Assembly (NCBI GenBank): GCA_937868765.1
Contig: CALMNL010000004.1
Location: forward strand, 1,376,749 to 1,440,748
DNA from: an uncultured Desulfatitalea sp.
GTDB lineage: Bacteria; Desulfobacterota; Desulfobacteria; Desulfobacterales; Desulfosarcinaceae
Length of the DNA stretch: 64,000 bases
Reading direction: 5' to 3'
The notes beneath the pieces are model-generated. The model did not search any database and had not been told where the DNA came from. It worked only from the letters and a program-made list of their open reading frames with translations. A program made the translations under genes and the position numbers. Positions 1 to 64,000 of the stretch are shown piece by piece; the stretch's first letter is position 1, and the number at the start of each line of letters is the position of its first letter.

Positions 1-2381
1 GAGCACAGGTTCGCCAGAGCTCGGCGGGCCTCCAGGTTGTGGGGCTGCTCGGCGCTCCACTGCTCGCAGTGGGTCAGGGCTGTGGCCCAATCGCCGTTGG
101 AGCGGTAAAAGGCGGTGGCGGCCTCCAGAAATGCCGGCCGATGGCCGATCTGCTGCAGGGCTGCCAGGCTCTCGCGCTCCTCCGCCTTGAAGCCCATGCG
201 GCCCCAGAAGCCCACTGCATAGGCCAGCAGCCAGGCGTCCCGGGGGCGTTTGCAAAGTGCCTGCCGCAGGCCGGCCACGGCTTCGTCGGGATAGCCGTAG
301 TCCTCGTAGGCATCGATCAGGGTGCTCCAGACCTCGCCCCCCGCCACCGTGTCGCCCAGTTTGTCCGTGCGCGCCTTGAGAAATTCGAATCCTTCCCGGA
401 GCCGATGGTTTTTGGCCAGGGCGTCCAGATAAGCGCGGGCGTAATGGTGGTTCTCCAGTTCGAGCAGGGCGGCGCAGCGAAAGGGCAGGGTGCTTCCGGA
501 AAAATCACCCTCTTGCACCCGCAGGTCGCCCAGCACATGGTAGCTGGCCGCATGGGACGGTTCGCGGCCCAGGGCGTCGTAAAGCTGCTGCGCCGCGACC
601 GCCTGCCTGGTTTTGACCATGCCGACGTAGCTGGCGTACTGGGAGACATATTCAGCGGGCGGATAGTGCCACTGCTGGGTGGCCCGGATGCCGGGCATGC
701 GTTTGTGAAAGACGATGCGCGACAGCATCTTGCGGATGCGGCTGCGATTGCCGGTGCGGTAGAGATTGGCCAGCAGCTCCTGGCGGATGTGTTCGCAGTC
801 GGGAAATCGGGCCAGCAGCTGCTCCTGGACTTCGATGGCCTCGCCCAGCCGGCCGGACAAACCCAGGTGGATGCCTTCCAGGCGCGTCACGAAGGGATCT
901 TCGGGAAAATCGGCGCGCAGGCCCTCGATGATCTGGCGGCCTTCGGCCAGGCCGGCTGTTTCGCGCGTCTCCTGGTAGGCGATGAAGGCGCTGTAGGGGG
1001 CGCTGGCCGCTTCGGGAATGGCGGAGAGCCGGTGGGCCTCGGTCGGCGGGACCACGGCGATGGCCTCGAGCCCGAACGGTCCCTCGTCATCGCCCAGGCG
1101 CGTCAGCAGCACTTTATCCAGGCGGGTGCTGGAGGGGTCGTGTATCAGCAGCACGCTGGCCGCCTCATCCACCCCCACGGCCGCCATGGCGTGATAGTAA
1201 TAGATGGACTTGACCATCACCACGAAAGGCAGATCGCTCTGGATCAGCCGCCGGGCCAGTTCGCCGTCCACGATGAAGGCCTTGGCCCGCAGGCCCTGGA
1301 CCTTAAGCCAGTCGAGCATGCGCCAGGCGGCAGTGCCGTTATAGGTCAGCTCGTCGGCCAGCCGGTCGCTGTCGATGGTCTGGCCGAAGCGACCCAGGAC
1401 CGAAGCCACGCTGGCCGGCAGACAGGTGTTGTGCTTTTGGAAGACCGGATCATAGCCCGTGACCGTCTCCCGGCCGGCGGGATTGGCCTCGATGTTGGCC
1501 AGCACGGTCTGGTAGAAGGGGTGTTGGACCGCGGCCGCCTCGGCCTGCATGGCTGCTCGGTCCTTGCGCAGCCAGGCGATATCCAGGCGCACCAGGGCCA
1601 GGTGCTCGTGGAGCTCTGCGTCCGCCAGGGGCGCCAGGACTTCCAGATCCTGCGCCAGCTGCGCCGCCTGACCGGTCAAGCGCAGGTTTTCTTCCCGGGG
1701 GGCGCGTTCGGCCACCGCACACAGGTACCAGATGGCGGTCAGCGCCAGTTCGTACGACTGCTTCTGCTGCGCAATCGCCTGCAACCGCGCCGCGGCCTGG
1801 TCGGTGCGGCCCAGCTTGGTCAGAATGCGTCCGAGGGTTGCGGCCCCCTGGGGCATGCCGGGGGAAAGGGCCCAGGAGGCTTCGATGGCTTCCAGGGCCT
1901 GGGGCCAACGGTCTTCGAAGCAGAGCACTTCGGCTTCGCAACAGCGCACCCAGGCACTTTCGATGCCCAGCGTCGCAGCCGTGGCGAGATGCCGGCGGGC
2001 CCTCTCGAAATCCCGGATGCTGGCATAGATCCAGGCCGTGGAGCCCAACCACACGGCCTTGTCGGCGTCGTTCTCGAAATTCGCCAGGCAGACCGCCTCT
2101 ACCTCTTCCAGCTGTCGCAGGACATGATGAAAGTCGTCATCGGTGCGGCCGGCATAGTAGATCACCAGCGGGTTGCCGGGCGCTTTATCCCGTGCGGTTT
2201 GAAAGAGCCGTCGCGCCAGGCCGTGGCCCCCCAGGCGCCGGGCCAGGCGCGCAAGCAACAGGATTTCCCTTAAATCCAGTTGGTTGAAATCATCTTGGGC
2301 GTCGTAGGCCGGGCGGCACAGCTGGTAGGCGTCCAGGAACCGGGTTTGATCATAGAGCGGATAGATCTGCGCAAAGCGCAT
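1..2381 (-). CDS. TPR-repeat protein with embedded C39-peptidase-like domain (3' end outside window)
   Basis: The reading frame is open for 793 codons from the ATG at 2381 and runs off the window. The protein starts MRFAQIYPLYDQTRF and is mostly helical TPR-like repeats (about 1-300 and 470 onward). Around residues 315-420 is a papain-like C39 peptidase domain: Cys320 in HNTCLPAS, His397 in YYYHAM and Asp415 in IHDPSS. The 77- and 95-residue spacings fit the C39 Cys-His-Asp triad. C39 peptidases normally process double-glycine leaders next to ABC exporters; no exporter is seen here, and the residue before the Cys is not the usual Gln motif, so activity is uncertain. No signal peptide is evident. 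A long antisense open frame on the plus strand is a composition artefact. Confidence 0.8.
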   Translation of the reverse strand, partial: MRFAQIYPLYDQTRFLDAYQLCRPAYDAQDDFNQLDLREILLLARLARRLGGHGLARRLFQTARDKAPGNPLVIYYAGRTDDDFHHVLRQLEEVEAVCLANFENDADKAVWLGSTAWIYASIRDFERARRHLATAATLGIESAWVRCCEAEVLCFEDRWPQALEAIEASWALSPGMPQGAATLGRILTKLGRTDQAAARLQAIAQQKQSYELALTAIWYLCAVAERAPREENLRLTGQAAQLAQDLEVLAPLADAELHEHLALVRLDIAWLRKDRAAMQAEAAAVQHPFYQTVLANIEANPAGRETVTGYDPVFQKHNTCLPASVASVLGRFGQTIDSDRLADELTYNGTAAWRMLDWLKVQGLRAKAFIVDGELARRLIQSDLPFVVMVKSIYYYHAMAAVGVDEAASVLLIHDPSSTRLDKVLLTRLGDDEGPFGLEAIAVVPPTEAHRLSAIPEAASAPYSAFIAYQETRETAGLAEGRQIIEGLRADFPEDPFVTRLEGIHLGLSGRLGEAIEVQEQLLARFPDCEHIRQELLANLYRTGNRSRIRKMLSRIVFHKRMPGIRATQQWHYPPAEYVSQYASYVGMVKTRQAVAAQQLYDALGREPSHAASYHVLGDLRVQEGDFSGSTLPFRCAALLELENHHYARAYLDALAKNHRLREGFEFLKARTDKLGDTVAGGEVWSTLIDAYEDYGYPDEAVAGLRQALCKRPRDAWLLAYAVGFWGRMGFKAEERESLAALQQIGHRPAFLEAATAFYRSNGDWATALTHCEQWSAEQPHNLEARRALANLC

Positions 2382-2475
2382 TAGGCCTCCGGGACAAGTT
2401 GTTGCAGCTGAATTCAAGAAAGGTCCGGGAACCCGAGGTGCTTTCAAAACGTACGATCTGAAATCATCTCACGCC

Positions 2476-2494
2476 TTCCTATTTAAAATAGGAA
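2476..2494 (-). terminator. AT-rich inverted repeat over the stop codon of the Hyf-like operon
   Basis: A perfect 9-bp inverted repeat (TTCCTATTT / AAATAGGAA, one-base centre) overlaps the stop codon of the last gene of the complex. It lies at the operon end and could act in 3'-end formation, but the stem is AT-rich and no U tract follows. Confidence 0.3.
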
Positions 2495-3222
2495 AGCAGC
2501 GCATGCAAGTTTGACATGGGGTGGGGTGGGCAGCCGGGAATGAAAAGATCCACCGGCAGGATGCGCTCCAGGCCTTCGCCGACCTCGGGGCTGCCGTCGA
2601 ACGGCCCGCCGCTGATGGCGCAGGCGCCCACGGCGATCACCACCTTGGGGGCCGGTACCGCCTCGTAGGTCTGCAGCAGGGCGGCGCGCATGTTGCGCGA
2701 GACGGGGCCGGTGACCACGATGGCGTCGGCGTGGCGTGGCGAGGCCACGAAGTTGATGCCGAAGCGGGCCAGGTCGAAGAAGGGTGTGGCCAGCACGTTG
2801 AGGTCCGCCTCGCAGGCGTTGCAGCCGCCGGCCGACACCTGGCGCAGCTGCAGCGAACGGCCAAAGAGCTGCTTGAAGTGCCGCTTGGCGTGCCGGGCCA
2901 GGTCGGGCAGATCGCCGGCGGTGACGAGGTCGGCGCGGTTGGCCGCGCCCAGCTCGAAATTCTGGCTGAAGGCGATGAAGCGGCCCTGGGAGATGCGTTC
3001 ACACTCTGAACAGAAGATGCAGCGGCCCAGGTCGATGCGTCGGTTCTGCGCGTCGATGGCCTCCTGGGGGCAGGCGGCGGCGCACTGGGCCGCCAGCTCG
3101 TCCGGGGCATCGGCCAGGACGCGCGGCCGGCCGCGGTAACGCTCGGGCAGCTGCACCGGCCTCTGGGGATAGGCGGTGGTGCGATAGCCTTGTTCGATTC
3201 GGTTGCGCAAGGTCTTGAGCAT
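2479..3222 (-). CDS. Fused HyfH/HyfI-like subunit (ferredoxin domain plus NuoB-like domain)
   Basis: A 247-residue protein. The N-terminal 100 residues resemble HycF/HyfH (amphipathic start, then CAAACP and CIFCSEC). The rest is a NuoB/HycG-like small subunit with CNACEAD, GACAISGG and PGCPPHP, the ligands for the proximal N2-type [4Fe-4S] cluster. The ferredoxin part is depleted: canonical HyfH has two complete four-Cys motifs, but here only five Cys remain, enough for about one cluster. It is the last gene of the operon, 28 bp after the large subunit. It probably passes electrons between a soluble donor and the large-subunit site. The fused arrangement and missing Cys suggest a hydrogenase-related complex and not a classical formate hydrogenlyase. 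Confidence 0.85.
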   Translation of the reverse strand: MLKTLRNRIEQGYRTTAYPQRPVQLPERYRGRPRVLADAPDELAAQCAAACPQEAIDAQNRRIDLGRCIFCSECERISQGRFIAFSQNFELGAANRADLVTAGDLPDLARHAKRHFKQLFGRSLQLRQVSAGGCNACEADLNVLATPFFDLARFGINFVASPRHADAIVVTGPVSRNMRAALLQTYEAVPAPKVVIAVGACAISGGPFDGSPEVGEGLERILPVDLFIPGCPPHPMSNLHALLSYFK

Positions 3223-3250
3223 CTGAATGTCTTCGCTTTCCGGTTGCAGC

Positions 3251-4762
3251 CTACAGATCGAACCCGCAGTAGGACAGATTAAAGCTCTTGTTGTTCAGGG
3301 GAAAATCCGAAATTCCGGTGTCGCGCAGGGCCATGGCCAATCCGTTCCAGTTGTGGAACGAGGGGTCCTTGACCTTGTAGCGCAAAATATTCCCCCGGGC
3401 GTCGGTGATCACACAGTGGGCGATTTCGCCACGCCAGCCCTCGTTGATGGTCACCACGCAGGCCGACGGCTTGAGGTGGCGCTCTTCGGTGGTCTCCACC
3501 GGCCGGGTCAGCACCGGTCGGGAGAGCAGGGTGGCCGCGAGCTCCATGGATTGGCGCACCTCCAGGGCCCGCACCTTGGCCCGGGCGAAGACGTCCCCCG
3601 TGATCTCGGCGTGCTTGGGGATGTTCAGTTCCGGATAGGTCTCGGTGGCGAAGGTCCGGCGCGCGTCGTAGGTCAAGCCGCTGGCCCGGGCGCACGGCCC
3701 CACCAGGCCCAGGTTGTCGGCCTCGGCCAGGCTGACCACGCCGCAGCCTTCGAAGCGCGCCCGCACACTGGGCGTGGCAAAGAGCAGATCCAGGGTGTGC
3801 AGCACCTGGGGTTTGAGTTCGCCCAGGCGCCGCAGCAGTTCGGTGCGGAGGGCTTCGGTCAGATCGTAGCGCACCCCCCCGGGCCGCACCAGTCCCTTGC
3901 CGAAGCGGTTGCCGCACAGCAGCAGGGTCATGTTGAGAAAGTCGCCGCGCATGCGGCCGCAGTAGTTGGCCGGCGGCAGAAAGGCCACGTCGCCGCTCAG
4001 GGCGCCCAGGTCGCCGATGTGATTGGCGATGCGCTCCAGCTCCAGGGCCAGGGTGCGGATGCGCCGGGCGCCCTCGTCCGGGTATTGGCCGCTGAGCGCC
4101 TCCATGGCCTGGGCATAGCACAGGCTGTGGCCCACGGCCGTATCGCCGGCGATGGATTCCACGATCCCGGGCCGGCGGCGGTGGTCCGCCCGGCTCAGGA
4201 GCGGCTCCACCCCCCGGTGCTGGTAGCCCAGCTGGATCTCCAGGTGCAGCACCCGCTCGCCGATGCAGTTGAAGCGGAAATGGCCCGGCTCGATCACCCC
4301 GGCGTGCACCGGCCCCACGGCCACCTCGTGGATCGCTTCGCCGTGGACGGTGTAGTAGGGATAGTTGCCGGGGATTTCCTGACCATAGTCGTTGCCGAAG
4401 ATGTCGGGGACGCCGCGCCGGTTGGCATGGTAGCGCACCATCTTGAGCCAGGGGTGGCCTTCGGGCCGGATGCCGTACTGCTCGGCGATCTCGCGCTCGA
4501 AGAGATGCAGCGGCTCCCGGGCCGGCGTAAGGGAGGGGTAGTGGTCGGGCACCGGCGCCGCAGCCGCCAGCAGCCACTCGGTGCGCAGCACGGCCAGCAG
4601 TTTGTGGGTCGGGCCGTCGGCCCAGACGAAGAAGTGAACGACCTTGGCCCCTTGGCCCAACAGGGCGCGCACTTGCCGGTAGAAATCTTCCCAGGCGAGC
4701 AGCGGCACCTGTTCCCAGGCGAGCGCCTGGCCGTGGCCGATGACGGCGAAGTCGGTCTTCAT
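3251..4762 (-). CDS. Hyf/NuoCD-like large subunit lacking Ni-Fe ligands (Ehr-type)
   Basis: A 503-residue protein with an N-terminal NuoC-like domain (about 1-150) and a NuoD/HycE-like large-subunit domain. The hydrogenase L1 motif (CGIC) is replaced around residues 203-209 by SIAGDTA, and the C-terminal L2 motif (DPCxxC) by NLSYCGFDL. The four cysteines that hold the Ni-Fe centre in group 4 hydrogenases are therefore absent, as in complex I and the Ehr complexes. ATG 4762 overlaps the end of the upstream antiporter-like gene by 4 bp, giving translational coupling. Stop is TAG. I infer a membrane redox complex of unknown substrate; hydrogenase activity is unlikely. Confidence 0.88.
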   Translation of the reverse strand: MKTDFAVIGHGQALAWEQVPLLAWEDFYRQVRALLGQGAKVVHFFVWADGPTHKLLAVLRTEWLLAAAAPVPDHYPSLTPAREPLHLFEREIAEQYGIRPEGHPWLKMVRYHANRRGVPDIFGNDYGQEIPGNYPYYTVHGEAIHEVAVGPVHAGVIEPGHFRFNCIGERVLHLEIQLGYQHRGVEPLLSRADHRRRPGIVESIAGDTAVGHSLCYAQAMEALSGQYPDEGARRIRTLALELERIANHIGDLGALSGDVAFLPPANYCGRMRGDFLNMTLLLCGNRFGKGLVRPGGVRYDLTEALRTELLRRLGELKPQVLHTLDLLFATPSVRARFEGCGVVSLAEADNLGLVGPCARASGLTYDARRTFATETYPELNIPKHAEITGDVFARAKVRALEVRQSMELAATLLSRPVLTRPVETTEERHLKPSACVVTINEGWRGEIAHCVITDARGNILRYKVKDPSFHNWNGLAMALRDTGISDFPLNNKSFNLSYCGFDL

Positions 4763-6183
4763 TGAAACCCTCCGCCGATGAAGGCCACGGCCCGGCCGAT
4801 GGTCTGGTTCAGGGTGTCTGGCATCCAGAAGCAAAGCGTCAGCGAGGTGAGCAGCAGCAGGTACTGGGGCCAGACCAGGGCGGCCTTTTCCGGGAGGGCC
4901 TGCGGGCTGTCGCTCTCGCCGAAGCAGATGCGCAGGGCGTGCTGGGCAAAGCCGGCGAAAATCACGCCCAGGGCCAGGATGAATACGATGACGTAGGGGT
5001 AGAGGCCGGCCCGGAAGGCGGCGATGACAATCAGCAGCTCCCCGATGAAGATACCGAAGGGGGGCATGCCGGCGATGCCCACGAAGCCGCTGAAAAAGGC
5101 CAGGAAGGTTTTGGGCATGCGCCGGGCGAGCAGGCCTACGCTTTCGATGGCCCGGGTGGCGTACGCGTGCAGGATGTTGCCCGACGAGAGAAAGAGCGAC
5201 GATTTGATCAGGCTGTGGTGGATCAGGCAGAGCATGGCGCCATAGGCCCCCAGGTCGCCCACGCCGGTGCCGAAGGCGATGATGCCCATGTTCTCCACGC
5301 TGGAGTAGGCCAGCAGGCGCTTGTACTCCAACTGCTTGAGGATGAAGGTGGCGGCGGCGATCATCGAAGCCAGGCCGAAACAGATCAGGATCGTGCTCGA
5401 AAAGTGGCCCAGGCCGGCGGCATGCATGACTTTGTGGGTCTTGAAGATTCCCAGGAAGGCGCAGTTGAGCAGCACCCCCGAGAGCAGGGCCGACACCGGG
5501 CTGGGCGCCTCGCTGTGGGCGTCGGGCAGCCAGGTGTGCATGGGCGCCAGCCCCATCTTGGTGCCGTAGCCCACCAGGATGAAGACGAAGCCGGCCTTGA
5601 GCCATTTGGGGTCCAGGCGCGGCGCGGCCTGGGCCAGGGAAGAAAAGGACACCGGTGCGTCCACGCCGCCGGCATCCATGGAGAGGGTGATCAGCAGCGA
5701 GCCGAGCAGGGCCAGGGCGATGCCCACCGAGCAGATCAGCACATATTTCCAGGTGGCCTCGAACGAGGCGGCCGAGCGGTGGGTGTAGATCAGGGGCGCG
5801 CTGGCCAGGGTGGTGGCCTCGATGGCGATCCACATCACCATGAGATGATCCGAGAGGGTCACCAGGGTCATGGTCGAGAGGAAAATCAGCAGGGCACCCG
5901 AAAAAATGTGTTCGGCCTGGACCTCGTTGTCGTCCAGGTAGGCCACGGTGTAAATGGAGATCAACAGGAAGAGCAGCGAGATGACGATCAGCGAGAGCAA
6001 CCCCACCGAGGTCACCGCGAAGAAGTCGGGCAGCAGGGAGACCGGCCGCCGGGCCCACAACAGCGCCGACAGCGCCAGGTGCACGACCCCCACCAGCACC
6101 AGCAGCGGCCGGGCCGTGGTGCGCGGCAGGAAGAAGGCCGCGAGGCCGGCCAGCAAAGGGATCAGAAAAGTGAGTTCCAACAT
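4759..6183 (-). CDS. HyfF-like proton-pumping antiporter subunit (NuoL/M/N family)
   Basis: A 474-residue polytopic membrane protein of the Mrp antiporter/complex I family, beginning MLELTFLIPLLAGLAAFFLP. It shows the family proton-channel segment near WLPDAHSEAPSPVSALLSG and the conserved Lys/Glu-bearing helices. It would carry one ion-translocation channel of the complex and lies between the HyfE-like and HyfG-like genes, in the order seen in hyf operons. Size and topology fit HyfF/NuoN. Confidence 0.88.
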   Translation of the reverse strand: MLELTFLIPLLAGLAAFFLPRTTARPLLVLVGVVHLALSALLWARRPVSLLPDFFAVTSVGLLSLIVISLLFLLISIYTVAYLDDNEVQAEHIFSGALLIFLSTMTLVTLSDHLMVMWIAIEATTLASAPLIYTHRSAASFEATWKYVLICSVGIALALLGSLLITLSMDAGGVDAPVSFSSLAQAAPRLDPKWLKAGFVFILVGYGTKMGLAPMHTWLPDAHSEAPSPVSALLSGVLLNCAFLGIFKTHKVMHAAGLGHFSSTILICFGLASMIAAATFILKQLEYKRLLAYSSVENMGIIAFGTGVGDLGAYGAMLCLIHHSLIKSSLFLSSGNILHAYATRAIESVGLLARRMPKTFLAFFSGFVGIAGMPPFGIFIGELLIVIAAFRAGLYPYVIVFILALGVIFAGFAQHALRICFGESDSPQALPEKAALVWPQYLLLLTSLTLCFWMPDTLNQTIGRAVAFIGGGFQ

Positions 6184-6192
6184 GCCCGCTTT

Positions 6193-6837
6193 TTACTCCT
6201 TCAAGTTTCTGAGCCGGTCGGTATCCACACTGTCGAAGGCCTGCTTGATATGCTGCAGCACGATGGCCATGATCATCACACCGGCCAGGATGTCGAGCAG
6301 GATGCCGAATTCGACGATGTGCTGGGCGGCTCTCGTTGCAAAGCCTGTACCGACCAGGTAGATGCCGTTTTCCATCATCATGTAGCCCAGCACCATGGCG
6401 ATGGCGTTGCGCCGGGCCATGAGCAGGAACATGCCGGACACCATCAGCGTGATGGCCGTGGGCAGCAACAGACGCCGGCCCTGGGCCAGGGGCAGCTGGA
6501 AGTGATGGCTGGCGAAAATGGCGACCATGATGATGATCAGGCCGATGAGCAGCGAGGCGTGGTAGCCCACCAGGGGATCGGTTTCCCGGCGGATGGCCAC
6601 CTTGCGGATGGCCAGGTAGATGTACAGGGGAATGGCAAAGCCGCGGATCAGCAGCGTCACCAGGGTAAAAGCCAGGGTACCGGTGCCCAGGGTATGTCCC
6701 AGAAAGAGCGGCACGATGGAGACCGCCACCCCCTGGAAGGCCAGGGCCTTGATCAGGGAGGGCAGCCGGCTGCTGCCCAGGGACGAGAGCACCGCCAGCA
6801 GCACCAGCACCAGCAGGGTATCCACCAGGTCGATCAT
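6193..6837 (-). CDS. HyfE-like membrane subunit (NuoK-like)
   Basis: A 214-residue, very hydrophobic protein starting MIDLVDTLLVLVLLAVLSSL, with about seven predicted helices. It fits hydrogenase-4 component E, whose C-terminal part is homologous to NuoK. It starts inside the end of the HyfC-like gene (4-bp overlap) and is followed after 9 bp by the HyfF-like gene, so it is part of the same transcript. Confidence 0.85.
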   Translation of the reverse strand: MIDLVDTLLVLVLLAVLSSLGSSRLPSLIKALAFQGVAVSIVPLFLGHTLGTGTLAFTLVTLLIRGFAIPLYIYLAIRKVAIRRETDPLVGYHASLLIGLIIIMVAIFASHHFQLPLAQGRRLLLPTAITLMVSGMFLLMARRNAIAMVLGYMMMENGIYLVGTGFATRAAQHIVEFGILLDILAGVMIMAIVLQHIKQAFDSVDTDRLRNLKE

Positions 6838-7751
6838 GGCATGAACTCCAGGGTGATGACCGTGGCGAAAGCCGCCAGGGCAAAGGAGGTAAGGACAAAC
6901 TGGGGCACCTTGTCCATGCGGTAGCGGGCCATGAGCGATTCGGTCAGTCCAACTGCGGTGTAGACCAGGGCGAGCACCACGAAGAAAACCAGCGCCGCGG
7001 CGACCGGTGATGCCGGGGTGACGGGGCAGAAGAGTCGGGCCACCAGCCCGGCGTAGAAGAAGAGTTTGAAAAAGGCGCCCAGTTCGATCAAGGCGAAATC
7101 GGGTCCGCTGTGATCCAGGACCATGACCTCGTGGATCATGGTCAACTCCAGGTGGGTGGCCGGATCATCCACCGGTACCCGGGCGTTTTCGGCCAGCAGC
7201 ACGATGAACAGAGCGATGACCACCAGCAGCAGCGGTGCGCCGGCCGCCCGCCACAGGGCCATGGACTGGCCGCCGGCCAGGTAGCTTGAAAGGCGCAGTT
7301 CGCCGGTGAGGACGTAGAAAAGCACCAGGGTCATGAAGAGCGTGGCTTCGCAGAAGATGGGGAAATAGGCCTCGCGGGCCGCGCCCATGCCCTCGAAGGG
7401 CGAGCCGGTATCCAGGGCCGCGGCGATGATGAAAAAGCGGCCCAGCCCCAACAGGTAGAGGAGAAAGATCGCGTCGCCCTTGAATGACAGCAGCGCCGGC
7501 TGGCCGGCCAGGGGCAGGAACATCAGGGCCATAGCCGCCGTGGCCAGCGACACCACGGGGCCGGCCCTGAAGATCCAGGTGGTGCTGGTGCTGTAGACCG
7601 ATCCTTTGCGGCACAGCTTGGCCAGGGTGTAGTAGTGGATCAGCAGCGGCGGCCCTTTTTTGCCGCCGAAAAAGGCCTTGACCTTGAGAATCAGGGCCGC
7701 GTACAGCGGTGCCAGCGCCATGGCCCCTGCCAGCAGGATGATGGATTGCAA
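6834..7751 (-). CDS. HyfC/HycD-like membrane anchor (NuoH family)
   Basis: A 305-residue membrane protein of the NuoH/HycD family. It has the conserved KAFFGGKKGPPLL loop near residues 25-40, VPVDDPATHLELTMIHE near 215-230 (the acidic loop that faces the peripheral arm), and about eight helices. It docks the hydrophilic large and small subunits onto the antiporter-like subunits. It lies 12 bp downstream of the HyfB-like gene. Confidence 0.88.
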   Translation of the reverse strand: MQSIILLAGAMALAPLYAALILKVKAFFGGKKGPPLLIHYYTLAKLCRKGSVYSTSTTWIFRAGPVVSLATAAMALMFLPLAGQPALLSFKGDAIFLLYLLGLGRFFIIAAALDTGSPFEGMGAAREAYFPIFCEATLFMTLVLFYVLTGELRLSSYLAGGQSMALWRAAGAPLLLVVIALFIVLLAENARVPVDDPATHLELTMIHEVMVLDHSGPDFALIELGAFFKLFFYAGLVARLFCPVTPASPVAAALVFFVVLALVYTAVGLTESLMARYRMDKVPQFVLTSFALAAFATVITLEFMP

Positions 7752-7763
7752 GCCTTTCTCCCC

Positions 7764-9722
7764 CTATATAAACACCAGCGCCACGACGATGGCGATGAGG
7801 ATGAAGCCGATATACATATGGATGTCTCCGTGCTGCACCCAGCGCAGCCGGTCGAAGAACCGCTGCACCGGCCGTACCACCAGGTGGCCGACATGCCGCT
7901 CGGCCAGATCCTGGATGTGGCTGATGTAATAGGTACGGTCCGGAAAACGGCCCCGGATGGCCGGATGTTCTTCGCCCAGGGGCGCCACGGCCCGGAAGAA
8001 GGTCAGGATCGAATCCGCATACGAGGCACCGGTGTATTGCATGCGCGCCGTGGGTCGCGTGAAGCCGCAGCCCCAGGTGCCGGCGGTCGTCACCGGTTTG
8101 CCCCGGTACAACCACTTGCGCAACGCCAGCAGCAGCGCCACCACAGCCGTCAGCAGCAGGGCCGCCCGGGCGATGGCGGCGGTGAGGTCGGCAAAGGGCA
8201 CCAGCGGTATCCGGCCATAGCCCAGACCCAGGGCCGTGACGGCCTTGAGAACCATGGGCAGCACCAACCCCGGAAAGACACCGATGAGCACGCAGGCCGC
8301 GGCCAGCGCCAGCATGGGGATCCACATGCAAACCCCCTGTTCGTGAGCCGCTGCGGCCGAGGCGCTGCGGGGTTCGCCCAGAAAGACGATGCCCAGCGCC
8401 TTGCTGAAGACCGCCAGGGCCAGGGCGCCGATCAGGGCCAGCGACACGATCGCGGCAATGCTGAGCCCGAAGTCGGTATCGATCAGCGCCAGACCCGAAA
8501 ACCCGCCTAAGTAGATGAAAAACTCGCTGGCAAAGCCATTGAGGGGCGGCACTGCGCAAATGGCGAGGGCGCCAATGCCAAATGCGGCGGTGGTGATCGG
8601 CATGCGCCTGGCCAATCCGCCCAGCAGATCCAGTGTTCGTGTACCGGTATGGTGCACCACCATCCCGGCGCCCATGAAGAGCAGCGACTTGAAGATGGCG
8701 TGGTTCCATACATGCCAGAGGGCGCCGGCGAATCCCAGCACCGCCATGATCGGCTTGGCCCCGGCCACGCCGATCATGCCGATCCCCAGGCCCATGAGGA
8801 TGATGCCCACATTCTCCATGCTGCTGTAGGCCAGCAACCGTTTGAGGTCGTGCTGGCCCAGGGCGTAAATTACCCCCAGGATGCCGGAAATCAAACCGGC
8901 GATGAGTACCAGGCGGCCGGCCAGCGGCGTGTGCCAATCCAGAACCGCATATAACCGGAGGATGCCGTAGATGCCGATCTTGAGCATCACGCCGGACATC
9001 AGGGCCGAGACGTGGCTGGGGGCTGCCGGGTGGGCATGGGGCAGCCAGATGTGCAGCGGAAAGATGCCGGCCTTGGAGCCGAAGCCCAGGAAGGCCAGGA
9101 CGAAGACCCAGATTTTGGTCTTCTCGGGCAGGTCGGCCGCCGCTTCGAATCCAAAGGCGCCGGTGTGGTCGTAGATCAGGGCAAAAGAGGCCAGGATGGC
9201 CAGGACCCCCACATGGGAGAAGACCGCATAGAGGTAAGCGGCCTTGCGGTTGGGTCCCTGCTCGTAATCGTGGAGCACCAGCCCCAGGGAGGAGAGCGAC
9301 ATCAGCTCCCAGCACAAGGCGAAGGCGATGATGTTGTCAGCCGCGACCACCAGGGCCATGGCCGCCAGCAGCAGGGCCAGCAGGAAGTAATGCAGGGCCG
9401 TGCGCAGCGGGTGCCGGTCTGTCTCCAGGTAATGGAAGCTATACACCCCGGCCAGCAGGCCGATAGCGAAAACTGCCATCAGAAAGAAGGCGGACAAGGG
9501 ATCGAGCTTGAAGGCCAGTTCGAATCGGCTCAGGAAGGCCACGGTAACGGAGACCGACGACGGCGCGAAGAGCTTGGCCGCCGCATCCGCCCCGCCGATC
9601 AGACACCCCAGGGCCATGGTTGTCACGGCCAGGGTTCGCATGGCGGCCGCGCGGCGGATCCAGACCAGCGGAGCGGCGCCTCCCGCGACGATCAGCAGCA
9701 CGGCGACGAAGAAAACGCGCAT
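7764..9722 (-). CDS. HyfB-like antiporter subunit (NuoL/HycC family)
   Basis: A 652-residue membrane protein, first gene of the six-gene complex. I chose ATG 9722 (MRVFFVAVLLIVAGG) because it begins directly with a transmembrane helix; an upstream in-frame start at 9797 adds a basic non-hydrophobic stretch. The central Proton_antipo_M region is visible (SKAGIFPLHIWLPHAHPAAP and following), and the length matches HycC/HyfB. No hyfA or hyfD homologue is present, so the set is a reduced Hyf composition. Confidence 0.87.
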   Translation of the reverse strand: MRVFFVAVLLIVAGGAAPLVWIRRAAAMRTLAVTTMALGCLIGGADAAAKLFAPSSVSVTVAFLSRFELAFKLDPLSAFFLMAVFAIGLLAGVYSFHYLETDRHPLRTALHYFLLALLLAAMALVVAADNIIAFALCWELMSLSSLGLVLHDYEQGPNRKAAYLYAVFSHVGVLAILASFALIYDHTGAFGFEAAADLPEKTKIWVFVLAFLGFGSKAGIFPLHIWLPHAHPAAPSHVSALMSGVMLKIGIYGILRLYAVLDWHTPLAGRLVLIAGLISGILGVIYALGQHDLKRLLAYSSMENVGIILMGLGIGMIGVAGAKPIMAVLGFAGALWHVWNHAIFKSLLFMGAGMVVHHTGTRTLDLLGGLARRMPITTAAFGIGALAICAVPPLNGFASEFFIYLGGFSGLALIDTDFGLSIAAIVSLALIGALALAVFSKALGIVFLGEPRSASAAAAHEQGVCMWIPMLALAAACVLIGVFPGLVLPMVLKAVTALGLGYGRIPLVPFADLTAAIARAALLLTAVVALLLALRKWLYRGKPVTTAGTWGCGFTRPTARMQYTGASYADSILTFFRAVAPLGEEHPAIRGRFPDRTYYISHIQDLAERHVGHLVVRPVQRFFDRLRWVQHGDIHMYIGFILIAIVVALVFI

Positions 9723-9903
9723 AAAGCACCCTAGTCTCAAACCCCACCGGCGGCGGTCGGCTCCGCCGGGAAGAAATCCCCGGGCAACCCCGGTCAATAC
9801 GAAAACCCCATCTCTAATGCAGGAAGCCTAGGCGAGTCAACAAGGTTTGTCTGCATAGCCGTGAGATGGTTTCTGCAGGATGCGGGTGGTCCGGCTTTCC
9901 TGT

Positions 9904-9941
9904 TTGACACCGGTCGGCAAGTCGGATAAGGGAGCCCCTTA
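9904..9941 (+). promoter_or_regulatory. Candidate promoter and inverted repeat upstream of the beta-barrel gene
   Basis: TTGACA at 9904-9909 is followed after 17 bp by TAAGGG, a weak -10. The -10 starts a 6-bp inverted repeat TAAGGG-agc-CCCTTA (9927-9941) that could be an operator or a small hairpin. The 329-bp divergent region 9723-10051 should also hold the promoter of the Hyf-like operon, for which I see no clear candidate. Confidence 0.3.
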
Positions 9942-10051
9942 CATCGAAAAATCACGTGGCTGCGCGGCCAAAAATTGAAGTCAATTTCTTCCGGACGTCG
10001 AGCCGAACCATCTTCGACGTATCGGGCATCAACAGGGGTTGAAACGGATCC

Positions 10052-11119
10052 ATGGGGCGAATTGTGCGTTGGGCCTGGTGTCGGTTCTTCATCTGCATGG
10101 CGATGCAACTCCCGTTGAGCTTCTGGGTCATGGTTGAGGGGGGGCACGCCAATCCAACCGGCGCCGACGCCCCGGCAGCTTCGGGCGTGCAGACCGTCTA
10201 CCAGGCCATTTCCACCCATGTCAAAGGCACCGTGACCCTTGCCGCCGGAGTGCGCTGCGACGAGCTGGACTGGAACATTGCCGGCAATGCGGGCGGGACC
10301 CATCCCAACGTGCTCTCCGAGTTGGCATGGTCCGATGTCGAAAGCTACCAGCTTTCCCTTGGCGCCAAGGCCCAGGTGGGCCGGCATTTTTACGGCCGGG
10401 GCCACATCAATTACGCCTGGATTGATGACGGCACGGTGCGCGATTCGGATTACGGCGGTGACGACCGTACCCTGGAATGGTCGCGCTCCATCAGCGAAAC
10501 CAACGACGACGAGCTTTGGGATGTGATGCTGGGCGGCGGCTACCCATTCACCTTCCAGCAACGCCGATGGCTGCTGGCGCCGATGCTGGGCGCCTCGTTC
10601 CACAAGCAGAACCTGCGCATCACCAACGGCGATCAGGTGTTGAGTGCCGTGCCGCCGCCGGGCTACAGTCCGCCGCCCGAAGTCGGACCGCTCAACCGCA
10701 ACCTCAACAGCCTCTATGAAGCCTTTTGGATGAGCGCCTGGACTGGCCTAGACGTACGGTACCAACTGCCGGCCAAGTCTGACACAGCGCCGTTCATGGA
10801 ATGGGGGGTGAGCCTGGCCTATCATTTCTGGGCCGATTACGAAGCCGAAGCCAACTGGAACCTGCGTGAAGACCTGGACCATCCCGTGAGCTTCCGGCAC
10901 GAGGCCGATGCCACCGGCATCTCGCTGCAGGCCGAGTGGCTGATCCGGCTCAACCGCTACCTGAACCTCAATCTCAATTACAACTACTGCCGGTGGGAGA
11001 CCGACCCCGGGCAGAACACGGTCTATTTTGCAGCCGGCGGCCACCAGGTCACCCGGCTCAATGAGGTCAACTGGGATTCCCAGAGCATCATGCTCGGGCT
11101 GGCGCTTCGTTTTCAATAG
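10052..11119 (+). CDS. Outer-membrane beta-barrel protein (Protochlamydia OMP/omptin-like fold)
   Basis: A 355-residue protein with an N-terminal hydrophobic export signal (to about residue 35) followed by alternating amphipathic strands rich in Tyr/Trp/Asp. It ends in a strand with terminal LALRFQ, close to the C-terminal aromatic signature recognised by the BAM machinery. The GHINYAWIDDGTVRDSD pattern recalls the Protochlamydia outer-membrane protein/omptin-like family, but I see no clear omptin catalytic set, so a protease role is not claimed. It is monocistronic and divergent from the Hyf-like operon. Confidence 0.6.
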   Translation: MGRIVRWAWCRFFICMAMQLPLSFWVMVEGGHANPTGADAPAASGVQTVYQAISTHVKGTVTLAAGVRCDELDWNIAGNAGGTHPNVLSELAWSDVESYQLSLGAKAQVGRHFYGRGHINYAWIDDGTVRDSDYGGDDRTLEWSRSISETNDDELWDVMLGGGYPFTFQQRRWLLAPMLGASFHKQNLRITNGDQVLSAVPPPGYSPPPEVGPLNRNLNSLYEAFWMSAWTGLDVRYQLPAKSDTAPFMEWGVSLAYHFWADYEAEANWNLREDLDHPVSFRHEADATGISLQAEWLIRLNRYLNLNLNYNYCRWETDPGQNTVYFAAGGHQVTRLNEVNWDSQSIMLGLALRFQ

Positions 11120-11288
11120 ACGATAGAAGCCGTCTCAATTCCTCCGCCTCTATTCAAAATCGCCGTTGGGTCAGGACAGCCCGAGTCCTGGTGCGCCGCG
11201 CATTGCTTTTTCCCGGGGTTAGGCTTACTTTTGGGAACTTGATGGCGAGCACGCATTCGCCCTCATCGTCTTTGACCTGGAGGATGCC

Positions 11289-11831
11289 ATGCAACGCATC
11301 TGGAAATTGAGCTGGGTCCTGGCGATATTGATACTCACGGCCTGTTCGGTGATGTCCCGGTCCGTGGAGGACGAGGCCCTGCCGGAGCTTCCCTTTCCCG
11401 AGCTGATCGCCCGGTCGGCCGATTACATCGACCAGACCGTGATCCTGGGCGGCTTTGTGCTGGCGGTGACCAACGATGCGGACCACAGCCGCATGGTGGT
11501 GATCCAGGCCCCGCTGGGCGTAAGCCGCGAACCCCAATCCAAGGACCAGTCCCAGGGCCGTTTGATCGTCGAGTACCCCGGCTTCCTCGACCCGGAAGTG
11601 TACGCCAAGGATCGCAAAATCACCGTGGCAGGCCGACTGCTGGGCAGTTCGGCCACCGACGCGAGGCCGGAACCGTTTCCCTACGTACGGCTGCAGGCAG
11701 TGGAGCTTCATCTGTGGCCCAAGGAAATGCCCGTTCCCTACGATCCCTATTGGGACCCGTGGTGGGGCTTCCCCTATCCATATTATTATCCCTATTGGTA
11801 CTGGCGGCCCTACCCCCATCATCGGTGGTAG
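11289..11831 (+). CDS. Slp-family outer-membrane lipoprotein
   Basis: A 180-residue protein with a lipoprotein signal peptide and lipobox LTAC (Cys at about residue 19). The Slp domain follows, with YIDQTVILGGFVLAVTN and SQGRLIVEYPGFLDPEVY. The last 35 residues are a Tyr/Trp/Pro-rich tail (YYPYWYWRPYPHHRW), unusual for Slp. It is followed 37 bp later by a second Slp-type gene, so it appears to be a tandem duplication that has diverged. Slp proteins sit in the outer membrane and are associated with starvation or acid stress in enterobacteria; the role here is unknown. Confidence 0.8.
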   Translation: MQRIWKLSWVLAILILTACSVMSRSVEDEALPELPFPELIARSADYIDQTVILGGFVLAVTNDADHSRMVVIQAPLGVSREPQSKDQSQGRLIVEYPGFLDPEVYAKDRKITVAGRLLGSSATDARPEPFPYVRLQAVELHLWPKEMPVPYDPYWDPWWGFPYPYYYPYWYWRPYPHHRW

Positions 11832-11868
11832 CAGCCTATCGGAACTCATATTTTTTTAAGGAGCGCAC

Positions 11869-12369
11869 ATGCCCAGAGGGTTTGTCAGGATGATGGTGTG
11901 GATGGCCGCAGCGGCCCTGCTCCCGGGATGCGCCACGGGCATCTCCAAGGAGGTCCGTTCCCAGGTTACCTACGAGGGCGGCTTCGCCGAGCTTCAGCAG
12001 AACCCGGAACGTTTCAAGGGCCAGACCGTGATCTTCGGCGGCAAGGTGATCGCCTCCGAGATGCTGGCCCAGGGTCCTGAGCTGGTGGTGCTGCAGCTGG
12101 AACTGGATGGCGGGGATCGCCCCCAGGACAACGACCAGAGCAAAGGCCGTTTTCTCATTCATTCCAAGCAGTTCATCGACCCGGCCATCTATCCCCAGGG
12201 CACGCTCGTAACCGTGGTGGGCACCCTAGAAGAGAGCCAGGAGCGGCTCATCGGGCAGATGGCCTACCGTTACCCGGTGATCAACGCCCTGGAAATCAAG
12301 AGGTGGCCGCCCCCCACCGACAATAGCCCGCGTTTTCATTTTGGCATCGGCGTGGGGACTGTCTTTTGA
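11869..12369 (+). CDS. Second Slp-family outer-membrane lipoprotein
   Basis: A 166-residue paralogue of the upstream gene. It has a signal peptide ending LLPGCATG (lipobox Cys at about 21), then the Slp domain with FKGQTVIFGGKVIASE, DQSKGRFLIHSKQFIDPAIY and a conserved RYPVINALEIKRW. It lacks the aromatic tail of its neighbour. A ribosome site (AAGGAGCGCAC) precedes the ATG. The pair is probably one transcription unit. Confidence 0.82.
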   Translation: MPRGFVRMMVWMAAAALLPGCATGISKEVRSQVTYEGGFAELQQNPERFKGQTVIFGGKVIASEMLAQGPELVVLQLELDGGDRPQDNDQSKGRFLIHSKQFIDPAIYPQGTLVTVVGTLEESQERLIGQMAYRYPVINALEIKRWPPPTDNSPRFHFGIGVGTVF

Positions 12370-12441
12370 TTCCCATGAACGGCCCTTGCACTTTTAAGGC
12401 ATTATGGCTATCATGGGGGCGTCGTTCAAAGGAGCGCGATC

Positions 12442-12741
12442 ATGGAGATTTATAATAAAATTAGTCCGATCCAGCGCACACCCGATGCATCGGCCGCCCA
12501 GGCCAAAGAAAAAGCCGCCAAAGCCACGCCGGTTGCCGTTCAGGCAGACCGGGTGGCCCTGTCGCCCCAGGCCCGGGAGTTGATGTCCGCCCGGGAGGCG
12601 ATTCGCCAAATGCCCGAGGTAGACATTGAAAAAGTCGCCAAGGTGCGGGCCCAGCTCCGGGATGGCACCTACGTGGTGGACGCCCAGAAAATCGCCGCCA
12701 AGATGGTGGACGAAGCATTGCTTGACGACATTACCAAGTAA
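12442..12741 (+). CDS. flgM: Anti-sigma-28 factor FlgM
   Basis: A 99-residue protein with the FlgM layout: a disordered, Lys/Ala-rich N-terminal half, then VALSPQARELMSAREAI and a C-terminal region with VRAQLRDGTYVVDAQKIAAKMV that binds sigma-28 (FliA). ATG is preceded by AAAGGAGCGCGATC. No other flagellar gene is in the window, so it is an isolated copy. FlgM holds FliA inactive until the hook is complete and FlgM is exported. Confidence 0.85.
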   Translation: MEIYNKISPIQRTPDASAAQAKEKAAKATPVAVQADRVALSPQARELMSAREAIRQMPEVDIEKVAKVRAQLRDGTYVVDAQKIAAKMVDEALLDDITK

Positions 12742-12829
12742 AGGCGCCGCGGCGTTACCGACCAGCCCGGCCCGTTTGACCTCGGCCGCCGCTGCCAGCG
12801 GCTGAACAATTCTCTTACCGCAGCGAAAA

Positions 12830-14338
12830 ATGGAAAATACCCAAACGCCCCTTGCCCCAGGAGTGAGTGAAGGTCTTTCCGAGACCCGTGATGTCGAGGA
12901 CCTTTTGCGCCGTTGCCAGCGGGCCGAGGCGGCCCTGCAGGCTCTGGAGTACCGCAACCGGATCATGGGTGACAGCGCGCCTTTCGGCATTTTCACCATC
13001 GACCCGGAAGGCCATTTGCAGGCATTTAACAGCAAGATGCGCGACCTCATGCCCTGGCCCGACGGGCTCACCCAGGAAGAGATCAATGTCTATGAGCTTC
13101 AGGCTTTCATCGATGCCGGCATCTGTGACGATCTGCGCCGGTGCATGCAAACCAAACTTTCCATGATGCGGGATTATGCCTGTGTGGCCAAGCAGGGCGA
13201 GTGCCGTCAACTGCGCTTCCACCTCGGCCCGGTGGTGGATCCTGCGGGTGCCGTTTCCGGCGTGATGGCCTTCGTGGAAAATCACAGCCACCTCAAGCAG
13301 GCCCAAATGGCGGCGCTGGAGAGCGAAGAGCGCTATCGGATCTTGTTTCAGTCGGCGCCGGTAGCCATGCTGGAGCGGGATGCCTCGATCCTGAAACAGC
13401 ATCTGGAGGCGCTGCAGGCCTCGGGGATCGCCGATTTGGAAGGCTTCTTTACGGCGCACCCGGAAGAGATCGGCCGTTGTATGGGCTTGATCAAGACCGC
13501 CGATTGCAACAACGCTTTCCTGGCCTTGATCGAAGCCGAAGACAAAGAGGCCGTGCTGGCCGACTTGCCACGGGTGATCATGGGGCCTGCTTTCCAGCAA
13601 ATGGCCAAAGAGATCATTGTGATGGTCGGCCAGAGCCGAGTCATACCCGAACGGGAGATGACCATCCGCACCGTCCACGGCCAGGCCAAACAGGTGATGT
13701 CCCGGGTGATGGTACTGGCCGGCCATGAAACCACCATGGCCCGGGTGGTGATCTCGCTGGTGGACATTTCCACCCGCGTGGCAGCCGAAGAGGCCCTGCG
13801 GGCCAGCGAGCAGCGTTTCCGCGAGCAGGCCCTGCACGACAACCTCACCGGCTTGTACAATCAGCGCTACCTGCACTATTCGCTGCCGCGCCAGATTCAG
13901 AGCGCCCGCAGCCAGGACCGGGCCCTGTCGGTGATCTTCATGGACCTGGACAACTTCAAAAAGGTGGTCGACACCCATGGGCATCTCAACGGCAGCCGTG
14001 CTATCCAGGAGGTGGCGGCGATCCTCCATGGCGCACTCAAGGCGCCGGCCTATGCCGTGGCCTATGCCGGGGACGAGTTCGTCGTGGTATTGCCGGACCA
14101 CGATCTCGACCTGGCCCTGGAGAAAGCCGAAGATATCCAGAACCGGATCCGCAACGCCGTTTATCTGCAAAGCCAGGGCAAGCAGGTGCGGCTGCAGGCC
14201 AGTTGCGGCATCGCCACCTATCCCACCCACGGCGAAGACGCCGAAGCCATCCTTTCTGCCGCCGACACGGCCCTATTCCACATAAAGGGTACCGGCAAGG
14301 GCGCAATCGGCAAGTATCAAAAAGCAAAGTCGGAATAA
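12830..14338 (+). CDS. PAS-domain diguanylate cyclase
   Basis: A 502-residue soluble protein. Residues about 30-160 and 165-320 hold PAS-like sensor regions; the C-terminal 170 residues form a GGDEF domain. The signature is AGDEF (YAGDEFVVVLP), with upstream metal-binding FMDLDNFKKV intact, so catalysis of c-di-GMP synthesis is plausible. The RxxD product-inhibition site expected about five residues before the signature is missing (APAYAVAYAGDEF). No transmembrane segment is seen, suggesting a cytosolic signal such as a redox or small-molecule cue. It follows flgM by 88 bp, consistent with a motility theme. Confidence 0.85.
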   Translation: MENTQTPLAPGVSEGLSETRDVEDLLRRCQRAEAALQALEYRNRIMGDSAPFGIFTIDPEGHLQAFNSKMRDLMPWPDGLTQEEINVYELQAFIDAGICDDLRRCMQTKLSMMRDYACVAKQGECRQLRFHLGPVVDPAGAVSGVMAFVENHSHLKQAQMAALESEERYRILFQSAPVAMLERDASILKQHLEALQASGIADLEGFFTAHPEEIGRCMGLIKTADCNNAFLALIEAEDKEAVLADLPRVIMGPAFQQMAKEIIVMVGQSRVIPEREMTIRTVHGQAKQVMSRVMVLAGHETTMARVVISLVDISTRVAAEEALRASEQRFREQALHDNLTGLYNQRYLHYSLPRQIQSARSQDRALSVIFMDLDNFKKVVDTHGHLNGSRAIQEVAAILHGALKAPAYAVAYAGDEFVVVLPDHDLDLALEKAEDIQNRIRNAVYLQSQGKQVRLQASCGIATYPTHGEDAEAILSAADTALFHIKGTGKGAIGKYQKAKSE

Positions 14339-14366
14339 AAAGGCCGCCGGACCGAAGTCCGGCAGC
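14337..14366 (-). terminator. Rho-independent terminator of the glutamate-synthase-like gene
   Basis: On the minus strand a perfect 7-bp stem GCCGGAC-TTCG-GTCCGGC (14363-14346) with a stable UUCG loop is followed by GGCC and five T (14341-14337). It overlaps the stop codon of the convergent diguanylate cyclase gene. Confidence 0.8.
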
Positions 14367-14389
14367 CCCATGATCGATCCGAGACGCTA

Positions 14390-16027
14390 TCAGCCGTTGA
14401 GGATCTTCTTGGCGAAGGCGTCGTTGGCATCCGCGCAGTGCACAATGCCGGTCTCGGCGGCCGTTTCGCGGTTGGCGGCGAAGATGTCGTTGCGCGAGAT
14501 CTCTTTGACCGAGAATTTGCGCGCGCCGGCCATCAACTGCTGCAGACCGCAGGAAAGTTTGTCGGCCAGGGCCCACATGGCCATGGCGCCGTAAGGGATC
14601 TTCTTCATCTCGTCCTTGCCGATCTTCTTCTGAATGTCGAAGTAAGAGGCGAAGAGCTCCTCGGGTTTGCTGCCGATATCGCTGACGGTCTTGGGCAGGC
14701 GTTCCCAGTTGCCGCAGATTTGCTCTCTGCGGTCCGGGTTCAGCGCGCCTTCGATGTTGGTGCCCAGGAAGCCCGGAATCATCACGGCGCGGCCCATGCA
14801 CACCATCTTGGCGTAGGGAGCGCCCAGGGCCAGGGCCTTGAAAATGCTGTCTTCCAGGGCAAAGCCGCCGGCAAACGAGAGATCCACCACGCGCTGGCCC
14901 TTGGCGGCCAGGATGCTGGCATACTCATAGGCCTTGGCATGCAGGTTGATGGAGGGCACGCCCCAGCTCTGCATCATGTTCCAGGGGCTCATGCCCGTGC
15001 CGCCGCCCGAACCGTCGATGGTCAGCAGATCCATTTTGGCGTCCGAGGCGAACTTGATGGCCATGGCCAGCTCTTCCATGCCGTAGGAGCCGGTCTTGAG
15101 TGAAATGCGCTTGAAGCCCAGGCTGCGCAGGTACTCCACGGAGCGCATGAAATCTTCGCGCACCTGCTCGACGCTGCTCAGGTTGGTGCCGCCCAGCCGG
15201 CTGTGGCGGGCGAACGAGCGGATGGCGCCCTTCTCGAAGGCGGCCTGCACTTCGGGCAGCTCGGGGTTGGGGTCGACTACATAGCCGCGCTTTTTGAGGA
15301 ACAGGGCGTAGTCGATGCTGGTGACCTGGATCTCGCCGCCGATGCACTTGGCGCCCTGGCCCCATTTGAGCTCGATGATGCACTTGTCACCGTATTTGTT
15401 GGCCACGTATTCGGCGACGCCGTTGCGGGTGTCTTCCACGTTCATCTGCACGAAGATGGCGCCGTAGCCGTCATAATAGCGCAGATAGGTGTTGATGCGG
15501 CGGTCCAGCTCCGGAGAAACGTTGATTTTACCGCTCTTGATTTCCGAGTTGCGGTCCACGCCCACCACGTTTTCGCCGATGACGATGGGCATGCCCACCA
15601 GTGCGCCGCCCACGGCAAAGGAATCCCAATACTTGGCGGCGATGAAGGTCGAGCCCAGGGCGCCGGTCATCAGGGGGATGCGCGCCTTGGTTTTGACTTC
15701 CCAGCCGAACTCGGTGGTCAGATCGACATTGGGGAAGATGCAGTCGTCGGGATTGTTGGTCAGGTTGCCATTGATGCCCCGGGCGCCGTAGGCATAACCC
15801 TGGATGCGCAGGGAGTTGTAGGACACGCCCACATGGGTGGTATTGTTGCCGCCGGCGGTGACCAAGCCGAAGTCGCGGGGATAGAGCAGTTTGCGGCCCA
15901 CCAGGCTGGAGAGCCAGGTTTCGCATTTGCCTTCGCAATCGGCGCGGCACAGGGTGCACAGACCGGATTCAGCAGGGTTGCCGCGGTTCACTGTCCCCAG
16001 GACATCATTTCTCTTATCAAAACGCAT
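14390..16027 (-). CDS. FMN-binding glutamate-synthase-like protein (GltB-type FMN domain)
   Basis: A 545-residue stand-alone synthase domain. It has an N-terminal Cys cluster CTLCRADCEGKC (about 24-35), then the FMN/Fe-S barrel with LTIDGSGGGTGMSPWN, GGFALEDSIFKALALGAPY and a C-terminal extension. There is no glutamine amidotransferase domain, so it would need ammonia or a partner subunit. I chose ATG 16027 (MRFDKRND) because AAGGAG lies 8 bp upstream; the upstream ATG at 16045 has no ribosome site. The leader holds an attenuator-like structure and the preceding gene encodes an ANTAR antiterminator, so expression is probably controlled by antitermination. The substrate is not certain. Confidence 0.85.
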   Translation of the reverse strand: MRFDKRNDVLGTVNRGNPAESGLCTLCRADCEGKCETWLSSLVGRKLLYPRDFGLVTAGGNNTTHVGVSYNSLRIQGYAYGARGINGNLTNNPDDCIFPNVDLTTEFGWEVKTKARIPLMTGALGSTFIAAKYWDSFAVGGALVGMPIVIGENVVGVDRNSEIKSGKINVSPELDRRINTYLRYYDGYGAIFVQMNVEDTRNGVAEYVANKYGDKCIIELKWGQGAKCIGGEIQVTSIDYALFLKKRGYVVDPNPELPEVQAAFEKGAIRSFARHSRLGGTNLSSVEQVREDFMRSVEYLRSLGFKRISLKTGSYGMEELAMAIKFASDAKMDLLTIDGSGGGTGMSPWNMMQSWGVPSINLHAKAYEYASILAAKGQRVVDLSFAGGFALEDSIFKALALGAPYAKMVCMGRAVMIPGFLGTNIEGALNPDRREQICGNWERLPKTVSDIGSKPEELFASYFDIQKKIGKDEMKKIPYGAMAMWALADKLSCGLQQLMAGARKFSVKEISRNDIFAANRETAAETGIVHCADANDAFAKKILNG

Positions 16028-16123
16028 AACTTTTTCTCCTTCCATTTTGGAGGTAAAATAATCCGATGTAGATCCCGAGGGCCTTTAACGGGCGCCGGGA
16101 GGTGGTCGCCGTTGTAAAGACGC

Positions 16124-16206
16124 AAAAAGGCGTCTGCCCCTTAAGCTCTAGGGCCATAGACGCCTTTGTCCATGCTTTAATAGGGGCCGCACAACCCTGG
16201 GCGGCC
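16124..16206 (-). promoter_or_regulatory. Attenuator-like leader of the glutamate-synthase-like gene, possible ANTAR target
   Basis: Reading the minus strand, hairpin 1 (16206-16185) has a 6-bp stem GGCCGC/GCGGCC; its top can be drawn as a C-G-closed hexaloop AGGGTT, with A at position 1 and G at position 4 as in known ANTAR RNA targets, below a one-base mismatch. Hairpin 2 (16167-16126) has a perfect 10-bp stem AAAGGCGTCT/AGACGCCTTT and runs into a T tract (16128-16124), so it looks like an intrinsic terminator about 97 nt before the start codon. Its loop contains AGAGCT but the closing pairs are not clean. The region 16207-16385 should contain the promoter; I see no clear one. Confidence 0.6.
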
Positions 16207-16385
16207 TGGATCAAACTGAAGCAAACGGCCAGTCTTCATTGACGGGCCAGCTTACAAATGCAGGTCTTAATTTAGTGTGGCTGAATTTTATAGTCAACGA
16301 CAAAGATGGAAGCGTCGTATTTTCAGGATCGACCATGGAAATCGGATTTTGAATCAGTGTTACTGAAGTTGATGCGGGGAAAGGA

Positions 16386-17105
16386 TTATTTCAGATTGAT
16401 CTCCTGGGAGAGCAGTACCGCTTCGGCCACCTGCCGCATGGATTTGCGTGAATCCATGCTCTGCTTCTGGAGCCAGCGGTAGGCGGCCTCGCCATTTAGG
16501 TTCTTGTGCTGCATCAGGATTTCTTTGGCCCGCTCCACCAGCTTGCGGGTTTCCAGCTCTTCCTGAATGACCTTGGTCTTGACCATCAGCTCGGTGTTGA
16601 GAATGGCCACCGCGGCCTGGTTGGCCACGGCCGTGAGCAGGTTGACTTCGGTTTCGGAAAAGTCGTGCGGCTCGCTGGTAAAGCAGTTGAGCACACCGAT
16701 GACTTTGTCGTCTTTGAACAGCAGGGGGACGCCCACCATGGAAACCAGGCCCAACTTGCGGGCCATCTCCTTTTCCTTGAAACGACGGTTGCGCAGCACG
16801 TTCTTGATGGTCAGCGGGCGCTTATTGGTGGCGACATAGCCCACCACGCCTTCATTGAGGTTCAGGCTGCGGTCCTTGACATACTCGGGGGCGATGGCCT
16901 GGGTGGCCTTTAGGCGGATTTTGGGAGGGGTGACGGATTCGTCGATGAGCCAGAGGGAACAGATGGCCACACCGGTCACCTTGGCCGTGACCATGACGAT
17001 CAGCTTGAGCAGTTCCTCCAGATAGAGATCGGAGGTGATCGCCTGGCTGATGTCGGTAATCGCCCGGATATAGTCATCATAGGTTTTCGAATCGATTTTA
17101 TACAT
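16386..17105 (-). CDS. GAF-ANTAR RNA-binding antiterminator
   Basis: A 239-residue protein with a GAF sensor domain (about 10-175; GVVGYVATNKRPLTIKNV, GVPLLFKDDKVIGVLN) and a C-terminal ANTAR helix bundle (about 180-235; RKLVERAKEILMQ, AYRWLQKQSMDSRKSMRQVA). ANTAR domains bind paired hexaloop hairpins in nascent RNA and prevent termination. The next gene downstream on the same strand has a terminator-like leader, which makes it the likely target. The GAF ligand cannot be told from sequence. There is no receiver domain or kinase next to it, so activation may be by a small molecule. Confidence 0.88.
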   Translation of the reverse strand: MYKIDSKTYDDYIRAITDISQAITSDLYLEELLKLIVMVTAKVTGVAICSLWLIDESVTPPKIRLKATQAIAPEYVKDRSLNLNEGVVGYVATNKRPLTIKNVLRNRRFKEKEMARKLGLVSMVGVPLLFKDDKVIGVLNCFTSEPHDFSETEVNLLTAVANQAAVAILNTELMVKTKVIQEELETRKLVERAKEILMQHKNLNGEAAYRWLQKQSMDSRKSMRQVAEAVLLSQEINLK

Positions 17106-17196
17106 TTTTCGTCGCTCTGTGCCGGTGGATCGATCTCGTAGTCTAATATCTCTAAAGTTGTATGAATTTCAAGTTTTTAATTGAATTTTGACGACA

Positions 17197-17270
17197 TTGA
17201 CGCAAGCGTCGGACCAAATTAATGTTGACGTTGTCAACATTGACGGCTAATGATGTTGACAACGTCAACA
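17197..17270 (+). promoter_or_regulatory. TetR promoter with two perfect palindromic operators
   Basis: -35 TTGACG (17197-17202), 17-bp spacer, -10 TAATGT (17220-17225). Two operators follow: TGTTGAC-GTT-GTCAACA (17223-17239) and TGTTGAC-AAC-GTCAACA (17254-17270), centres 31 bp apart, about three helical turns. The first overlaps the -10 and the likely start of transcription, so repression by the adjacent TetR protein is expected. Confidence 0.8.
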
Positions 17271-17293
17271 TAAAAGGAGTGCCCATTTCTCCT

Positions 17294-17917
17294 GTGAAAA
17301 AGACAGACGCCTATCACCATGGGAACCTGCGAGCAGCGCTGATCGATTCCGCGCTGGCCGTGATCATTGAAAAAGGCGCCGAGGCAGTGACGATCCGGGA
17401 GGTGGCGGCCCGGACCGGGGTGAGCCATGCGGCGCCCTACCGCCATTTCCCGGACAAGAACGCCCTGATGGCGGCCGTGGCCAAAGAGGGCTTCGACCTG
17501 ATGGTGGCGCGGATGCGCCGGCGCATGGCGGCTTTTCCGGACGATCCGCTGCAGCGGCTCAAGTTTTGCGGCATCGGCTATATCGAGTTTGCCCTGGACC
17601 ATCCGGCCCATTACCGGGTGATGTTCGGTCCCGGGCAGGATCCGCTGCGCGCCTCGGAAGCGCTGAAGTTGTCGTCCGCCGCCTCGTTTCAAACTCTTTT
17701 CGACGCCATTACGGCCTGTCAGGCCAAGGGGGTGGTGCATGGAGGCGACCCCATGGCCATGGCCCTCTCCTGCTGGGCCATGGTGCACGGCTTTTCCATG
17801 CTGGTGATCGACGGCCTGGTGCAAACGCGAGCTTTTCATTCGGCGCTGCCGGCCATGATGGATGGGCTGGTCGACAGCCTCTATTTCGGCTTTCGCCCAG
17901 ATCGTGAACCGCTTTAA
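17294..17917 (+). CDS. TetR/AcrR-family transcriptional regulator
   Basis: About 207 residues from GTG 17294 (KKTDAYHHGNLRAAL). The N-terminal helix-turn-helix is clear (VTIREVAARTGVSHAAPYRHFPDKNALM), and the C-terminal ligand domain is of the TetR_C_33/WHG type (HPAHYRVMFG). An in-frame ATG at 17222 is unlikely as start because it sits in the -10 and first operator; AAAGGAG at 17273-17279 lies downstream of it. The gene probably represses itself and the Fe-S protein gene that follows after 64 bp. The inducer is unknown. Confidence 0.85.
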   Translation: MKKTDAYHHGNLRAALIDSALAVIIEKGAEAVTIREVAARTGVSHAAPYRHFPDKNALMAAVAKEGFDLMVARMRRRMAAFPDDPLQRLKFCGIGYIEFALDHPAHYRVMFGPGQDPLRASEALKLSSAASFQTLFDAITACQAKGVVHGGDPMAMALSCWAMVHGFSMLVIDGLVQTRAFHSALPAMMDGLVDSLYFGFRPDREPL

Positions 17918-17981
17918 ACTTGAAGATATGCCTAAACCTGGTGCAAACACCGGGCAAAATCCATGAAAGGAGCTACGACAT

Positions 17982-19046
17982 ATGGCAGCGGCCCCTGTCT
18001 ACCACAAACTGGCAAAGTTCCTCGACAACATGCCCAATGGCTTTCCCCCCACCGAGAGCGGGGTGGAGCTCAGGTTGCTGGAAAAGATCTTCACCCCCGA
18101 AGAGGCGGACCTATTCTGCGACCTGAAGCTTAAGTTCGAAACGCCCGAGCAGGTGGCCGAGCGCACCGGCCGGCCCCTGGAAGGTCTCGGCGACAGGCTG
18201 CGGTCCATGTGGCATCGGGGTCAGCTCTTCGGCATCGATTTCGGCACCACCCAGGTCTACCGGGCCCTTCCCTGGGTGTTCGGCATCTATGAATTCCAGC
18301 TCAAGCGCCTGGACCGGGAGATGGCCGAGCTGTGCGAGGAATATGCTCCGGTGTTCGGGAAGCAGTTTTTCCAGAACAAGCCGCAACTGATGCAGGTGGT
18401 ACCAGTTGAAAAAAAGATCGAGGCCCACCAGGAGGCCATGCCCTATGAAAAGGTGTCGGAGCTCATCGAAAAAGGGCTCTCGTTCGGTTTGAGTCCCTGC
18501 ATCTGCAAGAAAGAGAAGCAACTGCTGGACAAGGGCTGCGACAAGCCGCTGGAGGTGTGTCTGGGGATCGCGCCGGTACCGGGTGTTTTCGACAATCACC
18601 CGCTGATTCCGAAAGCCATCACCAAGGCCGAAGCTTACGAAGTGCTGCGCATTTCCGAAGAGGCGGGACTGGTGCACCTGACAAGCAACGTGGTTGAAGG
18701 CCACTACTTCATCTGCAACTGCTGCGGCTGTTGCTGCGGGGTGCTGCGCTCCATCAATGAATTGGGGATTTCGGAAGCGGTCAACTCGGCCTATTATGCC
18801 GAGATCGATGCCGAGCAATGCGTGAGCTGCGGGGTGTGCGCCGATGAACGTTGCCAGATCGCGGCCATCGAACCGGGGGATGGGGCTTACGCCATCCGGC
18901 AGGAAAAATGCATCGGCTGCGGCCTGTGCATCCCTACCTGTCCGTCGGAGGCCATCCGCCTGGTGCGCAAGCCCCAGGCCGAAATCCGTACGCCGCCCAA
19001 GACCGAGAAAGAGTGGTTCCAGATACGCGGTCAGATGCGGTCCTGA
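17982..19046 (+). CDS. 4Fe-4S dicluster protein with N-terminal helical region
   Basis: A 354-residue soluble protein. The first 110 residues look like a winged-helix or helical domain. The middle carries CICKKEKQLLDKGC and CNCCGCCCG, and the end a ferredoxin-like pair CVSCGVCADERC and CIGCGLCIPTCPSEAI for one or two [4Fe-4S] clusters. It has a good ribosome site (AAAGGAGCTACGACAT). It is probably co-transcribed with the TetR gene. Similar proteins occur widely in sulfate reducers; the electron partner is not known and I do not assign a reaction. Confidence 0.7.
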   Translation: MAAAPVYHKLAKFLDNMPNGFPPTESGVELRLLEKIFTPEEADLFCDLKLKFETPEQVAERTGRPLEGLGDRLRSMWHRGQLFGIDFGTTQVYRALPWVFGIYEFQLKRLDREMAELCEEYAPVFGKQFFQNKPQLMQVVPVEKKIEAHQEAMPYEKVSELIEKGLSFGLSPCICKKEKQLLDKGCDKPLEVCLGIAPVPGVFDNHPLIPKAITKAEAYEVLRISEEAGLVHLTSNVVEGHYFICNCCGCCCGVLRSINELGISEAVNSAYYAEIDAEQCVSCGVCADERCQIAAIEPGDGAYAIRQEKCIGCGLCIPTCPSEAIRLVRKPQAEIRTPPKTEKEWFQIRGQMRS

Positions 19047-19054
19047 AAAATGCC

Positions 19055-19086
19055 GCGGCCGGCCCGGTTTGGACCGGGCCGGCCGC
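19055..19086. terminator. Long GC-rich hairpin between convergent genes
   Basis: A perfect 14-bp stem GCGGCCGGCCCGGT/ACCGGGCCGGCCGC with a 4-base loop lies between the Fe-S protein gene and hsp20. There is no T tract, so it may slow polymerase in both directions or protect 3' ends. Confidence 0.55.
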
Positions 19087-19134
19087 CGACACCATTCAAC
19101 TCAATACCTGTTCGGCCGTTCGCTATCATCTCCA

Positions 19135-19578
19135 TCAATGAACCGTGATCTGTTTGGGCTTCTGCTCCGCGGGCTTGGGCACTTCGATCTTGAGCACGCC
19201 GTCCTTGTATTCGGCCTTGGTGCTTTCCGGATCGACTTCGGCCGGCAGGGTGAAGGAGCGTTCGAAGTGTCCGTAGGTGCGCTCACGGCGGTAGTAGTTC
19301 TCTTCCTTGGCCTCGTTTTCCGTCTTGCGCTCGCCCCTGAGGGTCAGGATGCGGCCCTCCACATTCACACTGATCTGATCTTTGTCCACCCCCGGCAACT
19401 CCGCCTTCACGACGAGGGCATCATCATTCTCGTACACATCCACCACCGGGTTCCAACTCCAGATGCCCTCTTTCCCGGAATCGGCCCGGGTGGGGAAGAA
19501 GATGCCGTCGAAAAGGGTATCGAAGCGGCTGGGGACATCGAACAAGCTTTTCATGGGGTTCCAGCGAATCAGTTCCAT
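19135..19578 (-). CDS. Small heat-shock protein Hsp20 (alpha-crystallin family)
   Basis: A 147-residue holdase chaperone. It starts MELIRWNPMKSLFDVPSRFD, has the alpha-crystallin core (about 45-135; VVKAELPGVDKDQISV, GRILTLRGER), the conserved ERSFTLPAEVD and the A-x-x-x-G-V-L motif (AEYKDGVLKIEVPK), and ends in a short tail. Ribosome site AGGAGGTAAGATT precedes the ATG. Confidence 0.92.
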   Translation of the reverse strand: MELIRWNPMKSLFDVPSRFDTLFDGIFFPTRADSGKEGIWSWNPVVDVYENDDALVVKAELPGVDKDQISVNVEGRILTLRGERKTENEAKEENYYRRERTYGHFERSFTLPAEVDPESTKAEYKDGVLKIEVPKPAEQKPKQITVH

Positions 19579-19645
19579 AATCTTACCTCCTGCATGCTTG
19601 GCTAATGGGTTTGATGCCTTGCGGCAGCCATTGCGATTTGAGCAG

Positions 19646-19673
19646 AAGATATGATTGGATGGCCATGTGTCAA
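19646..19673 (-). promoter_or_regulatory. Candidate sigma-70-type promoter of hsp20
   Basis: On the minus strand, TTGACA (19673-19668), 16-bp spacer, TATCTT (19651-19646), about 70 bp before the start codon. The region upstream (19675-19725) is AT-rich, possibly an UP element. No CIRCE element seen. Confidence 0.5.
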
Positions 19674-19739
19674 TATGATGCCATTACTTTTTTAATTTAT
19701 TTAGATTAATAATGTAACTTCGTGTCGGTCTATGAACGG

Positions 19740-19772
19740 AAATCGGGGCCGATCCGGGATCGACCCCGATTT
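19740..19772 (-). terminator. Terminator after the nfn operon
   Basis: AAATCGGGG (19740-19748) pairs with CCCCGATTT (19764-19772), a 9-bp stem with an internal GATC-rich loop. It lies 49 bp after the stop of nfnB and probably ends the nfnAB transcript; it reads as a hairpin in both directions. Confidence 0.6.
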
Positions 19773-19820
19773 TGGGTTGGCCTCAGCGTTGGCAGCAGGA
19801 GCATGCCGCGTGCCGGGGAG

Positions 19821-21224
19821 CTACCATCCCCAGGTGAGGTATTTGTGGATCGAGTTGGCCGCCGCGCGGCCGGCGCCCATGGCCAGGATGACCGTGGCCG
19901 CGCCGGTGACGATGTCACCGCCGGCCCACACCCCGCGTTTGGAGGTCTTGCCGGTCTCTTGGTCGGCCTGGATGTAGCCCCACTTGTTCAGTTTCAGATC
20001 CGGGGTGGACTGGGTCAGCAGCGGGTTGGCCCCCGATCCCACGGCCACCACCACCAGGTCGCATTTGATTTGGAATTCAGAACCCTTGATGGGTATCGGC
20101 CGACGCCGGCCGGAGGCATCCGGTTCGCCCAGTTCCATCTTCAGGCACTCCATGCCGGTGAGGCGGCCTGCCTCGTTGCCCAGGTAGCGCACCGGGTTGG
20201 TGAGCAGCATGAACTCGATACCCTCTTCTTCGGCATGGTGGATCTCCGCGGCCCTGGCCGGCATTTCGTCCCGGGAGCGGCGGTAGACGATCTTCACCGA
20301 TTCCGCACCCAGGCGCATGGCCGTGCGGGCCGAGTCCATGGCCACATTGCCGGCGCCCAGCACCGCCACATGTTTGCCCAGGGGAATGGGGGTGTCCACC
20401 TCGGGGAACTTGTAGGCCTTCATCAGGTTGGCCCGGGTAAGGTATTCGTTGGCTGAGAGGATGCCGATGAGGTTTTCGCCGGGAATATTCATGAAGCTGG
20501 GCAGGCCGGCGCCCACGCCCAGGTATATAGCGTCGTAGCCCTGCTCGAAAAGTTCGTCCAGCGAAACGGTGCGGCCGACCACGGAATTGCACCGCACCTC
20601 CACCCCCAGGCGCTCCAGGAAATTGACCTCCTGGGCCACGATGGCCTTGGGCAGGCGGAACTCGGGGATACCGTAGACCAACACGCCGCCGGGTTTATGA
20701 AAGGCCTCCATGATGGTGACGCTGTGGCCTTTCTGGATCAGGTCGCCAGCCACGGTGAGGCCCGAGGGGCCGGAGCCCACCACCGCCACGCGCTTGCCTG
20801 TGGCGGCCGCCGTGGGCGGCAGGGCGCCGGTGCCGTGCTCGCGCTCGTAGTCGGCGCAGAAACGCTCCAGGTTGCCGATGGCCACCGGCGTGCCCTTCTT
20901 GTTGAGGATGCATTTGCCTTCGCACTGGATCTCTTGGGGACAGACCCGGCCGCACACCGCCGGCAGGGCGTTCATGGACCAGATATGGCGGATGGCGGCG
21001 GTGAAATCTCCTTTATTGACCAGGTTGATGAAACCGGGGATATCGACGCTTACCGGACAGCCTTCCACGCAGCCCGGCTTTTTGCACTGCACGCAGCGCG
21101 CGGCCTCTTCCTGGGCCATGGCCGGTGTGTATCCGGTGGGGACTTCCTGGAAATTGCGTTTGCGGACATTGGGATCCTGCTCGGGCATCGGCACGCGGCC
21201 CGTCTTCTCTTTCTTTTCGCTCAT
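19821..21224 (-). CDS. nfnB: NfnB, large subunit of ferredoxin:NADP+ transhydrogenase (GltD-like)
   Basis: A 467-residue flavoprotein. The N-terminal part binds two Fe-S clusters (CVQCKKPGCVEGCP and CGRVCPQEIQCEGKC); then an FAD-binding GSGPSGLTVAGDL (about 150) and an NAD(P) fold GAGNVAMDSARTA (about 290), with a C-terminal GDIVTGAATVI. This fits the large subunit of electron-bifurcating NfnAB, which couples NADH plus reduced ferredoxin to NADPH. It follows nfnA on the same strand by 30 bp. A glutamate synthase small-chain assignment is the alternative, but the partner gene decides for Nfn. Confidence 0.9.
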   Translation of the reverse strand: MSEKKEKTGRVPMPEQDPNVRKRNFQEVPTGYTPAMAQEEAARCVQCKKPGCVEGCPVSVDIPGFINLVNKGDFTAAIRHIWSMNALPAVCGRVCPQEIQCEGKCILNKKGTPVAIGNLERFCADYEREHGTGALPPTAAATGKRVAVVGSGPSGLTVAGDLIQKGHSVTIMEAFHKPGGVLVYGIPEFRLPKAIVAQEVNFLERLGVEVRCNSVVGRTVSLDELFEQGYDAIYLGVGAGLPSFMNIPGENLIGILSANEYLTRANLMKAYKFPEVDTPIPLGKHVAVLGAGNVAMDSARTAMRLGAESVKIVYRRSRDEMPARAAEIHHAEEEGIEFMLLTNPVRYLGNEAGRLTGMECLKMELGEPDASGRRRPIPIKGSEFQIKCDLVVVAVGSGANPLLTQSTPDLKLNKWGYIQADQETGKTSKRGVWAGGDIVTGAATVILAMGAGRAAANSIHKYLTWGW

Positions 21225-21254
21225 CTCACGTCTCCTTTCGCGGGCTGCTACCCA

Positions 21255-22085
21255 TCATTCCGCCAACCGGCAGTAACCGTCGTAACACTGCTTCTCTTCC
21301 GTGCAGTAAGCTTTGAGCCGCAGGTTCAACTCATCGAAATTGACCAGATGACCGTCGAATTCCGGGCCGTCCACGCAGGCGAATTTGGTCTTGCCGCCCA
21401 CGCTCACCCGGCAGCCGCCGCACATGCCCGTGCCGTCGATCATGATCGGGTTGAGGCTGACCAGGGTCGGTACGTTCTTCTCTTTGGTGATGTTGCAGAC
21501 CGCTTTCATCATGGGCACCGGCCCGATGGCGACGACCTGCTGAACCTGGGTTTGGGCCAATACCTCTTTGACCACGTCGGTGACGAAGCCGTGATGGCCG
21601 TAGGAGCCGTCATCGGTGCAGATGCGCAGGTCGTTGGAGGCGGCCTTCATCTTCTCTTCCAGAATCAGCAGATCCTTGTTGCGGGCGCCGATGACGCAGA
21701 TGACATGGTTGCCCGCCTCTTTCATGGCGCGGGTGATGGGGTGCAAGACCGCCACGCCGGTGCCGCCGCCCACGCACAGGACGGTGCCCACCTTCTCGAC
21801 GTGGGTGGGCCGGCCAAGGGGACCGATGACATCCTGGTAGCCGTCGCCCACCTTCAGGTCTCTGAAAAGAGCGGTGGACTTGCCGACGACCATGTAAATG
21901 ATGGTGATGGTGCCTTTGGCGGGATTGGTCTCCGCCATGGTCAATGGAATCCGCTCGCCCTCTTCGTTTGCTTTGAGGATCACGAATTGGCCGGGCTTGG
22001 CTTTGCGGGCGATCAGAGGTGCTTCGATTTCGTTCAAGATCACCGTGCCTTGAGCCATCTCTTCGCGCGTGACGATTGGAAACAT
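21255..22085 (-). CDS. nfnA: NfnA, small subunit of ferredoxin:NADP+ transhydrogenase
   Basis: A 276-residue ferredoxin-NADP reductase-like protein: FAD domain (KPGQFVILKANEEGERIPLTM), NAD(P) domain (GGGTGVAVLHPI), and a C-terminal [2Fe-2S] motif CGGCRVSVGGKTKFAC. I chose ATG 22085 (MFPIVTREEM) because AAGGAGG stands about 8 bp upstream; a longer frame to 22217 is not supported. It is first in an operon with nfnB. A sulfide dehydrogenase (SudAB) name is sometimes given to the same pair. Confidence 0.9.
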   Translation of the reverse strand: MFPIVTREEMAQGTVILNEIEAPLIARKAKPGQFVILKANEEGERIPLTMAETNPAKGTITIIYMVVGKSTALFRDLKVGDGYQDVIGPLGRPTHVEKVGTVLCVGGGTGVAVLHPITRAMKEAGNHVICVIGARNKDLLILEEKMKAASNDLRICTDDGSYGHHGFVTDVVKEVLAQTQVQQVVAIGPVPMMKAVCNITKEKNVPTLVSLNPIMIDGTGMCGGCRVSVGGKTKFACVDGPEFDGHLVNFDELNLRLKAYCTEEKQCYDGYCRLAE

Positions 22086-22209
22086 ATTCCATCCTCCTTC
22101 GGTATTCATTAGTACAAGAGGATTTCTATTAGACCCTTTTGGGGCAAATTGGAAGCGCAGAATGGAGGAAGCCGTTGCCAAATCAGGCCTGGGATGGTAT
22201 CCGCCGGGC

Positions 22210-23001
22210 ATGAACATTTTCGACAGCCATTGCCACCTGGACGACCGGACCTATGACCGCGACCGCGAAGCGGTGATCGAGCGCGCCCGCCAGGCAGAGG
22301 TCCGCGCCCTGATGGTGGTGGGCATCGATCTGCCGACCACACGCAGGGCCGTGGCCATCGCCGAGAAGTACGCGCATGCCTTTGCATCGGTGGGAATGCA
22401 CCCCCACGACGCCCGGCACTGCGATGAGAAGACCCTGGCGGAATTGCGCGCCCTGGCCGACCACCCGCGGGTTAAGGCCTGGGGGGAAACCGGGTTGGAT
22501 TTCAACCGGATGCATTCGCCCCAGGCCGACCAGGAGCTCTGGTTTCAGCGGCAGTTGGACATGGCGGCCGATGCAGGCCTTCCCATGATTTTTCACGAGC
22601 GGGACAGTGGCGGACGGTTTCTGAAGATTCTCAAGAACAATTGGGGTCCGGAACGCACCGGCGTGGTGCACTGCTTTTCAGGCAGCGACCAGGAGTTGGA
22701 CAGCTACTTGGAGCTGGGGCTTTATATCGGCATCACCGGCATTCTGACCATCCACGCCCGGGGCGAGGCCCTGCGCACCCAGGCTCGGCGAATTCCGGTC
22801 GAGCGGCTGCTGGTGGAGACCGATGCCCCCTACTTGACGCCCACGCCGGAGCGCAACAAGTTCAAACGCAACGAGCCGGCTTTCGTACGCACGGTGCTGT
22901 TGAAGCTGGCACAGCTGCGCGGCGTGCCCGCCGAGAGCCTGGCGCCGGTGATCTGGACCAACACGTGCCGGCTGTTCAGGTTGCCGGAAGATATTCCATA
23001 A
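22210..23001 (+). CDS. TatD-family metal-dependent DNase
   Basis: A 263-residue TIM-barrel hydrolase starting MNIFDSHCHLDD. Metal-binding motifs are HCH near the N terminus, GETGLDF (about 96), H in MIFHERDSG, HCFSGS (about 155) and ETDAPYL (about 205). TatD proteins are Mg-dependent 3'-5' exonucleases acting in DNA repair. The open frame extends further upstream to 22069, but the family start is clearly ATG 22210. It diverges from nfnA. Confidence 0.9.
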   Translation: MNIFDSHCHLDDRTYDRDREAVIERARQAEVRALMVVGIDLPTTRRAVAIAEKYAHAFASVGMHPHDARHCDEKTLAELRALADHPRVKAWGETGLDFNRMHSPQADQELWFQRQLDMAADAGLPMIFHERDSGGRFLKILKNNWGPERTGVVHCFSGSDQELDSYLELGLYIGITGILTIHARGEALRTQARRIPVERLLVETDAPYLTPTPERNKFKRNEPAFVRTVLLKLAQLRGVPAESLAPVIWTNTCRLFRLPEDIP

Positions 23002-23014
23002 AATCCTGGTCCGC

Positions 23015-23350
23015 TCATTGGTCGTAGCGGTCGTTCAGGAAATCATCATCGTCGTCCATAGACCAATCGTCCTCTTCGATTTCCGCTTTGTCCGAATCGA
23101 CCTCGTCGGCCAGGTGAAAGCGAACGATCTGAATTTCGCTGCCCCCCTTGCTCTTGATGATAAAGCCGGTTGCCTCGATGGTTTCGTCCACATAATCGAG
23201 CAGCTTGCGGCCCTGGTTGTCCATTGTCACCCGGTAGATACGGCCGCTGTCCACGATCTGCAGCGCGATATCGTCATCGTCGAGCGCCAGCTCTTCCACG
23301 ATGCCTGAAATGGTGATGGTCTTAGACTTGCTCGTTTTGATTTTGGCCAT
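23015..23350 (-). CDS. Hypothetical acidic protein
   Basis: A 111-residue protein from ATG 23350 (MAKIKTSKSKTITISG), with a near-perfect ribosome site GGAGGAGGT three bases upstream. The N-terminal 85 residues look like a small beta domain (SGIVEELALDDDDIALQI, YRVTMDNQGRKLLDYVDETI); the C-terminal 28 residues are almost all acidic (EIEEDDWSMDDDDDFLND). The acidic tail could bind cations or a basic partner. Family not recognised. It converges with tatD. Confidence 0.75.
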   Translation of the reverse strand: MAKIKTSKSKTITISGIVEELALDDDDIALQIVDSGRIYRVTMDNQGRKLLDYVDETIEATGFIIKSKGGSEIQIVRFHLADEVDSDKAEIEEDDWSMDDDDDFLNDRYDQ

Positions 23351-23644
23351 GCTACCTCCTCCGGCTGCGCCAGCCGCTTCGGCCCTTCGCGATACACCGA
23401 CGTATAATGGCAACGAGTCGGCTTAAGTCAAAGCCCGAACCCCGCCGGGTCGCCAAGCGTACGTCCACCCTCAGGGGGATTCAATTTGCTGCCGGAACGG
23501 TACCGTGAAAGGAGCCGGACGAGCTGCGACAACAAACCGATGCACGTTTCAGGTGGCTATTGCGGTACTCGATCAGTCGATTTGCGACGCGAAAGGGGCC
23601 AAGCGCAAGACCGGCTTCATTCGGCATATGGAGGAAGGCACCGA

Positions 23645-23679
23645 AAAGAGCGGGGCCTTACGACCAGGCCCCGCTCTTT
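23645..23679 (-). terminator. Strong terminator after the micro-operon
   Basis: A perfect 14-bp stem AAAGAGCGGGGCCT/AGGCCCCGCTCTTT with a 7-base loop; on the minus strand it ends in TTTT. It lies 66 bp after the stop of the 30-residue ORF. Upstream on the map, 23351-23644 contains only short weak frames and I see nothing supported there. Confidence 0.85.
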
Positions 23680-23744
23680 CTCAATGATTTAGATCGGCCA
23701 CATATTTAACACGATGCGCTGCTAAGACACTGATTTTTGATACG

Positions 23745-23837
23745 TCACAGTTTGCAGGCCACTGCGGCACCGCCCACCGCCATGCACCGATTTACGAAAT
23801 ATCCCAACAAAATCAAGGTCAACATCAGGCCTATCAT
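23745..23837 (-). CDS. Small hydrophobic peptide, 30 residues (micro-operon gene 2)
   Basis: ATG 23837 is preceded by a near-ideal ribosome site (AAAGGAGGTCCACC). The peptide begins MIGLMLTLILLGYFV and forms one membrane helix, then a short tail with two Cys (RCMAVGG, VACKL). It starts 18 bp after the stop of the 44-residue ORF, on the same strand, and a strong terminator follows. No family is recognised. Small membrane peptides of this size often act as regulators of a membrane partner or as toxins, but nothing here decides between these. Confidence 0.6.
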   Translation of the reverse strand: MIGLMLTLILLGYFVNRCMAVGGAAVACKL

Positions 23838-23855
23838 GGTGGACCTCCTTTGCTT

Positions 23856-23990
23856 TTATCCCTGGACATCAACACCAAGGTCGCAGCCCAGGTTCGGGTC
23901 AGGGGAATCACATTTGAAATTGGCTTCGCGGGTATCGATATGTCCATCGCCGGCGTTGTCGAAAAAATCTTGAATGCGATCGTCGCTCAT
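23856..23990 (-). CDS. Small acidic protein, 44 residues (micro-operon gene 1)
   Basis: ATG 23990 follows an excellent ribosome site (AGGAGGTGACCC). The protein is acidic and soluble: it starts MSDDRIQDFFDNAGDGHID, has two Cys (FKCDSPDPNLGCDLGV) and ends VDVQG. The Asp/Gly run DNAGDGHIDTRE looks like a possible metal-binding loop, although it is not a canonical EF hand. It is followed by the hydrophobic peptide gene and a terminator. Family unknown. Confidence 0.6.
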   Translation of the reverse strand: MSDDRIQDFFDNAGDGHIDTREANFKCDSPDPNLGCDLGVDVQG

Positions 23991-24117
23991 GGGTCACCTC
24001 CTGTTTTATTCGCGTCCGTTTCATGTGACTTGAATTTAATGCTTTTCGCCGGGAGCGCCACAGTCACGGGTTGGGAGCGGAACGGGGGGTGAATCCTACC
24101 ATTGTAGGGGTCCGGTC

Positions 24118-24651
24118 TCACCAGAACTCCGGATAGCGCCGGTTGGTCGCCATGTTGTTGACGACCAGGGCGATGATCAACAAGACGACCGCACCCAGGC
24201 CGGCGGGCATCAAGGCGTACAGATAACCCAGTCGATGCACGGTATCGCCGCCGATCACGGCGATAAGGGCCGTGGCGCCGCCCGGCGGGTGCAGGGTTCT
24301 GGTCAAGTGCATGAGGGCGATGGCCGTGGCCACCGCCGCGGCCGAGGCCAGCCAGGGTTGCGTCCCCAGAAACCGATAGGCTGCCACGCCGATCGCGGCC
24401 GAAAGCACATGCCCGCCGATCAGGTTGCGCGGTTGGGCCAGGGGGCTGCGGATAGCCCCGTATACCAGCACGGCCGAGGCGCCGAACGAGCCGATGATCA
24501 TCATCAGGCCGGTCTGGTCCAGGAGTTTGAAGTGGATCAGGCCCACCGCCGCGATGCCCAAAAAACTGCCGACCCAGGACCAGACGATTTCAGCGGCGCC
24601 CACACGGGGCGGGCTCTGGGTGTGTCCCTTCATCTTGTGGAAATAGTTCAT
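24118..24651 (-). CDS. HPP-family membrane protein
   Basis: A 177-residue protein with four or five transmembrane helices and the family signature HPPGGATAL (about 120). HPP proteins have been linked to nitrite transport in plastids and cyanobacteria; the substrate here is unknown. It lies 6 bp downstream of a CBS-pair gene. In other bacteria the HPP and CBS domains occur in one polypeptide, so this split pair likely forms one complex. Confidence 0.85.
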   Translation of the reverse strand: MNYFHKMKGHTQSPPRVGAAEIVWSWVGSFLGIAAVGLIHFKLLDQTGLMMIIGSFGASAVLVYGAIRSPLAQPRNLIGGHVLSAAIGVAAYRFLGTQPWLASAAAVATAIALMHLTRTLHPPGGATALIAVIGGDTVHRLGYLYALMPAGLGAVVLLIIALVVNNMATNRRYPEFW

Positions 24652-24657
24652 GAGAAG

Positions 24658-25263
24658 TTATCCTAGCATGCATAATGAGCTGACCAGGTCCGAACGGGTG
24701 ACGATGCCGATGGCTTTGCCCCGGGCGTCGACGATGGGCAGTCGGTTGATCTCTTTTTCCCCGAAAAGGGTTGCGATGGCGCCGACGGCGATGTCGGGAC
24801 CGGCGGTGACGGCCGGTGCGCTCATGATGTCGGCCGCCTTGCGGTTGATCATGGCGGTGGCCACGCACCCCTTATTCTTCAGGCACAATGCAACCACCTG
24901 CATGAAAGATCCGCTTTGGGCGGCGCCCATTTTACGCAGGAAATCCTTTTCGGAAATCACGCCCACGACGCGGCCCCGGGGATCGGTCACCGGCGCACCC
25001 GATATGCTTTTTTCAGCCAGCAGGGTGGCGGCGGCGATCAAGTCGTCATCGGTGGCGATGGTAAATACCTGCCGGGTCATGATGTCCCCGGCTTTCAGGG
25101 CGTTCATCATCCTCTCTTTGGCCAGGGCATAGGCCACGCGGTACACCTCCCGGAAATCGCCCGGCGTGATGTCGATGTAACCGCGCATCTTTTTCATGGC
25201 CGTCAGGACATCCTGGTCGGAAATGTCGACGGGGCCACACTCGCGAAGATCGGCTGAACTCAT
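24658..25263 (-). CDS. CBS-domain pair protein
   Basis: A 201-residue protein: a short N-terminal helical part, then CBS1 (about 60-115; AGDIMTRQVFTIATDDDL, GVISEKDFLRKMG) and CBS2 (about 140-200; ADIMSAPAVTAGPDIAVGA, GIVTRSDLVSSL). CBS pairs bind adenine nucleotides and gate partners. The stop is 6 bp before the HPP gene, so it probably regulates that protein according to energy state. It lies just after the DHOD-like operon on the same strand, with a 28-bp gap. Confidence 0.88.
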   Translation of the reverse strand: MSSADLRECGPVDISDQDVLTAMKKMRGYIDITPGDFREVYRVAYALAKERMMNALKAGDIMTRQVFTIATDDDLIAAATLLAEKSISGAPVTDPRGRVVGVISEKDFLRKMGAAQSGSFMQVVALCLKNKGCVATAMINRKAADIMSAPAVTAGPDIAVGAIATLFGEKEINRLPIVDARGKAIGIVTRSDLVSSLCMLG

Positions 25264-25291
25264 GAGAAAATTTCCCTGTGTTGTTGGTTCG

Positions 25292-26317
25292 TCAAAGCGT
25301 CACATTCTTCTTGTTCCCGAAGTAGCGCATGAACTGCACCCGTTCGTAGACGGCCGGATCGGTACTCTGCGCCTGGCTCAGCTTGCCTTTGAAGTCTGCG
25401 AGGGCGCGATATTTCTTGCCCGCCATCCAACGCTCCAGGCCGGCGAGCAGCTCCTGGATATACTTCGGCCCGTTCTTGTAGAGGCAGGACACCACCTGGA
25501 CGGCATTGGCCCCGGCCAGGAGCTGCTTGATCACCGCCGCCGCATCGTGGACACCGGTGGAGGCCGCCAGATCGCATTCCGCTTTGTTGGCCATCACCGC
25601 GATCCACCGCAACGACAGCGCCAGGTCTCCGGGCGAGCTGAAGACGAAGGATGGTTTCACTTCCAGTTTGTCGATGTCGAAATCGGGGCTGAAAAAGCGG
25701 TTGAACAGCACCAGGCTCTTGATGCCGGTTTGCGACAGGCGCTGGAGCATGGGGCCCAGATCGGTGAAGTAGGGACTGATCTTCAGGGCCACGGGAATCC
25801 GAACGGCCTTGGTCACTTTTTCGGCGATCTCGAAATAGAGCGATTCTTTTTCTTCCCGCGAGTGCTTGAAGTCCGAGGGGGGAAAGAACATGTTGAGTTC
25901 CAGGCCGTCGGCGCCGGCCCGTTCCAGGTTCACGGCATACGAAAGCCATTCCAACGAATAGAAGAAGCAGTTGATGCTGGCCATCACCGGTATATCCACG
26001 GCCGCCTTGCATCCCTGAAGAAGGTCGATGTACTTCTTCAAATTCTGTTCGCGAATCACATAATCATAATATTCGATGGGGCTGCGCTGTGCGTTGTAAT
26101 CGAAGTATTGAGGGTCTCCGTATTGCGCCTTGGCTTCCTTGATGAAATCGGCATATTCGTTCATCACCTCCTCTTCGAAGATCGACTTGAGGACCACGGC
26201 CCCGGCGCCGTTTTCCGCCAGAGACTTGACTTGCGCCACCGAGCCGGTCAGGCCGGAGCTGCCGGCGATGATGGGGTTCTTCAACCTAAGGCCCATGTAG
26301 GTGGTGGACAGGTTCAT
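25292..26317 (-). CDS. Dihydroorotate-dehydrogenase-like flavoprotein
   Basis: A 341-residue TIM-barrel FMN protein: MNLSTTYMGLRLKNPIIAGSSGLTG, VMASINCFF, GADGLELNMFFPP, and the FMN phosphate site STGVHDAAAVIKQLLAGANAVQVVS. It starts at ATG 26317 after AAGGAGGTACCG. It is related to class 1 DHODs, but the NxS(C)PN substrate loop is altered (LELNMFFPP), so orotate synthesis is not assured. Such proteins are common in anaerobes next to pyruvate:ferredoxin oxidoreductase or other genes; here it lies 58 bp after a MetE-like gene. Confidence 0.85.
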   Translation of the reverse strand: MNLSTTYMGLRLKNPIIAGSSGLTGSVAQVKSLAENGAGAVVLKSIFEEEVMNEYADFIKEAKAQYGDPQYFDYNAQRSPIEYYDYVIREQNLKKYIDLLQGCKAAVDIPVMASINCFFYSLEWLSYAVNLERAGADGLELNMFFPPSDFKHSREEKESLYFEIAEKVTKAVRIPVALKISPYFTDLGPMLQRLSQTGIKSLVLFNRFFSPDFDIDKLEVKPSFVFSSPGDLALSLRWIAVMANKAECDLAASTGVHDAAAVIKQLLAGANAVQVVSCLYKNGPKYIQELLAGLERWMAGKKYRALADFKGKLSQAQSTDPAVYERVQFMRYFGNKKNVTL

Positions 26318-26375
26318 CGGTACCTCCTTTCTGCTGTTAGCGGCGGCTGGCCCAATGCTTTGCGCAGTGGGCGCC

Positions 26376-27407
26376 TCATGGCCGATATTTTTCCCGCAGG
26401 GCGGCGGCCATCTGGTTGACGGCCGCAAAAGCGCGCTCGACGGTGCGTTCCTTGTCCGGATTGACCAGACAGCAGGTGGCCGGCGAGAGCATGGCCCGTG
26501 AGATGAGCAGCTCGCGGTCGATGCCCTTGGCGGCCAGGGTGTTCCAGACGGTTTCCAGGCGCTGCAGCAACGTGGGGATCTCTTCCTTGGCAAAGGCCTC
26601 GAAGCCGGTGGGCACGATGCCCCAGACGATCACGCCGCCCCGGTCGAGGAATTTGGCGATGGATTTGGCGTAGGAGGCGAATACCTCGGCGTTGGTGTAG
26701 ACATCCAGGGAGAGCACCTCCAAGTCCAGGTTGAGCAGAAAATCCCAGTCCGGGTTGCCGCACAGGTGGATGCCCCGGGGGCGGTCCACCTGGGAGAAGA
26801 ACTGGTCCAAATCGCCCTTGGCCTTGAGATCGCCGTAGCCGGCCATGGCCGAAAAAAGAAATTGAAGCCCTGGTTCGTCCACGAACATGAAGGCGTTGGG
26901 GTTCAATTGTTTCAGGCGCGAGAGCTGCGTGTTCAGCCGCTTGGCCATGAAATCGAGCATGAAGGGTCGCACGGTGTCGTCGAAGAGAATCGGCCGTTCG
27001 TCCTGGTCCAGGATGTTGAAGCCGAAGCTGATGGGGCCTTCGAGCTGGCCCCGGATGGCAGGCCGGGCGGCCAGGTCCGGGGTCTTCAGGAAGCGGTGGT
27101 AGACCGCCGAGTAGGTCTCGCTCACATCGAAGAAGTCGGGATCGTCGAAACGGGCCAGGGCCGCTTCCAGCTCTTCGGCGAATTTGTCCACCGAAAAGCG
27201 CAGGGTGCGCTTTTCCAGGTCCAGCACGATGCCGGGAAAGTGCTCGGCGGCCTGGACGTACATGTCCTCGTAGTAGCTGGCATTGGGCAGTTGGGGCCAG
27301 AAGGGCACATCCAGGGAGAGGGCCATTTGCAGGGCCCGGTCCACGTCGATGTGGGGCATCACCGCCATGGCGGTGGTGAGCAGGTTGCCGGGAATGGGAT
27401 TGTCCAT
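26376..27407 (-). CDS. UROD/MetE-superfamily protein (methionine synthase-like)
   Basis: A 343-residue TIM-barrel protein starting MDNPIPGNLLTTAMAVMPHIDVDRAL after AGGAGGACGCATTC. The zinc-type motif HLCGNPDWDF (about 215) and a late Cys pair in SPATCCLVNPDKE (about 315) match the layout of cobalamin-independent methionine synthase C-terminal domains and corrinoid methyltransferases. The protein is short, with no N-terminal folate domain, so a methyl-corrinoid protein or another methyl donor is a possible partner. Substrate unknown. It is first in an apparent operon with the DHOD-like gene. Confidence 0.75.
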   Translation of the reverse strand: MDNPIPGNLLTTAMAVMPHIDVDRALQMALSLDVPFWPQLPNASYYEDMYVQAAEHFPGIVLDLEKRTLRFSVDKFAEELEAALARFDDPDFFDVSETYSAVYHRFLKTPDLAARPAIRGQLEGPISFGFNILDQDERPILFDDTVRPFMLDFMAKRLNTQLSRLKQLNPNAFMFVDEPGLQFLFSAMAGYGDLKAKGDLDQFFSQVDRPRGIHLCGNPDWDFLLNLDLEVLSLDVYTNAEVFASYAKSIAKFLDRGGVIVWGIVPTGFEAFAKEEIPTLLQRLETVWNTLAAKGIDRELLISRAMLSPATCCLVNPDKERTVERAFAAVNQMAAALREKYRP

Positions 27408-27470
27408 GAATGCGTCCTCCTGGGCGTTGGGACTTCCGCCGTTCGTTGCGTGACGGCTCACCGGTGCGCT

Positions 27471-27704
27471 GACAGGCCGTTGAAAACAAAGAATCGAATC
27501 AGGCCGTCAGGCAAGTCGCGCGGTTTTTCAACCGCCTGCTCAATCGGTCGTCATGATGGGATCATATCCGATAATTTGCGAAATACCTTGCGTTAAGTCA
27601 ATTCAGCAAAATTTTTTAAAAGCCAAACCGCCTGTTGGCGATAAGGCCATTTTCCGCTTGTCGGCAAGTCGCGGAGTTGTGCCCCTTGACAGGCTGTTGA
27701 AAAC
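27471..27704 (+). repeat. Direct repeat pair GACAGGCYGTTGAAAAC in a 600-bp gene-free stretch
   Basis: The 17-mer GACAGGCCGTTGAAAAC (27471-27487) recurs with one change at 27688-27704. Between them is a small hairpin GCGGTT-tttc-AACCGC. The stretch 27408-28009 holds no supported gene. The pair may be a remnant of a mobile element end; no transposase fragment is seen. Confidence 0.35.
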
Positions 27705-28009
27705 GCCGCGCGTCGCTCCGGCAATCTCTCACCCAGCATTTTGACCGCGCCGCATGGGTTCGCAGCCCATGCCTGCGGCAGGTTTGGGCCATGGATCGAT
27801 TCAGGGGGCGCACATTTCAAATGCCGAAGCAACGTAGTGGTGGTATGAGCACGCAGGCGGCTGTGATTTGAGCAAGGCAACGGGAGGGTGGCGTTGTTGC
27901 CCTAAACAAAGGGATAGAAACGGAGCCGGCGCCGTCGCTGCGCTGGCGCGTGGACAGTTCCCCGCAATTAGGGCAAGAACTGACGAAAACAAGAGCGCCA
28001 TAGGAGGTT

Positions 28010-28837
28010 ATGTTGTTTCATTGGCTTACCGAACGTCGTCGACAGAGGCTTACCGAGTTGGCTTTCCCTCCCGTGTGGGAGGATATTATCCGCCGTAATG
28101 TCGCCCACTATTGCATGTTGGCGGATGCCGAGCGCGCTCATCTGCGTGCCTTGATCCAGGTCTTTATCGCCGAGAAAAATTGGGAAGGCGCCGGCGGACT
28201 CGAACTTACCGATGAGATCCGCGTCACGATCTCCGCCCAGGCCTGTCTGCTTCTTCTGGGGCTGCCCCATAACTACTACCGAAATGTCGAATCCATCATC
28301 GTTTATCCTTCTACGGTTATTCCGCCGCAACGCAAGCCGGGTTTCTTCGAAAACACATCCGCACCCCTGGAGGTCGCGCAACCCATTATCGGGCAGGCGT
28401 TCCAGCAGGGACCGGTCATCATTATTTGGGATGCCGCCCTGCGCGGCGGCCGCCATCCAGAGCTCGGCCACAATGTTATTTACCACGAATTCGCCCATAA
28501 GCTGGATATGCTCGACGGCCTGGCCAACGGCACGCCGCCGTTGCGCGACAAAACCGAGTATCAGGAATGGGTCCGGATATGCTCGCGTGAATACCTGCGA
28601 CTCAAACACGACATCGAAAAGGGCAGGAAATCTTTCTTGAATGCCTACGGAGCGACCAGCGAAGCGGAATTTTTTGCCGTCGCCACAGAGCAATTCTTCG
28701 ATCAGCCGCGGTGGATGATTGAGCAGGCACCGGATCTGTATCGTGTTTTGCAGGAGTATTACCGTCAAAATCCCGCTGGACGCGTGTCTCGGTCTGAATG
28801 CGCAGGGAAAAGTCATAATCAAGGCGAAGCGTCGTAA
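28010..28837 (+). CDS. mtfA: MtfA-type zinc metallopeptidase
   Basis: A 275-residue protein of the MtfA (Mlc titration factor A) family. The HEFAHKLDMLDG motif (about 162) gives HExxH, and ATSEAEFFAVATEQFF supplies the distal Glu, so it is a gluzincin-type Zn peptidase. In enterobacteria MtfA binds the regulator Mlc; no Mlc is in this window. A GGAGG stands only two bases before ATG 28010, so translation may start at the TTG of the next codon. The C-terminal tail overlaps an alternative frame of the next gene region. Confidence 0.87.
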   Translation: MLFHWLTERRRQRLTELAFPPVWEDIIRRNVAHYCMLADAERAHLRALIQVFIAEKNWEGAGGLELTDEIRVTISAQACLLLLGLPHNYYRNVESIIVYPSTVIPPQRKPGFFENTSAPLEVAQPIIGQAFQQGPVIIIWDAALRGGRHPELGHNVIYHEFAHKLDMLDGLANGTPPLRDKTEYQEWVRICSREYLRLKHDIEKGRKSFLNAYGATSEAEFFAVATEQFFDQPRWMIEQAPDLYRVLQEYYRQNPAGRVSRSECAGKSHNQGEAS

Positions 28838-29045
28838 GTTTACGCTGTTCTCAAACAGGCGCTGTCGGAAAAAGGCATCTTTATCGATAGGCGCGGCCTT
28901 GAAAAACCGTCTTGCCCTAATCCGCAAGGCTATGGCAGAAAACCCAAATCCCATGGTCATGGCACAGTCGGACACCGACAGGCCTTGGCCGCAATGGGTA
29001 CCGAAGAACTTGTATGCGAAAAGAAGATGGAGCGACCCTTTGCCC

Positions 29046-30026
29046 ATGTTGAACCATTTTGATCCGCCGGCCTTGCTCAGAAACCCGCATGTGCAGTCGG
29101 TACTGGCAGGGTTGAAACTGCGCCGTCCCCTGGTCGCCCAGCGGGCCAAAAACATGCTGGCCCATTCCAGACCCGTGATCCTCGACTGCCCGGACGGTGT
29201 CCGCCTGAAAGGGTGGTATTCAAAGCGCCAAGCGACCAAGGGCCGTCTGGCCATCCTCATCCACGGATGGGAAGGCAGCGCCGATTCCCTCTATCTCATG
29301 TCTGCGGCCGGTTATTTGTACGAACTTGGTTTCGACGTCTTTCGTTTGAATCTGAGGGACCATGGCGATACCCACCATCTGAATCGAGGGTTGTTCCATA
29401 GCTGCCGGATCGACGAAGTCGTTGCCGCGGTGAAGCAAATACAGGAAATTTATCCCCATGACCGCATGTTTCTGGGCGGGTTCTCCCTGGGCGGCAACTT
29501 CTGCATACGGGTGGCCGTGCGGGCACCGCAAAGCGGCATCCGTCTGCACCGGGTCGTAGCGGTCAGTCCGGTGATCGATCCTGCCAAGGCCACTGTGGCG
29601 ATCGAAAGCGGTTGGTCGCTTTACCACCGCTATTTTATGAAAAAATGGCGGCGCTCCCTGGCGCGCAAGCGGCTTCTCTTTCCGGACATGGCAGCTCTCG
29701 GAGCCCTGGGCCGATACGGGACGCTGACCGCGATGACCGATTTCCTGACCGCCCGGTTCACCGATTTTCCCGACTTGGCCGCTTATTTCAGGGGCTATAC
29801 CATCACCCGGGAATTGCTGAAGCAGCTGGCGGTGCCGGTTCACATCATCGCCAGCCAGGACGACCCCGTGATCCCGGCCGAAGATTTGAATACGTTGGGG
29901 CGGACCGAATTCCTCACGATAGAAAGCCTCAATTACGGCGGCCATTGCGGCTTCCTCAAAAACTGGCGGTTTCAGAGCTGGGCGGACGAGCGCATCGCCG
30001 AACTGTTTTTACAGGATTTACAGTAG
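29046..30026 (+). CDS. YheT-family alpha/beta hydrolase
   Basis: A 326-residue hydrolase from ATG 29046 (MLNHFDPPALLRNPHVQSVL), a start typical of the YheT/EMB8 family. Catalytic elements: oxyanion region ILIHGWEGSADS, nucleophile GGFSLGGNF, Asp in ASQDDPVIP and His in NYGGHCGF. The open frame goes back to 28719, overlapping the previous gene, but that part has no family similarity I can see. Probably an esterase or lipase; substrate unknown. Confidence 0.8.
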   Translation: MLNHFDPPALLRNPHVQSVLAGLKLRRPLVAQRAKNMLAHSRPVILDCPDGVRLKGWYSKRQATKGRLAILIHGWEGSADSLYLMSAAGYLYELGFDVFRLNLRDHGDTHHLNRGLFHSCRIDEVVAAVKQIQEIYPHDRMFLGGFSLGGNFCIRVAVRAPQSGIRLHRVVAVSPVIDPAKATVAIESGWSLYHRYFMKKWRRSLARKRLLFPDMAALGALGRYGTLTAMTDFLTARFTDFPDLAAYFRGYTITRELLKQLAVPVHIIASQDDPVIPAEDLNTLGRTEFLTIESLNYGGHCGFLKNWRFQSWADERIAELFLQDLQ

Positions 30027-30079
30027 ATCGCCCGGCCCGTCGGCTGTCGCAACGACCTTTTCATTCGAGGAGAGGAACG

Positions 30080-30742
30080 ATGCAGATCACCCAAAATCTC
30101 TGGCAGGTGGCCGGTCCCGAGCTGACCTCGCCCGAGGATGCCGCCGCATACCTGGTGCGCCTGGGGCCGGCCGCGGCCCTCATCGACGCCGGCTGCGGCG
30201 AAGCCATCCGTGACCTGCTCGCCAACATCGGCCGGGCCCTGCCGCCGGAGGTGCCGGTCACCCACCTGCTGCTCACCCACTGCCATTTCGACCACAGCGG
30301 CGGCGCCGAAGCTGTGCGCGGCCACCTGGGCTGCCGGATCGTCGCCCACCAGCTGGATGCCGCCTTCCTCGAAGCCGGCGACAGCGCGGCCACCGCGGCC
30401 TCCTGGTACGGCCGGCGCATGACGCCGCTGCGCATCGACCTCAAAATCGAAGGTCCCCAGCAAGCTATTCCCGTGGGCCACGGAGAGATCCAGGCCTACC
30501 ACTGCCCGGGCCACTCGCCCGGATCGCTGGTCTTCACGGTCGACATCGATGGCCAGAAAATCCTTTTCGGTCAGGACATCCACGGCCCCCTGCACCCCAG
30601 CCTGCGCTCCAACCGTACCGACTATTTGCGCTCGCTGTAGTTGATCCTGGACCTCGATGCCGACATCCTGTGCGAAGGACACTTCGGGATCTACCATGGC
30701 CGGGAGGAGGTGCGGGATTTCATCAGGTCCTACATGCCGTAG
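30080..30742 (+). pseudogene. MBL-fold metallo-hydrolase interrupted by in-frame amber codon
   Basis: From ATG 30080 (MQITQNLWQVAGPE, ribosome site GAGGAG) the frame has 186 residues up to TAG at 30638-30640, then continues in frame for 33 residues to TAG 30740-30742. The 3' part (LILDLDADILCEGHFGIYHG) is the normal family C terminus and holds the last metal ligand in EGHFG. The upstream part has HCHFDHSGG and GQDIHGP. A protein stopping at the first TAG would lack that ligand. It may be a recent nonsense mutation or a read-through gene; TAG is a normal stop elsewhere in the window. Confidence 0.75.
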
Positions 30743-30874
30743 CGATCTCAACAGATACCGCCGATCGCATTCAATGCAGAACAAACTAATTTGGTCATCC
30801 CGGTAGACAGGAGGGCAGGCAAAGCCCCAAGCCATGGAAAAAGAATGCATCGCCGAATGACGCCGGGCTGGCGT

Positions 30875-31171
30875 CTAACACGGCTCCGAAGCCGGTGAGC
30901 AGAGCACGAAACCTACCCCATACCAGGAGTCCCTGTAGTCGATGAAAGTTTGATCGAACAAATATTTGTCGCGCCTGTCGTAAACGAAGTCGATGCCCTC
31001 AACGTACACGGTCTCGTCATCCGCTTCCCTTGATTCATCCAGAACCATGCCCAACCGGGGGCCGACTCAGCCAAAGCCCTGTTGGATCAACCGGACAGTT
31101 TTAGCAGAGAAATTTTTCAGTACCTTGCGCAGTTCCGTTTTCGCTGTGTCCGTTATGGTCAGTTCAATCAT
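30875..31171 (-). CDS. HesB/IscA-like protein with in-frame UGA, probable selenoprotein
   Basis: ATG 31171 (ribosome site AAGGAG, 8 bp away) opens a 98-residue HesB-like protein interrupted only by TGA at 31069-31067 (codon 35). The context is LIQQGFG-U-VGPRLGMVLDE; in Cys homologues the same position is Cys in GFGCGGP. The frame resumes perfectly: VYVEGIDFVYDRRDKYLFD, FIDYRDSWYGVGF and two late Cys, ending at TAG 30877-30875. HesB-like selenoproteins are known in deltaproteobacteria. The role is uncertain; the A-type scaffold Cys pattern is incomplete. A possible stem-loop (GCCC-CCGGTT-GGGC) lies right after the UGA but is not a convincing SECIS by eye. Confidence 0.75.
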
Positions 31172-31331
31172 CGCGGGGCTCCTTGGGGGTGTGCGTGTCC
31201 AAACCGATGGTCAACCGTGCCGAGCGCCTAATTTGTATCCGAAATTTAAAATTTCAATTGTTTTTGATATAGTGACCCAACAGGGACGTTCCCGGGCAGC
31301 CATGTCATGGTAGTTCAAGGGAAGTCGCCGG

Positions 31332-31802
31332 ATGGCCATTCAATTGAAATGGACGATGGTGTTCGTTGCACTCTGGGTGATCGGTTGCGCCCATGGTCCG
31401 CGTTCGTTCGTCCCGATCGGTGGTGCACCCAGCGACGCCCCTTCCCAGGTGGCGCAAATCGTCGAAGACGAGGATTATCCCGCCCTGCTGCGTGGCCTGG
31501 ACGGCGAGATGCTCCACTCCATGCGCGTACCCAGCGATATCTGGAAATATGCCTATTTGCTGCAGCCCGGGCCCCATCTCCTCTGGGTCATGAACATGCC
31601 ATACGGGCACCCCCTGATTCCCCAGAGAATTCGTTGTTATGTGATACGGGCGGAACTCGAACCAGGCGTGTGCTATCGGCTCGTGGAGGACCCCAGGGCG
31701 CAAAGGGCGCTGCTGTTGAAGGAGGGAACGCAGGAAACGGTGGCCTCGGGTCCGATGGTGGACCACCCCTGGGTATTCTTGCGAGGGTGCCGGTGGCAGT
31801 GA
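31332..31802 (+). CDS. Hypothetical lipoprotein
   Basis: A 156-residue protein with a lipoprotein signal peptide MAIQLKWTMVFVALWVIGC (lipobox Cys at residue 19). The mature part has no family I recognise; a conserved-looking VPSDIWKYAYLLQPGPHLLWV and CYVIRAELEPGVCYRLV suggest a small beta-sandwich. It diverges from the HesB-like gene and is followed by the HD gene 59 bp downstream. Confidence 0.65.
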   Translation: MAIQLKWTMVFVALWVIGCAHGPRSFVPIGGAPSDAPSQVAQIVEDEDYPALLRGLDGEMLHSMRVPSDIWKYAYLLQPGPHLLWVMNMPYGHPLIPQRIRCYVIRAELEPGVCYRLVEDPRAQRALLLKEGTQETVASGPMVDHPWVFLRGCRWQ

Positions 31803-31861
31803 TGCAGGGGGCAGACGCTTGCGACGCAACGACGAAGATGGGCCATCTTGAAAGGACAAAC

Positions 31862-32431
31862 ATGGAAAAACCCCACCCCACCCGGGAAGAAGCCTTGGCG
31901 CTGCTGAAGGAGTTCAACGAAAGCCAGTCTCTGATCAATCACGCCCTGGCCGTGGAGGCCGTCATGCGTCACCTGGCCCGCAAGCACGGCGAAGATGAAG
32001 AAGCATGGGGAATCGTCGGCCTGGTACACGACCTGGACTACGAGCGATACCCGGAGGAACACTGCCGCAAGACCGAACAGATCCTGCGGGAGCGCGGTTG
32101 GCCGGAAGCGTATATCCGGGCCGTCGTCTCCCATGGGTGGGGCCTTTGCACGGAAGTGGAACCGCGATCCCTTCTGGAAAAGAGCCTCTATGCCGTCGAC
32201 GAATTGACCGGCCTGGTCACGGCCTGCGTGCTGGTGCGGCCCTCGAAGAGCATTGCGGAGCTGACGGTGAAATCGGTTCTCAAGAAGTGGAAGCAGAAAA
32301 CCTTCGCCGCCGGCGCCAATCGGGAAGTGATCGAGAAGGGCGCCGGAATGCTGGGCACCGAGTTGTCCGACCTTATAGCGGAAGTCATCGCCGGCATGAG
32401 CGAAGCGGCCCCGCGGATCGGCCTGGGGTAG
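31862..32431 (+). CDS. HD-domain protein (HDIG-type)
   Basis: A 189-residue soluble protein starting MEKPHPTREEALALLKEF. Metal-binding motifs: H in INHALAVEAVM (about 27), HDLDYERYP (about 60), and H in VVSHGWG (about 90). It resembles the small HD-superfamily hydrolases common in Clostridia and Desulfobacterota. Likely a phosphohydrolase on nucleotides; specificity unknown. ATG 31862 has AAAGGAC upstream; a longer open frame overlapping the lipoprotein gene is rejected. Confidence 0.82.
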   Translation: MEKPHPTREEALALLKEFNESQSLINHALAVEAVMRHLARKHGEDEEAWGIVGLVHDLDYERYPEEHCRKTEQILRERGWPEAYIRAVVSHGWGLCTEVEPRSLLEKSLYAVDELTGLVTACVLVRPSKSIAELTVKSVLKKWKQKTFAAGANREVIEKGAGMLGTELSDLIAEVIAGMSEAAPRIGLG

Positions 32432-32464
32432 AACGGGAAAATGGCCGCCCGTTCGATTTGCGCA

Positions 32465-33163
32465 TCAGGGCTGTTTGTCGGCGATGATCCGGACCTCCCG
32501 CAGGGGGGCGACGGACAGGGCCAACCTTTTCAACAGGTCGAAGCCGCCGGCGCCCAGTCCGAGGCGTGCGGTCAGCACCGCCAGGAAGCGATCGTACCCG
32601 TAGCGGCCGAGCTCCGCCTTGCGGATGGAAAAGCCCATGTCGCGCACCAGGTTGCCGAGGGTCTGAACCGTCCATGAATAGAGATGGTGGTTGGGCTCAT
32701 CCGGATGGTAGGTCCGATATTTTCTTTCCGTTTCGTAGGGAACGATCAGGATGAGGATGCCGGCGCCCCGCAGCAGCCGGTTGATCTCCGCCAGCACCCG
32801 CGCCGGGTCCGGGGTGTGCTCGAGCACATGATGGCATACCACCGTATCGATGGCGCCATCCGGCAGTGAACTGGTGTCGGCGACAAACTGGATGCCTTTG
32901 GCCGCAAGTTGACTGGCCAGGAAGGTCGATACATCGTAACCGAAGCGCTTCTGGCAGGCGAGCGCTTCCAGGTTCCATCCCGGTCCCACGCCGTATTCCA
33001 GAACGACATCCTTCGCTTTGATATAAGGCGCCAGTTTTGCGGCCCGGCTGCGGGATATCCATTCATGGGCCGCCGGTGGTACCGCGTGCTTCTGGTGGTA
33101 GGCTTCGCCTAGTGTTCCCTCGTAGCGTTTCCGGACGTGATCGGCGGCATTTTTCGCTTGCAT
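32465..33163 (-). CDS. Class I SAM-dependent methyltransferase
   Basis: A 232-residue protein with the Rossmann methyltransferase motifs: VVLEYGVGPGWNLEAL (motif I, about 55), FVADTSSLPDGAIDTVVCHHVLEHTPDP (motifs II and IV) and LRGAGILILIVPYE (motif V). It is of the Methyltransf_11/23 type. Acceptor unknown. It converges with the HD gene (33-bp gap). Confidence 0.85.
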   Translation of the reverse strand: MQAKNAADHVRKRYEGTLGEAYHQKHAVPPAAHEWISRSRAAKLAPYIKAKDVVLEYGVGPGWNLEALACQKRFGYDVSTFLASQLAAKGIQFVADTSSLPDGAIDTVVCHHVLEHTPDPARVLAEINRLLRGAGILILIVPYETERKYRTYHPDEPNHHLYSWTVQTLGNLVRDMGFSIRKAELGRYGYDRFLAVLTARLGLGAGGFDLLKRLALSVAPLREVRIIADKQP

Positions 33164-33495
33164 GAAGGACTCCCCGTTCCTGTTTGCGTCCTCATCCGGG
33201 ACGCGCCGCTCCGGGCCAGCCTTCTGACCGAAAGAGGCGACTGCGACAGGCGGTCCCAGCGCGATCGGTGAAGGGGTTCTGCGATCCGGAAGTTGCAGCC
33301 AGGCCTATAGCACACGCAACTTGCTTTGCAAAGCGACGCCGGCGACCGGAAGATAACGGAATTGCCGAAAAGGCTATTGAAAACGATTCGAAACGAAACG
33401 GCCGCTCCCCGGTGCATGGCAAGATTATCCCACCAAAAAGACCGCGCGGGTGCAAATGCGCCCATTAAGGCCAAGGGCATATGATGCGGCTGCCT
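33164..33495. other. Gene-free interval
   Basis: About 330 bp between the methyltransferase start and the von Willebrand gene end. Short frames on both strands have no ribosome site or family resemblance. A 12-base palindrome GCTTTGCAAAGC occurs inside. Nothing else supported. Confidence 0.5.
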
Positions 33496-35490
33496 CTACT
33501 TGATGACGATGGTGGCTTTATCCAGAATGATATTGCCGTTGCCGAGGATATAGCGCACCTCATAGGTACCGGGTTCGTCCGGGGCGGTGATCATGACCGG
33601 GTTGCCGGTTCCGACATCGTTATAGTTCACATAGTCGCCGGGGTCTTGATCCAACTGCGATACGCAGATGAAGTCGGGTTTATACCCCGGTCCCTGCCAA
33701 CGGACTTCAAATGCGGTGTTCCGGACCGCCGTCGCCGGCGCAGATATCTTGGCAGTGACCCTTTTTATCTGGATGGTGGTTTTGGCCAGCATTTTGTTCT
33801 CCTGCCCAAGGATGTAACGCACCTCAAAGGTGCCCGGACTTGACGGTGCCTGCAGTTTGAGGGGTGAACCTTCGCTGGTAGAGGTGTAGAACTCATAGCC
33901 GGCCGGTTCATCCTCCGGTTTGGCGATGGAGATGTAGTCAGCCGCATTGCCCGGGCCCTGCCAGGTGACGTCGAACTCGCTGCCCATGTCGGCTGCGGGC
34001 GAGGTTCGCACCGACGCCGAGACACCTTTTATTTCGATGGTGGTTTTGGCCAGCAGCTTGTTGTCCTGCCCCAGGATGTACCGCACTTCATAGGTCCCCG
34101 GTGTCGCGGGCGCCTGCAGTTTGAGGGGTGAGCCTTCGCTGGTATGGGTGTAGTATTCGTAGCCGGCCGGTTCATCCTCCGGTTTGGCGATGGAGACGTA
34201 GTCGCTCTTGTGGCCGGGTCCCTGCCAGGTCACCTCGAAGGCCGTGGCCACATCGGCAGCGGCCGGCGCTTGCACGGCGGCGCTGACGCCTTTGATCTGA
34301 ATGCTGGTTTTGGCCAACATGACATCGTCCTTTCCAAGAATGTAGCGCACTTCATAGGTGCCCGGATCGGACGGTGCCTGCAGTTTCAACGGCGACCCTG
34401 CCGAGGTATAGCTGTAATTGTTATAACCGCTCGGCTCCCGATCGGGCCGGGCAATGGTGATGTAATCGCTGGTATAGGCCGGGCCCTGCCATTTGACGTC
34501 GATTGTGGTGGCCACATCGGCCTCGGCCGGTACCGTCACGGTGGCCTGAACCGGCATGACTTCGATATCGGCCCGGCCGATCACTTTTTTGCTTTGGGCG
34601 TGGACATAGCGCAGCTCATAAGCGCCTGTCTTGCCCGGAGCCGTAAAACCGCTGGGGTTGCCTCGCTTGGTGTAAGCGTAGTCGACGTGGTCCAGGTCAC
34701 GGGATTTCTTTTCGACAACAGTGATATAGTCGCCACGGCTGTCAGGCCCCTTCCACTGGACGGAAAAATCCGAGCCGGCCGGGACCTTTGCCGGCGCCTT
34801 GAGCTCCGCGGTGCCGGGATCCTTCACCACAGCCGCCGGTGGCGCCTTGACCTCTTCAACGGTTTGAAACAGCGCTTTGCGCAGCTGACCGGCATTATCG
34901 GCGGCCAGGAAAAGGCCGCCGGTCTTGTCCGCCAGACAGCGCAGACGCCCCTGCTCAGCTTTGCTGATGTCAAATCCGATCACATGCACCGTAAAATCCA
35001 CCCCGCTCATGGCCAACTCGGAGGCCAGCGCACAAGGATCCTGATCGCAGGTCTCGAGGCCGTCGCTCACCAGAATGACCGTCGCCCGCTTTTCCTTATA
35101 GCGCAGCGCCTGGGCCGCCTGCCGCACCGCGTCGCTGATGGGGGTCATGCCTTTGGGATTGATGGCCTCGATTTTAGCCTTCATGGCCGTGGCATTGGAG
35201 GGTGCGATGGGCGCCAGCATTTCGATATCTTTGCAGTCACCCTTGCGGCGATGGCCATAGGCCATCAGGCCGACTTCAAAATCGGCGGGCATCTTGTCGG
35301 TGAGATCGCCCATCACCTCTTTGGCGATCTGGATTTTGGCTTTGCCGTCGATTTGACCCCACATCGAGCCGGACGCATCCAAAATCAGCACCAGATGGGC
35401 TGTATCGGCGGCCCCTGCCTGCGCTCCACCGAGCGACATTGTCAAAACGATTGCCCCTAAAACCGCCAACAGGAAACGCGGAACTCCCAT
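33496..35490 (-). CDS. Secreted von Willebrand factor A protein with five tandem repeats
   Basis: A 664-residue exported protein. Signal peptide at 1-28 (cleavage near AQAGAA), then a vWA domain with MIDAS DASGS (38-42), Thr in KGMTPISD (about 116) and Asp in VSDGLETCD (about 143). From residue about 227 to the end lie five copies of an 87-residue unit, each with VxWQGP, DYI(T/S)IA and PGTYEVRYILG. Copies 3 and 4 are almost identical at the protein level. The vWA part resembles TerY/YfbK-type adhesion domains and the repeats are probably beta-sandwich. It is likely periplasmic or surface-located; partner not known. Confidence 0.85.
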   Translation of the reverse strand: MGVPRFLLAVLGAIVLTMSLGGAQAGAADTAHLVLILDASGSMWGQIDGKAKIQIAKEVMGDLTDKMPADFEVGLMAYGHRRKGDCKDIEMLAPIAPSNATAMKAKIEAINPKGMTPISDAVRQAAQALRYKEKRATVILVSDGLETCDQDPCALASELAMSGVDFTVHVIGFDISKAEQGRLRCLADKTGGLFLAADNAGQLRKALFQTVEEVKAPPAAVVKDPGTAELKAPAKVPAGSDFSVQWKGPDSRGDYITVVEKKSRDLDHVDYAYTKRGNPSGFTAPGKTGAYELRYVHAQSKKVIGRADIEVMPVQATVTVPAEADVATTIDVKWQGPAYTSDYITIARPDREPSGYNNYSYTSAGSPLKLQAPSDPGTYEVRYILGKDDVMLAKTSIQIKGVSAAVQAPAAADVATAFEVTWQGPGHKSDYVSIAKPEDEPAGYEYYTHTSEGSPLKLQAPATPGTYEVRYILGQDNKLLAKTTIEIKGVSASVRTSPAADMGSEFDVTWQGPGNAADYISIAKPEDEPAGYEFYTSTSEGSPLKLQAPSSPGTFEVRYILGQENKMLAKTTIQIKRVTAKISAPATAVRNTAFEVRWQGPGYKPDFICVSQLDQDPGDYVNYNDVGTGNPVMITAPDEPGTYEVRYILGNGNIILDKATIVIK
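33499..34812 (-). repeat. Five in-frame repeats of about 262 bp inside the vWA gene
   Basis: Units cover residues about 227-313, 315-401, 402-488, 489-577 and 578-664. The middle copies share long stretches such as SIAKPEDEPAGYE and GSPLKLQAP in order, which points to recent duplication or gene conversion. Copy number could vary between strains by slippage or recombination. Confidence 0.85.
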
Positions 35491-35965
35491 TTTGGACTCC
35501 CTTCATCAGTTCAATATCGGATGGCCCACCGCCTATAGCGGTCGACCATATTCCATACCACACCATGGCGCTTCGGATCAAAAGATGCCCTGCACGCGGA
35601 GGGCACGGCCAACAGCTTCTTCCCCCGGGGCATCGGTGGCCTGGGGCGCCCGCGATGGCCCCATGCTCCGGCATCTTATGGCCAGGGTGAGCGGCAGGGC
35701 CGCGGCTTGGACCAGGTGCCTGGGTTGCTTGAGATTTTCACTTATGGTACGCAGGGCAGGCCGTTTACCAGAAAGCGTTTGAAAGCCGGGCCGCGCCTCG
35801 TTGGCATTGCCCTGATTCCCGATGGGTGCGAGAAGAAAATTGACCTGAGTCAAGGCGGTGCCGGATAGAAGGGGGTATGAACGGCTCAATCTGTGCGCGC
35901 GTGCCCCGCGCGCTATCTTACGGTCCTCTCCCACCCGACATCCAGACGCTCCAAGCGAGGTGTGT
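35491..35965. other. Divergent intergenic region
   Basis: About 475 bp between the vWA gene and the glutamine amidotransferase gene. It should contain both promoters. Frames found there (for example 35492-35782) overlap with no ribosome site and no family resemblance, so I call no gene. Confidence 0.5.
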
Positions 35966-36658
35966 ATGCGTATCCACTATCTGCAACATGTTCCCTTCGA
36001 AGGCCTGGGCCATATCGACACCTGGGCCCGGCAACACGGTCACCCCATTTCGGCCACGGCCCTGTTCGGCGGCCAACCGCTGCCCCCGCTGCCGGCCTTC
36101 GATCTGCTGGTGGTCATGGGCGGCCCCATGGGAGTGTATGACACGGACGCTCATCCCTGGCTGATCCACGAGAAGCGTTTCCTGGAGCAGGCCCTGGCAG
36201 CGCAAAAGAAGATCCTCGGAATCTGCCTGGGGGCCCAACTGCTGGCCGATGTGCTGGGCGCCAAGGTTTACAGGAATCGTCACAAGGAGATCGGCTGGCA
36301 CGTGGTCTCCCGGGCCGCTGGCGCGCAGGGTGCGCCCTGGACAGCCCTGTTTCCCGAAAGCTTCTTCGCCTTCCACTGGCACGGCGACACCTTCGACCTG
36401 CCGACCGGGGCCGTACATCTGGCCCGCAGCGAGGCGTGCCCGCACCAGGCCTTTTTCTGTCCGCCGGGCCTGCTCGGGTTGCAGTTCCACCTGGAATCCA
36501 CCGCCGAGAGCATCGACCAGCTCATCGCCAATTGCGGCCAAGAGTTGGTGCCGGGGCCGTACATACAGAACCCGGTCGATATTCGCGGACAGGGGGAGCG
36601 CATCGGGCCGTCCAACGAGCGCATGGGCGCCATTTTAAACCATCTCCAGGCGCTTTGA
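35966..36658 (+). CDS. Class I glutamine amidotransferase-like protein (GATase1)
   Basis: A 230-residue protein starting MRIHYLQHVPFEGLGHID. Catalytic Cys lies in GICLGAQLLAD (about 90), oxyanion region MGGPMGVYDTD, and His/Glu in LQFHLEST (about 175). It resembles the stand-alone GuaA-type GATase family (YfeJ-like), often annotated as GMP synthase-like. Without a synthase partner the acceptor is unknown. ATG 35966 is preceded by AAGCGAGGTGTGT, a weak site. Confidence 0.85.
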   Translation: MRIHYLQHVPFEGLGHIDTWARQHGHPISATALFGGQPLPPLPAFDLLVVMGGPMGVYDTDAHPWLIHEKRFLEQALAAQKKILGICLGAQLLADVLGAKVYRNRHKEIGWHVVSRAAGAQGAPWTALFPESFFAFHWHGDTFDLPTGAVHLARSEACPHQAFFCPPGLLGLQFHLESTAESIDQLIANCGQELVPGPYIQNPVDIRGQGERIGPSNERMGAILNHLQAL

Positions 36659-36877
36659 GGTGCCGTCGCGGGGCAATGACGGACCGGGGCCCCCATCAGC
36701 GCACCGGTTCGACGGCAGCGCGGCAATTGCCTGACATCTGCGAAGCCGCATCATCCGCAGGAACTCGTTGACACCCGGTTGAAGCCTAAGTTAGGCTTTT
36801 TTATCCGCCTCCGCTGAAATTGAAGAACGTTCGGTCGGACTCCGAGACTCGGCTCGCCTTGCCATGGAGTGGACGCG

Positions 36878-38641
36878 ATGAACGATCGACTCGAAGAAAA
36901 GCCAGCACGGACGCCTTCGGCCAACGATCCGGCCTGTGCCTGGGAAACCCTTTTCGACACCTTCGAAAGCCCCACCTGGGTGTTGGATACCCAGTGGGTC
37001 ATCCGGCGCGCCAACCGGGCCGCGGCGGAGCTCTTTCAGCGGCCCCTCGAAGCCATGATCGGCCGGCATTGCTGTGAAATCGTCCATGCCGGTTCCGGGC
37101 CCATGGCGCGATGTCCCGTAGCGCGCGCGTCCGAAAGCAAAAAACGGGAGTCTCTGGAACTCGCGGTGGGCCGAAAATGGTTCGAAATCGTCGTGGATGT
37201 GATTCTGGATCGGGATGGGCAACCGTCGGCCTATACCCTTATGTTCAATGACATCACCCGCTGCAAGTGCGCCGAGCAGGCCTTGCAGAGCAGTGAAAAA
37301 CATTTGCGGGCCATTCTGGAGGCATCCCCGCATAGCGCATTTCTCATGGACACCCAGGGCCGCGTGATCCAGTGCAACCGGGTGACGGCCGAACGCCTGA
37401 AGACCGATATCCAGACCTTGCGTCAAAGCAACGTCTTCGATTTTCTACCGCCCGAGGTGGTGGAAACGAGAAAAGCCTATTTGCAGAAGGTCATCGCGAC
37501 GGGCGCTCCGGTTCGCTTCGAAGATGTGCGTGTCGGAAGAACTTTTCGCCATTCGGTCTATCCGGTTCTGGATGAGCACGGAGAGGTGGTTCATTTGGCC
37601 GTATTCGCGGCGGACATCACCGAGGAGAAGCGGGTCATCGGAATCCTGGAGGAGAACCGGCGCCAATTGGCCCAGGCCAACGCAACACTGCAACTGGTGA
37701 TCGACACCATTCCGGTCCGGATCTTCTGGAAGGATTCGAATTCCAATTTCTTGGGATGCAACCGGCTCTTTGCCAGCGATGCCGGGCATGACGATCCCGC
37801 CGCGATCGTGGGCTCCGACGATTACCAAATGGGCTGGAAACAGCAGGCGGAAATGTATCGCGCGGACGACCGTGAGGTGATGACCACGGGGGTCGCCAAA
37901 ATCAATTACGAAGAGCCCCAGGACACACCCGAGGGAAAACGAATCTGGCTCAGGACCACCAAAGTGCCGCTGCGGAATCAAGACGGTCGGGTGATCGGTA
38001 TCCTGGGCACCTATGAAGACATCACCGAACGCAAGGGGTTAGAGGAGCGTATCCGCCTAAGCGAGGAGCGCTACCGCAATCTGTTCAACAACAACCATGC
38101 CACCATGCTGGTGATCGACCCGGTGGACGGCCGCATCGTGGACGCCAACGCCGCCGCGTGCAACTATTATGGCTACACCGCCGAGCAGTTGAAAGCCAGA
38201 AAGATTACGCAGATCAACACCCTGACCGCGGACGAGGTGTTCGAGGAGATGGCCCGCGCCAAGGCCGAACAGCGCAACCATTTTTACTTTTTCCATCAGC
38301 TGGCCGATGGGCAGATTCGCCCCGTGGAGGTCTATTCGGGACCGTTTGCATACGAGGGCCACCACCTGCTCTACTCCATCGTCCATGATATCAGCGAACG
38401 CACAAAGGTGGAGCAGGAAAAAGAACGGTTGATCCGCGAACTCCGGGATGCGCTGTCGCAGATAAAGACCTTGAGCGGGCTGCTGCCGATCTGTGCCGCT
38501 TGCAAGAAGATCCGGGACGACCATGGATATTGGCGCCAAATCGAAGCCTACATTCGGGAGCATACCCAAGCCAATTTCAGCCACAGCATCTGCCCGGACT
38601 GTGCCAAAAAGCTTTATCCCCAGTATAAATATCCGGGTTAG
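36878..38641 (+). CDS. Multi-PAS sensor protein with C-terminal zinc-finger-like motif, no kinase
   Basis: A 587-residue soluble protein from ATG 36878 (GGAG eight bases upstream). Four PAS/PAC units follow each other (about 20-135, 140-260, 270-395, 400-520; markers YTLMFNDITR, VFAADITEEK, GTYEDITERK, YSIVHDISER). After a coiled-coil (about 520-540) comes a conserved end of about 50 residues, ICAACKKIRDDHGYW and SHSICPDCAKKLYP, a four-Cys motif. No histidine kinase, GGDEF or EAL domain follows. Such tails are common in deltaproteobacterial PAS proteins; their output is not known to me. Confidence 0.8.
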   Translation: MNDRLEEKPARTPSANDPACAWETLFDTFESPTWVLDTQWVIRRANRAAAELFQRPLEAMIGRHCCEIVHAGSGPMARCPVARASESKKRESLELAVGRKWFEIVVDVILDRDGQPSAYTLMFNDITRCKCAEQALQSSEKHLRAILEASPHSAFLMDTQGRVIQCNRVTAERLKTDIQTLRQSNVFDFLPPEVVETRKAYLQKVIATGAPVRFEDVRVGRTFRHSVYPVLDEHGEVVHLAVFAADITEEKRVIGILEENRRQLAQANATLQLVIDTIPVRIFWKDSNSNFLGCNRLFASDAGHDDPAAIVGSDDYQMGWKQQAEMYRADDREVMTTGVAKINYEEPQDTPEGKRIWLRTTKVPLRNQDGRVIGILGTYEDITERKGLEERIRLSEERYRNLFNNNHATMLVIDPVDGRIVDANAAACNYYGYTAEQLKARKITQINTLTADEVFEEMARAKAEQRNHFYFFHQLADGQIRPVEVYSGPFAYEGHHLLYSIVHDISERTKVEQEKERLIRELRDALSQIKTLSGLLPICAACKKIRDDHGYWRQIEAYIREHTQANFSHSICPDCAKKLYPQYKYPG

Positions 38642-39324
38642 GGCCCTTCTCCCTGCTTGCAAGGATCATTTGGCTGCGCCGCGGCCAGCTCGCCGATGGT
38701 GTGCTCCATTAATCGGCCCTGCTCGAAGATCGTCGTTCGCGCCGGATCGTCACGCAGGGCCTGCAAGGGGGCGTTAAGGGCCGGCCTTCGCATACGCACG
38801 GCGGCCCAGGCGGCCAGGCCGCGCAGGGTCTCGTCGGGCGAAGCGAGATACGGTCGGATGAACGGCGCGGCCTCGGTCACCAGGTCGGGGTGCGCCTGGG
38901 CCAGGCGTCCCAGGCCCCACAGGACCCCTTGCTGCAGGCCATGGTGTTCGAGAAAATTCCCGTCGGGATTGAGGTAGGAGACCAGGATGCAGGCGTACTC
39001 GCAGGCTAGGCGCTCGTGATTGGCCATGATTTCGGCCATGGCCTCGGGCGCGCCCCAGCCGATGCCGCCCGACTCGTCGTTGAGGCTCCACATGAGCCGC
39101 CGCATCACCACCCGGGCCGCTTCGATCTCTTCGTCGGCTAGGCGTGCGACCACTTGCCCCAGGGCCGCCACGGCATGCCAGCGCACCCTCGCTTCGCTGT
39201 GGTAGAGCAGGCCGATGAGCGGGTTGACCACCTGGCGCGGCGGCCATTGCGCCAGCGCGTTCAGCGCCGCCGGCAGATCGTCGGTTTGCACTAGCGCCAG
39301 TACCCGCGATTTAAGCTGCCGCAC
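38638..39324 (-). CDS. DVU0298-family HEAT-repeat-like protein
   Basis: A 228-residue, all-helical protein (VNPLIGLLYHSEARVRWHAVAALGQVV, PEAMAEIMANHERLACEYACILVSYL). It fits the DVU0298 family of sulfate reducers, a HEAT/armadillo-type scaffold. It overlaps the end of the PAS gene by 4 bp, tail to tail. It is the last gene of the long minus-strand block. Function unknown; the conserved HEHHGLQQGVLWGLGRLA-like segment suggests a binding face. Confidence 0.75.
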   Translation of the reverse strand: MRQLKSRVLALVQTDDLPAALNALAQWPPRQVVNPLIGLLYHSEARVRWHAVAALGQVVARLADEEIEAARVVMRRLMWSLNDESGGIGWGAPEAMAEIMANHERLACEYACILVSYLNPDGNFLEHHGLQQGVLWGLGRLAQAHPDLVTEAAPFIRPYLASPDETLRGLAAWAAVRMRRPALNAPLQALRDDPARTTIFEQGRLMEHTIGELAAAQPNDPCKQGEGP

Positions 39325-39341
39325 GCACAGGCTCCCAGGCG

Positions 39342-39689
39342 CTAGAAGGTGATGACATCATATCCTGCCTCGCGGAAGCGGGCCATGCTGGGATGGCCGT
39401 TCATCTCGTCCAGCAGGACCAGTTGCTGCGCCTGGACCGCGGCCAGGCTGCCCAGTTTCTGGGAGCAGGCTTTGCACACCCCTTCGATCAAGCCGGCGGC
39501 CCTGACCTTCTCCCACAAACCGTGCAGGGGATGCTCCGGCGCGGGCAGTTCGGCCACCAGGCGCGTGGCGGCGCCTTCGATCACGATGCGGCCGTACTGG
39601 CCGCGGGCCTGCATATCCAGGGCGTTGAGCAGCACATGGATGAAGCACATGGGGTCGCCGTTGAAGACGAACAGGATGGCTTTGGACAT
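39342..39689 (-). CDS. DsrE-like cytoplasmic protein
   Basis: A 115-residue protein starting MSKAILFVFNGDPMCFIHVL (ribosome site GGAGGTACCC). It belongs to the DsrE/YchN-like fold, with Cys in GVCKACSQKLG (about 72-75) that could carry persulfide. It lies 14 bp downstream of a small ferredoxin gene and so may be part of the FprA/rubredoxin operon. A sulfur relay role is inferred only from the fold. Confidence 0.75.
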   Translation of the reverse strand: MSKAILFVFNGDPMCFIHVLLNALDMQARGQYGRIVIEGAATRLVAELPAPEHPLHGLWEKVRAAGLIEGVCKACSQKLGSLAAVQAQQLVLLDEMNGHPSMARFREAGYDVITF

Positions 39690-39703
39690 GGGTACCTCCA
39701 AAT

Positions 39704-39895
39704 CTATTCTTCTTCCCAGGAAATGACATCCTCCGGGCAATATTTGATCGCCTCGTTCACGCAGGCCTCGGGGTAGCGTTCCAATTCGGCCACGGCGATG
39801 AACCCCGCATCGTTCAGGCTGAACACCTCCGGGCAGACCGCCACGCACCCCATACACAGGGTGCAGGCGGCCAGGTCCAGGCTCGGTTTTCTCAT
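39704..39895 (-). CDS. Single-cluster [4Fe-4S] ferredoxin
   Basis: A 63-residue protein starting MRKPSLDLAACTLCMGC. Ligands CTLCMGCVAVC plus Cys in IKYCPEDVI, the normal layout for one [4Fe-4S] cluster with an acidic C terminus. The ATG overlaps the stop of the FprA gene (ATGA at 39895-39892), so translation is coupled. It probably supplies electrons near the oxygen reductase. Confidence 0.88.
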   Translation of the reverse strand: MRKPSLDLAACTLCMGCVAVCPEVFSLNDAGFIAVAELERYPEACVNEAIKYCPEDVISWEEE

Positions 39896-41085
39896 GCGGG
39901 CACCTGGGCTGCGATCTGCTGCCCGATGGCGCGGCCGAATTCGTAACTCTCCTCCAGGCTTTTGGCGTCCGGCACGAACTGGCGCCGGGTGGGGGCCACG
40001 ATCTCGAACTGCATGGCTTCCAGTTCCTGGGTGATCTGTTTGGGCGCCTCGCCGCTCCAGCCGTAGGAACCGAAGGCGGCACCGATCTTGTTCTGGGGTT
40101 TGAGCCCCTTCATATAGGTCAGAAAGTCGCTGACCGTGGGAAAGAGGCCGTTGTTCAGGGTCGGTGAGCCGACGACGACCGCCTTGGCATCCAGCACCTC
40201 GGTCATCACGTCGCTGCGGTGCCATTTGCGCAGGTACATGGGCCGGACCTTGATGCCCTCGGCGCTCAGGCCGGCGGCGATGGCATCGGCCATGCGTTCG
40301 GTGCTGTGCCACATGGTGTCGTAGACCACCACGGCCTTGCGCGTGGCGGTCTGGCGGCTCCACCGGTCATAGGCCGCGATGATCTTGCCGGGGTCCTGGC
40401 GCCAGATGACGCCGTGGTCCGGGCAGATGGTCTTGATCGCCAGGCCCATCTTGGTCACCTTGTCGATGAGCTTGAGAATCAGTGGTGCATAGAGCAGCAG
40501 GATGTTGGCGAAGTACTTCTTGGCATGGGGCATGATGACGTGGCCGATGACGTCGTCGAACTTTTCGAAGCCGGCGTAGTGCTGACCGAACCCGTCGCTG
40601 GAAAAGAGCATCTGCTCCTCGTTGAGATAGGTGAACATGCTGTCGGGCCAGTGCACCATGCGCGTCTCCATGAAGGTCAGGGTGCGTTGGCCCAGGGAGA
40701 GGGTTTCGCCCTCCTGCACGGCATGGTAGTTGAACCGCTGGGAAAAGTGCATGGCCAGGTTTTTGGCCCCCAGCTTGGAGCAGTACAGCGGTTTTTCTTC
40801 GCCGATGCGGTGCATCACCCGGGCCAGGCCGCCGGAGTGGTCCATCTCGGTGTGGTTGCTGATCATGTAATCGATCTTGCGCGGATCGATGATGCGCTCG
40901 ATGTTGGCGATCAATTGGTCGGCGAACTCCTTTTTCACCGTATCGATGAGGGCCACCTTCTCATCCACGACCAGAAACGCGTTGTAGCTGGTCCCCAGGG
41001 GGGTGGAGTATCCGTGAAAATCTTCGATGTTCCAGTCGTTGACGCCGACATCGTAGACGCCTTTGGCAATTTCAATGGGTTTCAT
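39892..41085 (-). CDS. FprA-type flavodiiron protein (rubredoxin:oxygen oxidoreductase)
   Basis: A 397-residue A-type flavodiiron protein. N-terminal metallo-beta-lactamase domain with diiron ligands NHTEMDHSG (about 79-87), MVHWPDSMFTYL (about 143), SSDGFGQH, PDHGVIWR (about 225); C-terminal flavodoxin domain with DTMWHSTERMADA (about 255). It reduces oxygen to water, or NO, with electrons from rubredoxin. Start ATG 41085 follows AAGGAACCGTAAG. The rubredoxin gene lies directly upstream on the same strand, as in known roo operons. Confidence 0.92.
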   Translation of the reverse strand: MKPIEIAKGVYDVGVNDWNIEDFHGYSTPLGTSYNAFLVVDEKVALIDTVKKEFADQLIANIERIIDPRKIDYMISNHTEMDHSGGLARVMHRIGEEKPLYCSKLGAKNLAMHFSQRFNYHAVQEGETLSLGQRTLTFMETRMVHWPDSMFTYLNEEQMLFSSDGFGQHYAGFEKFDDVIGHVIMPHAKKYFANILLLYAPLILKLIDKVTKMGLAIKTICPDHGVIWRQDPGKIIAAYDRWSRQTATRKAVVVYDTMWHSTERMADAIAAGLSAEGIKVRPMYLRKWHRSDVMTEVLDAKAVVVGSPTLNNGLFPTVSDFLTYMKGLKPQNKIGAAFGSYGWSGEAPKQITQELEAMQFEIVAPTRRQFVPDAKSLEESYEFGRAIGQQIAAQVPA

Positions 41086-41190
41086 CTTACGGTTCCTTTG
41101 CTGATAGGCTGAAAACAGACCGTCTTCCAGAAATGGCAATGCCCTTTTCGCCGAACCGCAAAAAGGGCACCCGGGGGAAATCGGCCGTGG

Positions 41191-41352
41191 TTATTCTTCT
41201 TTTTCGAAATCGGATTTGGAGGCGCCGCAGACCGGGCACTCCCAGTCTTCGGGCAGGTCCTGGAACTTGGTGCCGGGTTTCACGCCATTGTCCGGATCGC
41301 CCTGCGCAGGGTCATACACATAGCCGCAAATTGAACAAACGTAACGGTCCAT
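41191..41352 (-). CDS. Rubredoxin
   Basis: A 53-residue protein, [20 protein letters not shown], with the second motif [13 protein letters not shown]: two CxxC pairs for one Fe. Size and spacing are canonical. Ribosome site AAGGAGGAAAA. It stands 105 bp upstream of the FprA gene on the same strand and is its likely electron donor. Confidence 0.95.
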
Positions 41353-41427
41353 TCGAGTTTTCCTCCTTGTGTGGGTTTAATATCAAGGGTTTCAAGCCCG
41401 GTCCATCGGGGACGCCTGGCCGATGGT

Positions 41428-42399
41428 TCAGGGCGCGGTTTCGATAAATGCCTTGACCTTGGCCTCGATTTGATCGCGCACGGCGCGCATCACGTCGAGG
41501 GATTGCCCGGCTGGATCGGGCAGCGCCCAATCCTCGCGCCGTGCGCCGGGCACCGCGGGGCACTGCTCGTCACACCCCATGGTGACGACAACGGCCGGGC
41601 GATGGTGTTCAAGGGCCGTCTCCAATCCCTGGGTGGTCAGAAACCCCATGTCGATGCCCCGTTCGGCCATGACCGCCGCCATATCCGGGTTGACCTGGGC
41701 CGCCGGCTGGCTGCCGGCGCTGGTCACATCCCAACGGTCGCCGCCGTAAAGCCGGGCGAAAGCCGCCGCCATCTGGCTGCGGCAGGCGTTTTCACGACAG
41801 GCGAATAGCACTTTGGGCCTTTCGGCCAGGCCATACATCAGGCTCTGGGCCGCCTGCTTCACCTCGGTCTGAGCCGTGGCATGGGAGGCGATCTCACCGC
41901 GCTTTTCGATGTGCCGGAAGGCCAGGGTGCCGGCGTACTGGGCGGAAATCCCGTCGAAGAAGTATTTGGCCGTCAGGTTCAAGCCTTCGAACAGTTGCTT
42001 GCCGGCGGTTGCGCCCACCGCCAGCAGGAAGCCGCGGCGGGTGCGGTGGCCCGGATCGTTGAGCTTCAGGGAGTAGCGTCGCGCCCAGAGGGTCTGGCAG
42101 CGATCGATCAAGGCCTTGAGCTGGGCCGTAACGCCGTAAAAGAAAACGGGTGAGGCGGCCACCACGATATCGGCCCGACGCAGCAGGCCGTAGATCTCGC
42201 GGCTCATGTCGTCCTCGATGGGGCAGATCCCCTTTTTTTCGCAGACGGTCAGTTCCTTGCAAGGCTCGATGGCGCGCCGGCACACATCCACGGTCACGGT
42301 TTCGGCCCCCATCTGCTGGATCTCCTGCATGCACATGGAGAGCAGCACATCGCTGTTGCCCTTTTTGCGTGGGCTGCCTTGCAGGCCGATAGCGAGCAT
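41428..42399 (-). CDS. Fused FMN-dependent iron-sulfur flavoprotein-like / ArsC-type protein
   Basis: A 323-residue two-domain protein. Residues 1-190 form an NADPH-dependent FMN reductase/flavodoxin-like domain (GLQGSPRKKGNSDVL, then C-rich PCKELTVCEKKGICPIEDDM). Residues about 195-323 form a low-molecular-weight phosphatase-type domain with the catalytic loop ACRENACRSQ (CX5R) and TSAGSQPAA, MGCDEQCP and DWALPDPAG, as in thioredoxin-coupled arsenate reductases. Such a fusion could deliver electrons to ArsC directly. It lies between the rubredoxin gene and the cytochrome gene in the oxygen island. Whether arsenate or a protein is the substrate is not settled. Confidence 0.85.
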   Translation of the reverse strand: MLAIGLQGSPRKKGNSDVLLSMCMQEIQQMGAETVTVDVCRRAIEPCKELTVCEKKGICPIEDDMSREIYGLLRRADIVVAASPVFFYGVTAQLKALIDRCQTLWARRYSLKLNDPGHRTRRGFLLAVGATAGKQLFEGLNLTAKYFFDGISAQYAGTLAFRHIEKRGEIASHATAQTEVKQAAQSLMYGLAERPKVLFACRENACRSQMAAAFARLYGGDRWDVTSAGSQPAAQVNPDMAAVMAERGIDMGFLTTQGLETALEHHRPAVVVTMGCDEQCPAVPGARREDWALPDPAGQSLDVMRAVRDQIEAKVKAFIETAP

Positions 42400-42403
42400 G
42401 GGC

Positions 42404-42787
42404 TTACTCCTTTACATGGCACTTGGCGCAGCCGGTGGGACCACTGGGCTGGCCGGCCTGTTTGCGTTCCCGGTGGCACTGGATGCACAGGGTGTTCATC
42501 ACCTGCTTGGGGGCCAGTTTGCCTTCGGCCTTGGCCTTTTCGATGCTGCCCGGTGCCTGGGCGAACAGCGTGTGGCAGGCCATGCAGTTATTCAGGGCCT
42601 GCTGGTGGCGGTGGTGCGGGAAGGTCACCACCCCCTGGGCGCCGCCGGGCAATTTGATCTGTTCGGCCCCTTTGTTGGTCTCGGCCGCCGCCCCCCATGC
42701 GAGGAGCAGCGCGACACCCATGGCAACCATTGCCGCCGTGAAACAATGCACCATCCATCCTTTTCGCCTGATCATGCTGTCTAGCAC
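42404..42787 (-). CDS. Exported triheme cytochrome c (c7/c3-like)
   Basis: A 127-residue protein with a signal-anchor (VHCFTAAMVAMGVALLLAWG) and three CxxCH haem sites, CMACH, CIQCH and CAKCH. The additional His residues HHRH (about 58-61) can provide axial ligands. Class III cytochromes of this size move electrons in the periplasm. It is located 4 bp from the FMN-reductase/ArsC fusion stop and 26 bp after cydB. Confidence 0.85.
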   Translation of the reverse strand: MLDSMIRRKGWMVHCFTAAMVAMGVALLLAWGAAAETNKGAEQIKLPGGAQGVVTFPHHRHQQALNNCMACHTLFAQAPGSIEKAKAEGKLAPKQVMNTLCIQCHRERKQAGQPSGPTGCAKCHVKE

Positions 42788-42813
42788 CTTTCCGCTGGAG
42801 GATCAACCTTTGC

Positions 42814-43827
42814 TCAGTGAGCCGCTTCCTCGCCGACCTTGGTGCGAAAAAGGTTGTAGGCCCAGATCTGGTACGCCAGGACCACGGGGATGAAGAGCAG
42901 CACCACCACCAGCATGATCTTCAAGGTCAGGGGGCTGGAGGAGGCGTTGAAGGCCGTGAGGCTGTACTCCTCGGAATTGGTGGACGGCAGCATGTTGGGA
43001 AACAGGCCGATGATACCGAAGAAGGTGGCGGAAACGATGGCCAGGGCCGAGGCGAACCAGGCTTTGAAATATTGCTGGCGGGCCAGGAAGACCCGGATGC
43101 CCAGCAGACCGGCGACGGCCGAAAGGATCACCACGAACAGGTAGGGCCGGGCGAGGTAATTGGCATAAAGATTGGTAGCCGCAGCGCTGTAGACCAGAAA
43201 GGCCACGGCCGCCAGCAGCAGCGGCAGCCAGATGAAGGCGGCCGTGCGCACGGCCCGTTGCTGGAGGTCTCCGCCAGTGCGGATGGCCAGCCAGAGCGCG
43301 CCGTGCACCAGGAAGAAAAGCAGGAACAAAACGCCGCCCAGCAGCCCGTAAGGATTGATCAGGGTCAGCAGGTTGCCCTGGAACAAATGGTTCTGGTCCA
43401 GGGGCAGGCCCTGGAAGATGTTGGCGAAGGCCACGCCGAAGAGCAGGGCCGGCAGCACGCTGCCCACGAAGAGGCAGGCGTCCCATACCCAGCGCCAGGC
43501 CGGCGAATCCACTTTGCCGCGGAATTCCATCGAAACCCCGCGCAGGATCAGGGCGAAGAGAATCAGCATCAGGGCCGTATAGAGCGAGGAGAACATCACG
43601 GCGTAGACCAGGGGGAAGGCGGCGAAGGTGACGCCGCCGGCGGTGATCAGCCACACCTCGTTGCCGTCCCACAGCGGTCCCATGGCGCCGATCATCTGCC
43701 GCTTGTCCTGGTCGCTGCGCCCCAGGAACGGGAAAAGGGTGCCGATGCCGAAGTCGAACCCGTCGGTGATGAAGAAGACCGCCCACAACAGGCCCCAGAC
43801 ATAAAACCAGATGGATTGCAAAAGCAT
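42814..43827 (-). CDS. cydB: Cytochrome bd ubiquinol oxidase subunit II
   Basis: A 337-residue protein with about eight helices, MLLQSIWFYVWGLLWAVFFITDGFDFGIGTL, the typical CydB start, and GPLWDGNEVWLI. Together with CydA it reduces oxygen to water with high affinity. It lies 18 bp downstream of cydA. Confidence 0.95.
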   Translation of the reverse strand: MLLQSIWFYVWGLLWAVFFITDGFDFGIGTLFPFLGRSDQDKRQMIGAMGPLWDGNEVWLITAGGVTFAAFPLVYAVMFSSLYTALMLILFALILRGVSMEFRGKVDSPAWRWVWDACLFVGSVLPALLFGVAFANIFQGLPLDQNHLFQGNLLTLINPYGLLGGVLFLLFFLVHGALWLAIRTGGDLQQRAVRTAAFIWLPLLLAAVAFLVYSAAATNLYANYLARPYLFVVILSAVAGLLGIRVFLARQQYFKAWFASALAIVSATFFGIIGLFPNMLPSTNSEEYSLTAFNASSSPLTLKIMLVVVLLFIPVVLAYQIWAYNLFRTKVGEEAAH

Positions 43828-43845
43828 GGTATCGTTCCCCCTTCC

Positions 43846-45192
43846 TTATTGATCGTAGCCGCCGGATTCGGCCCGGGCCGCCGCAGGTTGCACAGAGGCC
43901 GGTCCCTGAAGGGCGAACCGGCCGATGAGGAAAAAGCCCACCAGGCCCAGCAGGCCGTAGACCAGGATGAAAGCCACCAGCGAAGAGACGACCTGGACGC
44001 CGGCCACGGGCGAGGCGGCCTCGCCCGTGCGCAGCAGACCGTAGACGATCCATGGCTGGCGGCCGACCTCGGCCAGGACCCACCCGGCCTCGATGGCGAT
44101 ATAGGGGAGCGGAATGGCGGCAATCATGAGCATCAGGTACCAGCGGTGCTCCACCAGGCGTTTGCGCAGGAACCAGCCGAGAATGGTCAGCAATGGAAAG
44201 AGGGTGCCGAGGATCACCATGGTGCGGAACGACAGGAAGGTGAGCAGCACCGGTGGACGGTCCTCTTTGGGGAAATCCTTGAGGCCGCGTACCTCGGCAT
44301 TGATGTCATGGTAGCCCAGGAGGCTGAGCAGGCCCGGAATGCGGCCGAATTCGACCATGTTGCGTTCGTTCTTTTCGTCGGGGATGGCGAACAGCAGCAT
44401 GGGGGCCGCGCTGGAGGTCTCCCAGTGGGACTCCATGGCCGCCAGCTTGGCGGGCTGTACTTCGGTGACGTGGACCGCATGGCGGTCGCCCTGGACCACC
44501 ACCCACACCGAGGCGATCAGGCCCACCCCCAGGGCGATGTTGAACGAGCGGGTGAAAAAGTCGATCTCCTGTTTCTTGAGCAAATGGTAAGCGCTGATCC
44601 CCATGACCAGGAAGCAGCTCAGGATGAAGGCGGCCGGCACGGTGTGCAGGAACTCCATGATGGCGAATTTATTGAACACCACGGCGGCGAAATCGTCCAG
44701 TTCGGCCCGGCCGTTGCGCAGGACATACCCCACCGGATGTTGCATCCAGCCGTTGGCGATGAGGATCCACAGGGCCGAGACATTGCCGGCGGCGGCCACC
44801 AGCCACATGACCGCGGCGTGGGCCTTGGGTGAGAGCTTCTTCCAGCCGAAGATCCACACGCCGATCAGGGTGGATTCCAGGAAGAAGGCCACCGAAGCCT
44901 CGATGGCCAGCAAGGAGCCGAAGATATCCCCCACGAAGGCCGAATAGCGCGACCAGTTGGTGCCGAACTGGAACTCCAGGGTGATGCCGGTGACCACCCC
45001 CAGGGCGAAATTGATCAAAAAGAGCTTGCCCCAGAACTTGGTCATGCGCAGGTAGGTTTCGTCGCCGCTGCGGGCATAGCGGGTCTCCATGTAGGCCACC
45101 AGCACCGAGAGGCCCAGGGTCAGCGGCACGAAGAGAAAGTGAAACATGGTGGCCGCGGCGAATTGCAACCGTGACAGGAAGACTGGATCCAT
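43846..45192 (-). CDS. cydA: Cytochrome bd ubiquinol oxidase subunit I
   Basis: A 448-residue subunit carrying haems b558, b595 and d. It starts MDPVFLSRLQFAAATMFHFL, His18 being a haem ligand; EFLHTVPAAFIL holds the b558 His and GRQPW the conserved quinol-region motif. The protein is shorter than E. coli CydA (522), so the periplasmic Q-loop is of the short type. Two ATGs stand side by side (45195 and 45192); AAGGAG favours the second. In a strict anaerobe this enzyme serves oxygen removal. Confidence 0.93.
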   Translation of the reverse strand: MDPVFLSRLQFAAATMFHFLFVPLTLGLSVLVAYMETRYARSGDETYLRMTKFWGKLFLINFALGVVTGITLEFQFGTNWSRYSAFVGDIFGSLLAIEASVAFFLESTLIGVWIFGWKKLSPKAHAAVMWLVAAAGNVSALWILIANGWMQHPVGYVLRNGRAELDDFAAVVFNKFAIMEFLHTVPAAFILSCFLVMGISAYHLLKKQEIDFFTRSFNIALGVGLIASVWVVVQGDRHAVHVTEVQPAKLAAMESHWETSSAAPMLLFAIPDEKNERNMVEFGRIPGLLSLLGYHDINAEVRGLKDFPKEDRPPVLLTFLSFRTMVILGTLFPLLTILGWFLRKRLVEHRWYLMLMIAAIPLPYIAIEAGWVLAEVGRQPWIVYGLLRTGEAASPVAGVQVVSSLVAFILVYGLLGLVGFFLIGRFALQGPASVQPAAARAESGGYDQ

Positions 45193-45239
45193 CATCGCTC
45201 TCCTTGGCGTTGGGTCGGGGCAGGGGCCGGGGCCCGGTA

Positions 45240-45428
45240 TCAGGCCGGACCCTCCAGTTTGCACTGCTTGAAATCGATGGGTTTGCCACAAGCATCACAC
45301 TTGTGCGTTTTTTGAAATTCGTCCGAAAAGATCTCTTTGCTCGCGCCGCACTCGGGGCACTTGCATTGAAAAGATTTGAGATTTCGGAACGCTTCGAAAC
45401 CCGGACAATGTTGCGGGGTGGTCGTCAT
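45240..45428 (-). CDS. Small zinc-ribbon protein
   Basis: A 62-residue protein with CPECGASKEIF and CDACGKPIDFKQC, two Cys pairs for one Zn or Fe. Starts MTTTPQHCPGFEAFRN with AAGGAGGGATTC upstream. It sits just upstream of cydA on the same strand. It may be a redox or metal-storage accessory; no function is assigned. Confidence 0.8.
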   Translation of the reverse strand: MTTTPQHCPGFEAFRNLKSFQCKCPECGASKEIFSDEFQKTHKCDACGKPIDFKQCKLEGPA

Positions 45429-45440
45429 GAATCCCTCCTT

Positions 45441-45596
45441 TCATTTAATGCGCTGGTCTTTACCGGTGCTCTGGCAATCCGGCGTGTAACAGCTGTTGTC
45501 GAGGAACTCGCACGGCTTTTTGCAGGACGGGCATTTTTCCGGAGGGGCCTTGGCCTCCAGTTCATAACCACAATTCGAGCATTTCCAGTTGGTCAT
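45441..45596 (-). CDS. Rubredoxin-like metal-binding protein
   Basis: A 51-residue protein MTNWKCSNCGYELEAKAPP, with CPSCKKPCEF. The arrangement is like the rubredoxin-like tail of rubrerythrins, with an added Cys pair (SCYTPDC). Ribosome site GAGAGGAGGTGAACCC is strong. Neighbouring genes are for superoxide and oxygen removal, so a role as Fe-based electron carrier is likely. Confidence 0.8.
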   Translation of the reverse strand: MTNWKCSNCGYELEAKAPPEKCPSCKKPCEFLDNSCYTPDCQSTGKDQRIK

Positions 45597-45670
45597 GGGT
45601 TCACCTCCTCTCGGTTGCATCTATCTTTCATCACCAAATTGCTGAAAGCGCTTTCCGTTTTCCTAAAAGC

Positions 45671-45695
45671 AGGGAGCATATCCGCTATGCTCCCT
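45671..45695 (-). terminator. Terminator after desulfoferrodoxin
   Basis: A perfect 10-bp stem AGGGAGCATA/TATGCTCCCT with a 5-base loop, followed on the minus strand by GCTTTT. It lies just after the dfx stop and separates it from the rubredoxin-like gene. Confidence 0.7.
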
Positions 45696-45701
45696 TGGTG
45701 A

Positions 45702-46076
45702 TTACGCTTTCCAATGGCCGTGCAGGTTACAGTACTCTCTGGCTGAAATATTGGCCGCTTCGATCATAAAGGTGGCTTCCGGGGCCTGTCCCGGCTTCAA
45801 AAACTGGCGATAGGACTTTCCGTCGGCGACGATTTCGATCCACTCGATGAAGTGCTTCTCTTCCATGGGATGGGCCACGCTGCCCACCTTCACCTTCACG
45901 CCGCCCGCGATCTTCTCGATCACCGGCACGTGTTTCTCCTTGGCCGCATCGACCGTATTCTCCTTGAGGCAAGTCATGGGTTGGCCGCAGCACACCAATT
46001 GTCCGGCTCCCGCATGCAGTACTTCGACGATGTTGCCGCAAACGCCGCACTTGTAGACTTCCAGCCGTTGGGTCAT
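45702..46076 (-). CDS. dfx: Desulfoferrodoxin (superoxide reductase)
   Basis: A 124-residue two-domain protein. N-terminal desulforedoxin centre: Cys10, Cys13, Cys29, Cys30. C-terminal neelaredoxin centre: EKHVP (His49 with adjacent Glu47/Lys48), HPMEEKHF (His69, His75) and CNLHG (Cys116, His119), giving the Fe(His)4Cys site. It reduces superoxide to peroxide without producing oxygen. The downstream neighbour rubrerythrin can then reduce the peroxide. Confidence 0.95.
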
Positions 46077-46147
46077 TTTTTCTTTCTCCTTCTTATGAGG
46101 TTAAAGGGTCGGGGCGGGCGCCGGTAAAGCCGCCCGGGTTGCTTCCG

Positions 46148-46723
46148 TTACCAGTTCTCGCCCAGCAGTTCGAAGTGGGCCTGGGGATGGGCGCAGGCCG
46201 GACACATCTGGGGCGCTTCCATTCCCTGGTGCAGGTAGCCGCAGTTGCGGCAGCGCCAGACCACGGCCTGGGCGCGTTTGAAAACCCGGCCGGCGGCCAG
46301 GTTGGCGGCCAGGTCGCGATAGCGTTTCTCGTGCTGCTTCTCGGCGACCGAGATGGCCATCCAGACCATGGCGATGGCTTCGAAACCCTCCTCGCGGGCA
46401 ATCTTGGCGAAACCGGGGTACATTTCGGTGTGCTCATGCTTTTCGCCGGCGGCAGCGGCATTGAGGTTGTCGAAGGTGGAGCCCACGATGCCGGCCGGGA
46501 AGGCGCCGACGATCTCGACCTCGCCGCCCTCCAGGAAATTGAAGAACCGTTTGGCATGCTCTTTTTCCTGATTAGCGGTTTCTTCGAAAATATCGGCGAT
46601 TTGAATCAGACCTTCCTTGCGGGCCTTGCCGGCAAAGAAGGTGTAGCGGTTGCGGGCCTGGGATTCGCCTGCGAAAGAGGCTAGCAAATTCTTCTCGGTC
46701 CGGGTTCCTTTCAAACTGACCAC
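46148..46723 (-). CDS. rbr: Rubrerythrin
   Basis: A 191-residue peroxidase with N-terminal diiron four-helix bundle (FAGESQARNRY, ANQEKEHAKRF, SVAEKQHEKRY) and C-terminal rubredoxin domain CRNCGYLH / MCPACAHPQ. It reduces hydrogen peroxide with NADH-derived electrons. Ribosome site AAAGGAGGATC. Confidence 0.95.
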   Translation of the reverse strand: MVSLKGTRTEKNLLASFAGESQARNRYTFFAGKARKEGLIQIADIFEETANQEKEHAKRFFNFLEGGEVEIVGAFPAGIVGSTFDNLNAAAAGEKHEHTEMYPGFAKIAREEGFEAIAMVWMAISVAEKQHEKRYRDLAANLAAGRVFKRAQAVVWRCRNCGYLHQGMEAPQMCPACAHPQAHFELLGENW

Positions 46724-46739
46724 GATAGATCCTCCTTTT

Positions 46740-46988
46740 TCATGATTTTGGTTGTTTTAGTTTATTATGGTGGCGCTGTTGCTCTTCTTCGGCCATGCGC
46801 CAGAGCTTGTAGGCGGCATCCCGCAGCATGCCGTACAAAATGCCGCAGCCGGTATCCTCCCGATCCACATCGCCGCGATCGGCCAGACGGATCATCTCCT
46901 GCGTCAAATCGATGGTGCGCTGAAGGTTCTGATCGCAGGGTTTCACGTGGCGGATGCCTCCGGGAGAAAATTCGGACCTCGCTTGCAT
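46740..46988 (-). CDS. Hypothetical protein upstream of rubrerythrin
   Basis: An 82-residue helical protein from ATG 46988 (MQARSEFSPGGIRHVKPC). The core RTIDLTQEMIRLADRGDVDREDTGCGILYGMLRDAA looks conserved; Cys residues are at 18 and about 53. A start at 47051 would add 21 residues but lacks a ribosome site. It precedes rbr by 16 bp and could be co-transcribed. No family assigned. Confidence 0.6.
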   Translation of the reverse strand: MQARSEFSPGGIRHVKPCDQNLQRTIDLTQEMIRLADRGDVDREDTGCGILYGMLRDAAYKLWRMAEEEQQRHHNKLKQPKS

Positions 46989-47586
46989 GCAGTCCCAATC
47001 ATGCGGCCTCGGTACTGCGGACTCAGCTTGTTTAATCAAAACCCGTGCCAAGCGGCAATCAGGTGGCTTTCGGCGCCGTTCGGCAGCGCCGGGACGCCAT
47101 CAGCATACTTCTTTTCATAGAACGAGCGGGCCTGCCGGCGGCGATTGCCGGTGAGACGTGATACACCCGATGCCCTTCCTTACTTTTAGCAGATGGTTTT
47201 CGGTACGACAACTCAATGTTTTTACGGTTAATAATAGTGTCTCGCGGGAAAGGCGCACAAACGATACATATGTGTCTCGCAATACAGGTGCATGAGCATC
47301 ATGGGTTGCCGCCTCCCCATGTCGTCTGGATGGAGCGGAAGCGGGCCGTGGAAACGGCTGCGTCGGTCAATTTCAATGCAGACGGGGCAATACCGGGCGG
47401 CGTCGACCAGAACGGATGATTCACCCGTATCACAAGGCTTCCCGGCGATCAAGCCGATGCCCGGCCGCTGCCTTCACGGCCGGTCGCTGGACAGCGGCAT
47501 GTTAATTGCTAAATTTTCATAAAACATCATCGCCGCAGCCAACGTCTCTCCGGCTTCAGGGAGAGCGATTTTGAAAGGAGATAACC
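46989..47586. other. Gene-poor interval
   Basis: About 600 bp without a convincing gene. A minus-strand frame of 74 codons (47228-47452, with CPVCIEIDRR) is too weak to call. The octamer TGTCTCGC occurs twice (around 47236-47243 and 47272-47279). The last 80 bp before 47587 are AT-rich and probably hold the promoter of the next gene. Confidence 0.45.
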
Positions 47587-47946
47587 ATGGGTTCCATGGA
47601 AAGACTTAAAAAAGACACCGAACTGCTCAATGCCATCGACTGGGAGATGACTCCCGAAGAGGCGGTGCGGCTCTACCTGGAATGGGGCAACAATTGGGCG
47701 CGGGGCAATTACGTGATCCGCTCCAAAAATGATGAAACGATCTATTTTGCCGTCAGCACCTGGAAAGAGCCGCCGGTCATCTATCTGATCCGCCGCAACT
47801 CCGAAACGGCCGAGGAGATCGCCCGCATCGAAATGCCGCCGGCCATCCGCAAGGCCTTTGCCAGGGAGAACGGCTCGCTCAAAGGGGTCTATGCCGTGGA
47901 AGGGGTGGTCAAGGAGTGGCTGCGCAGGGAGCTCACGATCAATTAG
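47587..47946 (+). CDS. DVU0772-family conserved protein
   Basis: A 119-residue soluble protein MGSMERLKKDTELLNAIDWEMTPEEAVRLYLEWGNNW, with YVIRSKNDETIYFAVSTWKEPPVIYLIRR. It matches the DVU0772 type known from sulfate reducers; no function is established. AAAGGAGATAACC precedes the ATG. It overlaps the end of the fur-family gene by 8 bp, tail to tail. Confidence 0.8.
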   Translation: MGSMERLKKDTELLNAIDWEMTPEEAVRLYLEWGNNWARGNYVIRSKNDETIYFAVSTWKEPPVIYLIRRNSETAEEIARIEMPPAIRKAFARENGSLKGVYAVEGVVKEWLRRELTIN

Positions 47947-48439
47947 GTTTGGGCACATCCGAGGCAATGCCCAACACCTGTTCGGCTGCGCGGCGGGCCT
48001 CCTCGCTGCGTGAACACTCCGGGCAGAGCCCCATGAACTCAAGGCGGTGGCCCATGATGGTGTAAACCGTGGCGCCGTAGAGCTCATCCTCCAGGCTGCT
48101 CAAGGGGGCGATGGGGGCGTCGTCCATACGGCCGCAGTGGACGCACCTGATATGGTAGTGCCTCTGGGGAATTCCATCGTAGCGCTTCTGGCTGCCGCTG
48201 ATCTCCAGCGTCTGGATCTCTCCCAGGGCGGTGAGAATCTCCAGGTTGCGGTAGACGGTGCCCAGGCTGATCTTGGGCAGGCGTTTGCGAACCATTTCGT
48301 AGAGCAGGTCGGCGGTGGGGTGGATGTTGTTCTTGCGCAACTCTTCCAGGATCACCCGCCGTTGGCGGGTCATGCGCAGCCGGTCCATCCGATCCGATTC
48401 CAGAAGTGTTTTTACGTTTGCATGCATGGGTGATGTCAT
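47939..48439 (-). CDS. Fur/PerR-family transcriptional regulator
   Basis: A 166-residue protein with winged helix MTRQRRVILEELRKNNIHPTADLLYEMV (about 22-50) and GTVYRNLEIL, the regulatory His-rich HYHIRCVHCG and two CxxC pairs (CVHC, CPEC) that bind structural Zn. The neighbouring peroxide-defence genes suggest a PerR-type peroxide sensor, but Fur cannot be excluded. I saw no clear operator box upstream of rbr or dfx. Confidence 0.88.
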   Translation of the reverse strand: MTSPMHANVKTLLESDRMDRLRMTRQRRVILEELRKNNIHPTADLLYEMVRKRLPKISLGTVYRNLEILTALGEIQTLEISGSQKRYDGIPQRHYHIRCVHCGRMDDAPIAPLSSLEDELYGATVYTIMGHRLEFMGLCPECSRSEEARRAAEQVLGIASDVPKPN

Positions 48440-48440
48440 C

Positions 48441-48477
48441 GGCGCGTTTCGCGCGGCAGAGCCGGGCGAAACGCGCC
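48441..48477. terminator. 12-bp perfect hairpin between fur-family gene and citrate synthase gene
   Basis: GGCGCGTTTCGC (48441-48452) pairs perfectly with GCGAAACGCGCC (48466-48477), loop of 13. It lies directly after the citrate synthase stop and directly before the fur-family start codon, with no T tract. It could end the citrate synthase transcript or act in the regulator leader. Confidence 0.5.
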
Positions 48478-48484
48478 GTAAGGC

Positions 48485-49666
48485 TCAACGTTGGTCAATG
48501 GGCACGAAGGCGCACTCCTCCGGCCCGCAATATTCGCCGACGTATTTGGATTCCGGCCGATAGAGCATGGGCTTGGGCGCCGCGCCGGCAAACTGTTCCT
48601 CCAGCACATGGGCGGTCCAGCCGGCCACCCGGGAGAGGGCGAACAGCGGCGTGTACAGATCCACGGGAATGCCCATGGAGTAGTACAGCGAGGCGCTGTA
48701 GAAGTCGACGTTCACGTAGATGTCGGTGCCCTTGCGTTCCTTGAAGGCTTTTTTGCCTTTTTCCTCCAGAACCCTGGAGATTTCGTACCAGCGGGTCTCG
48801 CCGGCCAGCTCGCCGGCGCGCTTGGACATGGGCGCCAGGATGTGGGCGCGCGGGTCGTCGGTCTTGTAGACGGCGTGGCCCAGCCCCATGATCAACTTGC
48901 CCTGTTCCAGGACCTGTTTCACGTAAGCTTCGACCCGATCGGGGCTGCCGATATCGAGGAGCATCTGCATGACGCGCACGTTGGCGCCGCCGTGCAGCTC
49001 GCCGGAGAGCGATCCGATGGCCGCCGATACCGCGGCGTACATGTGGGCGCGGGTCGAGGCCACTTCCCGGGCTGCGAAGGTGGAGGCGTTGAAGGAGTGT
49101 TCGGCATGCAGCACCAGTCCCACATCGAAGAAATGGACCAGTTCGGGCTGGGGCTTTTTGCCGAAGAGCATATAGAGGAAATTGGCCGCATGATCCAGCT
49201 TCGGATCGGGCGTCAAGGGGTTCTGACCGTTGCGCACCCGCTCCCAGGCCGCCACGATGGTGGGCAGCTTGGCGACCAGGCGGATGGCTTTGCGCACGCT
49301 GGCATCATGGGACGCATCGCCGATCTCGGGGTCGTGGTTGGCGAGCAGGGCCACGGCACCCTGCAGGATATCCATGGGCAGCGCCATCTTGGGTTGGGTT
49401 TTAAGCGCTTCGATGAGGGCTGCGGGTATCGGCCGCTCGGCCGCCAGCTGCTGTTTCAGGGCCGCCAACTCGGCTTTGTTGGGCAGCTTTTCAAAGAGCA
49501 GCAGGTGGATGATCTCTTCGTACGAAGCCTTGGCGGCCAGATCCCCCACCAGATAGCCCCGATAGATCAATTTGCCTTTATCGCCGACGACATCGCTGAC
49601 CTTGGTGCTTGCAACGGTCACCCCCCGCAAGCCGGTATTGAGGATGGGTTTACAGGCGTCTTCCAT
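48485..49666 (-). CDS. gltA: Citrate synthase
   Basis: A 393-residue type I-like citrate synthase. The catalytic triad is visible: His in GELHGGANVRVM, His in GLGHAVYKT and Asp in YVNVDFYSAS. Start ATG 49666 (MEDACKP) after AAGGAGAAA; the adjacent ATG 49669 is an alternative. It condenses oxaloacetate with acetyl-CoA; a methylcitrate synthase function cannot be excluded. It diverges from nqrA, the 240-bp gap holding both promoters. Confidence 0.88.
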   Translation of the reverse strand: MEDACKPILNTGLRGVTVASTKVSDVVGDKGKLIYRGYLVGDLAAKASYEEIIHLLLFEKLPNKAELAALKQQLAAERPIPAALIEALKTQPKMALPMDILQGAVALLANHDPEIGDASHDASVRKAIRLVAKLPTIVAAWERVRNGQNPLTPDPKLDHAANFLYMLFGKKPQPELVHFFDVGLVLHAEHSFNASTFAAREVASTRAHMYAAVSAAIGSLSGELHGGANVRVMQMLLDIGSPDRVEAYVKQVLEQGKLIMGLGHAVYKTDDPRAHILAPMSKRAGELAGETRWYEISRVLEEKGKKAFKERKGTDIYVNVDFYSASLYYSMGIPVDLYTPLFALSRVAGWTAHVLEEQFAGAAPKPMLYRPESKYVGEYCGPEECAFVPIDQR

Positions 49667-49907
49667 CATTTTCTCCTTTTGCTTGATGCCCATTATATAA
49701 TCAGGAATCGTTATCATGTATGGGTTGAAAATAAAACCTCAAAATGGTAGTGCAACGGTACTGTACGGGCCTTATCCATGAACAGGGTCGGCGGTATTCA
49801 GCTCGCTCAATCCCCCATAATCCTCCGGTCGGTTGCCCCGGCGCCGGATTCGGTTTTTCCTTCGCCGGCATCCATCCGGAACAGTCCTACGGTGGCTCAA
49901 ATCTCCT

Positions 49908-51266
49908 ATGCGACGAGTAACCATTAAAAACGGTATGCGGTTTCATATGGTCGGCGCACCGGCCGATGCTGTGAACCGCCTTCCAGACCCGGACCGGATA
50001 GCCCTCCTGCCGGACAGAATTCCCCACATCAAGCCCCGCCTGCTGGTGGCCGAAGGGGACCCGGTGGCGATCGGCGCGCCGCTTTTCGAAGACAAGCGCG
50101 ATGAACGCTTCAAATTCCTCTCGCCCGCCGGCGGCACTGTCCAGCGCATCCAATTCGGCCCGCGCCGGTCCGTGAAGGCTATCGTTATCGCGCGGGCCAG
50201 GGGAGAAGAGGGCGAGATCCGCTTTCCGCTCCTCGATGAACAGGGCTTGGCGGCCATGGAGCGCGCCCAGTTGATACACCGCATCCTGGAGGGCGGCCTG
50301 TGGTGGGTGCTGCGCGCGCTGCCGTTCCGCGACCTGCCCGACCCGGAGCGCGTTCCGCCCATGATTCTGGTGGGGCTCGCTGCCAAGGAACCGTTCCTTC
50401 CTTCCCCGTCGGTCTACCTCAAGGATCAGGCCGCCCTGCTGGGGTTCGGATTGAAGGTCCTGGGCAAGCTGACCGCCGGACCGGTGGTGCTCTTCTCCGA
50501 TGCCAGGAGCCGGGCCGAACTGGGTCCGGCGGGTGCGATGCTGACCCATGTGGTGGAAGGGGCTTATCCCAGCGACGATCCCGGTGCGGTCCTGTATCAC
50601 ATCAAACGCAACGCGGCCGAGAACCATGCCTGGTTCGTGAGCGGTGCCGATCTGCTGCTGCTGGCGCAGCTGCTGCGCCAGGGGCGCTGCCCCACACGGC
50701 GTATCGTGGCCGTGGGCGGCGCCGCGGCGCCGGTCCGCCAGCATTACGACGTGCGCCTGGGCGCGCCGCTCGCCCAACTGGCAGATCCCGGGCGCCTGAC
50801 CGGTACCGAGCGCTGGATCGTGGGCGGCCTGCTGCGGGGCTATGCCTCCTCGGCCGAGGGCTTCATGGGGCTCTATGAGACCAGCCTCAACATCGTGCCT
50901 GCGGACGAGGCGCCGGATTTCATGGCCCTGTTCAATCCAGGCTGGGGCCGGCCCAGCTACTCGCGCACCTTTCTATCCAGGCTCAATCCGCAGCCGCTGG
51001 TCTACGGTTGCAAACTGCACGGCGACCGCAGGGCCTGTATCGCCTGCCTGCATTGTGCCAATGTGTGTCCGGTGCGCATGCTGCCCCACATGGTTTACAA
51101 GGCCATCCTGGCCGAAGAGGTGGAGGAGTATCTGCAGCTCGGCCTGCTCGATTGCGTGGAGTGCGGCCTGTGTGCCTATGTCTGCCCGTCCAAGATCGAG
51201 CTGAGTCAAACCTTTATCGCCGCCCGGCGGGCCTATGCCAGGGAGCAGGCCCACAAGCGCGAATAA
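49908..51266 (+). CDS. nqrA: NqrA with C-terminal dicluster ferredoxin motifs
   Basis: A 452-residue subunit of the Na+-translocating NADH:quinone oxidoreductase. It starts MRRVTIKNGMRFHMVGAPAD, the typical NqrA beginning; an upstream ATG at 49833 is less likely. Unlike Vibrio-type NqrA, it ends with two complete [4Fe-4S] motifs, CIACLHCANVCP (Cys377/380/383/387) and CVECGLCAYVCP (Cys416/419/422/426), as in RnfC. The operon downstream is otherwise nqr. The ribosome site is poor. Confidence 0.85.
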   Translation: MRRVTIKNGMRFHMVGAPADAVNRLPDPDRIALLPDRIPHIKPRLLVAEGDPVAIGAPLFEDKRDERFKFLSPAGGTVQRIQFGPRRSVKAIVIARARGEEGEIRFPLLDEQGLAAMERAQLIHRILEGGLWWVLRALPFRDLPDPERVPPMILVGLAAKEPFLPSPSVYLKDQAALLGFGLKVLGKLTAGPVVLFSDARSRAELGPAGAMLTHVVEGAYPSDDPGAVLYHIKRNAAENHAWFVSGADLLLLAQLLRQGRCPTRRIVAVGGAAAPVRQHYDVRLGAPLAQLADPGRLTGTERWIVGGLLRGYASSAEGFMGLYETSLNIVPADEAPDFMALFNPGWGRPSYSRTFLSRLNPQPLVYGCKLHGDRRACIACLHCANVCPVRMLPHMVYKAILAEEVEEYLQLGLLDCVECGLCAYVCPSKIELSQTFIAARRAYAREQAHKRE

Positions 51267-51295
51267 CCCCGACGGCCCATGCGGTACAGAGGACT

Positions 51296-52480
51296 ATGAA
51301 TCCCATCCACAAGTTTTTCCTGAACCAGCATAAGCACTTTCAGCCGGGCAGGCCCCTGGCCCGCTTGGCCCCCTTTTTCGAATCCATGGAGCGGGTCTTC
51401 TTCGGTCCCGGCACGGTCACCGGCCAGTCACCCCACCCCCGGGACAGCCTCTCGGTGCAGCGCTACATGATGCTGGTGATCCTGATGCTGCTGCCGTGCC
51501 TCTTCTTCGGCATGTACAATGTGGGCCTGCAGGCCTTCAAGGCCGCCGGCCAGCCCCCGAGCTTCTGGCCCATGCTGCTGTTCGGCGCCAAGACCGTGCT
51601 GCCGCTGGTGATCATCTCCTACCTGTTCGGCTTCGGCTGGGAAATCGTCTTTTCGGCCATCCGCAAGCATCCCATCAGCGAGGGAGTGTTCGTCACCAGC
51701 ATGCTCTTTCCTTTGATTCTGCCGCCCACCACCCCCTGGTGGCAGGCGGCCCTGGGCATTTCCTTCGGCGTGGTGATCGGCAAGGAGGTGTTCGGCGGCA
51801 CGGGCCGCAACTTTCTCAACCCGGCCCTCACCGGCCGCGCCTTCCTGTATTTCGCCTACCCCGTTCAGATGTCGGGCGACGCGGTGTGGACCGCGGTCTA
51901 TAAAACCGGTGTCCAGGCCGTGGATGCGGTGTCGGCGGCCACGCCCCTGGCGGTGATTCCGGCGACGCCGGCCGGCGGCATGGCGGAAAAGACCCTGGCC
52001 GCCGCCGGCTATGATCTCGGCACCCTGTTCCTGGGATTCTACCCCGACAGCATCGGCGCCTCTTCCACCTTGCTCTGCCTCATTGGCGCGGTGGTGCTGA
52101 TCTTACTGGGTGTGGCCAGCTACCGCATCATCGTCGGCGACATCCTGGGAATTCTGGCCATGGGCTATCTGCTCAACCTCCTGGCCGGCCCGGACAGCGC
52201 CCCTTATTACAGCCTGAATCCCTGGTACCACCTGCTCGTCGGCGGGTCGGCCTTCGGCATCGCCTTCATGACGACAGATCCGGTCTCGGCGCCTCATACC
52301 CACGGCGCGCGCTACGTCTACGGCTTTTTGATCGGCATCCTGACCGTCTTGATCCGCGTGTTCAATCCGGCCTATCCCGAGGGGATCATGCTGGCCATCC
52401 TGTTCATGAACGTCTTCGCCCCGCTGCTCGACCAGGTCGCGGTCGGCCTGCAGGTGCGCCGGAGAATACCCAATGTGTAA
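51296..52480 (+). CDS. nqrB: NqrB, FMN-binding membrane subunit
   Basis: A 394-residue membrane protein MNPIHKFFLNQHKHF, about ten helices. The covalent FMN attachment site is SAAT (Thr216) in the S(T/A)AT motif. It carries riboflavin and sodium sites in known NQR. It starts 29 bp after nqrA. Confidence 0.92.
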   Translation: MNPIHKFFLNQHKHFQPGRPLARLAPFFESMERVFFGPGTVTGQSPHPRDSLSVQRYMMLVILMLLPCLFFGMYNVGLQAFKAAGQPPSFWPMLLFGAKTVLPLVIISYLFGFGWEIVFSAIRKHPISEGVFVTSMLFPLILPPTTPWWQAALGISFGVVIGKEVFGGTGRNFLNPALTGRAFLYFAYPVQMSGDAVWTAVYKTGVQAVDAVSAATPLAVIPATPAGGMAEKTLAAAGYDLGTLFLGFYPDSIGASSTLLCLIGAVVLILLGVASYRIIVGDILGILAMGYLLNLLAGPDSAPYYSLNPWYHLLVGGSAFGIAFMTTDPVSAPHTHGARYVYGFLIGILTVLIRVFNPAYPEGIMLAILFMNVFAPLLDQVAVGLQVRRRIPNV

Positions 52481-52537
52481 GATCCATGCCGCGGGCGCGG
52501 AATCTGGAAAGCGCACGATTGAAAGTTTAGGGGGCCC

Positions 52538-53251
52538 ATGTCCAACGCTATGAAATCCATCGTCTTTTCCGTTATCCTGTGCGTGGTGTGCAGCCTGCTG
52601 CTCACCGCTGCCAACACGGGTCTCAAGCCCTTTCAGCAGAAGAACATCGAGGTCGATCGCCAGAAGAACATCCTCAAGGCGTTCGGCATCATCGCCGAAG
52701 GCCAGGCCATATCGAACGCCGAGGTGACGCGCCTCTTCGAAAGCTCGGTCCGGAGCCTGTGGGTGGACGACAGCGGTCGCATCCTCAAGGAGAACGAACG
52801 GGCGCCGGGTGACCTGCCCCTTTATCTGTACGTAAAGGACGACACCGTAAAGGCCTATGTGGTGCCCATTGATACCCGGGGGCTCTGGGGCCAGATCCGG
52901 GGATACCTGGCCATCGCCAATGACGGAACCACCATCGTCGGCTTCACCGTATTTCAGCACCAGGAGACCCCCGGCCTGGGAGGTGAGATCGAAAGCCGCT
53001 GGTTCTGCAAGAATTTCGAAGGCAAGAAGATCCTCGACGCCAGCGGCCGGTTCGTTTCGATCCACATCGCCAAAGGCAGCGCCGCCGACGCCATGCCGCC
53101 CGAAAAACGCATCAATTACGTGGACGGCATCAGCGGCGCCACCATGACCGGCAAGTTCCTCAGCGAAGGATTGAAGAAGATTCTGGCCGCCTACGAACCA
53201 GTGGCCATCCAGTTCCGACAAAAGCACCAGCCAACGATCCAGGCCAATTAA
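52538..53251 (+). CDS. nqrC: NqrC, periplasmic FMN subunit
   Basis: A 237-residue protein with one N-terminal helix (SIVFSVILCVVCSLLLTAA) and a periplasmic domain containing the FMN-threonine motif SGAT (Thr202) in DGISGATMTGKFL. HQETPGLGGEIES is the family loop before it. Encoded between nqrB and nqrD. Confidence 0.92.
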   Translation: MSNAMKSIVFSVILCVVCSLLLTAANTGLKPFQQKNIEVDRQKNILKAFGIIAEGQAISNAEVTRLFESSVRSLWVDDSGRILKENERAPGDLPLYLYVKDDTVKAYVVPIDTRGLWGQIRGYLAIANDGTTIVGFTVFQHQETPGLGGEIESRWFCKNFEGKKILDASGRFVSIHIAKGSAADAMPPEKRINYVDGISGATMTGKFLSEGLKKILAAYEPVAIQFRQKHQPTIQAN

Positions 53252-53276
53252 CCCGTAACCCGACGGATCCGCCGCC

Positions 53277-53900
53277 ATGCGTAAATTATCCAAAAGTTTC
53301 AGTTACAAGGCCATTTCCGAGGCACTGTGGCAATCCAACCCGGTTTCCAAACAGATCCTGGGCATCTGCTCCTCCCTGGCCGTGACCGTGCAGCTGAAAA
53401 CCGCCCTGGTCATGGGGCTGGCCCTCACCTTCGTGACCGCCTTCTCCAACCTGACCATCTCTCTGCTGCGCAACCAGATTCCGCGCAACGTGCGCATCAT
53501 CGCCGAGGTGGCCATCATCGCCGTGCTGGTGATCATCGCCGACGAATTCCTGCGGGCCTTCATGTACGACATCAGCAAGCAGCTCTCGGTCTTCGTGGGC
53601 CTGATCATCACCAACTGCATCGTCATGGGCCGGGCCGAAGCCTTCGCCATGGGCAACCCTCCCTGGCGCAGCTTCGTGGACGGCGCGGCCAACGGCATCG
53701 GCTATGCCTCGATCCTGGGCGGCGTGGCCTTTTTCCGGGAGTTGCTGGGCGCGGGCAAGCTCTTCGGTTTCCAGGTGGTACCCAAGGGCTTCTACGCCGC
53801 CGGCTACGAAAACATGGGGCTGATGCTGCTGGCGCCGGGCGCCTTCATCGCCATCGCGCTCTTCGTCTGGCTGGAACATACGCTTTTAAAGGATAAATGA
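53277..53900 (+). CDS. nqrD: NqrD membrane subunit
   Basis: A 207-residue membrane protein with six helices, including [10 protein letters not shown] near residue 30, which contains the conserved Cys that with NqrE shares the intramembrane Fe centre, and [19 protein letters not shown]. It overlaps nqrE by 4 bp. Confidence 0.93.
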
Positions 53901-54508
53901 TGGAACGCCTGATCAGTCTTTTCGTCGAGTCGGTCTTCGTGGGCAACATTCTGCTGGCCTACTTCCTGGGGATGTGCTCGTACCTCTCGGTCTCCAAGAA
54001 CCTGAAGACCTCTCTGGGCCTGGGCATCGCCGTGACCTTCGTCATGACCATCACCACGCCGGCCAACTGGCTGCTCTATCATTACCTGCTGGCCCCGGGC
54101 GCCCTGGCCTGGGCCGGGCTGCCCGAGATGGACCTGAGTTTTCTCAAGCTGGTGCTGTTCATCGCCACCGTGGCCGGCATCGTGCAAGTGCTGGAAATGG
54201 TCATCGACCGCTACTCCCAGGGGCTGTATAATGCGCTGGGGGTCTTTCTGCCGTTGATCACGGTCAATTGCGCCATCCTGGGCGCGGCCTTGTTCATGGT
54301 GGAACGGCGCTACACTTTTGCCGAGACCGTGGTCTACGGCTTCGGTTCGGGGCTGGGCTGGTTGCTGGCCATCGTCGCCATGGCCACCGTGATGCAGAAG
54401 CTGCGCTATGCCGACGTGCCCGAGGGGCTGCAGGGTTTCGGCATCCGCATGATCGTCACCGGACTGATGGCCATGAGTTTTATGCTTTTTTCCGGAATTA
54501 CCCTGTAA
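53897..54508 (+). CDS. nqrE: NqrE membrane subunit
   Basis: A 203-residue membrane protein with six helices, [15 protein letters not shown] and [21 protein letters not shown], mirroring NqrD. Together they hold the intramembrane Fe site of NQR. Starts within the nqrD stop region (ATGATGG). Confidence 0.93.
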
Positions 54509-54558
54509 TCCACATCGCGCGCGGTTGCGCGCACGCATGAATAAAAGGAAGAAGTGGA

Positions 54559-55785
54559 ATGCCGCCGATCTATCTAGTCAGCCTGGCCGTTTTCCTGGGG
54601 GTCGTCCTGCTGCTGGTGGGGATATTGTTGCTGGTGGAATCCCGGCTGACGGTCAAGGGCGACCGCCGCATCGTGATCAACGGCGACGAGGGCAAGAGCG
54701 TCACCACCCCCGGCGGCAAGACGCTGCTGGGCGCGCTCATCGACAAAAAGATCTTCCTGCCCAGTGCCTGCGGCGGCAAGGGCACCTGCGGCACCTGCAA
54801 ATGCAAGGTGCTGGAGGGCGGCGGCGACATCCTGCCCACCGAGCTTTCCCTGGTGAGCCGCAGGGAGCGGGCCGAGAAGATCCGCCTGGCCTGCCAGGTC
54901 AAGGTCAAGCAGGACATGGCCATCCGCATCCCGGACGAAATCTTCAGCATCAGGAAGTATAACGCCACAGTGGTTTCCAACGACAACGTGGCCACCTTCA
55001 TCAAGGAGCTGGTGATCAAGCTCGATCCGGGTGAAACCATCGTCTTCAAGGCCGGCGCCTACATCCAGATCGACATTCCCGAATTCGAAGCCGAATTCAA
55101 GGATTTCAGCGTGGCCGAAAAATATAAGGCCGCCTGGAAGCAGTACAATCTTTTGACCTTGAAGGCAAAAGCCGAAGAACCGGTCAATCGGGCGTACTCC
55201 CTGGCCAATCCGCCCATCGAGACCGATGAGCTGCGCTTCACCATCCGCATCGCCACCCCGCCGCCGGGCAAGATGGATCTGCCGCCGGGCCTGGGCTCCT
55301 CCTATGTGTTCAACCTCAAGCCCGGGGACCGTCTGACCATCAGCGGCCCTTACGGTGAGTTCTTCGCCAAGCAGACCGAGCGCGAGATGTGCTTCATCGG
55401 CGGCGGTGCCGGCATGGCGCCCCTGCGCAGCCACATCCGCCAGCAGTTGCTGGCCTTGAACACCGCCCGGCGCATCAGTTTCTGGTATGGCGCCCGGTCG
55501 CGCCAGGAGATGTTTTACGACGAGGAGTTTGCCGACCTGCAACGGCGCTTTCCCAATTTCAAATACACCGTGGCGCTCTCCGATCCCCAGCCCGAAGACA
55601 AATGGCAGGGGCCGGTGGGTTTCATCCACCAGGTGGCCCACGACACATACCTGGCCAATCACCCCGATCCCACTGAAATCGAATACTACCTGTGCGGACC
55701 GCCTCCCATGGTAGCTGCCGTCGAACGCATGCTCCACGACCTGGGCGTGGAACCCGACATGGTCGCCTACGACAAGTTCGGCTAA
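54559..55785 (+). CDS. nqrF: NqrF, NADH-oxidising subunit
   Basis: A 408-residue flavoprotein. One N-terminal helix, then a [2Fe-2S] domain (Cys71, Cys77, Cys80, Cys112), an FAD domain with RAYSLANPP, and an NADH domain with FIGGGAGMAPLRSH and YLCGPPPMVAAVERML. It feeds electrons from NADH into the complex. Last gene of the complete operon. Confidence 0.94.
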   Translation: MPPIYLVSLAVFLGVVLLLVGILLLVESRLTVKGDRRIVINGDEGKSVTTPGGKTLLGALIDKKIFLPSACGGKGTCGTCKCKVLEGGGDILPTELSLVSRRERAEKIRLACQVKVKQDMAIRIPDEIFSIRKYNATVVSNDNVATFIKELVIKLDPGETIVFKAGAYIQIDIPEFEAEFKDFSVAEKYKAAWKQYNLLTLKAKAEEPVNRAYSLANPPIETDELRFTIRIATPPPGKMDLPPGLGSSYVFNLKPGDRLTISGPYGEFFAKQTEREMCFIGGGAGMAPLRSHIRQQLLALNTARRISFWYGARSRQEMFYDEEFADLQRRFPNFKYTVALSDPQPEDKWQGPVGFIHQVAHDTYLANHPDPTEIEYYLCGPPPMVAAVERMLHDLGVEPDMVAYDKFG

Positions 55786-55817
55786 GGGCGACCGAGCGCC
55801 AAAAGTGTATTGGTGTT

Positions 55818-55837
55818 GCGAGACAGTTGTGTCTCGC
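55818..55837 (+). terminator. Hairpin after nqrF
   Basis: An 8-bp perfect stem GCGAGACA-GTTG-TGTCTCGC, 33 bp after the nqrF stop. There is no T tract, so termination is uncertain. Confidence 0.4.
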
Positions 55838-55937
55838 TGCTTGCTGTTGCAGGGACATCTAAGGGGGTGTGCCTGGCGGTAGATTTATATTTATCTGAAA
55901 TTAAAACAAATTAAATTAGTGTCGGCAGCCGGTGGCG

Positions 55938-55953
55938 TGGCATGCATCTTGAT
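55938..55953 (+). promoter_or_regulatory. Weak sigma-54-like promoter candidate
   Basis: TGGCATGCATCTTGAT has the GG element and the right 10-base spacing but GA instead of GC at the -12 element. It lies 117 bp before the 61-residue ORF. A sigma-54 activator is encoded at 59758-61113. Treat as a suggestion. Confidence 0.25.
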
Positions 55954-56069
55954 TATGTCAGGAATCGAAGCGCTGCGAAGGCACATTGCTTCGAAGCATC
56001 GCGATAGATCGCCACCCAGGCAGGAACGGGTTCACATCCATACCAATCATCAACACGGAAGGGGGAGTT

Positions 56070-56255
56070 ATGAAAATTAAAGTCGAGAAAAACCTGGTGG
56101 AAATGGTTCCCGAAAACGACGGTGAGACCCAGCAGATGCTCAAGCTGTGGAACGCCATCGTGGATTGTGTAAAGTTCAACAAGAAGCTGGTGCCCATCGG
56201 CGAATACGTGCCCCAGAAATCCAACCTGGCGCGCTTCGCCATCGAGGATAAATAA
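56070..56255 (+). CDS. Hypothetical small protein
   Basis: A 61-residue soluble protein MKIKVEKNLVEMVPENDGE, with Cys in AIVDCVKFNKKLVPIGEY. Ribosome site AAGGGGGAG. Unknown family. It is followed 63 bp later by the flavodoxin gene. Confidence 0.7.
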   Translation: MKIKVEKNLVEMVPENDGETQQMLKLWNAIVDCVKFNKKLVPIGEYVPQKSNLARFAIEDK

Positions 56256-56318
56256 AACTGCGTTTGACGGATTCGCTTTTTGAAATTGAACCGTGCTTCC
56301 AACGAAAAGGAGAAGACG

Positions 56319-56765
56319 ATGCACAAGATTCTGGTGGCTTATATCAGCAGGACCGGCATGACCGAAAAGATGGCCAACTTCATCGCCGAAGGCATCCGCA
56401 TGACCGGCCAGCAGGCCGATATCCGCAAGATCGCCGAGATCAAGAGCGAGACGGAATTGAATGGTTACGACGGTTATCTCTTCGGCTGCCCCACCTATCA
56501 CCGGGACATGACCAACGGCATGAAGAACTTTCTGTTCCTGGCCCAGAAGGCCAATCTTACGGGCAAAATGGGCGGCGCCTTCTGCTCCTACACCCACAGC
56601 GGCGAATCCGGGCCCATGATTTTCGACACCATGCAGCACGTCTACAAGATGGATATGGTGGATCTGGGGGCCCTCAACCTGAAAGAAGCCGCCATCGACA
56701 CCCCCGACGGCGTCAAGGCATGTCAGCAATACGGCAAGGCCCTGTGCGGCAAGTTCAAGAACTGA
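56319..56765 (+). CDS. Flavodoxin
   Basis: A 148-residue flavodoxin MHKILVAYISRTGMTEKMANFIAEG, with FMN phosphate loop SRTGMTEKM and later loops FGCPTYHRDMTNGM and FCSYTHSGESG. It likely replaces ferredoxin as a low-potential one-electron carrier. Ribosome site AAAAGGAGAAGACG. Confidence 0.88.
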   Translation: MHKILVAYISRTGMTEKMANFIAEGIRMTGQQADIRKIAEIKSETELNGYDGYLFGCPTYHRDMTNGMKNFLFLAQKANLTGKMGGAFCSYTHSGESGPMIFDTMQHVYKMDMVDLGALNLKEAAIDTPDGVKACQQYGKALCGKFKN

Positions 56766-56834
56766 TTCCGGCCCGCTGCTCCGCCCGGAGGTCCCAGCCG
56801 ACGTCCGGGCGGAAAGCGGTCCTGGAGACCGGAC

Positions 56835-57167
56835 TCAAAAACCCATTTTTTCGGGCGGCCGACGCTCCGGAACGTAGTCATGGGCGATGGTGCCCTCGTT
56901 CCAGGCCTTGGATACATACAGATTGCAGTAGCAGCTGCCGTACTCCTGCACGTCCGGCGTGCGGTAGACGCACGGGCAGATGATATCCTTGTCCGCTTCG
57001 CGGTCGCCGGAAGCCAGACGGCAGGGGCAGGCCATGTAGCCGTAGCGCTGTTTGTTGGCCAGCAGCGCTTCGAGCAGCTCAAAGACCCGGTCCTTGTCGT
57101 TGCTGAAATAGTACCCTTTGGCCTCCTGGATCTGCTTCAGATTATCATAAAGTTGTCTGGCATCCAT
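56835..57167 (-). CDS. Ferredoxin-thioredoxin reductase catalytic subunit-like protein
   Basis: A 110-residue protein MDARQLYDNLKQIQEAKGYYFSNDKD with the FTR motifs YMACPCRLASG, ICPCVYR and GSCYCNLYVS, which provide the [4Fe-4S] cluster and redox-active disulfide. It could reduce the glutaredoxin-like protein encoded just upstream: the stop of that gene and this ATG share one base. No variable FTR chain is present. Confidence 0.9.
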   Translation of the reverse strand: MDARQLYDNLKQIQEAKGYYFSNDKDRVFELLEALLANKQRYGYMACPCRLASGDREADKDIICPCVYRTPDVQEYGSCYCNLYVSKAWNEGTIAHDYVPERRPPEKMGF

Positions 57168-57421
57168 CAGAGCCCCAGCGCCTCCTTGATCTCGTTTTCC
57201 TTGAAACCGACGATCACCTTGTCACCGATGATGATGGTGGGAAAGGAGCACTTGGGATTGAACTTCTTCACATCCTCCAGAATGGCCTTGCGCTCGTCCC
57301 CTTCCAGCAGATCCACATCCACGAACTCGTATTGGATGGTGCAGTCGTTGAGGAACTTTTTGGTGGATTTGCAGTGACTGCAGGTGCTCAGACTGTATAT
57401 CTTGACTTGCTCTTGGGCCAT
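57167..57421 (-). CDS. Glutaredoxin-like/NrdH-type redox protein
   Basis: An 84-residue protein from ATG 57421 (MAQEQVKIYSLSTCSHCKST). The CSHC motif and FPTIIIGDKVIVGF cis-Pro segment give a thioredoxin fold of the glutaredoxin type. Coupled translationally (TGATG) to the FTR-like gene. Together they would move ferredoxin electrons to disulfide substrates. Confidence 0.9.
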   Translation of the reverse strand: MAQEQVKIYSLSTCSHCKSTKKFLNDCTIQYEFVDVDLLEGDERKAILEDVKKFNPKCSFPTIIIGDKVIVGFKENEIKEALGL

Positions 57422-57602
57422 GGCTCCCTTTCCTTTCTGAATGGGGGTTGCAAATGTGTTTTCCGGCATCTCACCCGCTGGGTATCGGTTCAACGCCGGA
57501 AAAGATCAATTTAGATAATACAGCTTCCCATGGAATGCAAACTTCGGGAAATGGCTTTAAAAAGTGGATGCAGATCTTTTTTCAGGACAATCTTTTTCCG
57601 GC

Positions 57603-57631
57603 TTGACAGCGGCTGGCCGCCGGGCTAAAGA
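57603..57631 (+). promoter_or_regulatory. Candidate promoter of cooS
   Basis: TTGACA (57603-57608), 17-bp spacer, TAAAGA (57626-57631), about 95 bp before the cooS start. The -35 is perfect, the -10 weak. No clear CooA-like operator was seen. Confidence 0.45.
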
Positions 57632-57725
57632 AAATTAGGAACCATTACTAATAAGTATCGACCGGTTTCCTGGAACCACCGGCGCCGGAGTGATCCCAAC
57701 AATCTTTTCCAAGAAGGGAAACGTT

Positions 57726-59696
57726 ATGGAAATCAAGAAGAAGACCGAAAAAGAAGAGGTCCCGGTAAAGGACTTCACCACTTGTGACGCCACCGCCCAG
57801 ATGATTACCAAGGGTCGCCGTGAGGGCGTGGAGACCGCCTTCGACCGGGCCGCCAACATGAAGGCCTGCCCCATCGGCGCCGATTCGGCCTGCTGCAAGC
57901 ACTGTTTCATGGGCCCCTGCCGGCTCAACAGCAAAGATCCCTACGGCAAAGTGGGTGTGTGCGGCGCCACCATCGACACCATCATGGCGCGCAACTTCGC
58001 CCGGGCCATCGCTTCGGGCGGCGCGGCCCACACCGACCACGGCATGGGCATGGTCGATCTGTTCCGCGAAGTGGTCAACGGCAAGATCAAGGATTATGAG
58101 ATCAAGGATGTCCAGAAGCTCGAAGCCGTGGCCCAATCCATCGGCATCGAGACCGAAGGCCGGTCGGTCAAGGAGATCGCCACCGATCTGTACAAAGAAC
58201 TGGAGCGCACCTACACCCAGGTGGAGGGTGAGATCCCCTTTGCCAAGCGCGTGCCGCCCAAGACCTTGGAAAACTGGCGCAAACACGGCATCGTGCCCCG
58301 CGGCGCCATGCGCGAAATCATGGAGATGATGCACCGCACCCACATGGGCGTGGACCAGGACTACGCCAACATCACCAAGCAGTGCAGCCGCACGGCCCTG
58401 GCCGATGGCTGGGGCGGATCGATGGTGGCCACCGAGATCTCCGACATCCTCTTCGGCACGCCGTCGCCCATCAGCATCGAAGTCAACATGGGGGTGCTGA
58501 AGGAGGACCACGTCAACATCATCATCCACGGCCATGAGCCCAACATGTTCGAGTCCATGATCGCTTCGGTGCACGAGCGCACTCTGATCGAAGCGGCCAA
58601 GGCGGCCGGCGCCAAAGGCATCAACCTGGCGGGCATGTGCTGTTCGGGGGCCGAAGTGCTGGTGCGCCACGGCATTCCCCATGCCGGCAACTTCATGTCC
58701 ACCGAGGCCGTGTTGATCACCGGCGCCGTGGATGCCATGGCCGTGGACGTACAGTGCATCAAGCAGGGCCTGGTCAAGGTGGCCGAATGCTACAACACGC
58801 CGCTGATCACCACCAACCCCCGCTGCCGCATCGAGGGCGCCACCCATGTTGAGTTCAATGACCACGATCCCAAGGCGTGTACCGATGAAATCGTCATCAA
58901 GGCCATCACGCGCTTCAAGAACCGCAAGGCCAAGATTGAGATTCCCAAGAACGTGAACGTCGGCGTGCACGGATTCTCCCACGAGTACATCAACTACATG
59001 CTGGGCGGCACTTTCCGCGGCTCCTATACGCCGCTCAACGACAACATCATCAACGGCCGCATCCGAGGCGTGGCCGGCGTGGTGGGCTGCACCAACCCGA
59101 GGGTCAAGCAAGATTGGGTGCATGTGGAACTGGTCAAAGAGCTCATCAAGAATGATGTCCTGGTCCTTCAGACCGGTTGTTCCCAGATCGCCCTGGCCAA
59201 GGCGGGCCTGACCACCCCCGAGGCGGCCCACCTGGCCGGACCGGGATTGAAAGAGGTGTGCGAGACCGTGGGCATGCCGCCCGTGCTCGGCATCGGTTCG
59301 TGCGTGGACAACAGCCGTATCCTTATCGCCGCTTCCGAAATGGTGCGCACCGGCGGCCTGGGCGACAGCATCGCCGACCTGCCGGTGGCCGGCTGTGCCC
59401 CGGAGTACATGAGCGAGAAGGCCATCTGCATCGGGCAATACTTCGTGGCCTCGGGCGTCTACACGGTCTTCGGCGTCACCTTCCCCATCGTGGAAGGCAC
59501 CAAGTTCCACAAGCACCTGTTCGAGGAACTGGAGACCATGGGCTTCGGCAAGTGGGGCTTTGCCGTGGATCCCCACGAGATCGCCCGCCTGATGATTAAC
59601 CACATCGACAAGAAGCGCAAGGCGCTGGGCCTGGACAAGGGGCGCGAACGCGTGCTCATGGATATGCAGGACCGCCGGGCCATCGACGCGGCCTGA
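57726..59696 (+). CDS. cooS: Anaerobic carbon monoxide dehydrogenase catalytic subunit
   Basis: A 656-residue Ni-Fe CO dehydrogenase. N-terminal Cys for clusters D and B (Cys48, 56, 57, 60, 65, 79). C-cluster region: GMCCSGAEVLVRHGIPHAG, GCTNPRVKQDW, LQTGCSQIALA, GIGSCVDNSRI, AGCAPEYMSEKA. ATG 57726 follows AAGAAGGGAAACGTT. It oxidises CO to CO2 with reduction of ferredoxin or flavodoxin. No cooF, cooC or acetyl-CoA synthase gene is next to it. Confidence 0.96.
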   Translation: MEIKKKTEKEEVPVKDFTTCDATAQMITKGRREGVETAFDRAANMKACPIGADSACCKHCFMGPCRLNSKDPYGKVGVCGATIDTIMARNFARAIASGGAAHTDHGMGMVDLFREVVNGKIKDYEIKDVQKLEAVAQSIGIETEGRSVKEIATDLYKELERTYTQVEGEIPFAKRVPPKTLENWRKHGIVPRGAMREIMEMMHRTHMGVDQDYANITKQCSRTALADGWGGSMVATEISDILFGTPSPISIEVNMGVLKEDHVNIIIHGHEPNMFESMIASVHERTLIEAAKAAGAKGINLAGMCCSGAEVLVRHGIPHAGNFMSTEAVLITGAVDAMAVDVQCIKQGLVKVAECYNTPLITTNPRCRIEGATHVEFNDHDPKACTDEIVIKAITRFKNRKAKIEIPKNVNVGVHGFSHEYINYMLGGTFRGSYTPLNDNIINGRIRGVAGVVGCTNPRVKQDWVHVELVKELIKNDVLVLQTGCSQIALAKAGLTTPEAAHLAGPGLKEVCETVGMPPVLGIGSCVDNSRILIAASEMVRTGGLGDSIADLPVAGCAPEYMSEKAICIGQYFVASGVYTVFGVTFPIVEGTKFHKHLFEELETMGFGKWGFAVDPHEIARLMINHIDKKRKALGLDKGRERVLMDMQDRRAIDAA

Positions 59697-59725
59697 CGCG
59701 ATCCAGTCCAAAAATGAGGGTAGTG

Positions 59726-59757
59726 AAAAGGGGCACTCCGCATGGGGCGCCCCTTTT
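59726..59757 (+). terminator. Rho-independent terminator of cooS
   Basis: AAAAGGGGC pairs with GCCCCTTTT (59726-59734/59749-59757), followed by more T. It also lies just past the stop of the converging sigma-54 activator gene. Confidence 0.8.
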
Positions 59758-61113
<1,356 letters not shown>

Positions 61114-61280
61114 CAGATCCCACGCATCCTCTGGTTCCGTTGGCGAGCGTCAAAAGACCTACCCGAGTGGGGGTGGAAAGTCAATCGTCACCTGTTCTTA
61201 AAGCAACCGGCGGCCATTGCCGCTGAAAGGCGTTGATTGGCAGGCCAAGCACGCACGGCACCTCCGGCGCGGGGCGGTGG

Positions 61281-61991
61281 TTACAGCCGGCAGGGCAAGG
61301 GGCGGCGCAGGGCGATGCCGGCCAGATCGATGGCCGTATCGTAGGCCAGGATCTCCACGCCGGCCGCGGCCGCTTGTCGAAGGCTGCGGCCGTAATCCGG
61401 ATCGATGGCGTCGGCCGGCGCGAACAGATCGGCATCGCTGCGCTGCACGATGAACAGCATCACGGCCCGGCCGCCGTCGGCCTTGATACGCGCCAGGGTT
61501 TCCAGGTGCTTGCGGCCGCGCGCGGTGCGGGCATCGGGAAAGAGGGCCACGCCCCCTTCCACCAGGGTGCAGTTTTTGATTTCGATGTAACAATCGGGAC
61601 GCTTGCCATCCGAGAGCATCAAGTCCAGGCGGGTGTGGGCGTCGACTTTGACTTCGGGGCGCGGCGGACCGTACCCGGCGAGCGCCGGAATGCAGCCGGC
61701 GGTGATGGCCCGGGACGCCAGGCGGTTGGGGACCAGGGTGTTGACCCCCACCAGCGAGCCGGGCATCCGGATCAGCTCCCAGGTGAATTTGAGTTTTCGC
61801 CTGGGGTCGTCATGGCTGGAGAGCCAGACCGGCTGCCCCGGCTGGCAGCAGGCGGCCATGCTGCCCGAATTGGGGCAGTGGGCCGTCACCGTGCGGCCGT
61901 CGTCCAGGGCGACATCGGCCAGAAAGCGCTTGTAGCGTTGCACCAGCCGGCCGGCCACCAGCGGCGGCCAGGCGAGCCAGCCTTTGGGCAT
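61281..61991 (-). CDS. sfsA: SfsA-family nuclease/sugar-fermentation stimulation protein
   Basis: A 236-residue protein from ATG 61991 (MPKGWLAWPPLVAGRLVQRYKRFLADV). Core motifs: TAHCPNSGSM, PNRLASRAI, EIKNCTLVEGGVALFPDARTARGRKHL. SfsA is a DNA/RNA nuclease with a PD-(D/E)XK-like fold. A longer frame to 62045 exists; the ribosome site is unclear for either start. Confidence 0.88.
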   Translation of the reverse strand: MPKGWLAWPPLVAGRLVQRYKRFLADVALDDGRTVTAHCPNSGSMAACCQPGQPVWLSSHDDPRRKLKFTWELIRMPGSLVGVNTLVPNRLASRAITAGCIPALAGYGPPRPEVKVDAHTRLDLMLSDGKRPDCYIEIKNCTLVEGGVALFPDARTARGRKHLETLARIKADGGRAVMLFIVQRSDADLFAPADAIDPDYGRSLRQAAAAGVEILAYDTAIDLAGIALRRPLPCRL

Positions 61992-62098
61992 TTTGGGGGC
62001 AGGTTTCACGCGGTGGCTCCCGGGCTCGTTTCGGAAGGCTCCCATACCATCGGCGGCGGCTTTTTCAAAGGCTTTTCAAGCAACGGTGCACTTCGCCC

Positions 62099-64000
<1,902 letters not shown>

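Follow-up and report, generated by a model that had tools for sequence, protein, structure and literature searches.

The locus analysed here raises the question of whether a HesB/IscA-like reading frame that is interrupted by a TGA is a broken gene or encodes a selenoprotein. Within the window, by which we mean the whole stretch of 64,000 nucleotides that was analysed, the gene occupies positions 30875..31171 of the minus strand and comprises 98 codons plus TAG; it was recognized computationally, by translation, by its match to Pfam PF01521 and by a predicted IscA fold. The start codon ATG (31171-31169) is preceded at a distance of 7 nt by the ribosome-binding site AAGGAG (31179..31184, minus strand, read directly), and a purine-rich site 5' of the ATG occurs in the seven clade members inspected. 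The sole interruption of the frame is the TGA at codon 35 (31067..31069, minus strand), lying in LIQQGFG-U-VGPRLGMVLDE and aligned with a Cys of the Cys-containing homologues; the protein thereby possesses the motif UxGP, in the form UVGP, with U at the place of the first conserved Cys. After 63 further sense codons the frame ends with a TAG at 30877-30875 (minus strand). The preliminary description had reported such a HesB-like gene, its ATG with a good ribosome site and the 63 codons without other stop, and all of these were found again by reading and translation. An open stretch of 63 codons has a chance of about 0.06 at the base composition of the window, and by itself is weak evidence for decoding through the TGA. 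On the opposite strand an open reading frame of 106 amino acids (30993-31313, plus strand) overlaps the gene; as the substitution pattern suits the minus-strand frame, it is probably not a gene.

Homologues were searched in 389 genomes of relatives, in genome contigs, in 389 genomes of the class and in 395 of the phylum, these sets overlapping. Eight distinct members form the clade of the window gene (the window itself, L047, L019, L049, L048, L050, L051 and L064), the others being 63-75% identical to the window protein; L018, L020, L021 and L022 were not counted, as they are the same places as L047, L049, L050 and L051. In all eight, each of which covers the site, a TGA stands at the position of codon 35. 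We further compared the selection on both parts of the gene in seven members, excluding L064, which was found later. Between the window and six relatives pN/pS amounts to 0.19-0.39 before the TGA and 0.20-0.33 after it, and averaged over the 21 pairs of the seven members the values before the TGA are 0.67 (pS) and 0.21 (pN), compared to 0.62 and 0.17 after it. As the ratio is similar on both sides of the TGA, the part 3' of it is kept as protein. A decayed gene or a different frame in the close homologues had been named as a reason to give up the selenocysteine reading; these homologues keep the frame, the TGA and purifying selection 3' of it.

This similarity of constraint also bears on the possibility that the UGA mostly ends a peptide of 34 residues, with read-through being a minor, selenium-regulated event. 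The decoding of UGA competes with release, which is a general point in favor of such a scheme; constraint 3' of the TGA that is like that on the 5' part indicates that the full-length product matters, and we regard predominant termination as improbable.

Two members of the wider group deserve mention. L048 (2537-2827) is the only clade member without both C-terminal cysteines (Cys91 is replaced by Trp and Cys98 by Val), and it keeps the Sec codon and the hairpin described below. L065 (G476:C132:39208-39384) retains only the part of the gene from codon 39 on, with unrelated AT-rich sequence on its 5' side; it was left out of the clade counts because the region around codon 35 is missing. Within the genus a clade member is present in 5 of the 11 genomes, the other 6 having no match, and together with the remnant this leads us to conclude that the gene is dispensable.

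The convergent neighbour of the gene (30080-30742, plus strand) encodes a metallo-hydrolase with the Lactamase_B superfamily fold (PF00753). It contains an in-frame TAG at 30638-30640, its codon 187, after which 33 codons resembling those of relatives follow until a second TAG. Five close orthologues from the genus were compared, and each of them reads a sense codon at this position. Pyrrolysine was considered and rejected, as no PylS in the genome exceeds the cut-off (27.5 compared to 178.15 bits); a nonsense change, an assembly error or suppression may account for the TAG. The TAG indicates that nonsense codons or errors do occur nearby, and together with the remnant L065 it could be taken to mean that the selenoprotein gene, too, is a pseudogene or carries a sequencing error, its TGA being a nonsense change of a Cys codon. 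Against this stand the identical TGA in all eight clade members, which come from separate genomes, the similar constraint before and after it, and the conservation of a hairpin just downstream. Such an accident is therefore very improbable.

The hairpin is a putative bacterial SECIS element, UGGUUC-UGGAU-GAAUCA, located at 31031..31047 on the minus strand, inside the coding sequence, and identified by comparative pairing and a coupled exchange; 25 nt lie between the UGA and its apical loop. An excerpt of PMC1088965 describes the bacterial SECIS as a hairpin that directly follows the UGA and whose small apical loop contains a G, and the loop UGGAU at this position agrees with that wording. The preliminary description had seen no obvious SECIS by eye, had advised a prediction in the 60 nt after the UGA and had pointed to a GCCC/GGGC stem close to it. 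A conserved hairpin does lie in this region, but it is not this stem, which we rejected as the SECIS: the stem occurs in the minimum-energy fold of the single window sequence and is absent from the consensus fold of 37 homologues, the conserved hairpin being the one at 31047-31031, a short way downstream of the stem.

These homologues, 37 Sec loci, are the best matches fetched and not a random sample. In all of them the five inner pairs of the hairpin are present at the same place, and in 27 of the 37 all six are; in 10 Cys homologues of the same set, only 1-4 of the 6 pairs form. At one place in the stem the complete pair differs between branches, with GTT/GAA (U-A) in 16 rows, GCT/GAG (C-G) in 20 and U-G in one. 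Changes on both sides are confined to this one of the six pairs. Not one of 500 shuffles attained the covariation score (0.240), the proportion of paired cells (95.4%) or the number of cells changed on both sides (15 of 216). The other two of the five covariation measures had no discriminating power: the number of pairs that show a change on both sides was attained in 413 of 500 shuffles, and that of further pair types in all 500. If the partner strand is slid by 1-3 columns, pairing falls to 17-52%. We give this slide test and the contrast to the Cys homologues more weight than the shuffles, a control that is inflated by the relatedness of the sequences. The window has a Ser instead of Pro47, and the hairpin pair affected becomes G-U, so that pairing is retained. 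The DNA identity of codons 43-46 is 0.93 compared to 0.53 for 37 other conserved codons (seven clade members; exact p 0.006).

Stability of the single sequence was rejected as a line of evidence. Taken by itself, the window hairpin shows no exceptional stability, which is matched by 132 of 500 synonymous back-translations, and for nine sequences taken singly 22 to 133 of 500 were as stable as the hairpin. The argument for a SECIS consequently rests on comparison. A search of Rfam at gathering scores gave no match in the window. The hairpin approximately follows UGG[UC]UC-UGGA[UC]-GA[AG]CC, from which some members deviate at single positions, and is a handy mark by which to recognize the family.

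A second set of loci was obtained with the model TIGR01911 (HesB_rel_seleno), searched against the 395 phylum genomes at E 1e-8. One in-frame TGA was found in 113 of the 126 places listed. Only 2 of the 395 genomes pass the curated cut-off of this model, which must therefore be regarded as narrow. Among the 20 loci fetched, the 16 with Sec, two of which are repeats, have at least 5 of the 6 hairpin pairs each, including the five inner pairs in all, compared to 5, 3 and 3 pairs in the 3 Cys loci; the remaining one, L103 (a CSGF form), was unscored, having no motif that the script scored, as was L062, which is not one of these 20. If both sets are combined, all 51 distinct Sec loci have the five inner pairs, compared to a single one of the 12 distinct Cys loci that were scored. 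For these totals L098, L101 and L111, which repeat L070, L076 and L073, were counted once, and the hairpin counts exclude L018, L020, L021, L022, L043 and L063 (the same places as other loci) as well as L065. The one Cys locus with five inner pairs, L100 (G595:C1:85422-85676), differs in its loop, which reads UAGAU and not UGGAU. This locus may be the remnant of a Sec ancestor after a recent change from Sec to Cys; a HesB-like gene of Desulfitobacterium is described as such a remnant in a figure legend of PMC1794560.

Is the organism, a bacterium related to sulfate reducers, equipped to read the codon? The genome searched (5.36 Mb in 18 contigs, 100% completeness by tool estimate) contains SelB (360.6 bits, cut-off 242.25), SelA (614.5 bits), SelD (386.1 bits) and a tRNA-Sec over the cut-off with the anticodon tca (ARAGORN). 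The suspicion that selA, selB, selC or selD might be lacking fails, because SelA, SelB, SelD and tRNA-Sec(UCA) are all there. The same genes bear on the idea that TGA encodes another amino acid throughout the genome. That the frame in the window runs on through the TGA would fit a changed code, but SelA and SelB match their full models with no internal stop, SelD holds exactly one in-frame TGA in its own frame, as expected of a Sec-containing SelD, a tRNA-Sec with the anticodon tca is present, and the homologous gene stops at TGA in L047 and L064. The probability of a changed code is close to negligible.

The selenocysteine reading of the preliminary description is thus strengthened by the machinery, the conserved TGA and the purifying selection 3' of it, and we are highly confident that the gene encodes a HesB-like selenoprotein in which the TGA is read as Sec. 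By inference, a SelB- and SECIS-directed insertion is the near-certain mechanism. SelB carrying Sec-tRNA(UCA) would bind the hairpin 25 nt downstream of the UGA, within the coding sequence, and the ribosome would then read UGA codon 35 as selenocysteine.

A hint towards the function arises from the predicted structure, which was modelled with Cys at position 35 from an alignment of 36 rows. The model has a mean pLDDT of 92, and its best match among solved structures is IscA of E. coli (1r94, TM 0.83, E 4.2e-6), with 1s98, SufA (2d2a) and DsrR (2k4z) as further matches. Sec35 is aligned with a Cys of IscA, which we take to be the first cluster cysteine of IscA. The product would accordingly have the fold of the A-type carriers with Sec at the first conserved Cys and a single Cys at the end, and a dimer could hold iron or an Fe-S cluster via the selenolate and the C-terminal thiolate. 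The third cysteine of IscA is missing from the window protein, which speaks against a carrier role. Our best guess at the function, an A-type carrier of iron or Fe-S clusters that uses a selenolate as ligand, has about an even chance of being correct.

The cysteines also permit a different function, in which the protein is a thiol/selenol redox protein, Sec35 forming a selenenylsulfide with Cys98 (or Cys91) and the IscA fold being a mere scaffold. The clade has no Cys-rich tail, yet Cys91 (30899..30901, minus strand) and Cys98 (30878..30880, minus strand) are both present in 7 of its 8 members, and in L048 they are absent together, as might be expected of a working pair. A 2026 review regards redox functions as likely for most selenoproteins that are still uncharacterised (PMC13188914). 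The other short-tail forms, however, lack Cys91 and have retained no more than a Cys at or near the terminus, and the fold is that of Fe-S carriers. Altogether a redox protein seems unlikely, albeit worth considering beside the carrier that we favor. Tentatively, and with more doubt than confidence, we further propose that the clade could be a distinct tail-less branch; its Sec35 would make up, together with one C-terminal Cys, a site of two ligands or a redox pair, and its function would be unlike that of the canonical Sec and Cys paralogues in the genome.

The genomic context does not decide the function and lends no support to an Fe-S role, because no neighbour is shared: besides the gene itself and its other frames, no conserved gene neighbour was found among the loci compared, with neighbourhoods extending over 3.3 kb in L019 and L064, 4.9 kb in L050 and 6.1 kb in L048. 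The lone similarity, which is weak, is between aldehyde-dehydrogenase-like reading frames, differently placed, in L047 and L051. An origin from a mobile element was rejected, as plasmid matches were limited to 3 of 72,556 records, all from Priestia at 33-35% identity, and no relative was confirmed in viral contigs.

That Sec-containing HesB-like proteins are known in this bacterial group, as had been stated beforehand, is in agreement with the literature. Excerpts of a 2006 study count 11 of them, in several deltaproteobacteria and clostridia (PMC1794560), and the review from 2026 lists the family with the motif UxGP for the same two groups (PMC13188914). According to excerpts of PMC11097638, a HesB-like selenoprotein of Methanococcus maripaludis was identified by mutagenesis and 75Se labelling, nitrogen fixation was not impaired in a disruption mutant, and the role of such proteins is called not clear. 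A single search of the open-licence literature for Desulfatitalea together with a selenoprotein yielded no paper. The selenoprotein family has been known for about twenty years, and the gene in the window adds a divergent member to it.

The position of this member within the family can be described more closely. With the TGA read as an amino acid, the protein matches Fe-S_biosyn (PF01521) with 33.5 bits (cut-off 26.3), and it remains below the cut-offs of both NCBI selenoprotein models, with 44.3 bits for NF038090 (IscA_HesB_Se, cut-off 85) and 36.8 bits for TIGR01911 (cut-off 66.35). It is a divergent relative that can be filed under neither named model, since it is below both cut-offs, and the loss of the gene by an automatic gene caller, as feared initially, is plausible. 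All nine short-tail proteins scored (the window, L047, L051, L064, L052, L066, L067, L068 and L069) are below both cut-offs, so that annotation may miss genes of this kind. The long-tail proteins L053 and L059, by contrast, exceed the cut-off of NF038090. In a tree of 47 proteins the clade of the window forms one group (support 100/99) and stands beside the short-tail Sec forms L052, L066, L067, L068, L069 and L074. The deeper joins are weak (92/33) and unsure because of long branches. L052 (2259-2543), a HesB-like gene with Sec and the same hairpin that shares 40% identity with the window, comes from a record titled Candidatus Neomarinimicrobiota; horizontal transfer or a misplaced contig are possible reasons for its occurrence in a record of another phylum. 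Judged by sequence, the window gene reads as a new member, on a divergent branch and without the Cys-rich tail, of the known HesB-like selenoprotein kind.

In comparison with known systems, the A-type carriers IscA, ErpA and SufA are characterized by a conserved Cys in the middle of the chain and two more in a CGC at the C-terminus. The window protein shares with them the predicted IscA fold (1r94, SufA 2d2a) and PF01521. It differs in having Sec in place of the first Cys and, in place of the CGC, the single Cys98, at which the chain ends, and its scores for the IscA, ErpA and SufA equivalogs are far below the cut-offs. With the HesB-like selenoproteins of TIGR01911 it has in common the Sec at the first conserved Cys, the UxGP motif and the in-frame TGA; the difference lies in the score, well under the curated cut-off. 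A further comparison is offered by the genome itself, which contains a Sec paralogue (L059, G000:C4:109928-110215) and a Cys paralogue (L060), each of which exceeds the cut-off of NF038090, as well as a fourth relative, L062, below the cut-off and without TGA. In L059 the position of the Sec, the hairpin and its place are as in the window gene, whereas it possesses a Cys-rich tail and reaches 98.7 bits with NF038090. The genome thus combines a protein with one Sec and two Cys, a canonical Sec paralogue and relatives with Cys, which allows their ligand sets to be compared.
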